A stretch of DNA of 64,000 nt from a virus, in the IMG/VR virus record IMGVR_UViG_3300042549_006840, positions 1 to 64,000 of that record; one strand, 5' to 3'. Under the pieces are notes generated by a model. That model ran no database searches. It was not told the DNA's origin and was given only the letters and a program-made list of their open reading frames with translations. Below, piece by piece: positions 1 to 64,000 of this stretch. The translations under genes were made by a program, and so were the position numbers. Position 1 is the stretch's first letter; each line of letters starts with the position of its first letter.

Positions 1-542
1 TTACCAACTTCTGTTGTTAAAGTACCAGCAGCAACGTTGGCATTACCACCGTTAAGGTTAGCTGTAGCATTGAATGCTGTTGCTGAATCGCAAACAGAAA
101 TCTTCAGCGAGTTACCTACCAAACCTGGATACTTAGCAATATACTTGATATCAGAATTGATTGTTAAGCTATCGTAGCTATCTTCGTTCCTAACTGTAGC
201 AGCTTGAACTTGTGTGTTGGTTACGGCGGCGGTGTTAGCAACAGCAGACAAAACAACGCTAGTACCATCAGCAGTAGCTGTGGTGTTGGCTGCTCGGACT
301 ACGTATAACTTATTACCGTAAGATAAGAAATTGGCGGCGGTAAAAAATGTTTCAGCATTATGATTGGTTGGTTTGCCAAATCTATTTACTAGATTAGACT
401 CAGAGTCAACTAAGACTCTTTCACCTACTGGACCCCAACGGAACACGCCAGCGATGGCGCCTTCTGTAGAAGAAACAGCAGGGACAACCGTGGTTAGGTC
501 AATTTCTGAAACATTTACGCCTGGACTAACTTGAAAAGGCAT
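1..542 (-). CDS. 18: Tail sheath protein gp18, N-terminal part (gene runs off the window)
   Basis: Contractile tail sheath subunit, which polymerises around the tail tube and contracts on infection. About 180 N-terminal residues are visible, read right to left and cut by the window edge. They begin MPFQVSPGVNVSEID, the typical opening of T4-superfamily sheath proteins, followed by a region (EGAIAGVFRWGPVGE) also typical of the family. I chose the ATG at 540-542 because a GAGGGAG Shine-Dalgarno lies 6 nt before it; an in-frame ATG 6 nt upstream abuts the SD. A TATAAATA late promoter lies about 50 nt upstream. The gene follows gp17, as in T4. Confidence 0.9.
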   Translation of the reverse strand, partial: MPFQVSPGVNVSEIDLTTVVPAVSSTEGAIAGVFRWGPVGERVLVDSESNLVNRFGKPTNHNAETFFTAANFLSYGNKLYVVRAANTTATADGTSVVLSAVANTAAVTNTQVQAATVRNEDSYDSLTINSDIKYIAKYPGLVGNSLKISVCDSATAFNATANLNGGNANVAAGTLTTEVG

Positions 543-591
543 GTTCATCTCCCTCAAAAAGAATTTTTATTTATGCAAGAACGGTTAGAGG

Positions 592-599
592 TATTTATA
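592..599 (-). promoter_or_regulatory. T4-type late promoter upstream of gp18
   Basis: Exact TATAAATA on the minus strand (tatttata on plus), between the gp17 stop and the gp18 start. This is the -10 element used by the T4 gp55/gp33/gp45 late transcription machinery. A gp33 homologue is encoded at 48897-49184. Confidence 0.8.
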
Positions 600-611
600 A
601 ATTGCTATTCT

Positions 612-2231
612 CTAGCTTCTCATCCAGGTATCAAAAGACACATGCTCCAATTCTACTACTTGGAAATCTTGCACCATATCCCTCTTGTCATCTATGATAC
701 CAAAAGGCAACATACTCTCTTCTAACATTTTTTGCTGCTCATTATATAGATTTAGCCGGATGTCCCCACTGGTTACCTCTTTAAAGTAGTCCTGAGTACT
801 CATCCACGCAAACAAAACGTGACACATTACTAAGTCATCATTACCATCTTCAGCTTCGTATGAAGAACCCTTCAAAGCAAACCTGGACAACTCATTGATC
901 GTATTGTAATCTTCAATAATTAACTTATTATTCTCAATCAAAGTTTTAAGAACGCTACAACCGATTCTCTTCACTTGCTTGGATGTCTTAACACCTATCG
1001 ATTGAGTTCTTCCGTGACCAGTGGAAATATACTGTCCTCCACCATCACTTGATGTGTAGATGATATTGTCATATTCAAGCTCATGATACAATATGTCTGC
1101 AACCTGTTGGCCAACATCATTTGTCTCAACCAAGACCAATGCTCTATTATAGTGCTTTGCTGTTTGTTCAATAACTGTTGGGTATATCAAAGAGGATACA
1201 GTATTGTTTCTAAATGTGGCCACAGTCTTATAAGGGACTTCAGAAACATCGATTACCGCAAACGCGCTATAATCCAGACCCTTAGCTCTTGACGTATCAG
1301 CAACTAATGTATAAAGTCTATCTTGGATAGGAGCAGAATAGATCTTTAAGCCCTCTTCAGAAGAATCAATTGGAGTCCTGAACACCATTCTTCTTAGTAC
1401 ATTAGGTGAGATTAAGGTATTGGAAGAACCCAAGAACTCACATTCAAACTCCTGACGGAACTGTTCCTCAGAAGTATTCTTGATTGTTTCAGCTTTCCAC
1501 TCCTCATCACGGCCTGGAATATCACTCCAGTGCACATCCACTCGCTTATAAGAGTTTCTATTCTCTTCACTATCCACCCACAACTTATAGAACATATTAA
1601 GTCCGTTAGGTGTAGATGTGATTAATACTTTAGTAGTCTTACCAGATGAAATCGTAGGATAGACAGAAGCAAAGAAGTCTTCTTGAATATTAGTTGGAAC
1701 GAACGCGAACTCATCTAAGTAAACTAAGTTAAAAGATCCACCACGAATTGCACTTGAAGTGGTTGAGCTTGCAAGAACCTTAGACCCGTTTTCTAATTCT
1801 AGGTTACCTTTGTTCCATTCAACAATACCTTGCTGCATCCATCTAGGTAAATGTTCGTAAGCTAACTGGATACGAGATAAGATTTCACGAGCTTGTCTTT
1901 CCTTGTTAGCAAGAATAGCAACATTATAATTTTCATTGAATAAGATTTGCCACAAGATCAATGATGCAACCGTTGTTGTCTTACCCACCTGACGAGGCAT
2001 CTTTGCGACGACAAAGCGTTCTTGAACAGCAGTGAGAACCATATCCTCTTGGAACTCCCACATCTTGAATGGGATTAAACCTTGGTCAACGTTAATAATT
2101 TTAACGTAAGATTTAATAAAATGGATTGGGTCTTTAGCGCACTTAATATACTCTCTGACTTGCTCAGGAGTATAGTCAATCTTTACATCAGACTTCTTAA
2201 GGTTCTTATTACCAAGATAGCCTTCACTCAC
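612..2231 (-). CDS. 17: Terminase large subunit gp17
   Basis: DNA-packaging motor ATPase and headful nuclease that docks on the portal. It has 539 residues (T4 gp17 has 610). The ATPase domain shows a Walker A-type PRQVGKTT at about residues 79-86 and a Walker B NLVYLDE at about 168-174. The RNase H-like nuclease domain shows acidic residues in VADTSR (about D312), LVLVETND (about E369) and GNDDLV near residue 480. The start overlaps the end of the small terminase gene by 4 nt (ATGA type), so the two are translationally coupled. I see no intron or frameshift. Confidence 0.96.
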   Translation of the reverse strand: MSEGYLGNKNLKKSDVKIDYTPEQVREYIKCAKDPIHFIKSYVKIINVDQGLIPFKMWEFQEDMVLTAVQERFVVAKMPRQVGKTTTVASLILWQILFNENYNVAILANKERQAREILSRIQLAYEHLPRWMQQGIVEWNKGNLELENGSKVLASSTTSSAIRGGSFNLVYLDEFAFVPTNIQEDFFASVYPTISSGKTTKVLITSTPNGLNMFYKLWVDSEENRNSYKRVDVHWSDIPGRDEEWKAETIKNTSEEQFRQEFECEFLGSSNTLISPNVLRRMVFRTPIDSSEEGLKIYSAPIQDRLYTLVADTSRAKGLDYSAFAVIDVSEVPYKTVATFRNNTVSSLIYPTVIEQTAKHYNRALVLVETNDVGQQVADILYHELEYDNIIYTSSDGGGQYISTGHGRTQSIGVKTSKQVKRIGCSVLKTLIENNKLIIEDYNTINELSRFALKGSSYEAEDGNDDLVMCHVLFAWMSTQDYFKEVTSGDIRLNLYNEQQKMLEESMLPFGIIDDKRDMVQDFQVVELEHVSFDTWMRS

Positions 2232-2626
2232 TTATTGTCCTTCAACAACTTTAGCAGATCAGCAGTAGATCCAAGATATAGATTGTTGTTTACGGTTTGT
2301 GGACCACCATTATCTACCTTCTCAAGATCTTTTCTTTTCTTAGCAAGCTCGAGTAAGTCTTTATTAGCGTCGGCAACCGCTTTAACCAGCGTTGCAACGA
2401 CTTCATAGCTTCTTGGATGCTGACTCATACCAGCGACGTCGAGAATGCCACTGAGGGCTTCCTGACCCTTTTCAATGACAGCAATCATATTGCCTCTTGC
2501 ATATTCATAATCATCTACAATGTTATCTTGAGCAGCTTTCTTATTGTCTTCGATTGGTTGAAGATCTAAGCTGTTCGCAATAACATCAAGATTTTGTGAT
2601 GATGTATCCATAATTATCGTTTGCAT
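2228..2626 (-). CDS. 16: Terminase small subunit gp16
   Basis: Small terminase that recognises DNA and regulates gp17; T4 gp16 has 164 residues, this one 132. It is recognised by position directly before gp17 and by its helical central region (residues about 40-105, predicted coiled coil) followed by a short C-terminal tail. The start is uncertain. The ATG at 2626 has a weak GGA upstream and overlaps the gp15 gene end; an internal ATG at 2611 (MDTSSQ) is also possible. Confidence 0.8.
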   Translation of the reverse strand: MQTIIMDTSSQNLDVIANSLDLQPIEDNKKAAQDNIVDDYEYARGNMIAVIEKGQEALSGILDVAGMSQHPRSYEVVATLVKAVADANKDLLELAKKRKDLEKVDNGGPQTVNNNLYLGSTADLLKLLKDNK

Positions 2627-3422
2627 TAATTTGATCCGAACTCACTGACAACGAAGCATTAGATGTTGGCGAACCATTGGCTAACATTCCAGGTGTGATA
2701 GTAATACTTTCAACAACATCCAGATTTCCAACTGCATCGTCTATATTAGTATATGTAGATGTATCGTAGAAGTTAACGTTTGCAAGTTTAATTAGTTGTC
2801 CACCGCTTGATCCACTTGCAGGTCTTGTAGGACCAAAAATGTAACCCTTCATCGTAAAACTCAAAGTCCAAACAATAGATCTTCTTTCTTCAAAATTACC
2901 TTCGTAAGTATCTTCAGAAGAAACAGCATTTAATACAATAGGAACATCAAGCTTAATTCCCAACTCTGGAATTAAGTCTACTGTGGAGTTCCAGTTAGGT
3001 GTAAAAAAAGGAAGAATCTGCTCTAAGATTCTAGTACCATCATCTGCATTCTTTACAGCAATAGAAAGAATAAAGTTTAAGTCATATGGTACAGGTGTAT
3101 ACTGATACTTAGCAGCATTTGTATCGTTAGGATTAGCTGCTACAATTTTTCCTATAGTATTGAGCTTTCTCGTTGGTCCGTAATTGAGATCTGTTAACTC
3201 AAAACTCATTCTTGGAAGAACAATAGCTGGTCTATTTAAGTTTGGATCAGCATCCAACCTAGCAAGCATCTTTTCCTTGGGACCGTAAGAGATAGGAACT
3301 TTAATAGTTTGGGTAACACTACCATCAGTGTCAACTCTATTGATATGAATATCGTTAAACAGAGTACCAAAAAGTATTACATACCTTCTAATGGTGTTAT
3401 GATAAAATGTATGGCCTAGCAT
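2586..3422 (-). CDS. 15: Tail sheath stabiliser/completion protein gp15
   Basis: Tail terminator that caps the tube and sheath and joins the tail to the neck. It has 278 residues (T4 gp15 has 272). The N-terminus (MLGHTFYHNTIRRYVILFGT) is the family signature, which gp3-type terminators share. It lies between gp14 and gp16 as in T4, and its ATG overlaps the gp14 stop. The C-terminal tail is Ser/Asn rich and overlaps the start of gp16. Confidence 0.9.
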   Translation of the reverse strand: MLGHTFYHNTIRRYVILFGTLFNDIHINRVDTDGSVTQTIKVPISYGPKEKMLARLDADPNLNRPAIVLPRMSFELTDLNYGPTRKLNTIGKIVAANPNDTNAAKYQYTPVPYDLNFILSIAVKNADDGTRILEQILPFFTPNWNSTVDLIPELGIKLDVPIVLNAVSSEDTYEGNFEERRSIVWTLSFTMKGYIFGPTRPASGSSGGQLIKLANVNFYDTSTYTNIDDAVGNLDVVESITITPGMLANGSPTSNASLSVSSDQINANDNYGYIITKS

Positions 3423-4150
3423 TAGTACCTACCTCCTTCACTGAAGGGATCAGCTTCTGTAAAGTCTAAGAAGTCATCAGATTCAGTTTGAACATCAAAG
3501 TTATCTGAAAGTACATCTTGTACTTCTAAATTAAATTCTTCACTCACTAATGAATATCCGTCTTCCATTTTGATTTCCAAACCACTCTCTGTGAGAATGG
3601 CAAAAGCATTCATTGCATCAGAATACTTGTTTTCTAAATCATCTATTGCATCAAAACCAGTATTCATTCTCTCGTTGCTGTATTCAAACAACTCACACTT
3701 CAAATCATACATTTGCAAAGAACCCATCTGATAAAAGACAGGTTCTTGCTCAACAAACTTAATTTGGAATACTTTATTATTGAGAGGAAGGAAAATCAAA
3801 TCACCTTCTTGAGGTCTTGTATATCCATAGTTATAGTACTGAACTTCGTTTTCAAATGTTCTTCTAGCAATAGTTAATGTAATTTGATCTCGAATCTCAA
3901 CATTGAACTTAGATAGGAAGTCACCTTCACCTGCAAAACCTTCTACATTCTTAACATACATCTCAACCATGTAAGATTTATTGTACTCAGAAAGAGAGTC
4001 TTCGCCGTAGATTTTATCTTTGTTAACTAGAGTTCTAGGAATATACCAACAATCAAGACCATAAATCTTGATTGATTCTATTACCAAATCATCAATAAGC
4101 AACTGCTCTTGAGATGATTGAAAGTTATTGAAAAAGAAGTTGGTGGACAA
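3422..4150 (-). CDS. 14: Neck protein gp14
   Basis: Head-tail connector protein of the neck that works with gp13 to close the filled head. It has 242 residues (T4 gp14 has 256). The N-terminal region (FFFNNFQSSQEQLLIDDLV, then a motif around YGLDCWYIPR) and the central EGDLIFLPLNNKVFQIKFV segment match the T4 gp14 family. It lies between gp13 and gp15 in the T4 order, 5 nt after gp13. Confidence 0.9.
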   Translation of the reverse strand: MSTNFFFNNFQSSQEQLLIDDLVIESIKIYGLDCWYIPRTLVNKDKIYGEDSLSEYNKSYMVEMYVKNVEGFAGEGDFLSKFNVEIRDQITLTIARRTFENEVQYYNYGYTRPQEGDLIFLPLNNKVFQIKFVEQEPVFYQMGSLQMYDLKCELFEYSNERMNTGFDAIDDLENKYSDAMNAFAILTESGLEIKMEDGYSLVSEEFNLEVQDVLSDNFDVQTESDDFLDFTEADPFSEGGRY

Positions 4151-4155
4151 TTACA

Positions 4156-4899
4156 TCACCCAATCATGTCTGCAACAGGCAATGAGTAGCTGCTGATCAT
4201 TTCTTGTTCTAGCTTCTCGATAGCTTTTTCAGCATCATCTAAAATCTTTTCGCCGTTGAATTGAACACCCCCAGGAAGAACCATGCCTGTAAACTTTGTT
4301 AAGTTGGATCCCCACTGATACTTAATCTTCTGTGTGGTGTATTCTTGCAACCAACGATCACCCCAAGCATTAGTATATGTGTCGGGGTCGATCACTTCGT
4401 ATGCTTCAATCATTAAGAACTGACCAACATCAATCTTGGTCCAATCCATATCTACATGAAGCTTGTTGGTATGTCTGTTGTATCTAATAGGTTGCTGACC
4501 AACTAATAGTTCTGTAATAGTTCCTAGGTGCTGCATAGCCATATAATAAGGCAGCAGGGAAACAGTAGTCAGTTGATACAAATCGTTAAGGGCAATCTGG
4601 TAGCGAATGTTAAACATATCGCTAGCTCTGAGAGATGGATCACCAATTTGGAATATACGAATTGCTCCGATAATGTTTTCGGGCAATGTAATATATTTGT
4701 CGATCTTTGTTTGATCAGTAATTAAGTGCTTATAATAAGTCTTCTCAGTTCCATCAAAGTGGTAATCCCAGTAATATCTAATACACTCATCAATTCTGTC
4801 GTCTACTTGATCATCATCGACGTTAATTTCAATTACTGGTTTACCAAGTTTGCGTAGGCAATATTCTTTGAAGGTTGCTCTGCTTGTAGGTACAGCCAT
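4156..4899 (-). CDS. 13: Neck protein gp13
   Basis: Neck/head-completion protein that binds the portal after packaging. It has 247 residues (T4 gp13 has 309). It begins MAVPTSRATFKEYCLRKLG with the conserved acidic DDQVDDRIDECIRYYWDYHF segment at about residues 27-46. The start has a good AAGGAG ribosome-binding site 6 nt upstream. That site lies inside the 3' arm of a 10-bp hairpin (4900-4937) with a late-promoter-like motif in the loop, so translation may depend on which transcript is made. Confidence 0.9.
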   Translation of the reverse strand: MAVPTSRATFKEYCLRKLGKPVIEINVDDDQVDDRIDECIRYYWDYHFDGTEKTYYKHLITDQTKIDKYITLPENIIGAIRIFQIGDPSLRASDMFNIRYQIALNDLYQLTTVSLLPYYMAMQHLGTITELLVGQQPIRYNRHTNKLHVDMDWTKIDVGQFLMIEAYEVIDPDTYTNAWGDRWLQEYTTQKIKYQWGSNLTKFTGMVLPGGVQFNGEKILDDAEKAIEKLEQEMISSYSLPVADMIG

Positions 4900-4937
4900 A
4901 AAAATCTCCTTATACTCAAGGTATTTAGGAGATTTTT
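4900..4937 (-). promoter_or_regulatory. Hairpin over the gp13 ribosome-binding site, also terminator-like
   Basis: A perfect 10-bp inverted repeat (AAAAATCTCC at one end, GGAGATTTTT at the other) encloses an 18-nt loop. On the minus-strand RNA the 3' arm contains the GGAG of the gp13 Shine-Dalgarno and ends in a U-run, so it can both end transcripts from the upstream cassette and hide the gp13 start. The loop side holds CCTAAATA (see 4922-4929). Confidence 0.7.
4922..4929 (-). promoter_or_regulatory. Variant late promoter (CCTAAATA) inside the gp13 leader hairpin
   Basis: CCTAAATA on the minus strand differs from TATAAATA at the first two bases. A start about 6 nt downstream would give an RNA lacking the 5' arm of the hairpin and leave the gp13 SD free. 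The same variant precedes the genes starting at 20291 and 63295. Confidence 0.4.
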
Positions 4938-4942
4938 ATTTG

Positions 4943-6205
4943 TTAGATATTCTTGGTATGTGGCAGGCGTTCACCGCCTTCTTTGTTAGCTACAATCCAA
5001 GCAGTGGTAACACACACATTCAAATTCTTCAACCACTCATTGGGAAACCATGTTTCTCTTCTAAATTCTTGGAACTTGATGTCCTTGTTTCTAATGAAGT
5101 TAGCCAAGTATGAATTAGTGTAATATAAGAAACTATTTTCATTCCAGTAACTAACGTGAGTCGGATCTTGGAATGCACCACGGCCGTCTGTACTAGGTAC
5201 TTCAATGAAAGCCCATCCACCATGAGCAAGAACGCGGTGGATCTCGCTCATTGTTTTAGTCTTATCTCTAAGATGTTCAATAACGTGGCTAGCATTAATT
5301 ACACCAACACTATTATCGGGCAGAGGAATACCATCGTTAAGATCACAAGTGATATCTGCACCTTCTTGGTCAATCGTCAGATAGCCAGGACGAGGGTTCA
5401 AGCCACCACCAATATCAATCATCTTCAGACCTTTGTCTTTAGCATCTTTCTCAGCCAAAGCTTGAGCATACTGAGCAAACAATTGAATAGTCTTTTGTTG
5501 GATAGCTGCATTACGCTCTAACCATGTATTGTCACCAGTGATTCGGTAGATGTACAACACTTCAGGAATATGGTGCATCTTTGTAGCCAAGTATGTACGG
5601 ATACACAACTCGTGGTCATCACAAATAGAAAGCTCAGGATTGTGGCCACCAATCTCCACATAAACATCTTTACGCCAAGCTCTTACATGGTCAGGTGCAT
5701 ACCAAATGTAACCCAAGCTGTGGCTTGATGGCTCAAAGCTGTTCATTGCAAACAGTAACTTATCTTTCCACTTAAACATTCTATGTTTCCAGCCATATGC
5801 CTCGTTGTATGGAATGAACTTGTCTTCCATGTGATTAACGGCATTGTCACTGTAGCAGAATCCAACAGACTCATCTTGGAACGCTTTGTTTAACTTCTCC
5901 AAACAAACATCCACTAACTCATCATCATGGTCTACTTCAACGAGAATGTCACCTGTTCCAGCATGGAAAGCTTTGTTCTTCAAGTAACCGATGTTGGGGT
6001 TGGATTCACCTTCGATGATAGTTACTTTTAAGTCAGCTAGAATATCCAAAGGTAAATCAGTTTTATTGAAACCATTGTTTAAATATAAAATCCATTCCCA
6101 GTTATCATATGTTTGCTTTTTAATGCTATCATATAGCTCAAGCAAGAAGGGAATGTTCTTAACGCTGTGTTCAGGTGTAATTAAACTAAATTTGTAATTA
6201 TGCAT
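4943..6205 (-). CDS. Glycosyltransferase family 2 fused to a SAM methyltransferase
   Basis: Two-domain enzyme. Residues about 1-235 form a GT-A glycosyltransferase with DXD-type acidic motif DHDDE (about residues 92-96) after the hydrophobic GDILVEV strand. Residues about 262-420 form a class I methyltransferase with motif I MIDIGGGLNPRPG and a motif around NASHVIEHLRD. Expected role: transfer and methylation of sugars on a phage or host surface polymer; the substrate is not visible. I chose the ATG at 6205, which overlaps the upstream stop by 8 nt; a TTG at 6211 is the alternative. It is the last gene of the cassette and is followed by the hairpin before gp13. Confidence 0.8.
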   Translation of the reverse strand: MHNYKFSLITPEHSVKNIPFLLELYDSIKKQTYDNWEWILYLNNGFNKTDLPLDILADLKVTIIEGESNPNIGYLKNKAFHAGTGDILVEVDHDDELVDVCLEKLNKAFQDESVGFCYSDNAVNHMEDKFIPYNEAYGWKHRMFKWKDKLLFAMNSFEPSSHSLGYIWYAPDHVRAWRKDVYVEIGGHNPELSICDDHELCIRTYLATKMHHIPEVLYIYRITGDNTWLERNAAIQQKTIQLFAQYAQALAEKDAKDKGLKMIDIGGGLNPRPGYLTIDQEGADITCDLNDGIPLPDNSVGVINASHVIEHLRDKTKTMSEIHRVLAHGGWAFIEVPSTDGRGAFQDPTHVSYWNENSFLYYTNSYLANFIRNKDIKFQEFRRETWFPNEWLKNLNVCVTTAWIVANKEGGERLPHTKNI

Positions 6206-6755
6206 GGTCAAAAAAGAATAGGTGAGTTAATCGGCAGTTATCATCATTGTTTCCGAAGTACATCGACGCTGAATGAATACATCTAGCATCCATGATGCAT
6301 AGTCTATTATAAACGTTACCAATACTATCAATCAACTCGAACTGTGAGGAGTCATAAAATCCTCTTGGAAAGCTTTCGTCGATTCTTGGATCTTCCAATC
6401 TATTTGCCCCAGTAATCTTTGATCTATACAAAGACGTTCCACTACCTGGAGGAGCATCAGGAGTCAAGTAAATCATGGCAGCCCATTGTTGAGTGTCATA
6501 ATGATAAACAAGAGGATCCTGAGCTGTGAGGAATTGGAACCTACCACACATTCCATGTTCGTTAAGTGGTTTCAGTTTCCTATTCATAATATCTTCAAAC
6601 GACTCTTGGATACCAGGAAAGTTATACTGCTCTTTCGATCTCTTTCCTTTGTACCATTGAGAACTTCCCTCATACTCAATACCCATTGCGAACGCTCTCA
6701 CATCGTCTGGGTTTGAGTAGAAATTATCTACAACAAACAGTCTCTTATCCATCAC
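6198..6755 (-). CDS. DUF6445-like putative 2OG-Fe(II) oxygenase
   Basis: Protein of 185 residues that begins with VDNFYSNPDDVRAFAMGIEY, the opening I associate with the DUF6445 family, a double-stranded beta-helix oxygenase-like group. Candidate iron ligands are the H-x-D in VYHYDTQQWAAMIYL and the later His in DARCIHSASMYFG; PGSGTSLYRSK matches the core. The substrate is unknown. Its genes overlap at both ends with the flanking GT/MT genes, so it is translated as part of that operon and probably acts in the same modification pathway. Confidence 0.65.
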   Translation of the reverse strand: MMDKRLFVVDNFYSNPDDVRAFAMGIEYEGSSQWYKGKRSKEQYNFPGIQESFEDIMNRKLKPLNEHGMCGRFQFLTAQDPLVYHYDTQQWAAMIYLTPDAPPGSGTSLYRSKITGANRLEDPRIDESFPRGFYDSSQFELIDSIGNVYNRLCIMDARCIHSASMYFGNNDDNCRLTHLFFFDHA

Positions 6756-9256
6756 ATGCTCACTTTCAAATTAAATTGTGGATTGCTAACCTCGGGGTTT
6801 GTCTTCTTTGCATTAGCTTGGGCAATCTGATGAAGCTCGTGCACATATGTTCCAGTGTCAGGGTAGCATTGTGATTCAATAATAAACGACAAAGCTGGGA
6901 AAGGATTCTTTCTACTTGGATTGGTCATCTTATTAGTAACCAAGAACATTTTGTCATAATCCCGAAGATCATTATAGATTTCAGCAATGTTTGTCAAATG
7001 CTCATTTCGCATTGAGCAGAAGTCTTCTGCCAATTCAAGATACTTAAGCGCGTTTTGATGATCACCAAGGTAACGATAAGAGTTACCGACCATCATCATT
7101 GCATAGTAACCCATCTCATCCATTCTATCTGCTCTACCGGTAGCAGCAAAGTTATGGGTTACATCTAAGAACTCCAAACAATAGAAAATACATCTACGAG
7201 CCAACTCGTTGTTGTGATTCTGTTTCAAAGGCAAGTCAACAGCTTTAAATGCATCATAATAGCTCTTACCAATGTACCAGAAGTGATACAAGTCTGTCAA
7301 CATCGTACCATCTTTAATCATCTTCTCTTCTAGTTTCAACGCGTCTGAGACATACTTTGTTGGTGATGACCAGCTTTCGCCATCATCAAATCCAACTTGT
7401 CTATAAGACATTGGAAGGTTATATTTCCTAAAGTTCTCACCCATGCCTTCAATGTCCAACACAATCGTTTCATGTGCTGTGTCGTGATTGAATCTCCAAG
7501 GAAGCTTAGCATTCCAGATCCATGCTCTTTGGTAAACCGTGCTACCTGATTTTGCTGGAACATGGAAGCTGTGGAGGTTCTTATCATCGAAGACACTCCA
7601 GTCAAAGTCATCATCCACCTCAAGAACCTCGTCACAATCCATCTTAAGGATCCAGTCACATCCATGATCGGTATTACGAACTTTCTGAAGCAAATGATCT
7701 CTATTCCATCCAAAGCCAATCCAGCCTTCTTCTACATTATAAACATATCCAGGAATGTTTTTATCTTTAAAGAATTCAGCAACAACTTGTGGAGTGCCGT
7801 CTGTCGATCCATTGTCTTGGATCACATAGTAATCAATGTACTTGTAGCAAGATTCAAGCATACGACCAATAGTCTTAGCCTCATTCTTAAACATTGTCAT
7901 CATTACAAACTTAGCTTTTTTATTGCTTATCATAGGTCTATTCTCAATTCTCACAGGGTTGTCGTCATTAATAATATATTCATGTGGTGAATACGTTCTC
8001 ATCGTGTACTTGCAAAAGTCATTTGTATTATAGAAGTTAAAACGTTTTGGGTGACCGGTACCAACCCAAAGTTCACTTCTCCATCTCGTCCAGCCATTGA
8101 GAGGATCGTACAAATAATTAGGATCTAGTTTGCTAACATAAGAAGCATTAGCCCACCAATAGTTACCAGCGTAATGTCCAGTATCTTGCCAAGTAGTCTC
8201 ACCTGTTGCTTGATTAACTAAACCAGACTCATGGATCCACTCTGTACCGGAACAATCATAGTTCTTGAGATAATCCAGGTTTCTTTCCCACTCATGAATA
8301 ATAAAGTATTCAAGGTAGTGTCTCCACGCATCAACATTATAACGATGGATGGATCCTTCTTGAGTAGCTCCTTTAGTGTGAAAGTACATTACCCTGTAGT
8401 CTGGATTCTCTTTGCTGAACTCCCACATTGATCTCAAAGTATCGGCTTCAAGTATTGTGTTTTCGTTATACTTGATTCTCATCTTTGGTAAAGTAGATGG
8501 GAGTTCATCACCACCATTGATACCAACATGCACAAAGTCACAAGCACCATACAAACCACTCACACATAAGGAGTTAATCTGTTCTTGATAAAGCCTTTTC
8601 CACTCACCAAACTGCCCCACATGATAGAACACGGCAATCTTATTATCAGGTACTTCTTCACGCCTCTTGATGACAAGAACGATATCATCAAACCTGCCTT
8701 TGACACCTCTAAGATCTACAATTTCAGCTTCAATGTGTCTTAACTTAGGAACCATCTCATAGAGTTCTTGAGCATATTCAATGCTTGCAATATCCTCAAT
8801 GATCAAACAACCATCCGTCTTCAAAAGACCAAGGTACAAATCAATGCATTGACCTTGGCTTTTCAGGGTGTGTGGACCATCGTCAATGATAACGTCAAAT
8901 CCATTAGGATGTAGATTCTTTACATCCCGCATAGTGTATTGATCGTAAGCGTCTTTAATCAAATAGTTGACTCTAAGGGGATCAAGTTTCTCCTTAATAT
9001 GATCATGCATCTTGTCTTCGTTATCAAGAAGACATAATTTAAAGTTAGGTAACAACTCATGCCAAAGGAGAGATGATCCTCCATACTGGACACCAATCTC
9101 CAAGAGAGCACCTGCTTTTGTTACATACTTTGATAAAGCATTTCCATAAACATCTACGTAAGAGTGGTTAGTATTTTTATCAGTACCACCAGGCTTATCA
9201 TGTCCGTTAATATCTAACTTATCAAGAAGCTCAATAATCTTATCAGAACAACTCAT
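6752..9256 (-). CDS. Three-part methyltransferase / central domain / family 2 glycosyltransferase
   Basis: Protein of 834 residues. Residues 1-200: class I SAM methyltransferase-like domain (LLEIGVQYGGSS near residue 52, VIIDDGPHT near 125). Residues about 205-430: a domain beginning KIAVFYHVGQFGEWK with a YFHTKGAT motif, which resembles modules in polysaccharide-synthesis proteins. Residues about 450-700: GT2 glycosyltransferase with NGSTDGT near residue 480 and DXD motif DCDE near 538. The C-terminus holds TPR-like helices. It overlaps the upstream gene by one base and the downstream gene by 4 nt. It probably builds or decorates a glycan; whether the target is phage fibres or the host surface cannot be told. 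Confidence 0.75.
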   Translation of the reverse strand: MSCSDKIIELLDKLDINGHDKPGGTDKNTNHSYVDVYGNALSKYVTKAGALLEIGVQYGGSSLLWHELLPNFKLCLLDNEDKMHDHIKEKLDPLRVNYLIKDAYDQYTMRDVKNLHPNGFDVIIDDGPHTLKSQGQCIDLYLGLLKTDGCLIIEDIASIEYAQELYEMVPKLRHIEAEIVDLRGVKGRFDDIVLVIKRREEVPDNKIAVFYHVGQFGEWKRLYQEQINSLCVSGLYGACDFVHVGINGGDELPSTLPKMRIKYNENTILEADTLRSMWEFSKENPDYRVMYFHTKGATQEGSIHRYNVDAWRHYLEYFIIHEWERNLDYLKNYDCSGTEWIHESGLVNQATGETTWQDTGHYAGNYWWANASYVSKLDPNYLYDPLNGWTRWRSELWVGTGHPKRFNFYNTNDFCKYTMRTYSPHEYIINDDNPVRIENRPMISNKKAKFVMMTMFKNEAKTIGRMLESCYKYIDYYVIQDNGSTDGTPQVVAEFFKDKNIPGYVYNVEEGWIGFGWNRDHLLQKVRNTDHGCDWILKMDCDEVLEVDDDFDWSVFDDKNLHSFHVPAKSGSTVYQRAWIWNAKLPWRFNHDTAHETIVLDIEGMGENFRKYNLPMSYRQVGFDDGESWSSPTKYVSDALKLEEKMIKDGTMLTDLYHFWYIGKSYYDAFKAVDLPLKQNHNNELARRCIFYCLEFLDVTHNFAATGRADRMDEMGYYAMMMVGNSYRYLGDHQNALKYLELAEDFCSMRNEHLTNIAEIYNDLRDYDKMFLVTNKMTNPSRKNPFPALSFIIESQCYPDTGTYVHELHQIAQANAKKTNPEVSNPQFNLKVSM

Positions 9257-9963
9257 TACAACTTTGATCTTTCTTCAATAAATTTTAAAACACTTGGATC
9301 ATTTTGTTGAGCTTCGGAAGCTGCATACAAAGCTCTTTGTCTTGTATCAACATCTCCTGGTGGATCTGTCAAATAATACATCGCAATACTTTTCCTGTAT
9401 ACATCATCAGGACAAGTTAGAGGATCGTTAAAACCGTGCCACGAATTTTGAGTTGTGTCAAAAAGAATGGCTCTGTTAAATTTATATTCTACTGTCTTAA
9501 TTTTTTCAAGAGGTATGTTGTTTGCAGGATCATGTGACCACAAATCTAAACCACCGCCCCACTCTGGATTCCAATCATGAGTAAGGTAGATAATGATGTT
9601 TAATTTTCTTTGGAGCTTTAGCTTTGGATGGATTGAGTAATCCTTGTGGATGTTAAGCTTTCCACCACGTCCATGGATGTGCCACCCTGCACCGTGAAGA
9701 CCTATATCAGGATACAGTTTTTCAATGCCTGTAATTTGTCTTAACCTATCAATGAATTCTTCCGAATTGAGATAGGCCATGTACTTGTATGTCTCAGATG
9801 GAAAAAAGTACCACTTGTTTGAAGTCTTTTTGTGCTCAAGCGGATTGTTATAACAATACCACTTGGGATCATTGTAATCCATAAACTCAGAAGATAGTTT
9901 ATTAGCTAGATCATCTTCTAGAAAATCATCTATGATGATATGGTCAAAAGGATTGTTATTCAT
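9256..9963 (-). CDS. Putative 2OG-Fe(II) oxygenase (prolyl 4-hydroxylase-like)
   Basis: Protein of 235 residues with the double-stranded beta-helix signature: H-x-D in LNIHKDYS, a core strand region with NIIIYLTHDW and GGGLDLW, a distal His in SWHGF, and an Arg in YRKSIAMYY that should bind 2-oxoglutarate. The family hydroxylates proline, lysine or small molecules. It is the first gene of the cassette and sits directly downstream of the collagen-like fibre genes. I chose the ATG at 9963 (MNNNPF) because GGAA lies 6 nt before it; the ATG at 9975 has no SD. A sigma70-type promoter lies at 9990-10018. Confidence 0.8.
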   Translation of the reverse strand: MNNNPFDHIIIDDFLEDDLANKLSSEFMDYNDPKWYCYNNPLEHKKTSNKWYFFPSETYKYMAYLNSEEFIDRLRQITGIEKLYPDIGLHGAGWHIHGRGGKLNIHKDYSIHPKLKLQRKLNIIIYLTHDWNPEWGGGLDLWSHDPANNIPLEKIKTVEYKFNRAILFDTTQNSWHGFNDPLTCPDDVYRKSIAMYYLTDPPGDVDTRQRALYAASEAQQNDPSVLKFIEERSKL

Positions 9964-9989
9964 TAAGTATTCCATAATATATTTTACTT

Positions 9990-10018
9990 ATCATACCACC
10001 ATCTAACAAAAAGGTCAA
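9990..10018 (-). promoter_or_regulatory. Sigma70-type promoter of the glycan-modification cassette
   Basis: On the minus strand TTGACC and TATGAT are separated by 17 nt. The -35 box lies within the 3' arm of the terminator hairpin that ends the upstream fibre gene. It implies that the four cassette genes can be transcribed by unmodified host polymerase, apart from the late virion genes around them. Confidence 0.6.
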
Positions 10019-10029
10019 CTTATTGACCT
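10006..10029 (-). terminator. Rho-independent terminator after the 678-residue collagen-like fibre gene
   Basis: AGGTCAA and TTGACCT form a 7-bp stem with a TAAG loop, followed on the minus strand by a run of U. It lies 10 nt past the stop codon of the fibre gene. Confidence 0.75.
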
Positions 10030-10038
10030 AGATTAAAC

Positions 10039-12075
10039 TCAAGGTTTATTTTTATTTAGATCGTCAAATTTACGGTTCAATTCTTTAATAGCTTCTACTA
10101 TTAACGGAATTAACTTCTCGTAATAAATTGTAAGATATCTCTCATCCACAGGAGCGGGTACGACAATTTCAGGTAGAATCTTTTGAACTTCTTGAGCTGA
10201 AAGGCCGACTTCTCTCAATACTTCATAACCCATAGACTTAGCAAGTTCATTGGCCTGGTAATAGAACCCATTTAGTTGGTTTATCTTATCTAATGGACTT
10301 TCGATGTTACCAAGTTTGGTTTTTAGTCTGTCATCAGAGTAATAAGCTGTAATGTTACCTGTGGCTCTAATTTCACCTTGAGCACCAGCCGCTGTATTGA
10401 CACCAAGTGAATTAATTTGTGGTGTTGAACCAGAAGTTAAACCTGAACCTTGAGCTCCTTGAGCACCTGCAGCTCCTTGAACACCTTGGAAGCCTTGAGC
10501 CCCTAAAACACCTTGAACACCCTGGAACCCTTGACGACCTTGAGCACCCTGAACACCAATTACACCCTGGACACCTTGTGCACCCTGGACACCGATTACA
10601 CCCTGAGCTCCAATAACACCTTGACGGCCTTGAGCACCTTGAATACCTTGGTTGCCCTGAGCACCCAATACACCTTGAACACCCTGTGCACCCTGGACTC
10701 CAGCATTACCTTGTGCTCCAACAGCGCCCTGAACCCCTTGGAAACCCTGTGCACCCAGGACACCCTGAGCACCAGTAGCACCTTGAACACCCTGTGCACC
10801 CTGAACACCAATTACACCCTGGACACCTTGAGCACCTTGACGACCTTGAGCTCCTTGGACACCTAAGTCACCTTGACGACCTTGAGCACCCTGAACACCA
10901 ATCACACCTTGGACGCCCTGAGCTCCTTGAACACCTGTAGCACCTTGTGCACCGATGGCACCTTGAACACCCTGAGCACCTTGAACACCAATGACACCTT
11001 GGACACCCTGTGCTCCTTGAACACCCTGAGAACCAGTAGCTCCTTGAACACCTTGAGCACCTTGGACACCAATTACACCCTGGACTCCCTGAGCACCTTG
11101 AATACCTTGATTACCTTGAGCACCCAACACACCTTGAACGCCCTGAGCACCCTGTACACCAATAGTACCCTGAACACCTTGAGCCCCCTGAACGCCCTGA
11201 GCACCTTGTACACCTTGGAAGCCTTGGACACCCTGAAAGCCTTGAACACCCTGTACTCCTTGTACACCCTGGAAGCCTTGAACACCTTGAAAACCCTGAG
11301 GTCCTGTATCACCCTTATCACCAGTTCTAGCAAATGTGATGATTGTGTTTGTATTATCCGACCAGGAATTGCTTCCTGAAATGAATGCTACAGGAACACT
11401 AAAGTAGTGTGTGCTATGAGTATGTAATCCTGTGATTGTAAACAGAGCATAGTGGTCCGTATTTGACACTTCTGTAATTGTGAAGTGGCCTTTGATTGCT
11501 GACGTTGAGTCATCAATTGTTTGCAAGAAGCTGTATATGTTGGCTGATGGTGTTGCTCCATCTTGCTGGTCAATATAAAGGTTTGCTGCAGCTGCTATGT
11601 TAGCATTGCTAAACCTAATGAAACCATCACCAGGTTCTGAGTTTGTTGTATCACTATCATAAGTGAATTCAAAAGCAGCACCACCAAATGCTCCTGTTTG
11701 ACCTTGGTATCCCTGAACACCCTGTGAGCCTTGAGCACCTTGTGATCCCTGAGCTCCAGTAGTGCCTTGAACACCCTGAGCACCCTGCACACCAGCATTG
11801 CCCTGTGCTCCTAAAGTTCCTTGAACACCCTGGAAGCCTTGTACACCTTGGTGACCCTGTGCTCCTTGAACACCCTGATCTCCTTGGATACCTTGAACAC
11901 CCTGTGCTCCTTGACGTCCTTGAGCTCCTTGAACGCCCTGAGCACCCTGGACACCTTGAGGACCCATACTAACGTTAAGAATGTCCCATGCGCCACTTAC
12001 ACCATTGTATTTCCAAGTTCTTGAACCTAGAGAATATGTTTGGTTATTAGCTGGTGATGATGGGAAATCCAACAT
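10039..12075 (-). CDS. Collagen-like tail fibre protein with S74 chaperone domain (678 aa)
   Basis: Putative tail fibre/adhesin. The N-terminal 35 residues (LDFPSSPANNQTYSLGSRTW) are nearly the same as in the 1676-residue paralogue and should attach it to the virion. Two collagen-like stretches (about residues 38-127 and 256-555) are built of Gly-X-Gln triplets, mostly GVQ and GAQ, and flank one globular domain of about 125 residues. The C-terminus (about 575-678) is a peptidase S74 intramolecular chaperone: the DDRLKTK autocleavage region, a SAQEVQKILPEIV segment and a coiled-coil end. S74 domains trimerise fibres and then cut themselves off. It is followed by a terminator. Confidence 0.85.
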   Translation of the reverse strand: MLDFPSSPANNQTYSLGSRTWKYNGVSGAWDILNVSMGPQGVQGAQGVQGAQGRQGAQGVQGIQGDQGVQGAQGHQGVQGFQGVQGTLGAQGNAGVQGAQGVQGTTGAQGSQGAQGSQGVQGYQGQTGAFGGAAFEFTYDSDTTNSEPGDGFIRFSNANIAAAANLYIDQQDGATPSANIYSFLQTIDDSTSAIKGHFTITEVSNTDHYALFTITGLHTHSTHYFSVPVAFISGSNSWSDNTNTIITFARTGDKGDTGPQGFQGVQGFQGVQGVQGVQGFQGVQGFQGVQGAQGVQGAQGVQGTIGVQGAQGVQGVLGAQGNQGIQGAQGVQGVIGVQGAQGVQGATGSQGVQGAQGVQGVIGVQGAQGVQGAIGAQGATGVQGAQGVQGVIGVQGAQGRQGDLGVQGAQGRQGAQGVQGVIGVQGAQGVQGATGAQGVLGAQGFQGVQGAVGAQGNAGVQGAQGVQGVLGAQGNQGIQGAQGRQGVIGAQGVIGVQGAQGVQGVIGVQGAQGRQGFQGVQGVLGAQGFQGVQGAAGAQGAQGSGLTSGSTPQINSLGVNTAAGAQGEIRATGNITAYYSDDRLKTKLGNIESPLDKINQLNGFYYQANELAKSMGYEVLREVGLSAQEVQKILPEIVVPAPVDERYLTIYYEKLIPLIVEAIKELNRKFDDLNKNKP
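10440..11310 (-). repeat. Tandem Gly-X-Gln (collagen-like) coding repeats, 678-aa fibre
   Basis: 9-bp-phased degenerate repeat encoding GVQ/GAQ/GFQ triplets; a second block is at about 11690-11970. Antisense frames over it stay open only because of codon periodicity. Confidence 0.9.
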
Positions 12076-12127
12076 TAATTTTTATCCTTGATCCTTTGAA
12101 ACACTATTCAATAGCTGCTAAATTAAT

Positions 12128-12151
12128 CCTACAGAAGCAAGCCTCTGTAGG
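12128..12151 (-). terminator. Stem-loop terminator after the 1676-residue fibre gene
   Basis: CCTACAGA and TCTGTAGG form a perfect 8-bp stem with an 8-nt loop. It lies 35 nt past the stop of the gene ending at 12186 and is followed by ATTAATTT on the minus strand. The plus strand has GATTTT after the stem, so it may work both ways. Confidence 0.6.
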
Positions 12152-12185
12152 ATTTTAGTAACATACTTCATTTTTAAAAAGAAGA

Positions 12186-15100
12186 TTAATTATCTATCTT
12201 TTTATTTATAGTGTCAATTTGATCCTGGAGTTCTTTGATAGCTTGGATCAACAATGGGATAATTCTTTCATATCTAACTGTCAAGAATCTATCATCAATT
12301 GGAGCTGGTGCTACGACCATTGGCAGAATCTTCTCAACTTCTTGAGCTGACACACCAATCTGCAACTCACCTTGGTAGCCGTAGCTCTTAGCAAGATCGT
12401 TAGCTGTGTAGTAGAAGCCAGACAATTGCTGGACTTTCTTAACAGCTTCTAGAATGTCACCAACTTTGGTTTTCAGTCTATCATCTGAGTAGTAAGCTGT
12501 AATGTTACCAGTAGCTCTGATTTCACCTTGTGCGCCTGCTGCAGTGTTAACACCTAAGGAGTTAATCTGTGGTGAAGATCCCGAAGTTAAGCCAGCACCC
12601 TGGACACCTTGATTACCCTGAGCACCTGCGGCACCTTGCACACCTTGGTTACCTTGAGCACCGATTGCGCCTTGAGCACCTACGGTACCCTGTGCACCAA
12701 TTGTTCCTTGGACCCCTTGAGCACCTTGAATACCTTGGTTACCTTGAGCACCCAAAACACCTTGGACACCCTGCGCACCCTGACGACCTTGGGCACCTTG
12801 TGCACCAACAACACCTTGAGCTCCTGTAGCACCCTGGACACCCTGTGCACCCTGGACACCAATTACACCCTGGACACCCTGCGCACCCTGACGACCCTGG
12901 GCACCTTGAACACCCTGAGCACCTTGAACACCTAGATCACCCTGACGACCCTGAGCACCCTGTACACCAATGACGCCCTGGACGCCTTGAGCACCTTGGA
13001 TACCTTGGTTACCTTGAGCACCAATGACACCCTGGACACCTTGAGCGCCTTGGACGCCTTGTGCACCTTGAACGCCCTGAGCACCCTGTACACCAATCAC
13101 ACCTTGTGCACCTACTGTACCTTGAACACCTTGGTGGCCTTGAACACCCTGAGCACCCTGAACACCCTGAGCACCTTGAACGCCTTGAGCACCTTGAACG
13201 CCCTGTGTACCTGTAGAACCTTGAGCACCCAAAACACCCTGGACACCTTGAGCGCCTTGGACGCCTTGTGCACCTTGAACGCCCTGAGATCCCTGGACAC
13301 CCTGGAAGCCTTGAACACCTTGATCACCCTTATCACCTGTTCTTGTGAACGCGATAGAGATATCGGTACCATTGGTCCAAGTGTTGCTACCTGAAACATA
13401 TGCAACTGGAACACTGAAGTAATCAGAAAGTTCTGTATGCAATCCAGTGATTGAGAACTGAGCAGTATGAGCTAAGTTAGCAATTTCCGAGATTGTAAAC
13501 AGACCTTTGATTGCTGATGTCGAGTCATCGATTGTCTGTAAGAAGTTGTAAACGTTAGCAGCAACAACCTCATTATCCAAGAAATCGATATACAAATTAG
13601 CTGCAGCAGCAATATTTGCATTGCTGAATCTTAGGAAACCGTTTCCTGGATCAGAATTTGTTGTTGTAGTAGAGTATTTGTACTCAAATGTAGCGCCAGT
13701 GAATACACCAGGAGCTCCCTGAACACCCTGGGCACCTTGGACACCTTGGTTACCCATGTAACCAGCATTACCCAACTCAACCCATTGATCAGTATTACCA
13801 TCGTTAAACCATGTGTACTCTATACCTGTATTGCTGTCGATCCACAAATCACCATATTGTGGTGATGTTGGAGCAGTCGCCTGCATTGTGATGCTTACAC
13901 CACCTTGTGTACCCTGAACACCTTGAGCACCTTGTACGCCTTGAGCTCCTTGAACACCCTGGAAGCCTTGAGTACCTTGAGCACCTTGGACACCTTGAGC
14001 TCCCTGTACACCCTGGAAGCCTTGTGCACCAACAACACCCTGGACACCCTGAGCACCCTGGACGCCTTGATAACCTTGGCTACCCTGTGCACCAATCTCA
14101 CCTTGAACGCCTTGGTGACCCTGGACACCCTGAGCACCTTGGACACCTTGTGCACCTTGAACGCCTTGGAAGCCCTGAACACCTTGCGCACCCTGGACAC
14201 CTTGGAAGCCTTGGACACCTTGGAAGCCTTGTACGCCTTGATGGCCTTGGTAACCCTGTGCACCAATTTCACCCTGGACGCCTTGAGCTCCCTGAATACC
14301 CTGGTGACCTTGAACACCTTGAGCACCCTGGACGCCTTGATAACCTTGGTTACCCTGAGCACCAATCTCACCCTGGACACCTTGTGCGCCTTGGACGCCT
14401 TGTGCTCCCTGAACACCTTGCGCACCCTGGACACCTTGGAAGCCTTGTGTACCCTGAGCACCTTGAACGCCCTGGAAGCCTTGAGCACCAACTTCACCCT
14501 GGACGCCCTGAGCACCCTGGACACCTTGGTGACCTTGAACACCAACTTCACCCTGGACGCCTTGAGCTCCTTGAACACCTTGGTGGCCTTGAACACCTTG
14601 AGCACCTTGGACACCTTGATGACCCTGAACGCCTTGATCTCCCTGAACGCCTTGGGCGCCTTGTACACCCTGTGCACCTTGAACGCCCTGTGCACCTTGA
14701 ACACCTTGGTAACCTTGAGCACCCATGTCACCTGTTCTGGCAAACGTGATAATAACATCATCGCTATTGCTGAACGGTGTAGTGCTGCTTCCGCTTACAT
14801 AAGCGCAATCAACTTCAAAATAACCTGAGAGCTCATTTACAGCAGAGATTGTGAATAAAGCAAAGGCAGAAGAATCAAACTTCTTCGAAATTCTAAAGTG
14901 ACCTTTGATTGTGGAAGAAGAATCATCAATAGTTCTTAAGAACTCTTGAATGTCAGTGGTGTTGTCATTCTCATCATCGATCCACAAACGTGTGGCTGTG
15001 TTGAGAGTGGCGGAATCAAACTTCAGTTTACCTGTTGTAGGATCTGAGTTAGTTGTGTTGGTAAGGAATGTATAGTCAAATGATGCACCACCGAAGTTAC

Positions 15101-17216
15101 CATCATTACCTTGAGCACCCTGGACGCCTTGAGCTCCCTGTACACCTTGGAAGCCTTGAGTACCCTGCGCACCCTGGACGCCTTGGTAACCTTGATTACC
15201 TTGAGCTCCGACTTCACCTTGCACGCCTTGAGCACCCTGAACACCTTGGTGGCCTTGGACACCTTGTGCACCCTGAACGCCCTGAGCGCCTTGAACGCCC
15301 TGAGCTCCTTGTACGCCTTGCGCACCTTGAACTCCTTGAGCTCCCTGAACTCCTTGAGCTCCCTGAACTCCTTGAGCTCCCTGAACTCCTTGAGCTCCTT
15401 GAACGCCTTGGTAACCTTGGCTACCTTGAGCGCCTACTTCACCCTGAACGCCTTGTGCACCCTGAACGCCCTGTGCACCTTGAATACCCTGGAAGCCTTG
15501 AACACCCTGTGCTCCTTGAACACCTTGATAGCCTTGGTAACCCTGGGCACCTATTTCACCTTGAACACCCTGTGCACCTTGAACGCCTTGGAAGCCTTGT
15601 GCTCCAATAGCACCTTGGAAACCTTGGAAACCTTGTGTACCCTGGGCACCCTGAATACCTTGGTAACCTTGCGTACCTTGAGCACCCTGGACGCCTTGAG
15701 CTCCCTGGACACCTTGGAAGCCTTGATCACCTTGAGCACCTACGTCACCTTGAACACCCTGGTGACCTTGTACGCCTTGTGCACCCTGAACACCCTGGGC
15801 ACCTTGAACGCCTTGATAACCCTGGACACCCTGGTGACCCTGGACACCTTGGAAACCCTGAACACCCTGGTCACCCTGGACGCCTTGAGCACCCTGGACA
15901 CCTTGGTGACCTTGTACACCCTGAGCACCTTGGACACCTTGAGCACCTTGAACACCTTGGTGACCTTGAACACCCTGTGCTCCTTGTACACCCTGTGCGC
16001 CTTGAACTCCTTGAGCTCCCTGTACACCTTGGTAACCTTGGACGCCTTGTGCACCCTGGACACCTTGGAAACCTTGAACACCCTGGTCACCTTGGAAACC
16101 CTGAGCGCCTTGAACTCCTTGATGACCCTGAACGCCTTGAGCTCCTTGGACACCCTGGAAGCCCTGGACACCCTGAGCGCCTTGGACACCCTGGAAGCCC
16201 TGGACACCCTGAGCTCCTTGAACACCTTGATGACCTTGAACGCCTTGAGCTCCTTGGACACCCTGGAAGCCCTGAGTACCTTGAGCACCTTGAACGCCTT
16301 GATAACCTTGGTTACCCTGGTCACCCTTATCACCAGTTCTTGTGAAAGAAATTACAGTGTTAGTGCCATTGGACCAAACATTGCTACCAGAAACGAACGC
16401 AATTGGAACGCTTGTATAATCACTTAAATCTGTGTGGGTTCCAATAATGGAAAACTGTGCGTAGTGGTTGTTGTTCGCGATTTCAGTAATCTGGAACAAA
16501 CCTTTGATTGCAGAAGTTGAATCATCAATTGTCTGCAAGAAGTTATAAGCATTTGCACCAGGAGTGGTATTGTCCATCCAATCGATATAAAGATTGGCGG
16601 CTTGAGAGATATCAGCATTACTGAATCTTACAGTACCTGTTCCTGGATCGGAATTTGTTGTTGTGGTATCGTACGTGTAGTTGAACGCTGCACCACTGAA
16701 TGTACCAGTTGCACCTTGGTAACCTTGAACACCCTGTGCACCCTGAACGCCTTGAGCGCCTTGAACACCCTGGTTACCCTGAGCACCTATTTCACCCTGG
16801 ACACCTTGTGCACCCTGCACACCTTGGTAACCTTGTGTACCTTGAGCGCCCTGGACACCCTGAGCTCCCTGTACACCTTGATTACCTTGAGCTCCGACTT
16901 CACCCTGAACGCCTTGTGCGCCTTGGACACCCTGGAAACCCTGTTGACCTACAGCACCCTGAACGCCTTGAAAGCCTTGAGCACCAATTACACCCTGGAC
17001 ACCTTGGAAGCCTTGAGTGCCTTGGGCACCCTGGACGCCTTGATAACCTTGCGCGCCAATTTCACCTTGGACACCCTGAGCACCCTGGAAACCTTGCGGT
17101 CCTGTGTTGGTGTTTACAATTTCCCAACCTGTACCATTATACTTCCATGTTCTGGAGCCTAATGAATATGTTTGATTATTAGCTGGTGATGATGGGAAGT
17201 CTAAAGATGTAGCCAT
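12186..17216 (-). CDS. Giant collagen-like tail fibre protein with S74 chaperone domain (1676 aa)
   Basis: The largest protein in the window. N-terminal attachment segment as in the 678-residue paralogue, then long Gly-X-Gln triplet regions interrupted by three copies of a globular domain of about 120 residues (about 175-295, 709-830, 1170-1294). These share motifs such as ANLYID and FLQTIDDSTSAIKG. A short domain at about 1109-1162 (PTSPQYGDLWIDSNTG) also occurs in the 639-residue protein. The C-terminal S74 chaperone (about 1569-1676) carries SDDRLKTK and SAQEVEKILP. It should form a very long thin trimer. A late promoter (17254-17261) and an AAGGA SD support this start. Confidence 0.88.
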   Translation of the reverse strand: MATSLDFPSSPANNQTYSLGSRTWKYNGTGWEIVNTNTGPQGFQGAQGVQGEIGAQGYQGVQGAQGTQGFQGVQGVIGAQGFQGVQGAVGQQGFQGVQGAQGVQGEVGAQGNQGVQGAQGVQGAQGTQGYQGVQGAQGVQGEIGAQGNQGVQGAQGVQGAQGVQGYQGATGTFSGAAFNYTYDTTTTNSDPGTGTVRFSNADISQAANLYIDWMDNTTPGANAYNFLQTIDDSTSAIKGLFQITEIANNNHYAQFSIIGTHTDLSDYTSVPIAFVSGSNVWSNGTNTVISFTRTGDKGDQGNQGYQGVQGAQGTQGFQGVQGAQGVQGHQGVQGAQGVQGFQGVQGAQGVQGFQGVQGAQGVQGHQGVQGAQGFQGDQGVQGFQGVQGAQGVQGYQGVQGAQGVQGAQGVQGAQGVQGHQGVQGAQGVQGAQGVQGHQGVQGAQGVQGDQGVQGFQGVQGHQGVQGYQGVQGAQGVQGAQGVQGHQGVQGDVGAQGDQGFQGVQGAQGVQGAQGTQGYQGIQGAQGTQGFQGFQGAIGAQGFQGVQGAQGVQGEIGAQGYQGYQGVQGAQGVQGFQGIQGAQGVQGAQGVQGEVGAQGSQGYQGVQGAQGVQGAQGVQGAQGVQGAQGVQGAQGVQGAQGVQGAQGVQGAQGVQGHQGVQGAQGVQGEVGAQGNQGYQGVQGAQGTQGFQGVQGAQGVQGAQGNDGNFGGASFDYTFLTNTTNSDPTTGKLKFDSATLNTATRLWIDDENDNTTDIQEFLRTIDDSSSTIKGHFRISKKFDSSAFALFTISAVNELSGYFEVDCAYVSGSSTTPFSNSDDVIITFARTGDMGAQGYQGVQGAQGVQGAQGVQGAQGVQGDQGVQGHQGVQGAQGVQGHQGVQGAQGVQGEVGVQGHQGVQGAQGVQGEVGAQGFQGVQGAQGTQGFQGVQGAQGVQGAQGVQGAQGVQGEIGAQGNQGYQGVQGAQGVQGHQGIQGAQGVQGEIGAQGYQGHQGVQGFQGVQGFQGVQGAQGVQGFQGVQGAQGVQGAQGVQGHQGVQGEIGAQGSQGYQGVQGAQGVQGVVGAQGFQGVQGAQGVQGAQGTQGFQGVQGAQGVQGAQGVQGTQGGVSITMQATAPTSPQYGDLWIDSNTGIEYTWFNDGNTDQWVELGNAGYMGNQGVQGAQGVQGAPGVFTGATFEYKYSTTTTNSDPGNGFLRFSNANIAAAANLYIDFLDNEVVAANVYNFLQTIDDSTSAIKGLFTISEIANLAHTAQFSITGLHTELSDYFSVPVAYVSGSNTWTNGTDISIAFTRTGDKGDQGVQGFQGVQGSQGVQGAQGVQGAQGVQGVLGAQGSTGTQGVQGAQGVQGAQGVQGAQGVQGHQGVQGTVGAQGVIGVQGAQGVQGAQGVQGAQGVQGVIGAQGNQGIQGAQGVQGVIGVQGAQGRQGDLGVQGAQGVQGAQGRQGAQGVQGVIGVQGAQGVQGATGAQGVVGAQGAQGRQGAQGVQGVLGAQGNQGIQGAQGVQGTIGAQGTVGAQGAIGAQGNQGVQGAAGAQGNQGVQGAGLTSGSSPQINSLGVNTAAGAQGEIRATGNITAYYSDDRLKTKVGDILEAVKKVQQLSGFYYTANDLAKSYGYQGELQIGVSAQEVEKILPMVVAPAPIDDRFLTVRYERIIPLLIQAIKELQDQIDTINKKIDN
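12590..17100 (-). repeat. Tandem Gly-X-Gln coding repeats of the 1676-aa fibre
   Basis: Blocks at about 12590-13340, 13700-13760, 13900-14730, 15100-16330 and 16700-17100. They are almost proline-free and Gln fills the Y position of most triplets. The many near-identical 18-36 bp units should allow slippage or recombination changes in fibre length. Confidence 0.9.
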
Positions 17217-17253
17217 TGTCGTCCTTGAAAGGGGCGTTGAATAAGTATGATTT

Positions 17254-17261
17254 TATTTATA
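17254..17261 (-). promoter_or_regulatory. T4-type late promoter of the 1676-residue fibre gene
   Basis: Exact TATAAATA followed by AAAT on the minus strand, 37 nt before the start codon. The leader holds AAAGGA as ribosome-binding site. Confidence 0.8.
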
Positions 17262-17303
17262 CTTTACCAATTTGGAGAAGGTCAGTATAATATAAGTTTA
17301 ATG

Positions 17304-18041
17304 TTAAATTCCGTATGTTGTTTTAACTGCATTGTAATTGGTGGTGATTTCCGCACCTGACAATGCTTTGTTATACAACCTCATCTGATAAAATACTGGT
17401 TGAAGAGCTGAATTCGTGTTATTCATTTTATCTGTTGGGCCGCTACCACCATTAGTATGTCTTGCTCCAAAATAAAACTCACTTGTTACAAATTGTGTTT
17501 GAGCAGCAACGGTATCGGTTGTTCCAACTTGTGTACCATTCAAATATAAACTATGTTGAGTTCCGTCAATAACAAAAACCCATTGTCTTATAGCATTGCT
17601 TGCAGTTATGGTTTCTGCGGCTGGAACATTAGGTCTGCCATAATTTATAACTGTTGCACTGGGCATATATGCCATATAACCCCTTCCAAACGAATAAGCC
17701 TCGTTACCCCAAATTGTTGCCCAGTTAGATGTGGGATTGAACGATGCAATGATTTCAACAGTTACTGTGTTGGTACTAATATTATATGGGACACTAATAT
17801 AATCGGTGCCAGTATAATCAGCATTGTTTAATTTTACACCACCGCCGTTATCAGATACGTAAGACGATGAACCTTGTAGTGTTGCATTATATCCATTACC
17901 TGAAGCATCTGTCCATGTAGTGCCAGACGAGGGAGCAGATTGTAAATTAAATACAAGTCCAGAAGTAGTACCACCCCAACCTTCTGCAACCACAGGCTTT
18001 TTCACATTATTCATACTCAGCATCATCGAACCGATGGACAT
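17304..18041 (-). CDS. Concanavalin A/LamG-like virion adhesin
   Basis: Protein of 245 residues with a laminin-G/concanavalin A-like beta-sandwich pattern from about residue 27: GLVFNLQSAP, TWTDASGNGYNATLQG, then IRQWVFVIDGTQHSLYLNG and the closing FYQMRLYNKALSGAEITTNY. Such domains bind carbohydrates, so a receptor-binding role is likely. Its stop and start overlap the neighbouring collagen-like gene (it starts at 18041, where that gene stops), so it is probably translated together with it. Confidence 0.7.
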   Translation of the reverse strand: MSIGSMMLSMNNVKKPVVAEGWGGTTSGLVFNLQSAPSSGTTWTDASGNGYNATLQGSSSYVSDNGGGVKLNNADYTGTDYISVPYNISTNTVTVEIIASFNPTSNWATIWGNEAYSFGRGYMAYMPSATVINYGRPNVPAAETITASNAIRQWVFVIDGTQHSLYLNGTQVGTTDTVAAQTQFVTSEFYFGARHTNGGSGPTDKMNNTNSALQPVFYQMRLYNKALSGAEITTNYNAVKTTYGI

Positions 18042-19960
18042 TATGTCAATCCTGTTCCATTAATGTACCAAGTATCAGTTCCCGTTTTAATCATTGTAGC
18101 CATGCCGTATGTACCAAGTGTTCTATCAGCACTTGTGTTATTTGCAGCAAGGTATAAAGTAACGCCAGAAGCTCTTGTGACTACTACATTACCAGTTCCA
18201 TATGATATAACACTGATTGTTGATCCTGTTGGGAATGCAACACTTGAATTGTTTGCAATTGTCAATGTCATACTTGTAGAGTTAGCACAGTAGTAGTGTT
18301 TGCCTCTATCCGACAAAGCGATAGTAACGTTAGTGTTAGCAAGTACTTGAGCAACATCGATGTCACCTTGAGATCCCTGAACACCTTGTGATCCTTGGAC
18401 TCCTTGAGATCCTGTTGCTCCCTGAACACCTTGAGCACCTTGAATACCTGTAGCGCCTTGAATACCTTGGACACCCTGAGCTCCCTGATAACCTTGAGCA
18501 CCTACAGAGCCTTGGACCCCCTGGGCTCCTTGGACACCCTGTGATCCAACAGCTCCTTGAATACCTTGAATTCCCTGGACGCCTTGATATCCTTGATAAC
18601 CTTGAACGCCTTGAGCACCAGATCCAGTCGCACCTTGGACACCTTGTTCGCCCTGGACGCCTTGATGACCTTGAACTCCCTGAACGCCTTGGAAACCTTG
18701 AGCACCTTGGACACCTTGAGCACCAGTAGATCCACCACTACCTTGGACACCTTGAGCTCCTTGAACACCCTGAGCTCCCTGTACTCCTTGCTCACCCTGA
18801 ACACCCTGAGCACCTGTTCCAGTCGCACCTTGGATACCCTGAGCACCTTGAGTACCTGTAGCACCCTGAGGACCAGTGGCTCCCTGAGCACCCGGTGATC
18901 CCATGTATCCAACATTACCTAATTCAATCCACTGATCGCTACTACCATCATTAATATATGTGTATTCGGTTCCAGTGCCACTATCAATCCAAATATCACC
19001 ATAGTTAGGTGAACCTGGAGGTGTTGCAGAAAGAGTTACACTTACGGAACCAGTAGCACCCTGAACACCTTGGTAACCTTGTGCACCCAAAACACCCTGG
19101 ACACCTTGAGCTCCTTGAACACCCAGATCTCCTTGTACTCCCTGATAACCTTGATATCCCTGTGCTCCTAACTCGCCCTGGACGCCTTGAGCTCCTTGAA
19201 CACCTTGTCGACCTTGGACACCTTGGTAACCCTGTGCACCTAGCTCACCCTGGAAGCCTTGAGCACCCTGAACACCCTGAGCACCTTGAATACCTTGATA
19301 ACCTTGAGCTCCCAGAACACCTTGAACGCCTTGAGCTCCCTGAACTCCTTCTGCGCCTTGGATACCTTGAAAACCTTGAACGCCTTGTGCTCCCTGTACT
19401 CCCTGAACACCCTGGACGCCTTGTGAACCTTGAACGCCCTGAATACCCTGGGCACCCTGGACACCTTGGTTACCCTGATAACCTTGAATACCCTGCGATC
19501 CCTGGATACCTTGATGACCCTGTGCTCCTGAAAGACCCTGGACGCCTTGAGCTCCTTGAACACCTTGAGCGCCAACATCACCCTGAACACCTTGAAAGCC
19601 AGCGCCTTGCGTACCTTGATAACCTTGAACACCCTGGGCACCCTGTACACCTTGAGCTCCAGAAGAACCTTGGGCACCTGTCGCACCCTGAACACCTTGA
19701 GCGCCTGAACCTGTTGCTCCTTGAACACCTATCGCGCCCTGAACACCCTGTGAACCTTGCGGACCAGTGTTACCTTGAGAACCCTGTGAACCTAGACCAC
19801 CTTGCTGACCCTGTCTTCCTTGAGCACCCTGAACACCTTGCGCACCCTGAGCACCATCACCCCCACCACCCGAACCTGGAACAGGCAGAGTTATAGAAGA
19901 TGATGTGGACGAAAGAACACCACCAATACTCTTAACTTTAATTGTAGGTAATGTTGCCAT
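18041..19960 (-). CDS. Collagen-like virion protein (639 aa) without S74 domain
   Basis: The short N-terminal segment contains [10 protein letters not shown] and is followed by Gly-X-Gln triplet tracts (about residues 35-302 and 359-532). Between them lies a small domain (about 303-358, [21 protein letters not shown]) also found in the 1676-residue fibre. The C-terminal domain (about 533-639) is beta-rich with [15 protein letters not shown] and resembles capping domains of other phage collagen-like proteins. It overlaps the lectin-like gene that follows. Probable accessory fibre. Confidence 0.8.
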
Positions 19961-19961
19961 T

Positions 19962-20291
19962 TTATCTGGTGATGTTTGGAGTAATTGTTATTATACCTTC
20001 AACAACCCGAGTAATGTTGTTACTAGAATCAGTCAATTCAGCATCGTACATGTACCTACCTGGTGTAACATTGGCTGTTGCATTAGCAGACAGAGCAAGT
20101 GTCAACGTACCATTGGCACCACCTAAAGTGACATTGAAGCTCACCGCAGTCGTAGATGTAAAGTGTCTTCTGAACTGAGCCGCGCCAGTAAAAGTTGTTA
20201 GATCGAGTGGATTGTCCCCATCATCCGTAAGATTAATGGATGTGGAATATGTTGATCCCTGGTCAACAATAATGTTCGCTTTGATAGCCAT
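19962..20291 (-). CDS. Small conserved beta-sandwich virion protein
   Basis: Protein of 109 residues, similar in pattern to a small protein common in aquatic T4-like phages: [18 protein letters not shown], then an [13 protein letters not shown] segment, then [16 protein letters not shown] and a terminal VEGIITITP. It probably has an Ig-like or BppU-like fold in the fibre or baseplate apparatus; the function is not established. The AGGAG SD lies 7 nt upstream, and a CCCTAAATA late-like motif overlaps the stop of the preceding gene. Confidence 0.65.
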
Positions 20292-20309
20292 AGATATCTC
20301 CTATGACTA

Positions 20310-20317
20310 TATTTAGG
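20310..20317 (-). promoter_or_regulatory. Variant late promoter (CCTAAATA) before the 109-aa gene
   Basis: CCTAAATA followed by an AGGAG SD and ATG within 30 nt, as before gp13 and the HNH gene. The motif includes the stop codon of the upstream gene, so chance is possible. Confidence 0.3.
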
Positions 20318-21737
20318 GTTGGTTTTTTTTCTCTAGTTCAACAATTCTTGCTTCTAAAACTTGATACTTCTTTTCAAGCTCTTTAGTAGATTCAATTAAC
20401 AAAGCGACTAGCTTTTCATATTGTACAGCCAAGTAACCATCTGGTCTCTCAGCAACAATCTGTGGCAGGATTTTTTGAACTTGTTGAGCAATAACCCCAA
20501 CATCTTGTTTTCTAATGAAGAAGCCATCTTCTCCACCTTTAGAGGCAATATAGTCTTCTGTCCAATCGAACGTAATACCGTTCAAGGTAAGAACCTTCAT
20601 CAACGCATTAGCGATTGGAGATGTATTAGTTTTTAAACGCTCATCAGAAGAATAGTAAGCTGTGATGTTATCTGTAGCTCTGATCTCACCTTGTGAACCA
20701 GCAGCTGTGTTAACGCCTAAAGAATTAATTTGGGGTGATGTAGCAGAAGTCAGGCCGGAACCTTGAGCACCAACGGCACCCTGGACACCTTGCGCTCCTT
20801 GAATACCTTGTGATCCAACACCGCCCTGAGCACCTGTTGCGCCACCAGAACCTTGTACACCCTGAGAACCTTGAATACCCTGTGCGCCTTGAACACCTTG
20901 TGAGCCTTGGGATCCAACAGCACCTTGAACCCCTTGGTGACCTTGAACGCCTTGGAACCCTTGAGCTCCAATAGCGCCTTGACGTCCCTGTGCTCCTTGA
21001 ACACCCTGAACACCGGATGATGGTCCAACCCAGTTACCAGAACTGTTGATAACATCTTGGGCACCAACTCTAACCCAACCACCAATAGTTACGTTAGCAC
21101 TAACGTTTGCTGTACCGGTTACTGTTGCTGTTGCATCTGGCGTTGTATTATTGAAACCAACTCTATTATTGGTAGCATCAACAAACAATACTCCACTATC
21201 AAAGTTAGAGTTACCATTGAAGTTTGAAACATTACCTGAAAGAGTAACGTTAGAATGTGTGGAGTTCCCAGTTACAACAAAAGCATTTGCTAAACCTGGA
21301 TTAACAATTAATGTTCCGTTTACCGTAGCAGTATTTGATACAATTAGATTTGCAGCAGTTCCAACATTAACACCAAACGTTAAGACATTAGCATTGTTAG
21401 CATAGAAGTCCCAACGTTTTGTCGTATCACCAAGTCTAACATTATTAGCATTGGGAATTACATTTGCACTGTATGTTGATTGACCTGCGACAGATAAAGT
21501 ATTGCTTAGTGTTGAAGTACCATTAACATCTAGCGTCGTTGCAGATAATGCCCAACGTTGGTCGGCATCACCAAGAGAATAGTTGTTATTAATTGGTTTA
21601 AAGTCACCGTTCGATGTACCACTGAACGTAACATTACCAGAAATATTAAACTCACCGCCAACAGTTAAATTACCACCAACATTGGCATTACCAACTACCT
21701 CTAAACCATTCTCAGCCTTGAATACAGTATCTGCCAT
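20313..21737 (-). CDS. Tail fibre protein: beta-repeat, collagen-like and S74 chaperone domains (474 aa)
   Basis: N-terminal 240 residues are Asn/Thr/Val-rich beta repeats (NANVGGNLTVGGEFNISGN) typical of phage fibre shafts. A Gly-X-Gln tract follows at about 241-327 and an S74 intramolecular chaperone at about 360-474. The S74 part has the SDERLKT cleavage region, GVIAQQVQKILPQIV, VQYEKLVALLIESTKEL and a C-terminal coiled coil. It resembles the two larger S74 proteins in design but has a different attachment domain. Confidence 0.85.
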   Translation of the reverse strand: MADTVFKAENGLEVVGNANVGGNLTVGGEFNISGNVTFSGTSNGDFKPINNNYSLGDADQRWALSATTLDVNGTSTLSNTLSVAGQSTYSANVIPNANNVRLGDTTKRWDFYANNANVLTFGVNVGTAANLIVSNTATVNGTLIVNPGLANAFVVTGNSTHSNVTLSGNVSNFNGNSNFDSGVLFVDATNNRVGFNNTTPDATATVTGTANVSANVTIGGWVRVGAQDVINSSGNWVGPSSGVQGVQGAQGRQGAIGAQGFQGVQGHQGVQGAVGSQGSQGVQGAQGIQGSQGVQGSGGATGAQGGVGSQGIQGAQGVQGAVGAQGSGLTSATSPQINSLGVNTAAGSQGEIRATDNITAYYSSDERLKTNTSPIANALMKVLTLNGITFDWTEDYIASKGGEDGFFIRKQDVGVIAQQVQKILPQIVAERPDGYLAVQYEKLVALLIESTKELEKKYQVLEARIVELEKKNQP

Positions 21738-21747
21738 GTGCTACCTA

Positions 21748-23064
21748 TTATTTTATTAAGTGAGCTACTACTGTTACGCTCGAGTTAGCAGCACTTTGTA
21801 AGAATTTTAACGAAACTATACCAGTATTTATTGCTGTGCTGAATACACCAAGATTGGAACCGAGTGGAGATGATACTGTGCCGTACACTGTGAGGTAAGG
21901 AGTAATTGTATCATGTGCAAGAACAATCTCATTAATCTGATTATTGGTACCTGCAGCTGTTTTAATCTGAGCTGTAATTTTTGCTGAAGAATAAGTTCCA
22001 GTAGAAAACGTAAGAACATTTTGAGCTGCTGAAACATTAGCTCCCAAATTGGTATTTGATGCAACAACAATTACATAATTGTTTTGAATTGTTACATTTC
22101 CACCAAGAGATGAAACACCTACAACATTTAAGTTGGCTTGGATGTTGGTACTATTGGAGACGTTGAGATCTACAATGTTGCTTGTTGCAATATTCGCGGC
22201 CGCAATGTTAGCAGTTGCAATTGTAGCTAGACCAGTAAACGTACTGACATTACTAAACGTTGCATTACCAGTTACAGCAATCGTATTACTGAACGTAGCA
22301 GCCTTAGTAACACCAAGTGTTTCTGAAATACTAACTGTGTTACTAAAGAAAGTATTACCAACTACCGTAAAGGTGTTGCCTGAAACAGTTGTATTGGATA
22401 CAGTCCCGTTGCCGGAGATGGAAAAGGTATTAAGAGAGCTATTAGCTTTGAATGTAATGATATTAGCTGTAACTGTTGTATTACCATTGACCGTAACAAC
22501 AGCGTTTGCATTAAGAGTTGTAGCTACTAGATCTGTATTGCTTGTAATGCTTAACGTTGTACCGCTCAGTACAGTACTCACACCCGTTACAACAATGTTT
22601 GCTGCATTGATCTGTGTGTTCGATGTGATGTGGACGTTTCCACCCTTCAGGGCTGTATTAGCTGCCTGGATGGATGTGTTTGTAGTGACTACTGAAACAT
22701 TAGATGTTACATTAGCCAAACCACCATTGATATAAAGAATTGTAGAGTTAACGCTAGCATTAGCTACTTGAATATCAAGATTAGCTGTTGAATATAAAAC
22801 AGCACCTGTAACTCTAGTATTAGATGTGATGTTTAAGTTAGCAGAAGTAGCAACCGATCCACCACGAAGAACATCACCAGCTGCAAAAGTGTTGGCAGAT
22901 AAAATACCGTTTACAAAGCCGTTACCCGTAACACCTGCTCCAACAGTATTGGACTCAACTGTTACAGCAAACAGTGACATGGAGTCTGCTAACTGGTTTG
23001 TCCTTGCAACCCAGGAAGCAAACGTATCCGTCGATACTACTACATTAGCTACTGCTCTTGCCAT
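21748..23064 (-). CDS. Beta-repeat structural protein of the fibre region
   Basis: Protein of 438 residues made largely of short repeats rich in Asn, Thr, Ser and Val (NITSNTRVTGAVLY, VTVNGNTTVTANI), which suggests a beta-helical or fibrous fold. The C-terminal 100 residues (NEIVLAHDTITPYLTVYGTV) look globular. The N-terminus contains DTFASWVARTNQLADSMS, which also opens other aquatic-phage structural proteins. It lies between the S74 fibre gene and a small coiled-coil gene and overlaps the latter by 20 nt. Virion role inferred from position. Confidence 0.65.
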   Translation of the reverse strand: MARAVANVVVSTDTFASWVARTNQLADSMSLFAVTVESNTVGAGVTGNGFVNGILSANTFAAGDVLRGGSVATSANLNITSNTRVTGAVLYSTANLDIQVANASVNSTILYINGGLANVTSNVSVVTTNTSIQAANTALKGGNVHITSNTQINAANIVVTGVSTVLSGTTLSITSNTDLVATTLNANAVVTVNGNTTVTANIITFKANSSLNTFSISGNGTVSNTTVSGNTFTVVGNTFFSNTVSISETLGVTKAATFSNTIAVTGNATFSNVSTFTGLATIATANIAAANIATSNIVDLNVSNSTNIQANLNVVGVSSLGGNVTIQNNYVIVVASNTNLGANVSAAQNVLTFSTGTYSSAKITAQIKTAAGTNNQINEIVLAHDTITPYLTVYGTVSSPLGSNLGVFSTAINTGIVSLKFLQSAANSSVTVVAHLIK

Positions 23065-23263
23065 TATTGTTCATTCCGTTAATTATTGTTCTCAACATAT
23101 CTTTGATATCATCAACATCACTACGTAGAGTATTTACCTCTTTCAAAGCATGGCGAAGCTCTCTACTCTTCTGTTCTTCAAAGATATGCTGTCTATAAGA
23201 AGCAGTATCCGTATTGATCACTGCTTGTGTGTATGGATGTCTCTTTAACTTTGTAGTGTCCAT
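23045..23263 (-). CDS. Small coiled-coil protein of the tail cluster
   Basis: Protein of 72 residues. The middle is a predicted coiled coil (RELRHALKEVNTLRSDVDDI). The start overlaps the upstream stop as TAATG, so it is translationally coupled. I do not recognise a function; it is probably a structural or chaperone partner of the neighbouring tail proteins. Confidence 0.6.
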   Translation of the reverse strand: MDTTKLKRHPYTQAVINTDTASYRQHIFEEQKSRELRHALKEVNTLRSDVDDIKDMLRTIINGMNNNGKSSS

Positions 23264-25527
23264 TATGCAGATACCGCAATTGCTCTATACTCTTCAACTC
23301 TTGGAACAAGATAGCTTGCAGAAGATAACAATACGATCTTAATTGCAAATACTTTGAATCCATCGTACTTAGCAAGAGATGAATTGAAATATCTCACAAT
23401 GTTGTAATTTTGGTTGTTCAAGAAACCAGAGTTCTTATCTGTAATTACATCAATGTTTAAGCCAGATCCTCTTAAGCTTGAATTAGAAACTGCACTTGAT
23501 ACTGTTATTGTCGTTGTGTTGGAAGCAGTTACCGTATCAACAAAGAATGAATCTGGGAATGTTGGATTGTATACTTTAACAACAGATCCAGCAATAATGT
23601 CTGTATTGACTGTACTATAACTTCCTGTAATTACATTTGTAGCTGTCGGAATACTGAATGTACCACTAGTCACCTTAGCACCAGCTTGCGCTGAAGGAAT
23701 TACATACTTCAAATCAATAAAGTCGTTTGGATTAGAATCCAAACTGTTGATTGAAGATCCTGTTGGGATATCCAATGCTAACTTTGTCCAATTCTTTTGA
23801 TTTAAGTTTTGACCATCTTCTTCACTCAATAGCTTAGCATAAACTTCAATATCGGTACCGGATGGTTTGAAAGCTGTCATGTAAACAATTAAGTCTTCTG
23901 CTACTTGATCAGTACCAAGAATAACTGGCTTTGAAACATACTTAGAGTACGCAGACCCGTTTGCATATGCTTCGTTTGTTGATGTGTTATTAATAATGAA
24001 TTGTTGAATACCTAAGTCCAAGTTTTCTTCCAAGACGTATGGAGAAACAAAAGGATTTTCTGAACTAAACTCTAACTTTGCATTGAAGCTCTTGGAGTTT
24101 GCAAAGAGGTTTGTTGAATTGTTGACTTCGTTTGATCTTGAAGCAATCATTGCTGGATAAGAAAGAAGTGCATTCTTGCCGAGATCAACCTCTGTCAAGT
24201 TGCCTGTGGTCTTAGCATAAGTTGTGTTTGCAAAGTTAACATAATATTTTGCCTTAGCTCCACTAGGAACCTTAACGTTAAAGTATGGAGCAAATCTTGA
24301 AATGCTAACATTTTCAATTGAGGAAACTGTAGCATTAGCTAATGAGTCGACCCCCTTGATAATCTTACTACCAGCAAAATACGCAGTTGTGTTCGCTGAA
24401 GAATCATACAACGTGAGAAAGTCACCATATGCTTTGAAGCTGTCCACCTTTGCAACAGGGGATACAAAGTAACCAGCAGTTGTATTTGTAAAAGATGGTA
24501 CCACATCTAGCACCAATGTTTGGTTGCCTGAATCCACACTGACAACTTTTCTAACTTCAGTATTTCCATCAGTTCCATCAGAAATTACAATAAATGTGTT
24601 TGATGAAATGGAAGCAAAGTTTGTGTTGGTTCCCGTAATTGTGTTGCTAGATGAGTCAATTGCAATCGTACCTGTATTGAACTTTCTAATATTTACAGCA
24701 GAAGCTGTAGTCGAGAAAGTACTCGTAACATTCATAAACGTTGTATTAGTTACAATGTTAACTTTTCTTACTTGAGAAACTGTGGAGTTGGCAACTACAA
24801 CTAAGTCATTATTAGCAACATCAGATGTAAAGGTTGTTGTTGTGCCATCAATGTTAGCACCACCTGAAGAAACTGCAACAGTACCAGTCAAGTTAGCTTG
24901 TTGTTGATAAACGTATTCACCACCAATAAAAGTACCATTCACAGCACCTGATGTCAATTTTAAGAAATCATATGCCTCATTACTAATTGTAAAAGTATTG
25001 CTTCTTGCGCCAGTAAATTTAGCAACATTAATTTTAAACTTGTAATCCACATCGGAAAGAGGAGTTACGTCAAATCCATTTGTGATGTCGTAAGCATTTC
25101 CATCAACTTTACCAGAAGACAACTTTGCAGCTACTCCTGTGTTAATATCAACTTCGTCTACTCGGTTTTTCCATAAAGAAAAAGACTCATCCGAATCAAA
25201 CTTAATTAAGAATGCATATTGTTTGTTCGTTTGAAGAGGAACTGGGGTATCGAAAGTAAACTTAGTAGATGTATCAGCAGTTGCGCTAGTATTAATATTG
25301 TCATATTCAACACGCGCTAAAGTTTTAATATCCGCTGTATTCCAATTAGGAACATTATCCTTAACCTCACATATGTTCAATGAAACACTAGGCTTGGAAG
25401 ACCCAGACTGCGTTTTGTTTGCAGTGGGCTTGTCTTTAAAGTATAGTTCTATACTCGTGACGAAAACGACTGAAGCTCCTTGAGCTGACGATGAGTCTAA
25501 AAAGAATGATTGAGCTTTATTGAACAT
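23263..25527 (-). CDS. Large virion structural protein (754 aa), baseplate/fibre region
   Basis: Protein of 754 residues, beta-rich and Thr/Asn/Ser-rich, without a domain I can name. The N-terminus begins FNKAQSFFLDSSSAQGASVVFVTSIELYF. The middle holds repeats of the form TGTNTNFASISSNTFIVISDG that resemble segments of the 1456-residue neighbour. The C-terminus contains YNIVRYFNSSLAKYDGFKVF and ends PRVEEYRAIAVSA. Its place just after the 1456-residue baseplate-associated protein suggests a peripheral baseplate or long-fibre part. Confidence 0.6.
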   Translation of the reverse strand: MFNKAQSFFLDSSSAQGASVVFVTSIELYFKDKPTANKTQSGSSKPSVSLNICEVKDNVPNWNTADIKTLARVEYDNINTSATADTSTKFTFDTPVPLQTNKQYAFLIKFDSDESFSLWKNRVDEVDINTGVAAKLSSGKVDGNAYDITNGFDVTPLSDVDYKFKINVAKFTGARSNTFTISNEAYDFLKLTSGAVNGTFIGGEYVYQQQANLTGTVAVSSGGANIDGTTTTFTSDVANNDLVVVANSTVSQVRKVNIVTNTTFMNVTSTFSTTASAVNIRKFNTGTIAIDSSSNTITGTNTNFASISSNTFIVISDGTDGNTEVRKVVSVDSGNQTLVLDVVPSFTNTTAGYFVSPVAKVDSFKAYGDFLTLYDSSANTTAYFAGSKIIKGVDSLANATVSSIENVSISRFAPYFNVKVPSGAKAKYYVNFANTTYAKTTGNLTEVDLGKNALLSYPAMIASRSNEVNNSTNLFANSKSFNAKLEFSSENPFVSPYVLEENLDLGIQQFIINNTSTNEAYANGSAYSKYVSKPVILGTDQVAEDLIVYMTAFKPSGTDIEVYAKLLSEEDGQNLNQKNWTKLALDIPTGSSINSLDSNPNDFIDLKYVIPSAQAGAKVTSGTFSIPTATNVITGSYSTVNTDIIAGSVVKVYNPTFPDSFFVDTVTASNTTTITVSSAVSNSSLRGSGLNIDVITDKNSGFLNNQNYNIVRYFNSSLAKYDGFKVFAIKIVLLSSASYLVPRVEEYRAIAVSA

Positions 25528-25528
25528 A

Positions 25529-25897
25529 TTACACTGTTTTGTCTAATCCTAAAACTACAGCACCAAAGGATGTCGATGCATTGTAGTAATTGTCAGGCAA
25601 TGTTGTTTGATTGATTGTCGTAACAACAATCTCTTTTTTTCCAGATTCAAGATTGCTAACTTTAACCGGAATACTTTCATACGAATTTGAAGATATTCCT
25701 GATGACAAATAAAAAATCACTTTTAAATTACCGTTTTCATCAGAGATTAAAGCCTCGCCTAGTTTCTTACCAAATTGTTTAACCATACTCGTTACCTTCA
25801 CCCTATCAAAGTAAAAGTAATGTGTGGTGTGAGGTCTTAAGCCATAAAACTCTAGAATTATGTCTCTCTCTTTGAATCGAAGTTTTCTTTGTCCCAT
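25529..25897 (-). CDS. Small virion-associated protein after the DUF4815-like gene
   Basis: Protein of 122 residues with a segment GLRPHTTHYFYFDRVKVTSMV, a pattern seen in structural proteins of aquatic T4-like phages. Function unknown. A perfect TATAAATA lies exactly 6 nt before the ATG, so a late transcript would be nearly leaderless; only AAAG precedes the start as a possible weak SD. Confidence 0.6.
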   Translation of the reverse strand: MGQRKLRFKERDIILEFYGLRPHTTHYFYFDRVKVTSMVKQFGKKLGEALISDENGNLKVIFYLSSGISSNSYESIPVKVSNLESGKKEIVVTTINQTTLPDNYYNASTSFGAVVLGLDKTV

Positions 25898-25903
25898 AAC
25901 TTT

Positions 25904-25911
25904 TATTTATA
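25904..25911 (-). promoter_or_regulatory. T4-type late promoter 6 nt before the 122-aa gene
   Basis: Exact TATAAATA on the minus strand; transcription should start at or next to the ATG at 25897. The same spacing occurs at 32078 and 41077. Confidence 0.65.
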
Positions 25912-25930
25912 GATATTTCTAAAGAGTTTT

Positions 25931-28900
25931 TTAATATTGCATGTGTGAGAAATCTTCAACATACTTACCACCACCAGTGTCTCTTGTCATTGATGCTTCC
26001 TCAGCGTTAGCATCTGTTATCTGAATATATGGCTCAGATGTTGTTTGTGTCTGTGGGGGGTCGATTGTCGTGGTAACAACAATAACTTCTGCAGGTGTTG
26101 ATTGTACCTCAGGTATTGAAACTTTAGATGTAAGAACAACATCAAACACTGCCGTCTCATCACCAGCTCTGAATCCACTAAATTCAGGTACTCCGTATCT
26201 TGATTCAACCCACTCTTTATTATTTTGATAAAACTCTGCTACAAAGTCAGCTTCATAGTATTCAACTGCACCATCTGTAATTACTCTAACCATAGCAGGT
26301 TTTGGTACGACAGGTTGTACGACAGGAGGTTCAGGAGGCAGTACAATAATGGGGTCAACAGTATTGGGGGTAGATATAACAACAATAGGATCTGGTGGTG
26401 TATAAACATAATCATCAACAGGATAATATGTAACAGCAACAGTCTCAATTGCTGCTGGCACCGATCTAACAACTCTTGGTTCTGAAGCGCTCAATTGACT
26501 AACAATTGTATACTCTTCGTATGGAAGCAAAAGAGTTTTATTTTGATGGATGTTATTTGCAGTAGAGGCATCAGATCTATCAAAAATACTCTCAACGTTA
26601 AAGATGGTTGTCAATGGCAACAATTCACCATTCTGACTATCGATATAAGCAGTACTTTCAAGACTTGTTCTATCAACAACAAAGGCGTCATCAAAATTAT
26701 CTACCAAGAACGCATTCTTAAATCTATCTTTACCGGAATCGTTAGAACTAGGAATAACCAACTCTGTTATTTGCTTTTCTAGCGTATTCAATGCAACTTG
26801 CTTCTCTAGGCTGTCAATTCTTTTCTCAAGTTTGTTGATTTGAGACATTGAATAACGCTTTGGCTGAGATCTAGTATCAGCAGAAGAATTTAAGTTGTTA
26901 ATAGTGTATGCTTGCTGTCTTCCATTAACAATAGAAGATTCATTACCAACTCTTTTATCCAAAATTTGGAAGGTTGTATTTGAAAGAGCAGAAGGCAGAG
27001 AAGGATATGGTGGAACAAACAATCTGTTGACTGTAATGGAATCAGCAGGAGCTCCTGGATCCTTCAAGTTAGCAACGTCTGGTGCACCTTGGATAACAGA
27101 AATCAATGTATTTTTATTAACAACAACCCTATCAATTCTGCTTCCGTAAAACTCAATGTCAAATGTAACTTGCGAATCGGGTACAGGGAAGTACTTTTCA
27201 TCGCTATTCAATGTCTGAGTGTTAGCAGGGTTGACAGTTGCACCACCAACAGTAGTAGAGTAGGCAGCTGTATTGCTTGTAAATGGACGGAAGTCAAAAG
27301 TATCGATACCATCATAGTATCTACCATCAGATGTCAATACTTCAGGTACTTCTAAACGGTTGATGTATGTGTTGTTACTATAACCAGTGGCGTCATTTAT
27401 AATGTCGTTGTATGAGTTAATTGTAATGAAACCTTCGGATGTATTAACATCAAAAGCATCAAACTTTGCCAATAGCCATTGAGTATTGGAAATAGCTAGA
27501 TCAGATCCCGGAACCAGTCTCAGTTCTGCATTTTTTACAACGTCACCGTCATTATATGAATTGACAAAGAAGTGTTTTGTTACATCTGTGCTCGAAGCTG
27601 TATTACCAAAGTATACAGCCTTCAATCTGAATGTGTCAGGAACACCTAGACTCCATGGACCAGTTGTGTTGTTACCTGCAGCGGAAACTGTTGTGTTATT
27701 TGCTGTGTATATTTTAACGTACAAATCTCTATTCAAATCTTTATTAATTTGAACAGCTGATGGGATTCTAATATTATAGAATGCCACAACGTTAGCAGAT
27801 GCTGTTAGAGTTTCACCTAAATCAACAGTAGCAACAGCCGCATTGGCGGAAGTTGTAATTGTCCTTGCTGATCTGCTCAAATCTAAAGGATAGAAAGCAG
27901 GCAGGAACAATGCAGTATTTGTTGAGCTGTTTGCTGCAGTCAATGCTGAGTTAAGAATAATTAAAGTGTTATTAACAACATTTTCAACCCTCTTAACATC
28001 ATATGATGTAGAGTTGGTGTACACACTAATATAATCACCTGCTGCATAATCAGTCGCAAAAGCAGTTGAGGTTCCAACTAAATTTGCAGACGTTGTATTA
28101 CCAGAACTGGTTCCTGTTGTATTAGCAGTGTTAGTGTTGGAGACAGGAGCAATAATAAAGTCTGCTTTCTGACTTTCAGAAAGAGTCAACGAACCAGAAT
28201 AAGGAAACGTATACGTTGTAGGAGCTGTAATCTCAATTGTGCCATTAGCATTGAGAGTTAAGTTTTCCGTCGATGTTCTGTATGTGTAGCTGATATCTGA
28301 AATAGACTTAACAGCCTTAACACCAGTCTTGAAAATAATATCTGGGTTGTTTGTGTCTTTCAATATGGCAACATTAACACTGGATGTGCCGTCAGCCTCA
28401 AGAACAGCATCGCAAATACCATCATAAGTGCTGTCAAAGTAGAAACTCTTAACATCACTAAAAGACTTGCCAGCATTCATCGTGACATCAAACAGATACA
28501 ATCTGTAAGTTGCATTTGGAGTACCAACAGTACCTGACTGATATACAATTGACCTCATTTTTGCAGAACCAATTAAAGTACCAGCAGGAGTAATGGCCCC
28601 AGTACCGACACTAGTCAGTAAAGTCTTTGCAGTATCATATAGGTTAACCGTTGTTCCTGACTTAAAGTCAAAGAATCCAGCAAGCTCTTTAACTACAACA
28701 TAGTTACCATAATTGGCAGTAATGGTTTGATTTGCTTTAGTAAAGACAGTGTTAGACTTTTGAACATCTTTTGATAGATTGCCACTAGTCTCAACTCTTT
28801 TACCACTAATGTAAGCAGTGCCTGGATCAACAACAACGGAAACATGCGTCGTGTTGGATACCTTTTCTTTGGTAGAACTTCTGAAAGGATCGATTACAAA

Positions 28901-30301
28901 ATTGCCAGAGGATTCAAATGTTCTTGTTTCAAACTCTTTAGCTAACTGGTTGTAAACAGTGTTTCTGTTTTCTTTAGAGGCAACACCCTCACTAAATTCA
29001 ACAAGTGATAAGAATTCAGAGTTTGCTGATCCAATGTCTGTGTTAACAACATACAACGTTGGTCTAATTCTTAAACGATCAGCACCAGGAGCTGTCTCAT
29101 TATATGTGTTGGCGGCGTTGTCATACAATGATGAATCGGTTGTATACTTGACAATCGACTCATCAGAAGTAAATCCTACTGATATGTTGTCAGGTAATGT
29201 TGAATATTTTGATACAATAACACTCTGAGGAATAACACGAGAGAATGTTCCCTTTTGGTAAATTACACCTTCTGTAACACCAAAGGAATAACCGTATCCA
29301 ACGGGATCGGTGAATGTGCCAGGTGCTACACGAACCTTTGCCTTGTATGATCTTGCTGCCAAATCTAGAGTGGATACTGAAGCAGATGCTGAGGCTGGTT
29401 TAATAACAACCTGTGGCAATGTTGTGTAATCTTTACCAGCATTCGACAAAACTAAGTTCTGAACTACGCCAAGTGAGTCAGTAATAATAGAACCAGTAGC
29501 TCCACTACCGATTTGAGAGATAACATTAGCAACTGCACTAGAAGTATTGCCAGTGATGTTGTAACCTGTAGAAACGGTCCACGTGGTGGAATTGGCTGAT
29601 GTATTTGCTAGCTGCTCTGAGTTGATTGGCTTAATAGAAAGAATCTTTGTATTTGCCGTAGATCCGTTTGAAATACCAACAATCTGTTGTCTAGCGCCCG
29701 ATGTAGCTTGAGTAAAGATTTCACCATTTGTAAACGTACCACTGGATACCTGTACAGTGACAGCACTAATGACATGCAACGTATCTGAGTTAGCAAATCC
29801 AAGACCGCCGTTAGTAACATCAACATCAAATAGGTTGTTTTCTTTGCTAAAAATCTCTAACACATCGTCATTAGAGAATGCGCTCAGGCTGTAAGTATTT
29901 CCTGAGTTTGTATATTGCAGGAACAGAGTGTTTAAATCAGGACTCTTTGACTCAAAACCTGAAGCATAGTTAACAACAATAGCTTGAAGATTTGCTGAGT
30001 TCTTAACAAAGAAACCAACATAATCTTGAGGATTGACTGGCTGTCCATCTTCTTGCAAATCCTTGATCTTAGCGTATGCTAGAAGAGGATTGTAAATAAA
30101 GTTAACACCGCTTACAATTGTACCACTTTTAAAAACGTGATCTCCAAATCTTTCTACTTGCTTTTGGAGAATTGTTTGAAGTTGGTTTAATTCACGAGTT
30201 TGTAAGGCAACACCAGGCTTGAAGAGAATCTTATAAAAGTCCTTGTCTTCATTGAAATCATCCCAATAGGGAGTGGTGTTGAAATTGGTTTCTAATGACA
30301 T
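25931..30301 (-). CDS. DUF4815-like baseplate/fibre-associated structural protein (1456 aa)
   Basis: The N-terminal portion reads TTPYWDDFNEDKDFYKILF then PGVALQTRELNQLQTILQKQ, the typical start of the DUF4815 group of phage structural proteins in aquatic T4-like phages. The middle is a long beta-rich array; a short coiled coil (about 1110-1130, INKLEKRIDSLEKQVALN) follows. The C-terminus is Pro-rich (PPEPPVVQPVVPKP) then a SRYGVPEFSGF-type region. Transcribed after gp8, where T4 has gp9-gp12, so it probably links fibres to the baseplate. Confidence 0.7.
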   Translation of the reverse strand: MSLETNFNTTPYWDDFNEDKDFYKILFKPGVALQTRELNQLQTILQKQVERFGDHVFKSGTIVSGVNFIYNPLLAYAKIKDLQEDGQPVNPQDYVGFFVKNSANLQAIVVNYASGFESKSPDLNTLFLQYTNSGNTYSLSAFSNDDVLEIFSKENNLFDVDVTNGGLGFANSDTLHVISAVTVQVSSGTFTNGEIFTQATSGARQQIVGISNGSTANTKILSIKPINSEQLANTSANSTTWTVSTGYNITGNTSSAVANVISQIGSGATGSIITDSLGVVQNLVLSNAGKDYTTLPQVVIKPASASASVSTLDLAARSYKAKVRVAPGTFTDPVGYGYSFGVTEGVIYQKGTFSRVIPQSVIVSKYSTLPDNISVGFTSDESIVKYTTDSSLYDNAANTYNETAPGADRLRIRPTLYVVNTDIGSANSEFLSLVEFSEGVASKENRNTVYNQLAKEFETRTFESSGNFVIDPFRSSTKEKVSNTTHVSVVVDPGTAYISGKRVETSGNLSKDVQKSNTVFTKANQTITANYGNYVVVKELAGFFDFKSGTTVNLYDTAKTLLTSVGTGAITPAGTLIGSAKMRSIVYQSGTVGTPNATYRLYLFDVTMNAGKSFSDVKSFYFDSTYDGICDAVLEADGTSSVNVAILKDTNNPDIIFKTGVKAVKSISDISYTYRTSTENLTLNANGTIEITAPTTYTFPYSGSLTLSESQKADFIIAPVSNTNTANTTGTSSGNTTSANLVGTSTAFATDYAAGDYISVYTNSTSYDVKRVENVVNNTLIILNSALTAANSSTNTALFLPAFYPLDLSRSARTITTSANAAVATVDLGETLTASANVVAFYNIRIPSAVQINKDLNRDLYVKIYTANNTTVSAAGNNTTGPWSLGVPDTFRLKAVYFGNTASSTDVTKHFFVNSYNDGDVVKNAELRLVPGSDLAISNTQWLLAKFDAFDVNTSEGFITINSYNDIINDATGYSNNTYINRLEVPEVLTSDGRYYDGIDTFDFRPFTSNTAAYSTTVGGATVNPANTQTLNSDEKYFPVPDSQVTFDIEFYGSRIDRVVVNKNTLISVIQGAPDVANLKDPGAPADSITVNRLFVPPYPSLPSALSNTTFQILDKRVGNESSIVNGRQQAYTINNLNSSADTRSQPKRYSMSQINKLEKRIDSLEKQVALNTLEKQITELVIPSSNDSGKDRFKNAFLVDNFDDAFVVDRTSLESTAYIDSQNGELLPLTTIFNVESIFDRSDASTANNIHQNKTLLLPYEEYTIVSQLSASEPRVVRSVPAAIETVAVTYYPVDDYVYTPPDPIVVISTPNTVDPIIVLPPEPPVVQPVVPKPAMVRVITDGAVEYYEADFVAEFYQNNKEWVESRYGVPEFSGFRAGDETAVFDVVLTSKVSIPEVQSTPAEVIVVTTTIDPPQTQTTSEPYIQITDANAEEASMTRDTGGGKYVEDFSHMQY

Positions 30302-30310
30302 CTAGTCCTC

Positions 30311-32071
30311 TTAAAACTTCAAAATTAGTTTTATAGATTCGGATTGGCTTGCACTTCTCTCAATCGGATCTACGTTTTCTATGTATAACACTTCTCCACT
30401 GCCCTGAACAATGTCTGATGGCAGACGACTATTCAGTGTAATGGATGCTCCTGAATTAACACCAATCATGGTGTTTCCAGTATTGAGTACACCTCTTAAA
30501 TCAGTCAAGTAATAATAATTAGCATCGTTTGAATGGTAGTACGCATTAGCAACAGCTACATCTAGTTGGTACACCTTTTCATCTTCCACAAAACTACCAG
30601 AGCCTGCTGTGTATGTGTATCTTTCTCTGTTATCAAATGTGTTAAAGTCTTTTGCTTGATCATTGATAACATAGCTGATCGCGTTAGCAGTAGCTCCTGA
30701 AGTACCACCAGTAATAATTTTGTTAGTTACAAAAATACCTGTTACATTAGAAACTGATACTGTTGTAGTTGTACTTCCCTTTACAATACCAGTCGCATTG
30801 GAATCAGTTTGAGTAACAACTTCGTTATCAGTAAACACACCAGTAGGAGTAGCAATTGTCAAAGTTACATTTGCAAACAAAGGATCCTTTAGTAATCCAA
30901 TTGTTCTATAATCATTTGAAACTGGAATTGTACCTGATTCGTTATTGGCAAAAGTCACACTGATGCCTAGGTACTTACCACCTAGTTCAAATTCAGGATC
31001 CTTACCGTGGCCACCTTTAGGTCCCAATACAACATAAACGGAGGCTGCATTTGAAACACCACCTGTATTACCAAGAATGGTTGTAGTAGCATAAGTGTAA
31101 CCAGCACCTCTTTCAATAATTTCAATTCCAGAAATTGAATTAGAAGAGTTTGTATTAACTAAAGCTCTAGCAACAGCACCAGTTCCGTCACCTTCAATTA
31201 ACACCGAGGGAGTGATTTCATACACCGATGTAATATCCGGAGTTATACTGAATCCGCTATCAACTGTAATTTTTTTCTGAGTTCCAATAACCGTGTAATC
31301 AATAATCTTTTTTACTTGTCCTAAACCAGTTCCACCTTTAATGTAGATGTAACTGTTATCATAGAAATTATTGGATGCAACAGCATTGTTTGCAATCGTA
31401 AATATTGTTGGGTCTCCACCAATAGTCAAATCAGAAGAAATAAACGTATTGGAAAGATATGTGTTATAGTTTGATCCAGCATAACTAACTAAAACAACAT
31501 CAATTGATCCTGAAACAGCATTGCCCGACACATTTGCGTTTGGAATTACAGGGACATATTCATCTGTAGCAAACTTAGTAAAGTTTGAGCTATCAATCGT
31601 GTACATATACTTCCAAACATATCCATCGGAAGTACTATAAAACTCATCATCAGCACCAGTATCATTGAAGTTTGGTGATATGGTTGAAGGTGCACCATTA
31701 TTATTTCCAAGCACCTTAAACACGTGGAAAGAGGATACGGCATTGACTACAGCATAGTAATTATTTACAGTAATATCTGTGTTACCACTGTAAGCTGTGT
31801 AAACAGTATTTGATACCCAATCATATCGCGGAATCATTACCTTAACATCACTATTAGAAACCTTTTTTCCAAAAACCATCAATTTGTAAGGATCAATATT
31901 AACCGTGTCATTGGTGTTTGTTAAATTAGGAATGGTTTCATCACCACCAGAATAAGGTGTATGACGACCAGCAAACACGTAATAAATGCTGTTAGCAGTC
32001 TCAGAGATAGACTCTCTGAACTGCTTAGCGTTATGCAAGTTTAGATAATTGGTAACTAGTTTTGTAGACAT
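30311..32071 (-). CDS. 8: Baseplate wedge protein gp8
   Basis: Wedge component. It has 586 residues, much longer than T4 gp8 (334). The N-terminal part (VTNYLNLHNAKQFRESI, YYVFAGRHTPYSGGDETIP) and DGYVWKYMYTID match the gp8 family; the extra length is a C-terminal beta-rich region with GSTTTTVSVSNVTG-type repeats. It follows the gp7-like gene by 14 nt. A CATAAATA motif lies exactly 6 nt before the ATG. Confidence 0.75.
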   Translation of the reverse strand: MSTKLVTNYLNLHNAKQFRESISETANSIYYVFAGRHTPYSGGDETIPNLTNTNDTVNIDPYKLMVFGKKVSNSDVKVMIPRYDWVSNTVYTAYSGNTDITVNNYYAVVNAVSSFHVFKVLGNNNGAPSTISPNFNDTGADDEFYSTSDGYVWKYMYTIDSSNFTKFATDEYVPVIPNANVSGNAVSGSIDVVLVSYAGSNYNTYLSNTFISSDLTIGGDPTIFTIANNAVASNNFYDNSYIYIKGGTGLGQVKKIIDYTVIGTQKKITVDSGFSITPDITSVYEITPSVLIEGDGTGAVARALVNTNSSNSISGIEIIERGAGYTYATTTILGNTGGVSNAASVYVVLGPKGGHGKDPEFELGGKYLGISVTFANNESGTIPVSNDYRTIGLLKDPLFANVTLTIATPTGVFTDNEVVTQTDSNATGIVKGSTTTTVSVSNVTGIFVTNKIITGGTSGATANAISYVINDQAKDFNTFDNRERYTYTAGSGSFVEDEKVYQLDVAVANAYYHSNDANYYYLTDLRGVLNTGNTMIGVNSGASITLNSRLPSDIVQGSGEVLYIENVDPIERSASQSESIKLILKF

Positions 32072-32077
32072 ATATCT

Positions 32078-32085
32078 TATTTATG
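32078..32085 (-). promoter_or_regulatory. Late-promoter-like CATAAATA 6 nt before gp8
   Basis: One mismatch to TATAAATA. A start about 6 nt downstream falls on the gp8 ATG. No clear SD precedes gp8. Confidence 0.45.
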
Positions 32086-34896
32086 CTAGGAAATAACAAT
32101 TTTTGAAGACGCATTAGCACTTACATCAATATCGGAAGAAAGAATTACTTTACCAAACATTCTTGTTCCAGCTACGTGAATAATCTTTTTGAGTACTTCA
32201 GAATATTTTGTGAAAGGGACTTTTGATTGAATCTCATAACTATATTCTTGGTAGTAGTCACTATCCAATATTTTTTTATCACTAGAAGCAAAACCTCTGG
32301 TAGTTGAAAAGTACCCTTCTCCAACACCTTGTTTATTAAGGTTTGTTTGTGCAGTAACGATGTAAGGAGATCCTTCCTTCTCAAGAGAAACGTTCTCACC
32401 ATTAATATAACCAAAACCCGAATCAAGTACAGTAACGCCACTTACGACAGCGTTGGCAACTTGCACGTTAGCATTAATATCAGCATTCTCACCAATAGGT
32501 AAGGAACTAGCTTGTTCTGTCACGCTCGCAATAGTAGCCAATGCACCTGTTGTAGTACCAATGATAGTATTTGAAGGATAAAAAGTGTTTTCAAAACTTA
32601 GTCTCTTAACTAAAAGCACTGAGTTATTGGATCCTTCTTTAACTTGGCCAACTGCCGTTGTTGCTATTGTTACAGCAGTGTTTACAAGAACAACATTAGC
32701 AGTAGCGTTAGTAGTTAGGGTGCGAAGCTGATATCCGTTTGTATTTGTATTTTGGAATGAGCCAGTTGAGCTGTAAAGTTTAACTGTTCCGCTACCACCT
32801 GTGATACCAGAAGAGTAAACGAAACCCGTAGCTATGTTTGAGGTACCATTACTTTGATACACATACTCGCTAGCTTCAAAGGAACTGGTGGGTGACCCAT
32901 TAGCAGCAGTACCGGAAAAGTTTGTGACATTCAACTGAACAGCAGCTGAGTTGGATGTTTGTTTAACTATTTCACCAACAGAAAATAACTTAGTCGGGCT
33001 GCTGATAGTAATGGAAAAATCTTTACGCTTGTAACCAGCAACATCGGGCTCATAAACCAAAACAAAAGGATTGATGTTGTAATCTGTTCCTGGATTAATA
33101 GATGTAAGTGAAGCTACAGTGCCAATAACTGTACTGTTATATCTCAACGCATTGAGCAACGTTGTATTAATGTCGGCACCTGGATACTTAACAAACCCAT
33201 ATCCAGTTGCATTAGCATTATTAGGACTCAAATCGAGATTAATATCAAGGAATGGAATGCTACCAGTATTATTTGATGAAAGCAAATCGGGGGTTAGAAG
33301 CACTGTTTCATCATTATCCAAAGAGCCTACTTGAAAAGTAGCGTCTGTACCGGAACTTACAAAATCAATATTTGCATAGCTGTTCGAAGTAGATCCAACA
33401 ACATAAGAAAATATTGAAGATGGATAAAATGTATTTAAAACTGAATCTAAACCCATGTGAGTAGCATTGGAACCAATTAACTTTCCACTTGCTGTGATAT
33501 CTGCATTGTTAGCCACTACTGCAGTAAAAGAAAGATTAGAAGTATATGTGTTTACTGTAGCAATTGTCGCGTTATTGCTTGCAAGTCTAAAAGAAGTATT
33601 AGTTGCAGCAACGTTACCACTAATAGGTCTCAGTAATAAAGATCCCCTTGTAGTATTAGCTGTTGATACCGAAAGAATTAAAGCATTAGCAGATGAAGTA
33701 GCATTGATTGCTTCTATTACTGAATTGGCTGTAAAGAGGGAAATGTTCGAGGATGTATTGTATACCAAATCAACTAAGCTAGCTTTGAATACCAAGTTTG
33801 ATGCAACAATATTACCAGATATATTATTAACTCTTACTGTACCTACAGCGTTTGATACCAATGTAACAGAAACAATTCCAGCAGTAGCATTTGCAACAGA
33901 AGAATTACCTTGAGCAAACAGAATTGTATTAGCTGCAAAATACTGAGCATTCACAGCACTTGTGAACCCAACTCTCATTACTTGCTGAGATACATTTTCA
34001 AATCTACCAAACGCTGTGATTTGAGTATTACTATTAGTCAGTGTGTTATATCTCAAAACTTTGTCTGAGATGTAAACACTTGCGGTGTTGGAGAATCCGA
34101 AACCACCATCTATAATTTTAAAATTTACTCTACCAGTAGCACTAGAGATGGATGTTACAATAGCTTTAGCATTCTTACCATTATCAGAAACTACTTTAAA
34201 TTCATCACCAACAGCAAAATCTTGACCGCCATTAAGCACATCAAGAGTAGTAAGTGAACCAGTAACAGAAGGAGCATTAATGGTGTTTGTGTTGGATGTT
34301 TCCACAACCTGCTCACCATAAAGGAAGTCACCTCTTACATTAGACAAGAAAAGCACATCAATAAACTTACCATTGACCCTTTTTTTAACAACACTTTCGC
34401 AAAAAGCTTTTGCTCCTGTTGAAACACCAACAACTTCTTTATTAACAAAAGATGTATTTCTTGGAGATACTGTAACTTCCAAATATTTTGGCTTTGTCCA
34501 AGTACCGTCTGAAGACTTTAAAATGTCTTGTCCAGGAAGATATACTGCAGAGTCTTGATTGAAAAGAGCTCTCATTGCAAGCTTGACGCTCTGCTCATTT
34601 CCTTTGTTTTGATACAAGTCAAGAATATTTCTGATGAACATTCTTTCATCAGCCTGGACTGATAAAGGAAGATCCTTAAGGAACGTTTCCTTGAAGTGAA
34701 CTATAAACTGATCCACAGTTTTATCAATGTCTCTATACTCTATTAAGTTTCTAGAGTAATACGCTTGCTGTCCAGTAGTTTCTAACCACTTATAATAAGA
34801 CTTAACAAATTCAATAAACAGTGGTCCCTCTTCATTATAGAAGGCAGGGAACTGCGATTGAATTAATGGGGAAACTAAGTCTTCAATATTCTTCAT
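32086..34896 (-). CDS. Baseplate wedge initiator, gp7-like (tentative)
   Basis: Protein of 936 residues (T4 gp7 has 1032). The N-terminus contains LVSPLIQSQFPAFYNEEGP and FIEFVKSYYKWLETTGQQ, then a region about NILDLYQNKGNEQSVKLAMR. This opening is conserved in a large baseplate protein of aquatic T4-like phages. The remainder is beta-rich. The position between gp6 and gp8 is the T4 location of gp7, which is the main reason for the name; I cannot confirm homology by sequence alone. It overlaps gp6 by 4 nt. Confidence 0.55.
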   Translation of the reverse strand: MKNIEDLVSPLIQSQFPAFYNEEGPLFIEFVKSYYKWLETTGQQAYYSRNLIEYRDIDKTVDQFIVHFKETFLKDLPLSVQADERMFIRNILDLYQNKGNEQSVKLAMRALFNQDSAVYLPGQDILKSSDGTWTKPKYLEVTVSPRNTSFVNKEVVGVSTGAKAFCESVVKKRVNGKFIDVLFLSNVRGDFLYGEQVVETSNTNTINAPSVTGSLTTLDVLNGGQDFAVGDEFKVVSDNGKNAKAIVTSISSATGRVNFKIIDGGFGFSNTASVYISDKVLRYNTLTNSNTQITAFGRFENVSQQVMRVGFTSAVNAQYFAANTILFAQGNSSVANATAGIVSVTLVSNAVGTVRVNNISGNIVASNLVFKASLVDLVYNTSSNISLFTANSVIEAINATSSANALILSVSTANTTRGSLLLRPISGNVAATNTSFRLASNNATIATVNTYTSNLSFTAVVANNADITASGKLIGSNATHMGLDSVLNTFYPSSIFSYVVGSTSNSYANIDFVSSGTDATFQVGSLDNDETVLLTPDLLSSNNTGSIPFLDINLDLSPNNANATGYGFVKYPGADINTTLLNALRYNSTVIGTVASLTSINPGTDYNINPFVLVYEPDVAGYKRKDFSITISSPTKLFSVGEIVKQTSNSAAVQLNVTNFSGTAANGSPTSSFEASEYVYQSNGTSNIATGFVYSSGITGGSGTVKLYSSTGSFQNTNTNGYQLRTLTTNATANVVLVNTAVTIATTAVGQVKEGSNNSVLLVKRLSFENTFYPSNTIIGTTTGALATIASVTEQASSLPIGENADINANVQVANAVVSGVTVLDSGFGYINGENVSLEKEGSPYIVTAQTNLNKQGVGEGYFSTTRGFASSDKKILDSDYYQEYSYEIQSKVPFTKYSEVLKKIIHVAGTRMFGKVILSSDIDVSANASSKIVIS

Positions 34897-36680
34897 AACT
34901 TGACAGGTGTCACCGTAACTGTTACATCTTCATCTTTGATAGCAAGGATAACGTTCTTTGTACTAGAAAAATCTTTTGCATTACTTCTTGCATATATTTT
35001 AATGCCAGTACCTTCATAATCAGAAACATTAAGGTTTTGAATAGTAACAATGCCGTTTGTATAATCAACAGCTCCAACTACCTTTTTAATCTCTACAACA
35101 CCACTTGTCAATTTAGCAACATAAACTAAACCTCTTGTATCATCAACAAGGATAGATCTGTAACCTTCATAAGTGAAAGGCGAAGATTGAATTGTGTGAC
35201 CATAGTGATACTCATCTGTGTTTAATACAACACCGGTTTCTGATTGGAATGAAAATCCAAAAATAATATCATAACTTTGATCTATATTCGTTGAAGGAGT
35301 AATAACTTTAATAGCGCGGATTTCCGTATCATTACTAACAATGCTATCATCAGCTGAATCAATATCTTTTGTCAGCTTAGTGTAGAAGATTGTCTTTTTG
35401 AACCCTTCGAGATTGGTTGTGTTGTGAGCACTAATCTTAGACAGCACAGCTGTTCTAATATCACTAGACAATTTCGTAGTTGCGTTTACATTGTACTTAA
35501 TATCAGAAACAACCTTAACATACATGAACTGAGGATCAACAAACACCACATCGACAGTCAGAGGAGTTTTGTCTTTGATAAAGTCACTGAACGTTTTAAT
35601 TCTGTTTGCAGGTGTGCCGTCAGCATTCTGAACATCAACAGAAATAAACACTTTACCAAATTGTGGAGGAACCAAATCCTCTCCACCATAAGCTGAAATA
35701 CTTTGGATATCACCAAAATTAGCTTTTAGGATTGTTTCGTAATCCGTTGCTGTAACTGCTCTTCCTTGAACCTGGAAGTTTCTAGGAGCATTATATCTAA
35801 TAGACTCAATTGTCTCATTGATTGCTCCACCAGTAGCACTTGAAATAGTGCTAATGGACACGTTGGCGTGAGAATCGATATTTCCATCGTTTAAGAATGT
35901 GGATGCTCCGTTTGGTAGTTCACCACTAGATGTTCTATACTCAACAACAATCACAGAACCATCCCTTGGCTTTCTACCAAAAACATTATCACCAAATCTA
36001 ACTTCATATTGTTGGTTTTCTGCTGCTTCGACAAAATAAGCTCTTGTCAACGAAGTTAGACCAATTAAGGTTTCTGTTTTTGTGTAAGCAAGAGTAGTGG
36101 ATCCACCATCTTCAATCACAGTAACAGAAACACTACCGGTATCAATAGTTGGATTGGACATAACAAATCTTTGGGATGTATTGCTGTAATTCATCGTAAA
36201 ACTATCAGCAATGTATGTTCCCTCATACAACATGATGTTAGCCGTGAATACACCGTTATTGGACGTGTTAATCACTTCATTTGAGGATGTTGAGAACGTG
36301 TATGTGTTTGAGCCAACTCTAGAAGTGAAAGTTGTTCCTTTTGGAATAACAATATTCGTTGTTGGTGATGAAGGAGTAACAGTCAGACCAATTTCAGCTG
36401 TTGCAGAAACAAAAGATCTAGGGGTGTAATTCAATGACTTAGCATGAGAGATAACACTATCACGGAGCTGAGCAGTGTCGATGAACATCTCACTAGCAAC
36501 CATGTTAGTGTAGAAGGAATTCAAATAAGTGTTGTATGACAGCAGGTCAACCAACGTGTTAATGTTAGACCCTTCAAAGTCTACATCTTTAAATGCTGAG
36601 TTATTCTTAAGATATGTCTTAAGATTTGTTTTGATTGTTTGGAAATCTAGTCCAACCAGATCGATGCTGGTGTTAGCCAT
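34893..36680 (-). CDS. 6: Baseplate wedge protein gp6
   Basis: Core wedge protein whose dimers form the inner baseplate ring with gp7 and gp25. It has 595 residues (T4 gp6 has 660). The N-terminus (LVGLDFQTIKTNLKTYLKNN, FEGSNINTLVDLLSYNTYLN) and NYTPRSFVSATAEIGL are clear family signatures, shared with Mu gp47/P2 gpJ-like wedge proteins. It starts right after gp25 ends and overlaps the gp7-like gene. Confidence 0.9.
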   Translation of the reverse strand: MANTSIDLVGLDFQTIKTNLKTYLKNNSAFKDVDFEGSNINTLVDLLSYNTYLNSFYTNMVASEMFIDTAQLRDSVISHAKSLNYTPRSFVSATAEIGLTVTPSSPTTNIVIPKGTTFTSRVGSNTYTFSTSSNEVINTSNNGVFTANIMLYEGTYIADSFTMNYSNTSQRFVMSNPTIDTGSVSVTVIEDGGSTTLAYTKTETLIGLTSLTRAYFVEAAENQQYEVRFGDNVFGRKPRDGSVIVVEYRTSSGELPNGASTFLNDGNIDSHANVSISTISSATGGAINETIESIRYNAPRNFQVQGRAVTATDYETILKANFGDIQSISAYGGEDLVPPQFGKVFISVDVQNADGTPANRIKTFSDFIKDKTPLTVDVVFVDPQFMYVKVVSDIKYNVNATTKLSSDIRTAVLSKISAHNTTNLEGFKKTIFYTKLTKDIDSADDSIVSNDTEIRAIKVITPSTNIDQSYDIIFGFSFQSETGVVLNTDEYHYGHTIQSSPFTYEGYRSILVDDTRGLVYVAKLTSGVVEIKKVVGAVDYTNGIVTIQNLNVSDYEGTGIKIYARSNAKDFSSTKNVILAIKDEDVTVTVTPVKL

Positions 36681-37109
36681 TTATCGGATCCTATTTAAAA
36701 TGAGTTCTAAGGTAACAGGTTCAGCTTTATTTATTACGCTGAAAACAATATTAATGTACATCGAATTCTGATCTGGGTTGCCAGAAACATTAACATCGAT
36801 CACATTTGCTCTTGGCTCGTGATTTCCAATTGCGGTTTTAATTAAGTCTGCAACAACTTGTTCGGTTGATGGTGAGAAGTTCTCAAACAACATTTTTCTG
36901 ATGTCGCTGCCAAACGTTGGATTGAAGAATCGCTCACCCTTATCCGTCAGAAGAATGTTTCTAATTGACCTTTTAACAGAGTCTTCATTCTTATATGAAA
37001 GCAGATCTTTCTTAACTAGTTCCAAATCAAAATTAGAATAGAAGTCGGAATAGACTAGCGGCTTGGCAGTCTGAGGAGTTGTTTTTGTTTTTCTTACTAC
37101 GATTGCCAT
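36681..37109 (-). CDS. 25: Baseplate wedge protein gp25
   Basis: Small wedge protein with the gp25/lysozyme-like fold name but no enzymatic role; it anchors the first sheath ring. It has 142 residues (T4 gp25 has 132). Family signatures: VKRSIRNILLTDKGERFFNP, FGSDIRKMLFE and the EPR motif in NHEPRANV. It lies directly between gp5 and gp6 genes. Confidence 0.93.
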   Translation of the reverse strand: MAIVVRKTKTTPQTAKPLVYSDFYSNFDLELVKKDLLSYKNEDSVKRSIRNILLTDKGERFFNPTFGSDIRKMLFENFSPSTEQVVADLIKTAIGNHEPRANVIDVNVSGNPDQNSMYINIVFSVINKAEPVTLELILNRIR

Positions 37110-37110
37110 A

Positions 37111-37944
37111 TTAGCCGCCTATGAATACTGTACTTGATCCAGACTCAATCTTATTGGTACCAACAGCGTTACCAGGATCCTGTGTGTCAGCTGTATCACC
37201 AACACGAGCTGCACCATTTGCGCCTTGATTGAGATTGATCGTCTTCCCGTTAATTTTTATATCCCCAGAAACATTGAGGTTGTAGTTTCCATCAACCTTA
37301 ACATCCACATTACCCTTAATCTCTACTTTTGCATTACCTTGAATGTAAACAGTCTTATCCTTAAGAACAACTTCGATGTCATCTCCAACAATCTTATTAA
37401 CTCTTCTACCTTCTTGGTTAATCTCTAAGTAAGTTCCGGTTCTATGAAAAACATGGATTCTCTCCTTATTAGGAGTGTCATCAAGTTCTACAATATGACC
37501 ACTTTCAGATTGATACACTCTATTGTAGGGATATGTCGCAGAATACGCAGAAGACGGCTCAGGACCAACTGTATTTTTATTTAGTGGGTTCACTTCACGA
37601 GCAAGCAGAGTAACATCGTGCTTAGCTGGATCCCTATCCTCAATACCAGGCAACGATCCAAGAATCATTGGCATTTGACCTTCACTACCATCAGCAAAGA
37701 AACCAACAACAGTAGATCCAACCATCAATCCCGTTGGCGACAAACCTGTCTTTTGGTAACTTGCGCTGGTTGGTTGCATAATGATGAAAGCCCACTGTAG
37801 ATCAGCAGTTGGAGTTTTGACTCTGTCACCATGGAAGTTATGAACTCGGACTTTGACACGGCCAAGCTTTTGAGGATCATCTCTATCCTCAACAACACCA
37901 AACCACCAAAAAAAGCCTTCAGTTCCAAAATTCTTTGTTGTCAT
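37111..37944 (-). CDS. 5: Baseplate hub/central spike gp5 without lysozyme domain
   Basis: Hub and spike protein that punctures the outer membrane. The N-terminal OB-fold (FFWWFGVVEDRDDPQKLGRV, about residues 1-115) matches gp5/gpV proteins. The C-terminus shows beta-helix repeats (KVEIKGNVDVKVDGNYNLN, about 200-245). It has 277 residues against 575 in T4: the internal lysozyme domain is absent, as in other aquatic T4-like phages. Lysozyme activity may be supplied by the GH24 domain at 45649-47340. It overlaps the gp27-like gene by 4 nt. Confidence 0.88.
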   Translation of the reverse strand: MTTKNFGTEGFFWWFGVVEDRDDPQKLGRVKVRVHNFHGDRVKTPTADLQWAFIIMQPTSASYQKTGLSPTGLMVGSTVVGFFADGSEGQMPMILGSLPGIEDRDPAKHDVTLLAREVNPLNKNTVGPEPSSAYSATYPYNRVYQSESGHIVELDDTPNKERIHVFHRTGTYLEINQEGRRVNKIVGDDIEVVLKDKTVYIQGNAKVEIKGNVDVKVDGNYNLNVSGDIKINGKTINLNQGANGAARVGDTADTQDPGNAVGTNKIESGSSTVFIGG

Positions 37945-39182
37945 CCTAAACCAACCTTATTGCAATCAAATGAAATATAATGCTTAGTTTTACCAACTGT
38001 GGTTATATTATGTCTCAATCTTGTAACGATGTAGTTGCCATCTACTAGATCATCTGTTCCTTTGGCTTCTGTTGTACCAGATGCCTTAGGAAGATTAAGT
38101 TCAATTACATCTCCAGCTTTGATAGAAGAGTCACCTGGAATATAAGCTCTAACAAAATTTGAATTGAAAAGCTTTTGGTAAGCTAACCTAGCTCCCATCA
38201 TATTCTCTAAGAAGTTTTCTTTTCGGTTGGTGTCTTTAGGAATGAAGAAGTTGAAAGTTGGTTCATTTGCGAAATCTTTAATCATTGATTCAGAAATGTT
38301 AAGAGTATTCTTTTTATCTGATCCAACCATTTGTGAAAATTTCTGAGTCATGTCAAAGGATGTATCACTTACTTTCTTGGAAAAGATATCAAACGTCTTA
38401 ACTCTATTTTTAATACCACCTTCTTGTATTACATCTGTTAAGTCAGTTCTTCCAATATTTTCATATTCAATAATACTTCTAAACATTAATGCTTCTGTAT
38501 TTTTATCTTTTTGACCATTACTAAAATAATAAAACTTTTTGGAACCTATTTTTTCTTTACCATCCTCCATCATTTGCTCAATGCATTTGAAGTTGAACCC
38601 ATCTTGGTTTTCAAAAAACACAAAAGAAGATGAAAGATATTTTGGATGTACAGCTCTTTTTCTGATAATATCTATAGCTACGAAAGGTGTCACTTTAGGA
38701 AACACTATAGTCTCGTTGCCCTTACAAGGATCAATGTCAACTATTTTATCCGTTTCTAAGTATCTTGTAAAAATATTACCAACAATATCATTAATAGTTT
38801 CATTGTAGCTGTGAACAATGTTGATATTGCTTTGTGTTAACTGCTCTTTACTAACACACTTCAGAGTGTACGTGTATCCTTTACCATTCATCTGCTGTTG
38901 TACATCAGAAACAGCATAGGTGTTGAATTTATAGGTTGTTGGGTAAGAAAGCCCAGGAGTTTGAAAAGTAATCTCAAATAACTCTTCACCTATAATTGGA
39001 AAGTCGTTTATTAATCCAATCTTATCATCGAAGGTTATTTCAGCATATAACGTTGGAGAATTAAAATCTTCATATATGTCAATAGCAGAAATCTGATCGG
39101 AAGGATTGATTTCAGCCTTAGTATTTTTATTACTCAAAGTAATATCTTTGATTATAACATCTCCGACTTCGTAGTTGGTCAT
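37941..39182 (-). CDS. 27: Baseplate hub protein gp27-like
   Basis: Protein of 413 residues (T4 gp27 has 391). It contains ISAIDIYEDFNSPTLYAEI, FEITFQTPGLSYPTTYKF and an end of the type VDGNYIVTRLRHNITT..HYISFDC, a layout found in gp27/gpD-type hubs, in which tail-tube-like domains trimerise to bind the gp5 spike. Position directly before gp5 fits. It overlaps gp53 by 4 nt and gp5 by 4 nt, so the three are coupled. Confidence 0.75.
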   Translation of the reverse strand: MTNYEVGDVIIKDITLSNKNTKAEINPSDQISAIDIYEDFNSPTLYAEITFDDKIGLINDFPIIGEELFEITFQTPGLSYPTTYKFNTYAVSDVQQQMNGKGYTYTLKCVSKEQLTQSNINIVHSYNETINDIVGNIFTRYLETDKIVDIDPCKGNETIVFPKVTPFVAIDIIRKRAVHPKYLSSSFVFFENQDGFNFKCIEQMMEDGKEKIGSKKFYYFSNGQKDKNTEALMFRSIIEYENIGRTDLTDVIQEGGIKNRVKTFDIFSKKVSDTSFDMTQKFSQMVGSDKKNTLNISESMIKDFANEPTFNFFIPKDTNRKENFLENMMGARLAYQKLFNSNFVRAYIPGDSSIKAGDVIELNLPKASGTTEAKGTDDLVDGNYIVTRLRHNITTVGKTKHYISFDCNKVGLG

Positions 39183-39991
39183 CTAAAAAGTTCTCTCATA
39201 TCTTTTTCAATCTTACCAACATACGCCTTATCAAGAATCTTGATAAAATGTTTACTTTCATTCAATTCTTCTTCATATGTGAAACTGGTTACAGGTTCCC
39301 AATAAGAAGCCTCAATATCAGATAACGGTTGGCTGACAGTATTAGCAGCTGTGATTGTAGCACCAGTAGCTGCTCCGGTGGTGAATGAACCTGTTATTTT
39401 ATCTAATACAACATGAGATGTGTTTGCAAAAGTAACAAAACCACTCGAGGCACCTTGAGTTAATCTATCACCAACGCTGAATGTACCTGAAGATATTGTC
39501 AAGTCTATCACTTTATTTGTTTCGAGTACTTGATCCAATTCTTTTCTCTCATAAGAAACAACCTCTCCATTGAACCCCAAAACTGGCTTAAAGTATTTTT
39601 TAAGGTATTGAGAAAGTGCGTTGTATGAAGATAATGATAAAACAGTATCATCGGAAGCGTAATTGTTTCTATAAAAAGCTATTTTGGCTTGGGCTGCGGA
39701 TACGGAACCATATTTGGCTGTGATGTAACTATAGAACTGGTTCTGACTCAAAGGCCAGTCATAATAGGGATCCATTATGTCATTTGCGAGATATATTATC
39801 CAATCTAATTCTGGATTATCATAATATCTTGCGGCAATTTGATCAGGTCTTTCACCTTGCTCAATAGTATATGGATAAAAAACTGCTAAGTTTTTTTGAA
39901 CACTTTGATCAAATTTAACTTTAGATATTACATTGGTAACGATCGTATTGGCATATTCGGTAGATGGGAAGAAGTTGAAATATCCAGCCAT
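39179..39991 (-). CDS. 53: Baseplate wedge protein gp53
   Basis: Wedge protein that closes the baseplate around the hub. The LysM-like N-terminal half (YPYTIEQGERPDQIAARYYD then NPELDWIIYLAND..DPYYDWPLS) is the gp53 hallmark. It has 270 residues against 196 in T4; the extra part (about residues 160-215) is a beta-rich insert like those in the gp7/gp8-like proteins (LTISSGTFSVGDRLTQG). It abuts gp48 and overlaps the gp27-like gene. Confidence 0.88.
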   Translation of the reverse strand: MAGYFNFFPSTEYANTIVTNVISKVKFDQSVQKNLAVFYPYTIEQGERPDQIAARYYDNPELDWIIYLANDIMDPYYDWPLSQNQFYSYITAKYGSVSAAQAKIAFYRNNYASDDTVLSLSSYNALSQYLKKYFKPVLGFNGEVVSYERKELDQVLETNKVIDLTISSGTFSVGDRLTQGASSGFVTFANTSHVVLDKITGSFTTGAATGATITAANTVSQPLSDIEASYWEPVTSFTYEEELNESKHFIKILDKAYVGKIEKDMRELFR

Positions 39992-41079
39992 TATGCACCA
40001 CCTCCAGGCATAACATTACCTAGTGAAGGAGAAAGAACTGTTGTTTGCCTTTCATCTTCGTAATCTTTTCTAGTAACAACTCTTACTTCTTTGAAGTTCA
40101 ATCCAATCTCTACATCCGTTGGAGAACCATCTTTGAAAAAGGCGGGTGTTCCATTAGGAGCATAATTAACAGTCATAGATGTCAAAACGGATCTTTGAAT
40201 TTTATATGGCTCCGTACCTTTGGGACCAAATGAAATGTCCACGACATCGGGAAAGGAGAATAGTGGGCCAGTTGAAGATTCAGCACTCAAGGCTGTTCCG
40301 GGTAACATACGTCTTTTAATTGTTTTAACAATCCTTTTAAGCAAGTCAGCTTCTTGTTTGTTTTTTGGAGAGAACCTAAAAGTGAAGCTATGCTCTCTCA
40401 ATCCAATATCCTGAAAAATAGCAGCCAAGTGAGGATTTGGAACAATGCCAGTAGCTTTATCAATGTTAGCTCTAATGGTTTCGTTGGATATTTTAGCAAC
40501 GCCAGCAGCATAAGCACCCGAACCAACTTCTTTCAGAGCAGTAGACCCAGCTCCTTTCAAAGCACCACCCAACTGACTCATTGCCCCACCGCCAGCCTCA
40601 GCAGCACCCCTTTTGGCACCTTCAGCTAATGCCCCAGTGATAGGACCTAGTTTAGCATCATTGTAAGATACAGAGAAGTTTTCGTTTAAGTTAGATGGAA
40701 TAGGAAATATTACAACAACTGTTGGTTCATCCTTAGCAATTTTCAAAGCCGCTTCTTTAACATAAGACTGGAAACTAAACTTAATAAAGTACTTACCAAT
40801 GTCTTGAGGATATGTTAAAACTTCAAACACATCTTTATTGGTTAATGATTCTTGAGACAACTGAGCAGCCAAAGCACTGGGTGAATTGGGAAACTCATTG
40901 GTCTTAAATTTAGTAATTGGCTTGTAACCCGCAGCTGAAGCAGCTCCTGCAACATCCCCAAACTGGGTTTTGTTGAAAGCTTGCTGCGTTTGTGATACAA
41001 TACCACCTATTTTGTTTGCGAGTGCCGCTCCTGCCGCAAACCCAGCAACAGTGGCTGCGGCTTTAGAGAAAAACGCCAT
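39991..41079 (-). CDS. 48: Baseplate tail-tube cap gp48
   Basis: Forms the ring that joins the hub to the tail tube. It has 362 residues (T4 gp48 has 364). The segment PNPHLAAIFQDIGLREHSF followed by FRFSPKNKQEAD is strongly conserved in gp48. The N-terminus is Ala/Gly-rich and may be flexible. The start codon faces that of gp4 on the other strand with only 11 nt between them; an AGGAAA SD precedes it. Confidence 0.85.
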   Translation of the reverse strand: MAFFSKAAATVAGFAAGAALANKIGGIVSQTQQAFNKTQFGDVAGAASAAGYKPITKFKTNEFPNSPSALAAQLSQESLTNKDVFEVLTYPQDIGKYFIKFSFQSYVKEAALKIAKDEPTVVVIFPIPSNLNENFSVSYNDAKLGPITGALAEGAKRGAAEAGGGAMSQLGGALKGAGSTALKEVGSGAYAAGVAKISNETIRANIDKATGIVPNPHLAAIFQDIGLREHSFTFRFSPKNKQEADLLKRIVKTIKRRMLPGTALSAESSTGPLFSFPDVVDISFGPKGTEPYKIQRSVLTSMTVNYAPNGTPAFFKDGSPTDVEIGLNFKEVRVVTRKDYEDERQTTVLSPSLGNVMPGGGA

Positions 41080-41084
41080 AAATA
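41077..41084 (+). promoter_or_regulatory. Late-promoter-like CATAAATA 6 nt before gp4
   Basis: One mismatch to TATAAATA, lying across the gp48 start codon on the opposite strand. A start about 6 nt downstream would fall on the gp4 ATG and give a leaderless RNA; no SD is visible. Confidence 0.45.
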
Positions 41085-41090
41085 TTTCCT

Positions 41091-41531
41091 ATGAGCTATA
41101 AAGGTTATTTTAAACCAAGGAATCCATCCAAGTATATGGGAGACCCTACAACTATTATTTATCGTAGTAGTTGGGAGCTAAAATTGATGAGGTATCTGGA
41201 TTCTCATTCTGATGTGATTAAATGGGCTAGTGAAGAGTTCAGTATACCTTACGTTTCTCCAATTGATGGTAAAGTACATAGATACTTTCCTGACTTCCTG
41301 GTTAAGAAACGAAACTTAAACAAGTCTATAGAAACAGTTGTTATTGAAGTTAAGCCTAAAATACAAACGACAGCACCCACAGTCCAGAAAAAAGCTAACA
41401 AAAGATATATTAGAGAAGTTTATACATGGGGTGTTAATAGTGCTAAATGGGAAGCTGCAAAAAGGTACTGTGACCACAGAGAGTGGAAATTTGTTATAAT
41501 GACTGAACACGAACTAGGAATCAAATTTTAA
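41091..41531 (+). CDS. 4: Head completion protein gp4 (nuclease fold)
   Basis: Head-completion protein required to stabilise packaged DNA before tail joining (T4 gene 4, also called 50/65). It has 146 residues (T4 150). The N-terminus MSYKGYFKPRNPSKYMGDPT and YRSSWELKLMRYLDSHS are near-diagnostic. The PD-(D/E)XK-like nuclease motif is visible as YFPDFL followed by VVIEVKPK. It is the first gene of the rightward block; its stop overlaps the next ATG by one base. Confidence 0.92.
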   Translation: MSYKGYFKPRNPSKYMGDPTTIIYRSSWELKLMRYLDSHSDVIKWASEEFSIPYVSPIDGKVHRYFPDFLVKKRNLNKSIETVVIEVKPKIQTTAPTVQKKANKRYIREVYTWGVNSAKWEAAKRYCDHREWKFVIMTEHELGIKF

Positions 41532-42115
41532 TGGCAACAACAATATTTCAAAACGTAATTCAAAAAGCAGGTGCAGGTGCTCAGAATTCTTTAGAAGCAC
41601 GTAACTGGCTTAGGCAAAAAGCAGCTGAAGTGCGTACAGTCAATCCCAAGGCTACTATTCAGCAAGGACCTTTTCTTACAAACAGAATTAGTGCAGGTAA
41701 TATGTACTTGTTTGCTTATGATCCTAAGACTAAAGAAGATTTACCCTATTATGACAGGTTTCCGCTAGTATTTCCGTTCAGAAAAGTTCAAGATGGATTC
41801 TACGGTATCAATATGCACTACCTTCCACCTTTGCTTAGAGCAAAACTAATGGATGCTTTATATGATACCGTTAACAATGATAAGATGGATGAAACAACCC
41901 GACTCAGAATAAACTACAGGATTCTTCAGAGTGCTGCTAAGTTTAGGTACTTTGAGCCATGTGTAAAGCACTACCTAAATAATCATGTTAAGACCCGTTT
42001 CCTTAGGGTTGACCCTACGCAATGGGATGTTGCATTGTTTCTTCCTCTTGAAAGATTTGCTAAAGCAAACAAGTTGAAGGTTTACGCCGATTCTAAGAAA
42101 AAGATCTATCAATAA
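41531..42115 (+). CDS. Conserved T4-superfamily virion/assembly protein, unassigned
   Basis: Protein of 194 residues with a motif DLPYYDRFPLVFPF, then GINMHYLPPLLRAKLMDALY, and a TRLRINYRILQSAAKFRYFE segment. The pattern is one I associate with a protein next to gp4 in aquatic T4-like phages. I cannot assign it to a T4 gene with confidence: gp2 (DNA end protector) sits near gp4 in T4, but I see no decisive similarity. It is tightly packed between gp4 and the gp54-like gene. Confidence 0.6.
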   Translation: MATTIFQNVIQKAGAGAQNSLEARNWLRQKAAEVRTVNPKATIQQGPFLTNRISAGNMYLFAYDPKTKEDLPYYDRFPLVFPFRKVQDGFYGINMHYLPPLLRAKLMDALYDTVNNDKMDETTRLRINYRILQSAAKFRYFEPCVKHYLNNHVKTRFLRVDPTQWDVALFLPLERFAKANKLKVYADSKKKIYQ

Positions 42116-42936
42116 TGGCCGCTAAGTTTCTAGGAACAGCTCTATCAGCTGTTGGTTTGTATTCAGCACTGAAAAGCAGTTCTTCTAAAGGAGCTACTGG
42201 CCGTTATGATGGTTTCTTGTCTGAGTTCAGAAACAAGTCGTTTGCTAGGACTAATCTTTTTGAAGTTACCATTCAACCCCCAAGAATTATGAATGGTAGT
42301 AAAATGTTTGAGAGCTTGCATTTATATGCAGAGTCAGCAAATATTCCTGGTTTAATGTTCGCTACTTCTGAAACGAGACGGTATGGTATTGGTCCAATTG
42401 AAAAAAAGCCATATGCCCCTATCTTCAATGATATTTCTGTGTCTTTCCTTGTAGATGGCCAAGGAGACTTGTATAAGTTCTTCTATACATGGATGAATAA
42501 GATTGTATCAAGCGATCAGTTTGTTAATGGTAATACTGTTACAGCTAACGGACTTGCGCCATTCGAAGTTGAATTCAAAGACGACTATAAATGTCAGATG
42601 ATGATATCAACATTTGATGAAGCTGGTAATGGAGTGTTGAGTAGCCAAATTGTTGATGCTATTCCAATCTCTATTTCTGACACAGCTTTCAGTTGGGGTG
42701 ACAACGATCAAGTTATGAAGTTGCAAGTTACATTCACTTACTTCCAGCACATTCTCAACACCGATAAAGGTGAGCCTATTTCAGGTTACAAAAAACCTCT
42801 TTCTGGATTCCAGCAAATTGTCAAAGCTGGAACAGCACTTCAAGCAATATCCTCACTCAAGAAACCTCAGAGTGTTGGTGATGTTATCAACGTTATTAAT
42901 AATGCCAAAGTTATCACTGGAGGATACTTCGGCTAA
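42115..42936 (+). CDS. 54: Baseplate tail-tube initiator, gp54-like
   Basis: Protein of 273 residues (T4 gp54 320) of the tail-tube fold. It shows FLSEFRNKSFARTNLFEVTI, then YAESANIPGLMFATSETRRYG and DGQGDLYKFFYTWM, typical of tube-like proteins that initiate tube polymerisation above gp48. The alternative is another tube-like baseplate protein. Its ATG overlaps the previous stop. Confidence 0.65.
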   Translation: MAAKFLGTALSAVGLYSALKSSSSKGATGRYDGFLSEFRNKSFARTNLFEVTIQPPRIMNGSKMFESLHLYAESANIPGLMFATSETRRYGIGPIEKKPYAPIFNDISVSFLVDGQGDLYKFFYTWMNKIVSSDQFVNGNTVTANGLAPFEVEFKDDYKCQMMISTFDEAGNGVLSSQIVDAIPISISDTAFSWGDNDQVMKLQVTFTYFQHILNTDKGEPISGYKKPLSGFQQIVKAGTALQAISSLKKPQSVGDVINVINNAKVITGGYFG

Positions 42937-42950
42937 TTGGAGAAAATATT

Positions 42951-43658
42951 ATGGCTTTACCTAAATTATCGCACCCTACATTTGAACTTGAAATTCCAAG
43001 CACCAAACAAAAAATCAGATACAGACCTTTTCTTGTAAAAGAAGAAAAGATCCTATTGATTGCTCAACAAAGTAATGATGCTAAGGACGTTGTATACGCT
43101 GTTAAACAGGTTTTACAGAACTGCTCGTTAGATTCTATCGACATTGAAGAGTTAACGACGTTTGACATCGAATACTTCTTTATTAAGCTTCGCTCTAAAT
43201 CAGTCAACAATATTGTTTCTCTTAAATACAGAGACTTGGAAGATGAGTTGATTTACGATTTTGAGGTAGATATTGAAAAACTTGAAATGACCTATGATCC
43301 TAATCACGAGTCTACAATTCAAGTTAATGATAATACTTTATTGTTTCTAAAATATCCAAAAATGAGTTTAGTTGGTAATCTCGAAACAGTTGAAAATGAA
43401 ACTGACTTAGTGTTTGCAATTCTCAGAAACTGCTTGGACAAAATTGTTCAAGGTTCCGAAACTTATGAGATTAAAGACTCTACAAGAGAAGAGATAGATG
43501 AGTTTATTCTTTCACTTGATGTTTCATCATTCAATAAGGTCCAAAGCTTTTTCAACACAATGCCTAAATTGAAACACGAAATTGTTTACACTAACAGTCT
43601 TGGTAATGAAAGAAAGATTGTTTTACAGAATCTAAACGATTTTTTTACATTGGGCTGA
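42951..43658 (+). CDS. 26: Baseplate hub assembly protein gp26-like, 0-frame product
   Basis: Protein of 235 residues (T4 gp26 208) of the T4 baseplate-assembly family. It has PTFELEIPSTKQKIRYRPFL then VKEEKILLIAQQSND and LTTFDIEYFFIKLRSKSV. These proteins are chaperone-like hub or tape-measure assembly factors. The gene ends FFTLG; its FF codons form a run of seven T, and the -1 frame stays open for another 59 codons (see 43640-43822), so a longer frameshift product is likely. The SD GGAG lies 9 nt before the ATG. Confidence 0.85.
   Translation: MALPKLSHPTFELEIPSTKQKIRYRPFLVKEEKILLIAQQSNDAKDVVYAVKQVLQNCSLDSIDIEELTTFDIEYFFIKLRSKSVNNIVSLKYRDLEDELIYDFEVDIEKLEMTYDPNHESTIQVNDNTLLFLKYPKMSLVGNLETVENETDLVFAILRNCLDKIVQGSETYEIKDSTREEIDEFILSLDVSSFNKVQSFFNTMPKLKHEIVYTNSLGNERKIVLQNLNDFFTLG
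43640..43646 (+). other. Candidate -1 frameshift site (T TTT TTT) at the end of gene 26
   Basis: Seven T at codons Phe-Phe, 10 nt before the 0-frame TGA. Both P- and A-site tRNAs can re-pair after slipping back one base. After the slip, translation continues at TAC and runs to TAA at 43820-43822. A homopolymer sequencing error is the main alternative. Confidence 0.65.
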
Positions 43659-43822
43659 GCCACAACAACTTATCCAATTATTACACGTTAATATTTGGAA
43701 TGGCTCAGCACCATAAATATTCGATACAAGAATTAGAAGAGATGTATCCTTTTGAGCGAGACATTTACGTTGATATGTTGAAGGATTACTTAGAAAAAGA
43801 AAAACAAAGGCTTGAAAACTAA
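43647..43822 (+). CDS. -1 frame extension of gp26 (tail-chaperone T-like region)
   Basis: The -1 reading frame is open from before the slip site; the part after the seven T encodes YIGLSHNNLSNYYTLIFG, then an internal Met at 43700, then YSIQELEEMYPFERDIYVDM and a charged end. This helix-rich, acidic tail looks like the extension that many long-tailed phages add to their tail-assembly chaperone by -1 frameshifting. As a free-standing gene it would start at ATG 43700 (40 aa) with only GGA touching the ATG, a poor start. Its stop is followed at once by the GTG start of the next gene. Confidence 0.65.
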
Positions 43823-45652
43823 GTGGCTTTAGCTCAATTAATTAAACAAGGTGTTGTCGCATCTGTTAACAACAAAAAAGAACAGATGAAAGACTCTATG
43901 AAAGAGTCGTTGATGGGCATGCCTTTAATTGGTAGCATGCTTCAAAAGAAGGATAAACATTCTGATGGTAAGAATGTTGCTAATTTTGCTAATGAACAAG
44001 TCATTATTCTAAAAAAGACAAATGTTGTACTAACACAAATATCAGACAACGTTTATAACATTGCTGGCCAGCTTGGTGCAGAGCTTTCTTCCCTCAATGA
44101 AGTAAAACAAATATTCAAAGACAGAGCTAGACAAGAGGCTATTGATAAACAAAGAGCTTCAGGAATAGCAGAAGAAAGTGGTCTTGAAGCAAAACAAGCA
44201 ATGCAGCTTGGCTCGGACAATAAACCCAAGGCTGATGATAAAAAGCAATCAGGTGGTTTATTTGACTTCCTCAAAACCGGCAAGCTTCCAATTAAGGATA
44301 TTATCCAAACAGTCTTAAGAGGTGGACTATCCTTTTTAAGAACAGCTGGTGGATTCTTACTAAGAGGTCTTACACTCTTTACAAATCCTATCGGTATTGC
44401 TGTCGCAATTGTTGGTACAATAGGATATGGAATTTACAAGTACTTTACTGACGATGAGTTTAAAGACACTGTAGATAATCTTTTTGAAACAGCAAAGAAG
44501 TTTATTGCAGAAAAGTTTGGCCAAGCTGGAAATCTGTTCAGCCAGTATATTATAGATCCTGTCGTCAACTTCCTCACAGGAGTTAAAGATAAAGTGCTTG
44601 ATTGGATGATATCAGTTCTCAAACCTTATGAGAATACTCCTCTCATTGGTAAAATAGTCAACCCAAGCGTAGAAGCGTTGGAGAAGATGAAATCTACTCC
44701 AACCATTACAGCAACAGATCAAAAAGAAGCAACTAGCGAAACTAGTAGACTAGCAAGTCGCTATCCTGCTGCAGCTGACAAACAAACAACAGCAACACCC
44801 GAAGAAAATGCGGCTTTGGAAGCTGATATTACAAAGTATGTCAACCTTAAAGATTCAAGTATAGATCTTGCTGGAATGGATCCAGCTGTAAAGAAAAGAC
44901 TTGCGGCTGTTGCGTATGAGTACTTCAATAACACAGGTAAGAAGATTCAAATCAACTCTGCCTTCAGAGACCCCAAAGAACAAGCTGAGTTGTTTGCAAA
45001 GTACGGGTCACCACGAGCAGCAAGACCGGGTAAGAGTAAGCATGAAGTTGGTTTAGCTGTTGATATGAATTCAGTTGATGCCAATAAAGCCATTGGTATG
45101 GGTCTGTTTGATAAGTATGGCTTCCAAAGACCTATTGCATCTGAGCCGTGGCACGTCGAAGCTAAAGAGGCTAGAAACTCAATTGCGGATAATCCTTCAA
45201 GTCCCGGTCAAGCAGTATTAGTCTCCAATGGTGGCAAGCCGACTATACCTTCTGATGGAGTTGCAGTCAACGAGAATCAATTAAAACAAGCAACGCCTGC
45301 TGGTGGTGGAGCTGAAACAGCCCAAACCGTTAGTGATTTACCTTCCGCTGAACCTGTAAAAACAGAATCTGGCCAAACAACTAATATGGCTACGGAATCT
45401 GGATCAGAATCAACAGCCAAGTCAGCAGCAGCTCCAGCTGAACCGGTTTCCGCTGAGCCATCAACAGGAACTCAAGTAGCGCAAGCTTCTATGGAAGTCG
45501 AACAAGGTTATGGGAATCAACAGCCTGTTGTTTCTAATATTGACAATAGTAGATCTAGCATGTCTTCAACAGAACAGGGTACTAGATTCAAGATACCTTC
45601 GCCAGTCGCTAACAGAGGAAGCTTGGACAAAATGTCCTTTAGCTATGCATGA
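43823..45652 (+). CDS. Tail/hub protein with C-terminal M15 (VanY-like) peptidase domain
   Basis: Protein of 609 residues. The N-terminal part shares VLTQISDNVYNIAGQLGAEL with its neighbour, followed by a hydrophobic segment (about 165-205, FLRTAGGFLLRGLTLFTNPI) such as tape-measure-like proteins have. The domain at about 335-450 is a D,D-carboxypeptidase/endopeptidase of family M15: SKHEVGLAVD (about 404-413) and EPWHVE (about 439-444) give the two His and the Asp of the zinc site. The C-terminus is Ala/Ser/Thr-rich. It probably cuts peptidoglycan cross-links during entry; it may be the gp29 counterpart (T4 gp29 590 aa), which is inference. It starts with GTG immediately after the TAA of the gp26 extension. 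Confidence 0.75.
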   Translation: MALAQLIKQGVVASVNNKKEQMKDSMKESLMGMPLIGSMLQKKDKHSDGKNVANFANEQVIILKKTNVVLTQISDNVYNIAGQLGAELSSLNEVKQIFKDRARQEAIDKQRASGIAEESGLEAKQAMQLGSDNKPKADDKKQSGGLFDFLKTGKLPIKDIIQTVLRGGLSFLRTAGGFLLRGLTLFTNPIGIAVAIVGTIGYGIYKYFTDDEFKDTVDNLFETAKKFIAEKFGQAGNLFSQYIIDPVVNFLTGVKDKVLDWMISVLKPYENTPLIGKIVNPSVEALEKMKSTPTITATDQKEATSETSRLASRYPAAADKQTTATPEENAALEADITKYVNLKDSSIDLAGMDPAVKKRLAAVAYEYFNNTGKKIQINSAFRDPKEQAELFAKYGSPRAARPGKSKHEVGLAVDMNSVDANKAIGMGLFDKYGFQRPIASEPWHVEAKEARNSIADNPSSPGQAVLVSNGGKPTIPSDGVAVNENQLKQATPAGGGAETAQTVSDLPSAEPVKTESGQTTNMATESGSESTAKSAAAPAEPVSAEPSTGTQVAQASMEVEQGYGNQQPVVSNIDNSRSSMSSTEQGTRFKIPSPVANRGSLDKMSFSYA

Positions 45653-47340
45653 TGGCTGATGAAAAAAAGAAACCCAAGCTAGCTGAGTTGCTGAATCAAT
45701 CCAGCAAACAAACTGTTTCTTCTAATGATACAGTGCTTGATTTGATGAATCAAAACCACATAATTCTGACTCAGATTTCTGATAATTTTTATAATATTGC
45801 TGGTAAGCTGGGAGCTCAAGTGTCATCAATGAGGGAGGTAGAGGCTGCTATTATTGCTGAGGAGAAGCAAGCAGAGCCTGTATCCACAACAACAGAGCAA
45901 CCACAAGCAGTAGCTGTAAACAAAAACCAAGAGCAGAAACCTAAGAAAGAATCTAGTGGTTTTGGATTGATGGCTCTCGGAGCGGCTCTAATGTTTGGGA
46001 AGGATATTATCGAAGGGATGATTAACTTCTTTAAAAACCCCTTTGAAATAATTTCCAATTTGCTGGGATCGCTTGGTGACAGTATCGTCGAGTGGTTTGA
46101 AGAAGGGGGTTTCAAAGACTTCCTTGTTGAAGCTTTTAATGAGGGTAAAAAAGAGCTGATTAAAACTTTTGAAAACCTCAAGGATATTTTTAAAATTATA
46201 ATTGGCGACCCAGTTGCTAACCTCATTGATAACATTAAACTTTCTTTTATTGGCATATCAATAGATGGATTGAAAATGTTGCCTGACTGGCTCAAAGGAG
46301 ATTCAGTTAAAGAAATTGAAAAGAACCTTGAAAAAGCCAGAGGTAATATTGAAGCTGGTAAAGAAACCAGAGCTCAGGAAAACCAGGCTACCAGAGAAGA
46401 TTTGAAAAAGAGGAATGCCAAACCTGCCGCAGGTAGTGAGGAACCACCAAAACAAACATCTGAAGATTTGAAAGAAGATACTCCTCAACAAGAGCCAGTT
46501 TCAACTCCGCCTTCACCTGCTCCAGCGCCCACTCCCACAGTAACTACACTAACAGGAGCATCAGTAACAACAGAGTCTGGTGCCACACTTAAAACAGGTG
46601 CTGAAGAAACACAATCAATTCCTACTGCTTCAGATAAAACTCCCCCTTCTACAAAAGTTGCTACTGCAGTTGAAAAACCAACTGCAGGTGGCACTACAGC
46701 TCCTTCAGTTGGGCCTGACGACAAAGAGATCATGGAGATGATTAAGAAGCATGAAGGTGTCAGAACAAAACCATATAAGGACAGTCTTGGACTTTGGACT
46801 GTTGGTGTTGGTCACCTGATTGGAGATGGAAAGACTCTTCCACCTGAATGGAACAGAGAACTATCAATGGCTGAGGTTGATGAGTTGTTTTACAAGGATT
46901 ACATGAGCCACAAGAAGGCTGCAATGAAGATTCCAGGTTTCAATCTAGTCAACGCAAAGGCACAAGGGGCTTTGATTGATCTTACGTTTAACATGGGGAA
47001 TACTTGGTTTAAGAAGTGGCCAAACTTCGTAAAGAATCTTTCTGAAGGCAACACGGTTGGTGCGGCCGCCAGTCTTGAAGATAGTAATTGGTATAAGCAA
47101 GTCAAAGGCCGAGCAGTCACGATTGTTTCTTTAATTAAGCAAGGTGCTTCCAATGCAATGGGGATGGCTTCTTCCCCATCGACAGGAGTACAAACCGCGC
47201 AGGCTGGAGCAGATGTTAATGCTGCTAAGAAAAAGCAAACCACCCAAGTTGTTTATAATGTTAACAACAGCGTTGCAACAGCTGTAAAAGTGGGAGCTCC
47301 ACAAGGGAGCTCCACAACTGTCGCTAGAGACGTAGGTTAG
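45649..47340 (+). CDS. Tail-associated lysozyme (GH24) with paralogous N-terminal domain
   Basis: Protein of 563 residues. N-terminal HIILTQISDNFYNIAGKLGA matches its upstream neighbour; next a hydrophobic segment (about 103-125) and a Pro/Thr/Glu-rich linker (about 245-355). The C-terminal domain (about 362-500) is T4-type lysozyme: catalytic Glu in IKKHEGVRTK, Asp in YKDSLGLW and Thr in LWTVGVGH, in the E-8-D-5-T spacing of the family. It should cut glycan strands during DNA entry and could replace the lysozyme domain missing from gp5. The start overlaps the previous stop (ATGATG). The stop overlaps that of gp32, which is convergent. Confidence 0.82.
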   Translation: MMADEKKKPKLAELLNQSSKQTVSSNDTVLDLMNQNHIILTQISDNFYNIAGKLGAQVSSMREVEAAIIAEEKQAEPVSTTTEQPQAVAVNKNQEQKPKKESSGFGLMALGAALMFGKDIIEGMINFFKNPFEIISNLLGSLGDSIVEWFEEGGFKDFLVEAFNEGKKELIKTFENLKDIFKIIIGDPVANLIDNIKLSFIGISIDGLKMLPDWLKGDSVKEIEKNLEKARGNIEAGKETRAQENQATREDLKKRNAKPAAGSEEPPKQTSEDLKEDTPQQEPVSTPPSPAPAPTPTVTTLTGASVTTESGATLKTGAEETQSIPTASDKTPPSTKVATAVEKPTAGGTTAPSVGPDDKEIMEMIKKHEGVRTKPYKDSLGLWTVGVGHLIGDGKTLPPEWNRELSMAEVDELFYKDYMSHKKAAMKIPGFNLVNAKAQGALIDLTFNMGNTWFKKWPNFVKNLSEGNTVGAAASLEDSNWYKQVKGRAVTIVSLIKQGASNAMGMASSPSTGVQTAQAGADVNAAKKKQTTQVVYNVNNSVATAVKVGAPQGSSTTVARDVG

Positions 47341-48236
47341 TCTTCAGCTAGCTTCTGAAAGAAGCTCATTGACTCATCATCATCCTCTGCCAAGTCGGCA
47401 GCCATCTGACGTGGAGCAGCCTTAGCTTTAGGAGCGGCCTCGAAAGCCTCTTCCAATTCAGCAGTCTTAGCAAGTGGCTTTGGTGTAGAACCATCCAAGC
47501 CCAACACTTTGTAAAGACGAGCCTTCAAAACGTCGTAGTCCTTAAACTCTGCACGAGCCAGGAACGGCTGCAATGCATACTCAGACTTCCAGATAGATTC
47601 CAACTGGTCGTCGTCTTGCAACAAGGGACCAGCTTCATCGAACTCTGACTTATCATAGTTCTGGTAGCCTTCGACCTTACGGATCTTCAACTTGAAGTTA
47701 GCACCTTCCCACATATCAAATGGGTTCAATGGATTCTCATCTTCGAACTCGGGGTTCATCGCTGCGTTCAACTTATCAAAAATCTTCTTGCCATACTTGT
47801 ACATGAAGACTTTGCCTTCATTCTCAGGATTAGCAGTATCTTTCACAATGTAAACATTGCTGATGAAACCGAGCTTACGCTTTTGTTTGCGTACTGTGTC
47901 TTGGTTAGACTTCAGACCTGTGTTCCACAACTCCATGTTGTATTCAGAAACAGGATCCTTCTCACCCAACGATGTCAAAGACTTCTCAATGTACCAGCCA
48001 CCAGGACCCTGGAAAGCGTGATCAAAGATACGAACAAACGGTACATCTTCACCCTCGGGAGCAGGCAAGAAACGAATCACAGCAAAACCGTTACCAGCTT
48101 TATCTACTGTCGGTTTCCAGAACCGTGCGTCTTCTTGTTTACCTTGGGGAGTTGCACTCAGCTTTGTAAGCTCGTCTGTGAGCTTTGTGAATGAAGTTTG
48201 TGTGCTCTTCTTAAGAGCTTGAAAGCTATTAGCCAT
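47337..48236 (-). CDS. 32: Single-stranded DNA-binding protein gp32, lacking zinc ligands
   Basis: Replication and recombination SSB of 299 residues (T4 301). Conserved features: basic N-terminal segment with FQALKKSTQTSFTKLTDEL, the core RFLPAPEG, GWYIEKSLTSLG, NPENEGKVFMYKYGKKIFDK, WEGANFKLKIRKVEGYQNYD, and an acidic C-terminal tail that recruits partners. The Cys residues that bind zinc in T4 gp32 are absent: the corresponding region reads SLTSLGEKDPVSEYN. As far as I recall this is also true of cyanophage gp32. The SD AAGGAAA precedes the ATG. Confidence 0.93.
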   Translation of the reverse strand: MANSFQALKKSTQTSFTKLTDELTKLSATPQGKQEDARFWKPTVDKAGNGFAVIRFLPAPEGEDVPFVRIFDHAFQGPGGWYIEKSLTSLGEKDPVSEYNMELWNTGLKSNQDTVRKQKRKLGFISNVYIVKDTANPENEGKVFMYKYGKKIFDKLNAAMNPEFEDENPLNPFDMWEGANFKLKIRKVEGYQNYDKSEFDEAGPLLQDDDQLESIWKSEYALQPFLARAEFKDYDVLKARLYKVLGLDGSTPKPLAKTAELEEAFEAAPKAKAAPRQMAADLAEDDDESMSFFQKLAED

Positions 48237-48316
48237 CGTATTTCCTTGTATTAAATGTATAAAAAGTATTAACGTATATCCACAGTATCATAGCGAATAT
48301 GGTATTTATTATAACG

Positions 48317-48928
48317 TCAAACCGTGAACTTATCAACGACCAACTTCTTAACCTTCTGTTGGTCAAAGTTGACAAACGGTTTGTATTTCTTGATCTTGCG
48401 GTAGACCTCAGGCCACACTACAGGATCAGAAATCTTTTTGTTCCAAGACCTAGTGTAATTGATCAACAAATCAAGTACAACTAAGGTCTCTAAACGAATT
48501 GTTCCACGAAGGAATAGTTTTAGCAGCAAAGGGTGCTGACCTTCTTCTGTGGTAAAGTTATTATCAAAAACAGGATCAAGTTTATCCAAGTCACTAGACA
48601 GCATGTATGTAAAGCTGTCCCGGTACTTAATGAACTCACGATACATCTTATCACTCTGTTCATTGTTAACAAGGTCACCAATCCAATTGTTAGAACCATA
48701 AACAAAGTTGGCAACCATGTACTCAACTTTGTCTTTGCGTTCAGCTAACTTGTAGAAGAAGTATTTGTCGTTACGACTATCAAACGTTTTCCTGGAAGCC
48801 TTTACTTTTCCATTGTGTTTGAAGTAATCGTAAGTGTTAGATGTAAAGTGGTTTTTAAGGGCAATGTACAGTTTGTAAGCGTCAAACGCTTGCGTGTCAC
48901 TCGTTGTCTGATAGAGGAAGTTTTGCAC
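48317..48928 (-). CDS. 59: Helicase loader gp59
   Basis: Loads the gp41 helicase onto gp32-coated forks. It has 203 residues (T4 217). Matching segments: FDAYKLYIALKNHF, RNDKYFFYKLAERKDK, NNWIGDLVNNEQSDKMYREF and a C-terminal helical part. It overlaps the end of gp33 and lies upstream of gp32, a typical T4 order. The start may be this ATG inside gp33. Confidence 0.9.
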   Translation of the reverse strand: MQNFLYQTTSDTQAFDAYKLYIALKNHFTSNTYDYFKHNGKVKASRKTFDSRNDKYFFYKLAERKDKVEYMVANFVYGSNNWIGDLVNNEQSDKMYREFIKYRDSFTYMLSSDLDKLDPVFDNNFTTEEGQHPLLLKLFLRGTIRLETLVVLDLLINYTRSWNKKISDPVVWPEVYRKIKKYKPFVNFDQQKVKKLVVDKFTV

Positions 48929-49184
48929 TTTTCGGTAAATAATTTAATTCTTCAGCTTCGTTTTGAATGTTGGCTTTCATCTTAGCACTAGACTTGATGA
49001 GAGAAGCTGCTGACTCAATTTCAAGTCCTGTTACTTCACAAAAATGAAGTACAGCATCAATATACTCCATTCCTTTTCCTTTGACAAGTTTGTCAATCTC
49101 TTCTTGGAAGTCTTTTACTGACTTAACAGGATTGTATGGAATCTCTGGAAAGTCTGTTACTGTTTGTGATGTCATTAATCCCAT
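48897..49184 (-). CDS. 33: Late transcription coactivator gp33
   Basis: Links RNA polymerase to the sliding clamp for late transcription. It has 95 residues (T4 112). The segment GKGMEYIDAVLHFCEVTGLE followed by IQNEAEELNYLPKSAKLPL aligns with the T4 gp33 core (GMSYLEATTAFLEEN, IQSEAIDENLL). Two starts are possible: ATG 49184 and an ATG at 49175 that overlaps the upstream stop as TAATG. Its presence supports the TATAAATA motifs as late promoters. Confidence 0.85.
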   Translation of the reverse strand: MGLMTSQTVTDFPEIPYNPVKSVKDFQEEIDKLVKGKGMEYIDAVLHFCEVTGLEIESAASLIKSSAKMKANIQNEAEELNYLPKSAKLPLSDNE

Positions 49185-49777
49185 AGTCCTTGATAGTATT
49201 TTCCGAATAGGCGGAATCCGTTTGCTTTGCGATCTGAATGTGCGTGCAGTCCGACCATGTCAATTTTAATTTTGCCGATCTGCTCACTTATACCAGCCTT
49301 TTCATCAACCGCTGAATGATCGTAGAATTGATTATCGCTGTTGTGATCAACATTCTGCTCAAAAGCCCATATCATTTCATCAAGAACCCAATCCCATCTA
49401 GCAAAGTGGTTCTCGTCTGTATCATATTCATTCTCTTTTTTAGAGTTTATTGATCGAAGGTGTTCTGGAACATCCTCATCGTCAGTGTTGGGTGATCCAT
49501 GCTTTGTTACTTTGAGCTGCTTTAGCATTGGAAGAACAATCTTTGCTAGAGTGTAATCCATGCTCCAAGTATCGTACCGATCAATCTTTACATAATTGAT
49601 TTCTGGATGAACAAAGTCTAAAAACTTTTGCCAAGCTTCACAGAGTGGCTTTAGGCGGTCAGCCCACTTATCAATGATTGGTTCATTGTAATCAATATCA
49701 CGCCAGAAGAACACCTTTTCTAGGAAAATGTATGGGCTGATCCAATGATTGCGGTACCCACCAATGTAAACCTTCAT
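49175..49777 (-). CDS. Conserved phage protein of unknown function (200 aa)
   Basis: Begins MKVYIGGYRNHWISPYIFLE and contains YDTWSMDYTLAKIVLPMLKQ, HGSPNTDDEDVPEHLRS and WDWVLDEMIWAFEQ. This is a widespread phage protein of unknown role that I recognise only as a family. It is the first gene of the leftward gp33-gp59 operon and has a sigma70-type promoter (49800-49828). The SD AAGGA lies 7 nt before the ATG. Confidence 0.75.
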   Translation of the reverse strand: MKVYIGGYRNHWISPYIFLEKVFFWRDIDYNEPIIDKWADRLKPLCEAWQKFLDFVHPEINYVKIDRYDTWSMDYTLAKIVLPMLKQLKVTKHGSPNTDDEDVPEHLRSINSKKENEYDTDENHFARWDWVLDEMIWAFEQNVDHNSDNQFYDHSAVDEKAGISEQIGKIKIDMVGLHAHSDRKANGFRLFGKYYQGLWD

Positions 49778-49799
49778 AATATTCCTTATAACAAAGCGG

Positions 49800-49828
49800 A
49801 TTATATAGCTTTATTTGTTTCCAGGCAA
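49800..49828 (-). promoter_or_regulatory. Sigma70-type promoter (TTGCCT-17-TATAAT)
   Basis: On the minus strand TTGCCT and TATAAT are 17 nt apart, about 23 nt before the 49777 start. The same -35/-10 pair with the same spacing occurs at 58915-58943. Confidence 0.7.
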
Positions 49829-49903
49829 CAGCTAAAATCTAAATATCTACTCAATCTATATCATGGAAAGGTGAAATACAACATTAAACTCAAAAGGTAA
49901 GCG

Positions 49904-50890
49904 ATGACGAACATCAAGAAAATAACCTTGACGATTCTTTTAGCAGCAATGGTGGGTGGAGCAAATTCACAAACAGCCACTACATATGATTCTAAAACAC
50001 TTGTAGACACCAATAGTGCATCTACAAGTACCAGTACAGTTAACAGCAATAACACTAACAACAACAATAACTTAAACGTCAATAACACAGTAGTTGATAG
50101 TAAATCTGTTAATACGAACAACAACATTAACACATCTACATCTACATCCACTAATACCAACATTCAGCTTGGTACAATGACTAACAACAATAATAACAAC
50201 AATGTTAGCACATCAACTTCAGTTAGTGATAGTAAAAATGTAAACATAAACGATTCTAAATCAGTAAGTGATAATAAGAATCTTAACATTAATGATTCTA
50301 AGTCAGTCAGTGACAACAAGAATCTAAACATTAATAATTCTACAGCTACAAGTACGAGTGTTAATGATAACAAGAATGTAAACATTAGTACGTCTGTTTC
50401 AGATTCTAAACAGTTTATTGATTCTACAAATGTAAACACAAACATTAACAGGTCTGAAATCACTCAGAAAGTTATTCAACCACCTCCAACTGCTGTTGCT
50501 CCCACAATGATGTCTGGTGGTAACAGCGATCTGTGTACTACTGGTGTATCCGGTGCAGTACAGACTCAGATCTTCGGCGTATCCGGTGGCGGTACAACAA
50601 GAGACTTGAATTGCGAGAGATTGAAACTATCTAAAACCCTTTATGATATGGGTATGAAGGTTGCCGCTGTTGCTGTGATGTGTCAAGATAGACGCGTCTT
50701 TGAAGCAATGTTATCTGCAGGAACTCCTTGCCCATTTGATGGCAAGATTGGCGAACAAGCCAAAGCCTCTTGGGAAGCAAGCCCAAACAAAGTTCCAGAA
50801 CTAGAAGATCACAAGAAGGACAAACAAAATGCTGCAAAGAATATTGGCTTTGGTGCTATTGGCGCTTACCTTTTACACCGCATCTTCTAA
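49904..50890 (+). CDS. Secreted low-complexity Asn/Ser/Thr/Asp-rich protein, unknown
   Basis: Protein of 328 residues. The N-terminus is a signal peptide (KKITLTILLAAMVGGANS, cleavage near residue 22). Residues about 25-185 are low-complexity repeats such as NINDSKSVSDNKNLNI. The C-terminal domain (about 205-328) looks globular, with four Cys (LCTTG, LNCERL, VMCQDR, PCPFDG), and ends with a hydrophobic GFGAIGAYLLHRIF that could be a membrane anchor. Role unknown. It opens the rightward island; the SD AAAAGG lies 7 nt before the ATG and a weak late-like TCTAAATA lies near 49838. Confidence 0.7.
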   Translation: MTNIKKITLTILLAAMVGGANSQTATTYDSKTLVDTNSASTSTSTVNSNNTNNNNNLNVNNTVVDSKSVNTNNNINTSTSTSTNTNIQLGTMTNNNNNNNVSTSTSVSDSKNVNINDSKSVSDNKNLNINDSKSVSDNKNLNINNSTATSTSVNDNKNVNISTSVSDSKQFIDSTNVNTNINRSEITQKVIQPPPTAVAPTMMSGGNSDLCTTGVSGAVQTQIFGVSGGGTTRDLNCERLKLSKTLYDMGMKVAAVAVMCQDRRVFEAMLSAGTPCPFDGKIGEQAKASWEASPNKVPELEDHKKDKQNAAKNIGFGAIGAYLLHRIF

Positions 50891-52877
50891 AGCAGACATT
50901 GTAAGCGTACCAATCCTCAACGGTCAGTTTACAGTAAATGTAATGACTGGTGCGGATGCGTACCAGTTACAGCAGATTAAAAACAACCCTGCTGCTACAA
51001 GGTATAGCATTAGTGATGATTCTAATGTTAATGTACCTTTGCAGTTTACGTTTCCTTACTTTGGCCAGAACTTTACCAATTCATGGATGTATTCCAATGG
51101 AGCAGTTAGTTTTAAACATGGTAATGCGAACGGGGGATTTTGTTGTTCTGGTATTGACTTAACAACAAACAGAGACACAAGCTTCAACTACTCTCTTCTA
51201 CCACTACAAACTGACTTAATTGGACAGACAAATAATAACTTCTATACTTTAGGTACTAGCACGAGCATGACCTATGGTTGGTACGGTATTAATCAGTATG
51301 GTAGTGGCAACAAGAGTAGCTTTGAAGTAAAAATTGACAATACGGGTCTAGTTGATTTTAGATTTGATCAAGCATTGATAACCAGTAATGCTGTGACAAT
51401 TGGTATGACAGGAGATCTTACAAAAGGTGAGTACTACCAATACTTTCATGGTAGTGGTATCAACAGAAGTAGTTTTGGTTTCACAGGAACATTTGGAACA
51501 GGCCAAGATCCTTGTATAGGTGACCCGCTGGCAAACTCTTCTTGTCCTGGCTATGCTGCCGCATACCTAACACAGCAATGTAACATCTCAGCTTTGTATG
51601 ATGTTACTTGTCCAGGTTACGCAACCGCCTACTTTAATCAGCAGTGCAGTATTTCAGCATTGTATGATACAGCATGTCCTGGATATGCCACTGCTTATTT
51701 TAATCAACAATGTACTGCCAACCAACTTTACAATTCTAGTTGCCCTGGTTATGCGTCAGCTTACCTAACACAACAATGTAATATTACTCAGCTATACAGT
51801 ACTTCGTGCCCAGGTTATCAAACCGCATATGCTCGGAAAGTTGCATTAGAAACCCAAACAAAGTTAGCTTCGGCAGAAACATCAAGAACAGAAGCTCCTA
51901 AGGCTGATGCACCTCCACCAGGTTCACCTCCCCCACCCCCTCCAGGTGCTCCTGTTCAAGATACTACTAGTGCAAAAGCTGAAGTCAAACTAGATTTGGG
52001 TGGTGCAACAATTTCACCAACTGGAGAGATCAAACCTGCTGACGGTATTCCTGATGCTGCAAGACCCCCTCCACCTCCTGAAATGGCTTCTGGTCCAGGA
52101 CCTGGTCCTGGTGGCCCCTCTGGTCCAGGAAACCCTTCGTTACCTCCTCCACCCGGAACACCAGCTGGGTTTACTGAAAGACAAGAGTCACAACAAGAAA
52201 GAAGATCAGGTCCTCCTGTTAACGCTTTAGCGATTGCAAGAAACGCTGTTGCAGCAACAGAAGCTTTGGCTCGTTCTGTAGCAAGCGAATCTGCAAAGAT
52301 GTCTTTTAGTGAGAACGCCAACCCATCTGATGGCATTGGTTTAAATTTAGATGGTACAGGAATTAGATTGAGTGTATCCGGATTGGGTTTTAGTGTTCAA
52401 TCATCGAGCTACCAACAAGAAGTCACAAACAGCAATACTGCATTTAATAGTTTTAAAAGTGAAGTTGGAAGTATGACAACAGCTTCTGTACAGGAACAAA
52501 GACCACAATTAAAGCAAGAAAACACAAACACTGCACAATCAATGGAAGTGCCTTTAATTCCTCAGCAAAACAGTACGACTCATTTTGAAAACAAAGTGAA
52601 TAGCATTACAGCTTTGCAAGAACAAAGAATTGATAATAATGAGACAGTGAAAAACAAGGGTGATGTATCGGAACTAGCGGGTGGTGTTGACTTAACGAAG
52701 TTAACAGCGCTTCCAACAGGGTATGCATCCTATCTTTCTTTCACTATTAAAGACTCTCCTTTTTATGATATAAAAGAAGTCTATAAAAATCAAGTTAATG
52801 TTGACAATGCTCGAGCTTTAAGACAAATGAGCTCTGATAGACTACATCAACAATTAATTAATTTGCAGTACAAATGA
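50829..52877 (+). CDS. Secreted protein with NIDO-like domain and Cys-pair repeats (682 aa)
   Basis: Signal peptide at residues 1-22 (LALVLLALTFYTASSKA). The N-terminal domain (about 25-225) has FTFPYFGQNFTNSWMYSNG and a TYGWYGINQYG segment, reminiscent of nidogen-type extracellular domains. Next come five repeats of about 26 residues, CPGYA-x-AY-x-x-QQC-type (about 235-345), each with two Cys. A Pro-rich stretch (PPPGSPPPPPPGAP) and an Ala/Ser/Gln-rich C-terminus follow. The gene overlaps its neighbour by 62 nt in another frame with an AAGGA SD. Its function is unknown; export to the periplasm or surface is likely. Confidence 0.7.
   Translation: MLQRILALVLLALTFYTASSKADIVSVPILNGQFTVNVMTGADAYQLQQIKNNPAATRYSISDDSNVNVPLQFTFPYFGQNFTNSWMYSNGAVSFKHGNANGGFCCSGIDLTTNRDTSFNYSLLPLQTDLIGQTNNNFYTLGTSTSMTYGWYGINQYGSGNKSSFEVKIDNTGLVDFRFDQALITSNAVTIGMTGDLTKGEYYQYFHGSGINRSSFGFTGTFGTGQDPCIGDPLANSSCPGYAAAYLTQQCNISALYDVTCPGYATAYFNQQCSISALYDTACPGYATAYFNQQCTANQLYNSSCPGYASAYLTQQCNITQLYSTSCPGYQTAYARKVALETQTKLASAETSRTEAPKADAPPPGSPPPPPPGAPVQDTTSAKAEVKLDLGGATISPTGEIKPADGIPDAARPPPPPEMASGPGPGPGGPSGPGNPSLPPPPGTPAGFTERQESQQERRSGPPVNALAIARNAVAATEALARSVASESAKMSFSENANPSDGIGLNLDGTGIRLSVSGLGFSVQSSSYQQEVTNSNTAFNSFKSEVGSMTTASVQEQRPQLKQENTNTAQSMEVPLIPQQNSTTHFENKVNSITALQEQRIDNNETVKNKGDVSELAGGVDLTKLTALPTGYASYLSFTIKDSPFYDIKEVYKNQVNVDNARALRQMSSDRLHQQLINLQYK
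51520..51840 (+). repeat. Five tandem repeats encoding CPGYA..AY..QQC units
   Basis: Direct repeats of about 78 bp with diverged codons. Each unit carries a conserved Cys pair and an LY near its end. Codon divergence suggests old duplications kept by selection. Confidence 0.8.
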
Positions 52878-52885
52878 GGAAGTAA

Positions 52886-52975
52886 ATGAACGGGGAGCGC
52901 ATTTACAATTTAATTTGCGGTGCTATAATTATTTTAGCTGTAATTATAGTAATGAGTTATTTTATACAAAGTTAA
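52886..52975 (+). CDS. 29-aa single-pass membrane protein
   Basis: A short frame with a strong GAGGAAG SD: MNGERIYNLICGAIIILAVI continuing to a hydrophobic end and a TAA stop. One transmembrane helix covers most of it. It sits 8 nt after the 682-residue gene and 25 nt before the next gene, which has its own AAGGAAG SD, so it looks like a real member of the operon. Confidence 0.6.
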   Translation: MNGERIYNLICGAIIILAVIIVMSYFIQS

Positions 52976-53000
52976 TAAAAATATTAAACAAGGAAGTAAA

Positions 53001-53621
53001 ATGGGAGAAGAAATTAAAGACGTCAATGCTAAGATTGACGAAGCGCAAGCTGCTGTAAAACAATATGCGAGCAAGGACACTGTAATCAGTATCGGTGGAT
53101 ACGAGTTCACACCTGCAAAGCTAATGATTGCTTTCACAATTGTATCTTCTGTGCTCGGTGGTCTTTACGGCACATTTGAAGTGTACAAAGACTACATTGG
53201 AATGAAGAAGAAGATTGCTTCTTACGAAGCTCCGGACTTATCAGGGTTCGATAAACGCTTGGCTGTTATTGAAGAAAACAGTGGCAAGACTAGTGATTAC
53301 ACTCGTGACATTAAAAATGACTTGAAGAATGATATTCGCCGTAATGAAAGTGTTACGGAACAAGTAGAACGTAGCGTTAAAACAGCCCAACGTGAAACTG
53401 AAGCCGAGATGCGACAAGCTCGTAAAGATGTGCGTGAGGACTTGGATAAGGCTCGTGGAGAAGTAAATGCTATCCGCAAGGAAATGGCTGATGCTCGTAG
53501 AGAAATTGCAAGAGAGGTGGAAGTATTAAAGCGTGATACTTCAAAAGAAGTGGAAGTATTGAAACGGGAAGTGGATAGCAAGATTCAGAAGGCTATCGAT
53601 AACCCATTAGCGAACAAGTAA
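53001..53621 (+). CDS. Membrane-anchored coiled-coil protein
   Basis: Protein of 206 residues. A transmembrane segment lies at about 38-60 (LMIAFTIVSSVLGGLYGTFE); from about residue 80 on there is a long, highly charged coiled coil with Arg/Glu/Lys heptads (REIAREVEVLKRDTSKEVEV, with the element EVEVLKR repeated). No enzymatic motif. Its stop overlaps the next ATG as TAATG. It may build an envelope-spanning scaffold, but this is inference. Confidence 0.7.
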   Translation: MGEEIKDVNAKIDEAQAAVKQYASKDTVISIGGYEFTPAKLMIAFTIVSSVLGGLYGTFEVYKDYIGMKKKIASYEAPDLSGFDKRLAVIEENSGKTSDYTRDIKNDLKNDIRRNESVTEQVERSVKTAQRETEAEMRQARKDVREDLDKARGEVNAIRKEMADARREIAREVEVLKRDTSKEVEVLKREVDSKIQKAIDNPLANK

Positions 53622-53758
53622 TGTTCGGTACTGCTCTCGCCATCTATATGTACGTCAAGCAACCTGAGTGCATTAGATGGACTTGGAGCGGAGATGTCTA
53701 TAATAGAAAAGTGATTTGCTTGGAGTGGCGTAAAAAAGAACCAGAAAAGAAAAAGTAA
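53621..53758 (+). CDS. 45-aa small protein in the membrane-protein operon
   Basis: MFGTALAIYMYVKQPECIRW, then WSGDVYNRKVICLEW and a Lys-rich end. It joins both neighbours by TAATG overlaps, which is good evidence that it is translated. It has two Cys and several Trp. The N-terminal hydrophobic stretch is short. Function unknown. Confidence 0.6.
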   Translation: MFGTALAIYMYVKQPECIRWTWSGDVYNRKVICLEWRKKEPEKKK

Positions 53759-54234
53759 TGATCGATCCAGTATCAATTGGTATTGCTTTTGCTGTTGCTC
53801 AAAAATCTGTTGGCTACATTAAACAGGCTATTGCCCTTGGTAAGGATGTCAATAGTCTATACGGTCAATTTGCAAGGTTTTTTGAAAATAGTGATGTCGT
53901 TCATTCTACAAGCTCGAAGATATCGTCAGGTGAATTAACTGACGGACAAATAAGATCCCTATCTATTCAAATAGCAATGCAGAGTAAAGCATTGAGAGAT
54001 GCTGAAAAAGATCTTAAAGAGATGCTGATATATACAGGCAATAGTGACGTTTGGGACGAGATGATGCGAGAGCGGGTCAGGATGTATAAAGAGCGTGCAG
54101 CGGCAGAAAAAAAGCGAAAAGAAACAATTGCTAAAGCCCATGCTGATATGGTCGACCGAGTATTAATGGGTATAAGTGCATTGGCGATAGGTGTACCTAT
54201 TATGCTTGCTAGTTTCACAATAATTGTTAGATAA
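53758..54234 (+). CDS. Conserved phage protein with C-terminal TM segment
   Basis: Protein of 158 residues: N-terminal MIDPVSIGIAFAVAQKSVGY, a central helical region (LRDAEKDLKEMLIYTGNSDV then RERVRMYKERAAAEKKRKE), and a C-terminal transmembrane helix (LMGISALAIGVPIMLASFTI). A similar N-terminus and an LxEMIxYT motif occur in proteins of other marine phages, without known function. It is coupled to the 45-aa gene by TAATG overlap. Confidence 0.65.
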   Translation: MIDPVSIGIAFAVAQKSVGYIKQAIALGKDVNSLYGQFARFFENSDVVHSTSSKISSGELTDGQIRSLSIQIAMQSKALRDAEKDLKEMLIYTGNSDVWDEMMRERVRMYKERAAAEKKRKETIAKAHADMVDRVLMGISALAIGVPIMLASFTIIVR

Positions 54235-54246
54235 CAAGGAGTAGTT

Positions 54247-54795
54247 ATGACAGAAGAGAAAAAGCCTCTTAGTAGAAGCGAAAGAGAAGCACAAATTAAA
54301 GACAAAGCAGGATGGCTTATTACCGTACTGGCTGCTTTGTTGGCCATTAATACTTACATTGCTTCTGGCAATAGTTCTAAGGTTTTGAATAATACAATTA
54401 AAGCTAATGACACGTGGGCATTCTACCAAGCAAAGTCTATTAAGCAGACACTGGCTGAAATGGCTAGAGATGATGCTGTTGAGAGAAAGCAGTTTGATAA
54501 AGCAGATAAATTAACTGCTAAAATTAATCGTTACGAATCAGAACCAGCTACAGGTGAAGGTAAGAAAGAATTGTTTGCTAAAGCCAAAGCATTAGAAGCT
54601 GAGCGTGACCAAGTTCGTAAATCTGGTCCTTGGATGACATTTGCAGGATCGGGTTTTCAGATTGCCATTGTACTATTATCTGCTAGTATTTTAGCTGTTG
54701 CACCTGCTTTGTTTACAGCAAGTGTTATAGTTGGTGCGTTGTCTGCGTTGTTGATGAGCCAAGGAATTTGGCTCTGGTTGCCGTTAAGTATATAA
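54247..54795 (+). CDS. DUF4337-like membrane protein
   Basis: Protein of 182 residues. One N-terminal TM helix (about 22-40, WLITVLAALLAINTYIA), then NTIKANDTWAFYQAKSIKQT, the typical DUF4337 signature, a charged helix, and two C-terminal TM helices (about 140-180). The function of DUF4337 proteins is unknown; they occur in bacteria and some phages. It is the last gene of the island, and its end overlaps by 12 nt the end of the convergent D,D-peptidase gene. Confidence 0.75.
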   Translation: MTEEKKPLSRSEREAQIKDKAGWLITVLAALLAINTYIASGNSSKVLNNTIKANDTWAFYQAKSIKQTLAEMARDDAVERKQFDKADKLTAKINRYESEPATGEGKKELFAKAKALEAERDQVRKSGPWMTFAGSGFQIAIVLLSASILAVAPALFTASVIVGALSALLMSQGIWLWLPLSI

Positions 54796-55491
54796 AGCAA
54801 TAAATTCTGCTTCAGGTATTCTGACTTTACCGTCCTTACTACCAAGCAGAATTACAATACGGCGACCAACGTTGGTATCCAACATCATCACAATGCAACC
54901 GCCAGCCGCATTTGTTGTTCCAGTCTTGCTAATAATAAAGTTATGACGCTTTCCAACAATTGGATTTGTGTTGTTAAAGTGCAGGGTCTTTTTACCAACC
55001 TTTATGCTTAAAACAGGTGTCTGGCTAGCCTTGACTATCTCTGGATAGTTACTCGCCTCAAACACAAGACTGAGCAGATCTAGAGCTGTACTAATGTTCA
55101 TCGGACTTAGTCCAGTAGGTTCGACAAACTTAGTCCTGAGCATTCCAAGACTATGTGCCTTCTCGTTCATGTATTTGACGCATTTAAACTTACCGCCAGG
55201 GAAGTTATCACAAAGAGCTTTAGCTGCATCGTTATCGGACTTAACCAAAGCAAGTTGAATCAATTGCTCACGAGTGTACTTACCAATCTTCTCTTGCATG
55301 TTCGGCTCGTTGTCAAGAACAGCAATAACTGTCATCAACTTTGTGATACTTGCAATCGACCTAACTTCTGTAATGTTAGACCCTTCAATTAGATTGCCTT
55401 GATCATCAGTCTCCAACCAACTATGTGCTGTGATGTTCATTGCAAAGGCATTGCTACACAGAAGGCATAAAGTCAGAATTATCTTTTTCAT
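54784..55491 (-). CDS. Secreted D-alanyl-D-alanine peptidase (S11, PBP7-like)
   Basis: Protein of 235 residues with a signal peptide (residues 1-17, KKIILTLCLLCSNAFA) and all three penicillin-binding motifs: SITK (about 48-51), SDN (about 85-87) and KTG (about 189-191). That is the layout of low-molecular-mass PBPs that cut D-Ala bonds in the periplasm. It is shorter than the usual bacterial enzymes and lacks the C-terminal domain of PBP5. Third gene of the lysis-type cassette; its ATG overlaps the upstream stop. It may loosen the wall at lysis or modify it earlier. It is unusual in a phage and probably host-derived. Confidence 0.85.
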   Translation of the reverse strand: MKKIILTLCLLCSNAFAMNITAHSWLETDDQGNLIEGSNITEVRSIASITKLMTVIAVLDNEPNMQEKIGKYTREQLIQLALVKSDNDAAKALCDNFPGGKFKCVKYMNEKAHSLGMLRTKFVEPTGLSPMNISTALDLLSLVFEASNYPEIVKASQTPVLSIKVGKKTLHFNNTNPIVGKRHNFIISKTGTTNAAGGCIVMMLDTNVGRRIVILLGSKDGKVRIPEAEFIALYT

Positions 55492-55799
55492 TTAAACACC
55501 AACAATGAGAGAAGGATCGAATGAACGACAAAGCCAAAACCAATTGTTACGATGTTAATCATGTCTTTGAGGATTGCTGCTCGAACAAAGAACAAAGCTA
55601 AACCACCGTAAACAAACAATACCATATCAATAGGAGGAAGCTTGTCATTGAAGCCTGTCATTACTGATAAGATTGTAGGAATGGTACAGGCGTGAATAAG
55701 GATCAAACCAATCCAAGATAATGTCTCAGCAGTCGTGACTGTTAAACGTGTTTTGCAGAATGTAATAAACTGATGAATGTATTTGTCAAACTGTTCCAT
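55488..55799 (-). CDS. Three-TM membrane protein, holin candidate
   Basis: Protein of 103 residues with three predicted membrane helices (about 24-44, 55-75, 80-102) and a short charged N-terminus (MEQFDKYIHQFITFCKTRLT). Similar small proteins with FCKTRLTVTTAETLSWIGL-type openings occur in aquatic T4-like phages. The place between a cell-wall hydrolase and a D,D-peptidase makes a holin role plausible, but there is no sequence motif that proves it. Confidence 0.6.
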   Translation of the reverse strand: MEQFDKYIHQFITFCKTRLTVTTAETLSWIGLILIHACTIPTILSVMTGFNDKLPPIDMVLFVYGGLALFFVRAAILKDMINIVTIGFGFVVHSILLSLLVFK

Positions 55800-55801
55800 G
55801 A

Positions 55802-56335
55802 TTATTCCTTATAAAAAATGTGACGGCCAATCTTTGCTACTTTCTCTTTCTTCCAACCTGGATTAACATAGTCGGCATGATAGAACATCGCCTCCTTTAG
55901 TCCATCCAATCTGAAGTCTTCTAGTAGAACCTTTTTTGCTGCTGCAACAGATTCAGTGTAGTTAGGGCCATGGACTGGTTTCATCTTCCCAGCATTCTCG
56001 CAGTACCAGCTGAACTGGCATACGACCTTTTCCATGAATACGTTCTTTTGGTAAACTACCTTGCAAACGTCTGAGGGGAATTTGCCTGACTCAGCACGGT
56101 TGAGTGTTACCTGAGCTACAGCAACTTTACCTTCAAAAGGTTCTGAGCCTGCTTCGTAGTAAATGTTCTTAGAGAGACAATCTAACTGGCGCTCTCTCTC
56201 AGACGATGTCATTGAAGACACATTTACCTTGGTGTGTTTAAAATACTCAATCTTGTTGATGCTTACTTGTGTAATGATTGAGAGGACAAAAAATGCTCCC
56301 ACTACAAACATAATGGGCTTCAAAAGTTTTTCCAT
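55802..56335 (-). CDS. SleB-like cell wall hydrolase (membrane-anchored endolysin candidate)
   Basis: Protein of 177 residues. N-terminal TM/signal-anchor (about 7-25, PIMFVVGAFFVLSIIT). The hydrolase_2/SleB domain (about 50-177) shows LSKNIYYEAGSEPFEGKVAV with the likely catalytic Glu at about 61, then QVTLNRAESGKFPSDVCKVV and CQFSWYCE. SleB-like enzymes are lytic transglycosylases. The anchor suggests an SAR-type or membrane-tethered endolysin. The SD AAGGAG is 5 nt before the ATG and follows directly on the tmRNA gene. Confidence 0.8.
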   Translation of the reverse strand: MEKLLKPIMFVVGAFFVLSIITQVSINKIEYFKHTKVNVSSMTSSERERQLDCLSKNIYYEAGSEPFEGKVAVAQVTLNRAESGKFPSDVCKVVYQKNVFMEKVVCQFSWYCENAGKMKPVHGPNYTESVAAAKKVLLEDFRLDGLKEAMFYHADYVNPGWKKEKVAKIGRHIFYKE

Positions 56336-56351
56336 GATATCTCCTTATTGA

Positions 56352-56650
56352 GATGGGTTATTCTGTTACGAGGAAACCCATCGAAACCCTAGTCAGCGTT
56401 TAGGCTGCCAATGCGAAACGTTCATCGTTTGCAGTTACTTTGATTTGCTTTTAACGTCTACTCCTGACGAGTTGTCCACTTCTGTACTTGTAGCCCTGTC
56501 GAAACCATGTCAGGCCCATCAAAAGTATACTGGTTTAGATTATATGGATGTCCGTGATCCCTTAGTCATCTTCATTATCGCACGGCGCAGACCATTATAC
56601 TTTTGGTGGACCTGGCGGAAATCGAATCCGCGTCCAGAACTCTTTTCTAG
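56352..56650 (-). ncRNA. ssrA: Circularly permuted (two-piece) tmRNA
   Basis: Read on the minus strand, the acceptor piece comes first: a P2-like strand, then a T arm with GGATTCGATTTCC and the acceptor 3' strand CAGGTCC followed by ACCA (3' end at 56604). An intervening segment of 86 nt has 9-bp complementary ends. The coding piece starts GGGCCTGACATGGTTTCGAC at 56517; GGGCCTG pairs with CAGGTCC over 7 bp (one G-U). The tag frame GCA AAC GAT GAA CGT TTC GCA TTG GCA GCC TAA (56432-56400) encodes ANDERFALAA, preceded by a TAACT like the E. coli resume signal. A hairpin (56352-56382) closes the coding piece. tmRNA rescues stalled ribosomes and tags the product for proteolysis. The 5' limit of the acceptor piece is estimated. 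Confidence 0.93.
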
Positions 56651-56674
56651 TTACTTCGTACAACTATAACATGG

Positions 56675-57004
56675 CTAAACATCTAGCCATGGCTTATATT
56701 TATTGATTCGTGGGCTAGAAGCGATTAAAACCAGCCAAGAACGCTTTCCAACCACGGTATCGACATAGTCCATCGGAACTGCGTGCACTCCTCTCTTATC
56801 GAAGTATTCACGGATGAAGTCCTTATGTTCTTCTACCCAACGATCAAACTTATACGACTTCTGATAGAATCGGAAGTGCTTAGTCTCAATAGTGTGCCAA
56901 AGCAGATTCAATGTACTAAGGATACTGCCTTGCCAAAGAACAATATCCCCTGGGTACGACTCATCAGGCGTCAAGTTCTTCTTGATAATCTTCTTGGTAC
57001 TCAT
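56675..57004 (-). CDS. Phage protein of unknown function (109 aa)
   Basis: Begins MSTKKIIKKNLTPDESYPGD and contains VLWQGSILSTLNLLWHTIET and FIREYFDKRGVHAVPMDYV. I do not recognise the family. I chose the ATG at 57004 since AAGGGG lies 6 nt upstream; an ATG at 57007 and one at 57040 are also in frame. It overlaps the upstream gene by 41 nt. The tmRNA acceptor piece begins just after its stop. Confidence 0.6.
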   Translation of the reverse strand: MSTKKIIKKNLTPDESYPGDIVLWQGSILSTLNLLWHTIETKHFRFYQKSYKFDRWVEEHKDFIREYFDKRGVHAVPMDYVDTVVGKRSWLVLIASSPRINKYKPWLDV

Positions 57005-57389
57005 CATAGTCCCCTTTTGTTTGGATTTCAATATCACCAAAAGTGATTAAGCCATCATTATACCCGACTTCAAAAGGACTGTCAAATGTGACCAAGTTGA
57101 TGTATTCACTGGCACTGGTGTGTTTGTCAACCATTGCAACAGGGACGCAAGAGATGCAACCAGCATCAACGCCATACTCAAAACCAAACCCGTCACGATA
57201 ACAACCGTCCCCATAAGCAGTACTAAACACAGCAAAAGGAAGTTTGGTGACACTATCGATAAAAATGTTACCACGATCAGGAAGGCGATAACCGAAAAAA
57301 TCAGTTTCTTCAAGAAGTCGGTCATACTTTTCGTCTCGGATAATGTAACATGGGTCAGCAATAAAATAGGTTCCAGCAGGTAAGCGCAT
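56964..57389 (-). CDS. Conserved protein with GTYFIADPCYII motif, unknown function
   Basis: Protein of 141 residues starting MRLPAGTYFIADPCYIIRDE, with VFSTAYGDGCYRDGFGFEYG and an acidic end. The GTYxIxDPCYxx motif is shared by small phage and bacterial proteins of unknown role. A strong AAGGAG SD 6 nt before the ATG at 57389 decides this start over longer in-frame options. It lies 10 nt after the DUF932 gene. Confidence 0.7.
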   Translation of the reverse strand: MRLPAGTYFIADPCYIIRDEKYDRLLEETDFFGYRLPDRGNIFIDSVTKLPFAVFSTAYGDGCYRDGFGFEYGVDAGCISCVPVAMVDKHTSASEYINLVTFDSPFEVGYNDGLITFGDIEIQTKGDYDEYQEDYQEELDA

Positions 57390-57399
57390 ATCGTTCTCC

Positions 57400-58350
57400 T
57401 TAAGCGGCTTCAGCAAATTCAATAGCAGTCTCAAGAGCTTTGATCTTGAGGTTCTTGTTTGCACCAAACCAAGCTGATTGCAAACGTGTATCAGCAGTCT
57501 TACCAATCTTGTGATCAGTCAAGTACGTAACAGCATTGAATGCTTGCCACCAAGATCCCTCAGCATAGTTTGCACCAGGTTGTGTGTTAATAACTTCCAA
57601 AGCACGAGTAGCACTTTTTGATAACTCTTTGCGTTGAGGACCCTTCTCTTTGTTGTAAACCAGGACTGGAAACACTTCTTTGAAGTACTCAGCCAGTTTG
57701 TCCTGTGTATACCGCTTTGAGCCAAGGAAACTAGCCATTTCTTTGTACTTGGCGAGCTTCTCAGTAGCTATTCCTAGTTGCTCTTTTACCTGGGAAGGAT
57801 CAAAGACAGTTCTATGGTTCTTTTTGACGACACGTTCGGAGTGCTCCTTTAGTGCTAACGTCAAAGTATTGTTACAAACAACACGGATCGGTGTAAAGCG
57901 AACATCGATACACTGACCAAACTTATGAGGATTTGTAAACAGAAGATATGAATCGACTTGGTCGCCTTTGAACAACTCAAACGAATCTTTTACTTTAGCG
58001 AGAGCCCAAACGATTTGACCATCGCGGAGTGAACCAGCAGTGTTCATCTCCATATCACCAGCATCGCAGTATTCTGAAAAGAATTGGAATGCTTCGTGAT
58101 TCTGTACTGGGTTCCAATCACTGGAAACCACATCGAGTACTTTGTTATCGGTAGAACGAACAAGAGCAGAGACGCCCACGTTAACACTCTTACCATCAAT
58201 TTTAGAGAATGCAGGAATCTTGTCTACTGTCCAGTCAAGATCTGCGGCTTTCAGCATCTGCTCGGGAGATAAGTCTGCAGGGACTTTCTTACCCAAACTG
58301 TGCCAGGGAGTTTCGCCAGTGTAAGCCATTGTTTCAATCATATGTGCCAT
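57400..58350 (-). CDS. DUF932 phage/plasmid-like protein
   Basis: Protein of 316 residues with the DUF932 (TIGR03299-type) pattern: TMAYTGETPWHSLGKKVP at the N-terminus, VVSSDWNPVQNHEAFQFF, IDVRFTPIRVVCNNTLTLAL and a C-terminal region including GSWWQAFNAVTYLTDH. The family is widespread in phages and plasmids; function not established. It is driven by a consensus sigma70 promoter (58383-58411) and so is probably early. The SD AAGGA precedes the ATG by 8 nt. Confidence 0.88.
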   Translation of the reverse strand: MAHMIETMAYTGETPWHSLGKKVPADLSPEQMLKAADLDWTVDKIPAFSKIDGKSVNVGVSALVRSTDNKVLDVVSSDWNPVQNHEAFQFFSEYCDAGDMEMNTAGSLRDGQIVWALAKVKDSFELFKGDQVDSYLLFTNPHKFGQCIDVRFTPIRVVCNNTLTLALKEHSERVVKKNHRTVFDPSQVKEQLGIATEKLAKYKEMASFLGSKRYTQDKLAEYFKEVFPVLVYNKEKGPQRKELSKSATRALEVINTQPGANYAEGSWWQAFNAVTYLTDHKIGKTADTRLQSAWFGANKNLKIKALETAIEFAEAA

Positions 58351-58382
58351 AATGTATGTCCTTAATTAGTTGCGGTAGGTCT

Positions 58383-58411
58383 ATTATAACGTGTTTCCGA
58401 GAAACAGTCAA
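58383..58411 (-). promoter_or_regulatory. Consensus sigma70 promoter with palindromic spacer, before DUF932 gene
   Basis: TTGACT and TATAAT 17 nt apart on the minus strand. The spacer region holds a perfect palindrome TGTTTC-TCG-GAAACA (58392-58406), a possible operator. Confidence 0.8.
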
Positions 58412-58427
58412 CAGTTATTTTGGTAGG

Positions 58428-58697
58428 TCAAACACCTAAACCCATCCCTGCGAGGATGAAGTTCTGAGCCTTTGTAAGGATGAATTCCTTACTAGCAGTA
58501 GGCTTATTCATTTGGTCAATAATAGCCAGTTTCATGGGTTGCTTGCCGCCCCCAGCCATAATGACTCCCTCTGCAAAGATCTTGAAGTCTTCTTTGTTCA
58601 TAGTGCTGAATGCATTGTACAGCTCTTTGAGAGCGTCATTGCCCAACGTATCGTTTTGCAGACGTGGCTTGGAGGAGGTTTGAGTCTTCAATTGCAT
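58428..58697 (-). CDS. Small phage protein of unknown function (89 aa)
   Basis: Begins MQLKTQTSSKPRLQNDTLGN, with ELYNAFSTMNKEDFKIFAEG and a hydrophobic end. Start chosen at ATG 58697, one base after the stop of the upstream gene; a longer GTG start at 58718 would overlap it and has no SD. Not recognised. It is co-transcribed with the 62-aa gene upstream. Confidence 0.6.
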   Translation of the reverse strand: MQLKTQTSSKPRLQNDTLGNDALKELYNAFSTMNKEDFKIFAEGVIMAGGGKQPMKLAIIDQMNKPTASKEFILTKAQNFILAGMGLGV

Positions 58698-58698
58698 T

Positions 58699-58887
58699 TC
58701 AAGACTCACTCTCTTCACTGAGGATGAATTGAACTACTTCGTATGCATCGTCACCGAATTCGTTGAGTACCAAATCCATGATGCGGTCATTGGAAACACC
58801 AGATGTAATCAGATCGTAAGTCATTGAGCTGATCTCGTGCTCGATGTTCTGATCCATCATAAGGTAGTGTTGCTTTGTTCTAAACAT
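58699..58887 (-). CDS. Small acidic phage protein of unknown function (62 aa)
   Basis: MFRTKQHYLMMDQNIEHEIS, then acidic, with DLVLNEFGDDAYEVVQFILS. No recognised domain. The SD AAAGGGA lies 7 nt before the ATG, and a sigma70-type promoter at 58915-58943 lies just upstream, so it heads a small early operon. Confidence 0.65.
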   Translation of the reverse strand: MFRTKQHYLMMDQNIEHEISSMTYDLITSGVSNDRIMDLVLNEFGDDAYEVVQFILSEESES

Positions 58888-58914
58888 ATTGATCCCTTTT
58901 GTTTGTGGTAAACG

Positions 58915-58943
58915 ATTATACCATGAGACCGAAAAAAAGGCAA
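58915..58943 (-). promoter_or_regulatory. Sigma70-type promoter (TTGCCT-17-TATAAT) of the 58887 operon
   Basis: Same boxes and spacing as the promoter at 49800-49828. It lies 28 nt before the ATG, just after the 2OG oxygenase-like gene ends. Confidence 0.75.
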
Positions 58944-58946
58944 CTT

Positions 58947-59591
58947 TTAGTTTTTTACACTTGTTAAATTTAAAACAGTTTCACCGTTATCACCAAAAAG
59001 AGTGGAGCAGGGGAAGTAGCTAACAACCAAAGAAGACCTCAACAAATCAGAGGTATTTTTTTGAACAAAGTGGTAGCATGTTGATGGAAATATAAGAAGG
59101 TCTAATTCTTCCGGAATAACAATATACATTGCAGAATTAAAAACATTTCTTTCTGTGTAATTTAATATAATTTCTCTACTAATAGGTGAATGAGAAAAGG
59201 ATTGATCAAAAACAATGCCACCTGAGTTTGGAGGCACTTTTAAATACAATACACAACTGAATAAACTGTTGTCATGTTTGTGTGTTTGGGCATAGTCACC
59301 AGGATAATGGTAATTAACAAAAGATCCAACAATAGAAAATTTTATCTCTGGATCAATTTTTAAAATATCATATGCATATTGATAAAATTTTTCATCTATC
59401 TGTGATTTTAAAGAAGACATCTGATTATGTTCCAAAAGATTACTACCGTTGGATCTATAACCGTTAGATGCTCCATACCTTCTTTTTTCTAAATTATTTA
59501 CAAAGTCAATTTCTTTTTGTTCAATGAAATCTATTTTAGTTTTCATTAAAGGATAAGAAAACAACGGAATCATGTAATTTTCATTATGCAT
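58947..59591 (-). CDS. Putative 2OG-Fe(II) oxygenase (TIGR02466-like)
   Basis: Protein of 214 residues. It shows FVNYHYPGDYAQTHKHDNSL (candidate H-x-D ligand), CVLYLKVPPNSGGIVFDQ, LLIFPSTCYHFVQKNTSD (distal His) and RSSLVVSYF (Arg for 2-oxoglutarate). That order fits the TIGR02466-type oxygenase fold. Start chosen at ATG 59591, 1 nt after the upstream stop with a GAGG before it. The substrate is unknown. Confidence 0.65.
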   Translation of the reverse strand: MHNENYMIPLFSYPLMKTKIDFIEQKEIDFVNNLEKRRYGASNGYRSNGSNLLEHNQMSSLKSQIDEKFYQYAYDILKIDPEIKFSIVGSFVNYHYPGDYAQTHKHDNSLFSCVLYLKVPPNSGGIVFDQSFSHSPISREIILNYTERNVFNSAMYIVIPEELDLLIFPSTCYHFVQKNTSDLLRSSLVVSYFPCSTLFGDNGETVLNLTSVKN

Positions 59592-59592
59592 G

Positions 59593-59781
59593 TCAGACCT
59601 CAGAAAAGCCTTCAGAATCAAATATAAAGTATTCGTGAAGCTGGTTTAGTATTTCATTTTCAACATTTTCAGCAATCACTTCACGAGAAGGATTGTCATC
59701 ATGTTTGTACGAACGGTTCAATCCAAATTGGATTCCACGCTCAATACAGTCGGTGAGGATAGGGTAAAACTTAGGTTTCAT
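59593..59781 (-). CDS. Small conserved phage protein (62 aa)
   Basis: MKPKFYPILTDCIERGIQFG, then NRSYKHDDNPSREVIAENVE and HEYFIFDSEGF. This type of short protein, ending in YFxFD, occurs in many T4-like phages without known function. It lies between tRNA-Ser(GCU) and the 2OG oxygenase-like gene. The SD AGAAAG is weak. Confidence 0.65.
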   Translation of the reverse strand: MKPKFYPILTDCIERGIQFGLNRSYKHDDNPSREVIAENVENEILNQLHEYFIFDSEGFSEV

Positions 59782-59791
59782 ATTTTCTTTC

Positions 59792-59881
59792 TGGTGGAAC
59801 GACTGAGACTCGAACTCAGATACCTGCTTTCACAAGTCGACGGCTTAGCAAGCCGCTCCAATACCGTTATGGGACCGTTCC
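59792..59881 (-). tRNA. tRNA-Ser(GCU)
   Basis: Anticodon loop TTGCTAA, 7-bp acceptor (GGAACGG), long class II variable arm, T arm GAGTTCGAGTCTC and an encoded CCA. Confidence 0.93.
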
Positions 59882-59888
59882 ATTATAC

Positions 59889-60083
59889 TCAGCTTTTGTT
59901 TTCAAACAACATTTGCGGACCTTGGTCTAAACATTCTTCTGTTGATAGAACATCTTGGTATTCATTTTTGAATACTGCTTCATCAAACTTTTGAAGGTCT
60001 CTACCAAAAATGGCATCCCATCTGTTATTGTACTCTTCTTGAGTTACACTGTATGGACGTGGCTTACTTCCTTTACCTGACAT
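59889..60083 (-). CDS. Small conserved phage protein (64 aa)
   Basis: MSGKGSKPRPYSVTQEEYNN then RWDAIFGRDLQKFDEAVF and an acidic end. The MSGKGSKxRP start with a W/FDAIFG motif is common in small phage proteins of unknown role. AAAGGA lies 6 nt before the ATG, which rejects a longer frame running through the tRNAs. Confidence 0.7.
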   Translation of the reverse strand: MSGKGSKPRPYSVTQEEYNNRWDAIFGRDLQKFDEAVFKNEYQDVLSTEECLDQGPQMLFENKS

Positions 60084-60103
60084 AACAATTCCTTTAATAA
60101 TAT

Positions 60104-60195
60104 TGGCGGAAAGCAGAGGAGTTGAACCCCATCCCATTTCTGAGAACCTGGTTTTCAAGGCCAGTCGCAGGACCAACCCCGCTGCATTACTTTCC
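60104..60195 (-). tRNA. tRNA-Ser(UGA)
   Basis: Anticodon loop CTTGAAA, acceptor GGAAAGT, long variable arm, G73 and an encoded CCA. One C-A mismatch closes the anticodon stem. Confidence 0.88.
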
Positions 60196-60202
60196 ATATG
60201 TA

Positions 60203-60277
60203 TGGTGCCGAAGAAAGGATTTGAACCCTCAACCTTCGCTTTACAAGAGCGCTGCACTACCATTGTGCTACTTCGGC
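60203..60277 (-). tRNA. tRNA-Thr(UGU)
   Basis: Anticodon loop CTTGTAA, acceptor GCCGAAG pairing with CTTCGGC, A73 and encoded CCA. Confidence 0.93.
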
Positions 60278-60284
60278 TAAATTA

Positions 60285-60359
60285 TGGCATCCCCCAAGAG
60301 ACTCGAACTCTTTCTACACGGTTTTGGAGACCGGCGTGCTGCCATTACACTAGGGAGAA
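60285..60359 (-). tRNA. tRNA-Trp(CCA)
   Basis: Anticodon loop CTCCAAA as in bacterial tRNA-Trp, T arm AGAGTTCGAGTCTCT, G73 and encoded CCA. The first acceptor pair is T-T, so the 5' end may be off by one. Confidence 0.85.
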
Positions 60360-60365
60360 ACAAAT

Positions 60366-60442
60366 TGGACCGTCTGGAGGAACTCGAATCCCCAACCACT
60401 TATTTCGTAGACAAGCGCTCTAATCCATTGAGCTACAGACGG
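60366..60442 (-). tRNA. tRNA-Arg(ACG)
   Basis: Anticodon loop CTACGAA, acceptor CCGTCTG pairing with CAGACGG, encoded CCA. The A34 would need the tadA-type deaminase of the host. Confidence 0.92.
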
Positions 60443-60448
60443 ATATAT

Positions 60449-60523
60449 TGGTACCTGGTGACAGTTTCGAACTGCCGACCCGCTGCGTGTAAAGCAGCCG
60501 CTCTACCACTGAGCTAACCAGGC
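60449..60523 (-). tRNA. tRNA-Val(UAC)
   Basis: Anticodon loop TTTACAC, acceptor GCCTGGT with a G-U first pair, A73 and encoded CCA. Confidence 0.92.
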
Positions 60524-60524
60524 A

Positions 60525-60599
60525 TGGTGGATGAAGGTGGATTCGAACCACCGACCTGCGCCGTATGAAGACGTTGCACTACCGCTGTGCTATTCATCC
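60525..60599 (-). tRNA. tRNA-Met(CAU), elongator type
   Basis: Anticodon loop TTCATAC, acceptor GGATGAA pairing fully with TTCATCC, A73 and encoded CCA. An Ile tRNA with lysidine at C34 is possible. Confidence 0.85.
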
Positions 60600-60600
60600 A

Positions 60601-60674
60601 TGGAGCGGGTAGCGAGAATCGAACTCGCAAATAAACCTTGGCAAGGTTTCAGGTTACCTTTACATCATACCCGC
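60601..60674 (-). tRNA. tRNA-Gly(GCC)
   Basis: Anticodon loop TTGCCAA, acceptor GCGGGTA pairing with TACCCGC, T73 and encoded CCA. Its 5' end overlaps the stop region of the upstream coding sequence by 15 nt. Confidence 0.92.
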
Positions 60675-61334
60675 TTCATTAATATCCAAATAAAAATTAA
60701 TGATAACAGCTATTCTAAAATCATTACTGGTATTAACCGTATCCCCAACCTCGTGCTTTAAATATGAAGGGAATATAATCATATGATCGTCCTTTGGTAT
60801 GTATTCACAAGATGGACTAAAAGCTGAAAGACTCAAGCAATCGTTAGAAATAACATTTTCATAAAAAGTTTCATAAAAATTATTTAAATACTGCCCAAAA
60901 ATCAAAGGATTTTGAAAAATAAGTTTTTTATTATTTTTTCCTACGCTAAGATAATGAACTGCAGAAAAGAAAGCGCGGCCATCACCAGTATGGTGATGGC
61001 TAACCATATTCCCCTCATCTCCTTTAAAAACTGTCAAATTTACAATTTTAAATGAATATTGGACTTTCTTTTTAAAATTAAAATTCAATAAAAAATCATC
61101 AAATAATGTTTTGTAAACAGGTAGTAGAGAAGATAAATCTATTTTTATGAAATCGGAATTATTCCAGTCTTTGTAATAGTGATGTAGAACAGAGTCTTCA
61201 CTCCATGAGTTTCTTAGAGGTTTTATTTTATAATTTTGAATAGCCGTTTTCACAATATTTGATTTATCATAATGGTTCGGATCAATTGTTAATGAATATA
61301 AAGTAGTCGGAAACAGATTTGTTTTTTGAAACAT
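60660..61334 (-). CDS. Putative 2OG-Fe(II) oxygenase in the tRNA cluster
   Basis: Protein of 224 residues with the TIGR02466-like order: NMVSHHHTGDGRAFFSAVHY (iron-ligand region), KLIFQNP, DHMIIFPSYLKHEVGDTVN (distal His) and DFRIAVIINFYLD (Arg). It is a second, diverged member of the type at 58947-59591. It lies between tRNA-Leu and tRNA-Gly and its last codons overlap the 5' end of tRNA-Gly. Only a weak SD precedes its ATG. Substrate unknown. Confidence 0.6.
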   Translation of the reverse strand: MFQKTNLFPTTLYSLTIDPNHYDKSNIVKTAIQNYKIKPLRNSWSEDSVLHHYYKDWNNSDFIKIDLSSLLPVYKTLFDDFLLNFNFKKKVQYSFKIVNLTVFKGDEGNMVSHHHTGDGRAFFSAVHYLSVGKNNKKLIFQNPLIFGQYLNNFYETFYENVISNDCLSLSAFSPSCEYIPKDDHMIIFPSYLKHEVGDTVNTSNDFRIAVIINFYLDINEAGMM

Positions 61335-61353
61335 AAAATACCTTAAAAATAAA

Positions 61354-61438
61354 TGGTGCCCCCCAAGAGACTCGAACTCTCACACCTTTCGATACTGGAA
61401 TCTAAATCCAGCGCGGCTACCGATTACGCCAAAGGGGC
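61354..61438 (-). tRNA. tRNA-Leu(UAG)
   Basis: Anticodon loop TTTAGAT, class II variable arm, acceptor GCCCCTT, encoded CCA; 85 nt. Confidence 0.93.
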
Positions 61439-61446
61439 AAATATTT

Positions 61447-61522
61447 TGGGCAGAAGTATGGGAATCGAACCCATATTAACGGAATCACAATCCGTGGTGT
61501 TAACCTTTACACTAACAACTGC
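61447..61522 (-). tRNA. tRNA-His(GUG)
   Basis: Anticodon loop TTGTGAT. An encoded G-1 faces C73, as tRNA-His requires; two U-U mismatches lie in the acceptor stem. CCA is encoded. Confidence 0.86.
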
Positions 61523-61539
61523 ATAGAATCATAGGATGG

Positions 61540-61615
61540 CACACCAGGGAATCGAACCCCATTGCTAGCTTGTTCCAAACGACCGGTGCGACCGGCGGTG
61601 TGACATCCAATGACA
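61540..61615 (-). ncRNA. Degenerate tRNA-like element (T arm and acceptor-like stem)
   Basis: It has a T arm (GGGGTTCGATTCCC) and a 12-bp end helix GGATG-T-CACACC / GGTGTG-C-CATCC with one mismatch, plus a small hairpin CCGGT-CGC-ACCGG in the D position. The anticodon region (containing TTTGGAA) does not form a normal stem. It may be a decayed tRNA or a tRNA-like processing element. Confidence 0.5.
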
Positions 61616-61704
61616 CCATATAAAAACACACTGACGCAATCTAACGGTTATTGTCGTTTAAGTACTCTTGTCCGAAGTACGGTACTCAATGTGCTTTTAT
61701 ATGG
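61616..61704 (-). ncRNA. Structured spacer A, long end helix starting at the tRNA-Lys CCA
   Basis: The 15-nt arms CCATATAAAA-ACACA and its partner match at 14 of 15 positions. The inner 59 nt form two hairpins (a GACG-CAAT arm and GTACT/AGTAC), so the whole folds as a three-way junction. The 5' arm begins with the CCA of tRNA-Lys. No frame or SD inside. Confidence 0.55.
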
Positions 61705-61777
61705 TACGAGTAGGGGGATTCGAACCCACGACCAATAGATTAAAAGTCTACTGCTCTACCAACTGAGCTATACTCGC
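61702..61777 (-). tRNA. tRNA-Lys(UUU)
   Basis: Anticodon loop CTTTTAA, acceptor GCGAGTA, A73 and encoded CCA. The coding sequence at 61748-61888 ends inside it. Confidence 0.93.
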
Positions 61778-61888
61778 ATTATGTTGTCGACGCAATGCCT
61801 TGTTAGACTTGCGATGAATTCCTGCTTTACGGAACAGTGCTAGACGAACGAAGCAGTTACGTTCGCGCACGATTTTCTTTCGTTTCAT
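61748..61888 (-). CDS. Small basic protein (46 aa), unknown function
   Basis: MKRKKIVRERNCFVRLALFR, then KAGIHRKSNKALRRQHN; the last residues are read from the 5' half of tRNA-Lys, where a TAG stops the frame. The motif RERNxFVxxAxFRKAGxHxKSxKAxRR recalls short basic proteins seen in phages and betaproteobacteria. An RNA- or DNA-binding role is suggested by charge only. AAAGG lies 6 nt before the ATG. Confidence 0.6.
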   Translation of the reverse strand: MKRKKIVRERNCFVRLALFRKAGIHRKSNKALRRQHNASIAQLVEQ

Positions 61889-61908
61889 ACAATACCTTTA
61901 AAATTGAA

Positions 61909-61982
61909 TGGCAGAGGGTACTGGGATCGAACCAGTGATAACAGAGTCAAAGTCTGGTGTGTTACCGCTACACTAACCCCCA
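61909..61982 (-). tRNA. tRNA-Gln(UUG)
   Basis: Anticodon loop CTTTGAC, T arm TGGTTCGATCCCA, G73 and encoded CCA; T1 opposite T72, which fits the weak first pair of tRNA-Gln. Confidence 0.9.
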
Positions 61983-61989
61983 ACAAAAA

Positions 61990-62063
61990 TGGTCTCGGTA
62001 GGAAGAATCGAACTTCCGTCTCATGGTCCCAAACCACGAATTCTGCCATTAAACTACACCGAG
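61990..62063 (-). tRNA. tRNA-Pro(UGG)
   Basis: Anticodon loop TTTGGGA, acceptor CTCGGTG, A73 and encoded CCA. Confidence 0.92.
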
Positions 62064-62111
62064 AGTGGACTGACAACTTATCACATTGTACTCCGTCAGT
62101 CAAGGAGATTT

Positions 62112-62196
62112 TGGTGGAGATGACAGGGATCGAACCTGTTGTGACATAAGTCGGAAGATTTACAGTCTCCTGCCATACCATTACGGCGGCATCTCC
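62112..62196 (-). tRNA. tRNA-Tyr(GUA)
   Basis: Anticodon loop CTGTAAA, class II variable arm, acceptor GGAGATG pairing with CATCTCC, A73 and encoded CCA. Confidence 0.93.
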
Positions 62197-62200
62197 AAAA

Positions 62201-62275
62201 TGGAAGAGCGACGGGGAATCGAACCCCGCTTCTTAGGATGAAAACCTAATGTCCTAACCGATAGACGACCGCTCC
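62201..62275 (-). tRNA. tRNA-Glu(UUC)
   Basis: Anticodon loop TTTTCAT, TCGTCTA after the acceptor as in bacterial tRNA-Glu, T arm GGGGTTCGATTCCCC, encoded CCA. Confidence 0.92.
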
Positions 62276-62277
62276 AT

Positions 62278-62379
62278 ATTTTTGTTGTGACGCCTGGTCG
62301 CAATCTCCAGGTGAGTCTCCGCAACCGAAAAGGATCGGTCCGTACACACTATAGCCAATGAATTCATCACAACAAAAAT
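62278..62379 (-). ncRNA. Structured spacer B before tRNA-Glu, closed by a 13-bp helix
   Basis: Arms ATTTTTGTTGTGA and TCACAACAAAAAT pair perfectly. Inside are hairpins CCTGG/CCAGG and CCGA/TCGG. The 3' arm ends 2 nt before tRNA-Glu. No coding potential. Confidence 0.55.
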
Positions 62380-62571
62380 TAGGATCAGGCCACTTACCCT
62401 CGTAAGCCCCTGAATGAGTTGTTACCCTGTCCACCGGTTTAACTGTAACGGTTCGGATCCGTCTTGTGATTTCTCAAGTCGCTCTCAATCGAGCCTTGCG
62501 GGTGATCATCAACCGAGCTCTTAAGGTGTTGCAATTCCCTAACTCTATAACGCTGAGTTAACGCGAGGTTC
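62380..62571 (-). ncRNA. Non-coding structured region between tRNA-Cys and spacer B
   Basis: About 190 nt without a frame. Several stems are visible: TCAGG-CCA-CTTAC / GTAAG-CC-CCTGA near 62391-62415, TAACTC/GAGTTA near 62540-62560, GCTC/GAGC and CTTG/CAAG hairpins, and palindromic CGGATCCG near 62455. No long closing helix as in A-D. It could be a stable RNA or a decayed tRNA stretch. Confidence 0.4.
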
Positions 62572-62648
62572 TGGAGTAGGTGACAGGGATCGAACCTGCA
62601 TGATACGGATTTGCAATCCGGTGCCTAACCATTCAGCTACACACCTAC
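62572..62648 (-). tRNA. tRNA-Cys(GCA)
   Basis: Anticodon loop TTGCAAA, acceptor GTAGGTG pairing with CACCTAC, T73 and encoded CCA. Confidence 0.92.
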
Positions 62649-62655
62649 ACAAAAC

Positions 62656-62731
62656 TGGCTCCTCGACCTGGGCTCGAACCAGGGACAACTTGATTAACAG
62701 TCAAGTGCTCTACCAACTGAGCTATCAAGGA
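62656..62731 (-). tRNA. tRNA-Asn(GUU)
   Basis: Anticodon loop CTGTTAA, acceptor TCCTTGA, G73 and encoded CCA. Confidence 0.93.
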
Positions 62732-62736
62732 ATAAT

Positions 62737-62811
62737 TGGTTGCGGAGGCTGGAATCGCACCAGCGATCTTCAGGTTATGAGCCTGACGGATTACTACTTT
62801 CCTACTCCGCG
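62737..62811 (-). tRNA. tRNA-fMet(CAU), initiator-like
   Basis: Anticodon loop CTCATAA, unpaired C1 opposite A72, end CTCCGCA-A-CCA as in bacterial initiator tRNA. The anticodon stem has AGG/CCT rather than GGG/CCC, and the T loop has TGCGATT. Confidence 0.82.
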
Positions 62812-62818
62812 ATAAACT

Positions 62819-62894
62819 TGGCGGACTTGACGAGTTTTGATCTCGCTGCCTCTGGCGTGACAAGCCAGTGCTCTCCCGATTGAGCTACAAGTCC
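62819..62894 (-). tRNA. tRNA-Asp(GUC)
   Basis: Anticodon loop TTGTCAC, acceptor GGACTTG pairing with CAAGTCC, G73, encoded CCA. The T loop is unusual (ATCAAAA). Confidence 0.9.
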
Positions 62895-63295
62895 AAAATC
62901 CCTGCATGTACTTTGTTGTGGCAATTACTACACAAACACACACATTTTTCTAATTCATTAAGTAGGCGTTCCCATTTAAAATGAACTGAAGCGCCTATTG
63001 TAAACTCCTTTTGAGAAGAGTCAACATGGTGGAACTCTAGACAACAATTTTCTTCTTCACCACATACAACGCAACTCAAAGTCGATTTGTAATCTTCCAA
63101 TAGTTGTTTATGCCTGATACGTCGCTCATTGTTGCGAGCATTATATTTTTCTGCATACTTTGTAGAGTAGTTGCTTCTATGCTTCTCACGAGCACAAATC
63201 TTACAAAAAGGTTGGAAACCATCCTTCTTAGATTTGTCTTTACGAAACTCATTAGAGTCTTTTTCTGCTTTACAGCAAGAACATATTTTCTTCAT
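62885..63295 (-). CDS. HNH endonuclease-like zinc protein
   Basis: Protein of 136 residues. N-terminal Cys cluster (CSCCKAEKDSNEFRKDKSKK, then FCKICAREK) and a C-terminal HNH region: CVVCGEEENCCLEFHHVDSS, then CLCSNCHNKVHAG, with four metal-binding Cys and the HH/N/H catalytic residues. HNH proteins of this size in phage tRNA clusters are often free-standing homing endonucleases. The ATG has a strong TAGGAGG SD within a short palindrome, after a CCTAAATA motif. The stop overlaps tRNA-Asp by 10 nt. Confidence 0.82.
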   Translation of the reverse strand: MKKICSCCKAEKDSNEFRKDKSKKDGFQPFCKICAREKHRSNYSTKYAEKYNARNNERRIRHKQLLEDYKSTLSCVVCGEEENCCLEFHHVDSSQKEFTIGASVHFKWERLLNELEKCVCLCSNCHNKVHAGILDL

Positions 63296-63310
63296 AAATC
63301 CTCCTAAATG

Positions 63311-63318
63311 TATTTAGG
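63311..63318 (-). promoter_or_regulatory. Variant late promoter (CCTAAATA) before the HNH gene
   Basis: CCTAAAT-AC-ATTTAGG is a perfect palindrome whose right arm enters the SD TAGGAGG; the left arm is the late-like motif. The layout resembles the gp13 leader. Confidence 0.35.
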
Positions 63319-63363
63319 GTTCGCAACTTTTCAGAAATTGAACCCTACATTTAGGATAATATT

Positions 63364-63438
63364 TGGTGGAGACCGTCGGTATCGAACCGATCTAGACATT
63401 TTCCTTGCAAGGGAAAACCGTAGCCCTCTACTGCCCCC
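63364..63438 (-). tRNA. tRNA-Ala(UGC)
   Basis: Anticodon loop CTTGCAA, T arm CGGTTCGATACCG, A73 and encoded CCA; acceptor with two G-U pairs. Confidence 0.87.
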
Positions 63439-63442
63439 TAAT

Positions 63443-63591
63443 ATTATAGTAAAGTGCTATCTGCCGATTTGTCAAAATGTAGCTAACACAGACAAGCGAA
63501 TAGCGGTTATATTAGGACCTGTTCCTCGCACAGTTAGGCCCGCATAGTGTACACGTCTGCACACGATACCCTGATAACACTTTACTATAAT
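63443..63591 (-). ncRNA. Structured spacer C before tRNA-Ala, closed by a 14-19 bp helix
   Basis: Arms ATTATAGTAAAGTG and CACTTTACTATAAT pair perfectly; GTTATC/GATAGC extends the helix to 19 bp with one G-U. Inside, GGGCCT/AGGTCC with an inner CTGT/ACAG forms a hairpin, and TTGTC/GACAA another. The 3' arm ends 4 nt before tRNA-Ala. No coding potential. Confidence 0.6.
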
Positions 63592-63778
63592 ACCATTAGA
63601 AAACACACTGGCAAATCCCTTCCTGAGTTATGCATTTGCTCTGCGCACTCTTGTTATCACGTATTCCTTGGACTTGAGATCTAACTCTGGAATGCAAACC
63701 CTGTTAAATGAGTTACCTCATTCGGCCTGACTGACATCCATCCGCAACGGTACTGGGCAGTGTGTTTACTAATGGTAT
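63590..63778 (-). ncRNA. Structured spacer D after tRNA-Ile, closed by a 21-bp helix
   Basis: Arms ATACCATTAG-TAAACACACTG and their partner pair at 20 of 21 positions. The 5' arm begins in the acceptor end and CCA of tRNA-Ile. Inside is a hairpin AATGAG-GTAA-CTCATT with a GNRA-type loop, and longer pairs ATTCC/GGAAT and GCAAAT/ATTTGC. It abuts spacer C directly. No coding potential. Confidence 0.62.
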
Positions 63779-63846
63779 CCGGTAGAGGTAACGATCCTCT
63801 GTCTATGGCTTATCAAGCCATTGCTCTTCCTTTGAGCTAACCGGAC
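63773..63846 (-). tRNA. tRNA-Ile(GAU)
   Basis: Anticodon loop TTGATAA, acceptor GTCCGGT, A73 and encoded CCA. First gene after the strong promoter at 63910-63937. Confidence 0.92.
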
Positions 63847-63909
63847 ACATAATGAAACCTAAATTTTAAAAGAACTCTTCTTATAGGAGTCTCGATCGAC
63901 CCACTACGT

Positions 63910-63937
63910 ATTATACCCAGATCTCATTTTGAGTCAA
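63910..63937 (-). promoter_or_regulatory. Consensus sigma70 promoter of the tRNA cluster
   Basis: TTGACT and TATAAT separated by 16 nt on the minus strand, about 64 nt before tRNA-Ile; a second TTGAC lies just upstream. It should drive the whole leftward tRNA cluster early in infection. Confidence 0.82.
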
Positions 63938-63973
63938 CAGGTTTGTCAACTTTATTTTTAGATCAACGCTAAT

Positions 63974-64000
63974 AAAAAACCCCAGGCTCTTTCGAGGCTG
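63974..64000 (-). terminator. Rho-independent terminator at the right window edge (partial)
   Basis: On the minus strand a GC-rich hairpin (stem CAG.CTC / GAG.CTGGGG with a GAAA loop and one mismatch) is followed by TTTTTTATT. It would end a minus-strand gene lying beyond the window. The outer part of the hairpin is cut off. Confidence 0.6.

Follow-up and report, generated by a model that had tools for sequence, protein, structure and literature searches.

Buchholz et al. (2022, PMC9004378) described a two-piece tmRNA in the T4-like phage Melnitz; their count of permuted tmRNAs across publicly available phage genomes came to 53, 50 being marine or aquatic. The excerpts of that paper drawn on here propose ribosome rescue or selective tagging as the role of phage permuted tmRNAs. 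A tmRNA database paper lists 79 unique phage tmRNAs (PMC11915505). Given Melnitz and the 53 cases counted in those excerpts, the novelty of a T4-like example is not sustained, and the remark in the initial annotation of the present locus that no well-described T4-like example was known to it is not supported. That annotation also overlooked the segment lying between the two tmRNA pieces, which is the most unusual part of the gene. The two-piece phage tmRNA is already known and the proposed cargo in the segment is the new part; no description of a segment function or cargo in a phage two-piece tmRNA was found in the literature searched, which is no proof of absence. The evidence presented below is computational throughout.

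The locus lies in a 64,000-nt stretch of viral DNA (the window; positions 1 to 64,000 of IMG/VR record IMGVR_UViG_3300042549_006840), which sits within a linear 65,621-bp IMG/VR fragment. A complete, circularly permuted tmRNA gene is present at about 56349-56665 on the minus strand. Comparison of the whole window with all of Rfam gave a full-length match to RF04321 (134.8 bits, cut-off 47, E=3e-26) and a match to the beta model RF01850 (125.9 bits, cut-off 84, E=6e-38), both curated covariance-model cut-offs being passed with the acceptor/T-arm piece ahead of the coding piece. An independent ARAGORN call returned a tmRNA* with the tag ANDERFALAA, and together the Rfam E-values and this call exclude a chance match to tmRNA. 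The initial annotation had read the sequence as a phage permuted tmRNA with this tag and had proposed a covariance-model search as a check; every feature it listed is found at its position on the minus strand, ARAGORN and Rfam agree, and both two-piece models match above cut-off.

The acceptor/T-arm piece (56604..56665, minus strand; RF04321 match 56665-56400, 5' end approximate) is transcribed first and ends in an encoded ACCA. It carries the 3' acceptor strand CAGGTCC (56614-56608), the discriminator A (56607) and the encoded CCA (56606-56604), and is followed by an intervening segment of 86 nt (56603-56518), assigned to cargo family F0. The coding piece (56349..56517, minus; RF01850 match 56713-56349, 3' end approximate) begins with the 5' acceptor strand GGGCCTG (56517-56511) and includes the pseudoknot region and the tag frame GCA AAC GAT GAA CGT TTC GCA TTG GCA GCC TAA (56432-56400, from the sequence and ARAGORN). 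Near its end is a 3' hairpin, GATGGGTT/AACCCATC (56352..56382, minus), that in the RF01850 alignment corresponds to the final helix region of the beta model. The two acceptor strands pair at 7/7 positions, including the G3.U70 wobble pair of alanine charging, to give a seven-pair stem with a CCA end (GGGCCTG / CAGGTCC-ACCA), and the tag ends in a ClpXP-type degron (.AA) directly followed by the stop (ANDERFALAA-TAA). The window matches the beta model and gave no match to RF01739, the glutamine riboswitch, and its gene is not of the alphaproteobacterial Melnitz type.

PHROG matches in the window include a gp32-like ssDNA-binding protein, a gp59-like helicase loader, the terminase large subunit and T4-type baseplate wedge proteins, which agrees with the earlier assignment to a T4-like phage on both replication and structural proteins. 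The next gene downstream of the tmRNA encodes a cell-wall hydrolase (Hydrolase_2, PF07486, 88.5 bits; 55802..56335, minus), and with its start codon 13 nt past the 3' hairpin it is probably co-transcribed with the tmRNA. The same tmRNA and hydrolase neighborhood is repeated in several other viral contigs. Beyond the hydrolase, at 54784-55799 (minus), are a small ORF of membrane type and a gene resembling that of a D-alanyl-D-alanine carboxypeptidase (PF00768), and together with the hydrolase they perhaps make up a cassette for lysis or the cell wall. The tmRNA gene is preceded by a hairpin that has a weak U tract (56691-56670), and directly upstream of the gene no sigma-70 promoter signal rose above chance.

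Upstream of the tmRNA gene ARAGORN predicts an array of 19 tRNAs. Three gaps in this array (61522-61701, 62276-62571 and 62895-63772, minus) hold unannotated, RNA-like blocks with long complementary ends, e.g., TAGTAAACACACTG...CAGTGTGTTTTCTA and TATTATAGTAAAGTG...CACTTTACTATAATATT, in the style of the tmRNA segment; homologues of these blocks are present in contig L007, and Rfam returned only tRNA-like matches to them. Two probable tRNAs appear to have been missed by ARAGORN, one at 60108-60195 (minus; a sub-cut-off score of 33.4 bits against the tRNA-Sec model) and the other at 61522-61620 (minus), where the 61522-61701 gap has a T-arm-like GGTTCGATTCC...GCCA close to its low end. Between tRNA-Lys and tRNA-Gln (61778-61908, minus) is a tiny basic ORF, MKRKKIVRERNCFVRLALFRKAGIHRKSNKALRRQHN, that is conserved in L007.

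The acceptor pairing and tag frame, whose loss in close relatives the initial annotation had named as grounds for rejection, are kept. All 128 unique phage copies retain the 7/7 stem, G3.U70 and CCA (126 have ACCA), the stem sequence varying with compensation among relatives, and 124 of the 128 tags end in AA. A bonus for G3.U70 entered the choice of acceptor register, which makes 128/128 a slight overstatement of independence, and the unmodified ARAGORN register already gave G3.U70 in most rows. No SmpB gene was found in 14 phage records searched, several of them of 150-200 kb, and SmpB is present in two Burkholderiales (host-type) genomes; host SmpB is thus the most likely partner of the phage RNA. 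Judged from these sequences, the tmRNA part is most likely a host-compatible trans-translation RNA that would rescue ribosomes on mRNAs cut during infection.

The tag had been taken to point to a proteobacterial, perhaps betaproteobacterial, source. A bacterial tag-pattern search did find ANDERFALAA mostly in Burkholderiales, chiefly Comamonadaceae, but nearly all of these genes are one-piece, and a strong permuted tmRNA match occurs in 16 of the 399 Burkholderiales genomes sampled. In trees built on the mature tmRNA sequence (227 columns; supports modest and bootstrap values rough), the window copy falls inside a phage cluster, adjoining L022, L506 and L007, and the sampled one-piece genes form a clade of their own. 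The tag is therefore no sign of recent host capture, a candidate origin that the tree contradicts, and the proposed recent betaproteobacterial source is not upheld. Xanthomonas phage X1 (L003, OQ427096), whose host is named, has an unannotated permuted tmRNA at 121009-121337; the tag call is unusual (VAANDADYSVARYA), the segment measures 126 nt, and the phage offers a possible culturable test case.

Phage and bacterial copies differ in the length of the intervening segment. It measures 24-43 nt in well-registered bacterial beta copies and about 12-37 nt in alpha copies, whereas the phage median is 86 nt and 121 of 130 unique phage copies have at least 50 nt; the phage distribution ends at about 180 nt, very long segments being invisible to ARAGORN. 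The span of the covariance-model match tells the same story, with a median of 216 nt over 137 bacterial matches versus 266 nt in the window. One bacterial, alpha-type copy (L550, 1470-1900) has an unusually long segment of palindromic, repeat-like sequence and a model span of 332 nt.

The 9-bp complementary segment ends seen earlier in the window are real, and belong to a longer closing helix of 13 positions with one mismatch in the window (5' arm 56591..56603, 3' arm 56522..56534, minus). Among 16 distinct sequences, compensatory changes occur at 8/13 pairs, and 96.2-97.2% of cells are paired, whereas shuffled sequences reach 84% and slid controls no more than 45%. Enclosed by this helix is a core of about 56 nt (56535..56590, minus), recognized by its identity and by the recurrence of a 22-mer, with an inner 5-bp helix, CCGTG / CACGG (56585-56581 / 56556-56552), in which a single pair is compensated, from C-G to U-A, in three sequences. 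The F0 family was first seen in seven contigs that had been found without the core as query, and in these seven unbiased members the mean identity is 95.6% for the core, 81.1% for the mature tmRNA and 74.7% for the outer helix; with the columns of the query 22-mer left out, core identity is 93.6%. A spacer better conserved than the tmRNA that surrounds it, and sitting within a drifting but paired helix, is best read as a functional RNA. Two other interpretations of the core fell away: a pseudoknot between GGAU and AUCC is broken by a common G-to-U variant, and the longest frame, an 11-codon ORF (MKMTKGSRTSI), has no ribosome-binding site and most of its aligned substitutions are non-synonymous. 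On the aligned sequences, the inner compensated pair favors RNA over a protein-coding core.

An exact search with the core 22-mer matched 66 viral contigs, and the relatives that carry the core are all metagenome contigs. Two of the contigs are cut off by their own ends; among those whose context could be judged, the core lies in all but two inside a permuted tmRNA, between TCCACCA and the GGG of the 5' piece. The exceptions are L477 (about 2240-2370, plus strand) and L493, where the core is flanked by tRNA-Met and tRNA-Trp, has a separate closing helix and is not surrounded by a tmRNA. The core belongs to no known Rfam family, giving only fragments of tmRNA models and chance matches at E up to 10. 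It occurs in none of 50,697 phage records, including the cultured phages of that collection, and in none of 72,556 plasmid records. None was found in 300 Burkholderiales genomes, a weak result from a search without a positive control. Across the segments generally, Rfam matched no known ribozyme, riboswitch or sRNA, a glutamine riboswitch being found only beside L385.

Other phages carry quite different sequences at the same site. At least six contigs have in their segments an open frame matching PF09791 (E about 1e-10 to 1e-12, above cut-off); in every pair of these frames dN (0.01-0.22) is well below dS (at least 0.16), and in the L066/L407 pair the differences number one at first, none at second and 12 at third codon positions. 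By this measure the PF09791 segment ORFs are under purifying selection. The frame has no start codon inside the segment; followed backward, it stays open to a conserved ATG that lies within the acceptor piece. A 52-aa ORF in L063, L416 and L419 has a ribosome-binding site immediately behind the CCA and ends with a UGA at the 3' boundary. In an independent search, most close relatives had this protein encoded within tmRNA genes and more distant ones had it as a free gene, and in some phages the free gene is directly upstream of a permuted tmRNA, suggesting that a neighbor moved in or out. Further segments encode short membrane-type peptides, and tRNA-Arg(CCG) lies within that of L317. Overall, ORFs with a ribosome-binding site and a stop at the boundary UGA were present in 6/95 segments, compared with a mean of 0.74 and a maximum of 4 in shuffles (n=300). 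No intervening-segment proteins were found in cultured phages. In L568 and L569 the 52-aa ORF is kept between degenerate-looking tmRNA pieces that have lost the acceptor pairing, as if the cargo had outlived its tmRNA.

The segments of 125 phage rows fall into 66 families, and their distribution does not follow the tmRNA tree. F0 requires nine label changes on that tree, six of them forced by well-supported branches, F2 five changes for six members, and F4, F5 and F6 three changes each for three members apiece. This discordance indicates that cargo and tmRNA have different histories. Homologous recombination in the conserved tmRNA flanks is a sufficient, and ordinary, mechanism of exchange.

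The near-identity of the core across contigs could partly reflect recent spread. Taken further, the segment would be a longer but dispensable linker, its core appearing conserved through recent spread by recombination between the tmRNA flanks, and the nearly identical cores, the two tmRNA pieces that would serve as homologous arms and the scatter of family labels over the tree all fit such an account. The outer helix of the F0 cassette has diverged to about 75% with compensation, however, while the core stayed at about 95%, so that time has passed, and the ORF cargoes found at this site evolve under purifying selection; a dispensable linker is accordingly regarded as unlikely. Slightly less likely again is that the core acts in cis on the maturation or level of the tmRNA, through enzyme recruitment, self-cleavage or as a folding chaperone, and is not a separate RNA. 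That would explain why it is within the tmRNA gene in 64 of 66 contigs and why the closing helix is always kept, but 66 unrelated segment families, including ORFs and a tRNA, serve the same tmRNA, the core also occurs between two tRNA genes in L477 and L493, and it matches no known ribozyme family.

Modular exchange at a fixed site is the outcome expected of homing or site-directed gene conversion, and the element might in principle be selected as DNA, as a target of a homing endonuclease or of recombination. The covariation of the closing helix and the one compensated inner pair point instead to RNA, and no nuclease gene was identified among the direct neighbors of the window tmRNA that were examined, which makes selection at the DNA level improbable. 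A captured host tmRNA, decaying and no longer working, would account for the few relatives that look degenerate, such as L568 and L569 with their lost acceptor pairing and retained ORF; with the pairing, G3.U70 and CCA kept in the window copy as they are in 128 unique phage copies, 124 of the tags ending in AA, and the window copy placed inside the phage cluster, this explanation has very little probability.

The explanation preferred over these is that the window gene is a phage two-piece tmRNA with a functional RNA nested in its intervening segment, this RNA being one among many exchangeable cargoes, and from the sequence comparisons this appears reasonably probable. The wider proposal, that the permuted tmRNA of a broad range of aquatic T4-like phages is a three-product gene with its segment as an exchangeable cargo bay, nested genes being released or expressed from the precursor, is held with somewhat less assurance, at a little better than even; as part of the same proposal, the nested genes would be new structured RNAs, small proteins (PF09791, membrane peptides) or a tRNA. 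A single precursor would be transcribed and held together by the acceptor stem, a helix joining both pieces and the 13-bp segment helix. Host tRNA-processing enzymes would then cut after the CCA (56604) and before the GGG (56517), and the two tmRNA pieces, whose end pairing has covariation support, would remain paired and be charged with alanine via G3.U70. Working with host SmpB, the phage tmRNA would rescue ribosomes that have stalled, appending ANDERFALAA as a tag for host proteases. The excised 86-nt segment would be a small structured RNA under strong constraint and not a discarded linker, and other phages would place RNAs, small ORFs and at least one tRNA at the segment site as exchangeable cargo.

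If the segments are cargo, a stable-RNA gene that is highly expressed and precisely processed serves phages as an expression platform for small RNAs and for proteins, and protein genes lie within a housekeeping RNA gene; if true, this could also account for phages keeping the permuted form. The segments would also provide a concrete set of uncharacterized phage RNAs and micro-proteins, each with a processing site precisely marking either end.

Structured non-coding RNAs of phages, such as the giant RNA GOLLD, occur at or near tRNA genes. Neither GOLLD nor any other Rfam family matches the core, and tRNA models apart the same is true of the tRNA array. Like Burkholderiales ssrA, the window gene encodes the ten-residue tag ANDERFALAA, but the former is one-piece in nearly all pattern-matched genomes and is a separate clade on the tree. 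The window and Melnitz tmRNAs are both permuted and both in T4-like phages; that of Melnitz is of the alphaproteobacterial type and has a glutamine riboswitch in its 3' portion, whereas that of the window is beta-type without a riboswitch, and cargo in the intervening segment goes unmentioned in the excerpts of PMC9004378 drawn on here. With the betaproteobacterial permuted tmRNA (RF01850 / RF04321) the window gene shares the order of the pieces, the acceptor stem with G3.U70, the T-arm, the joining helix, the tag context and the downstream helix. It differs from the bacterial beta copies in encoding the full CCA, which about half of those measured do not, and in being phage-borne, with a segment of 86 nt and a conserved core in place of one of 24-43 nt.
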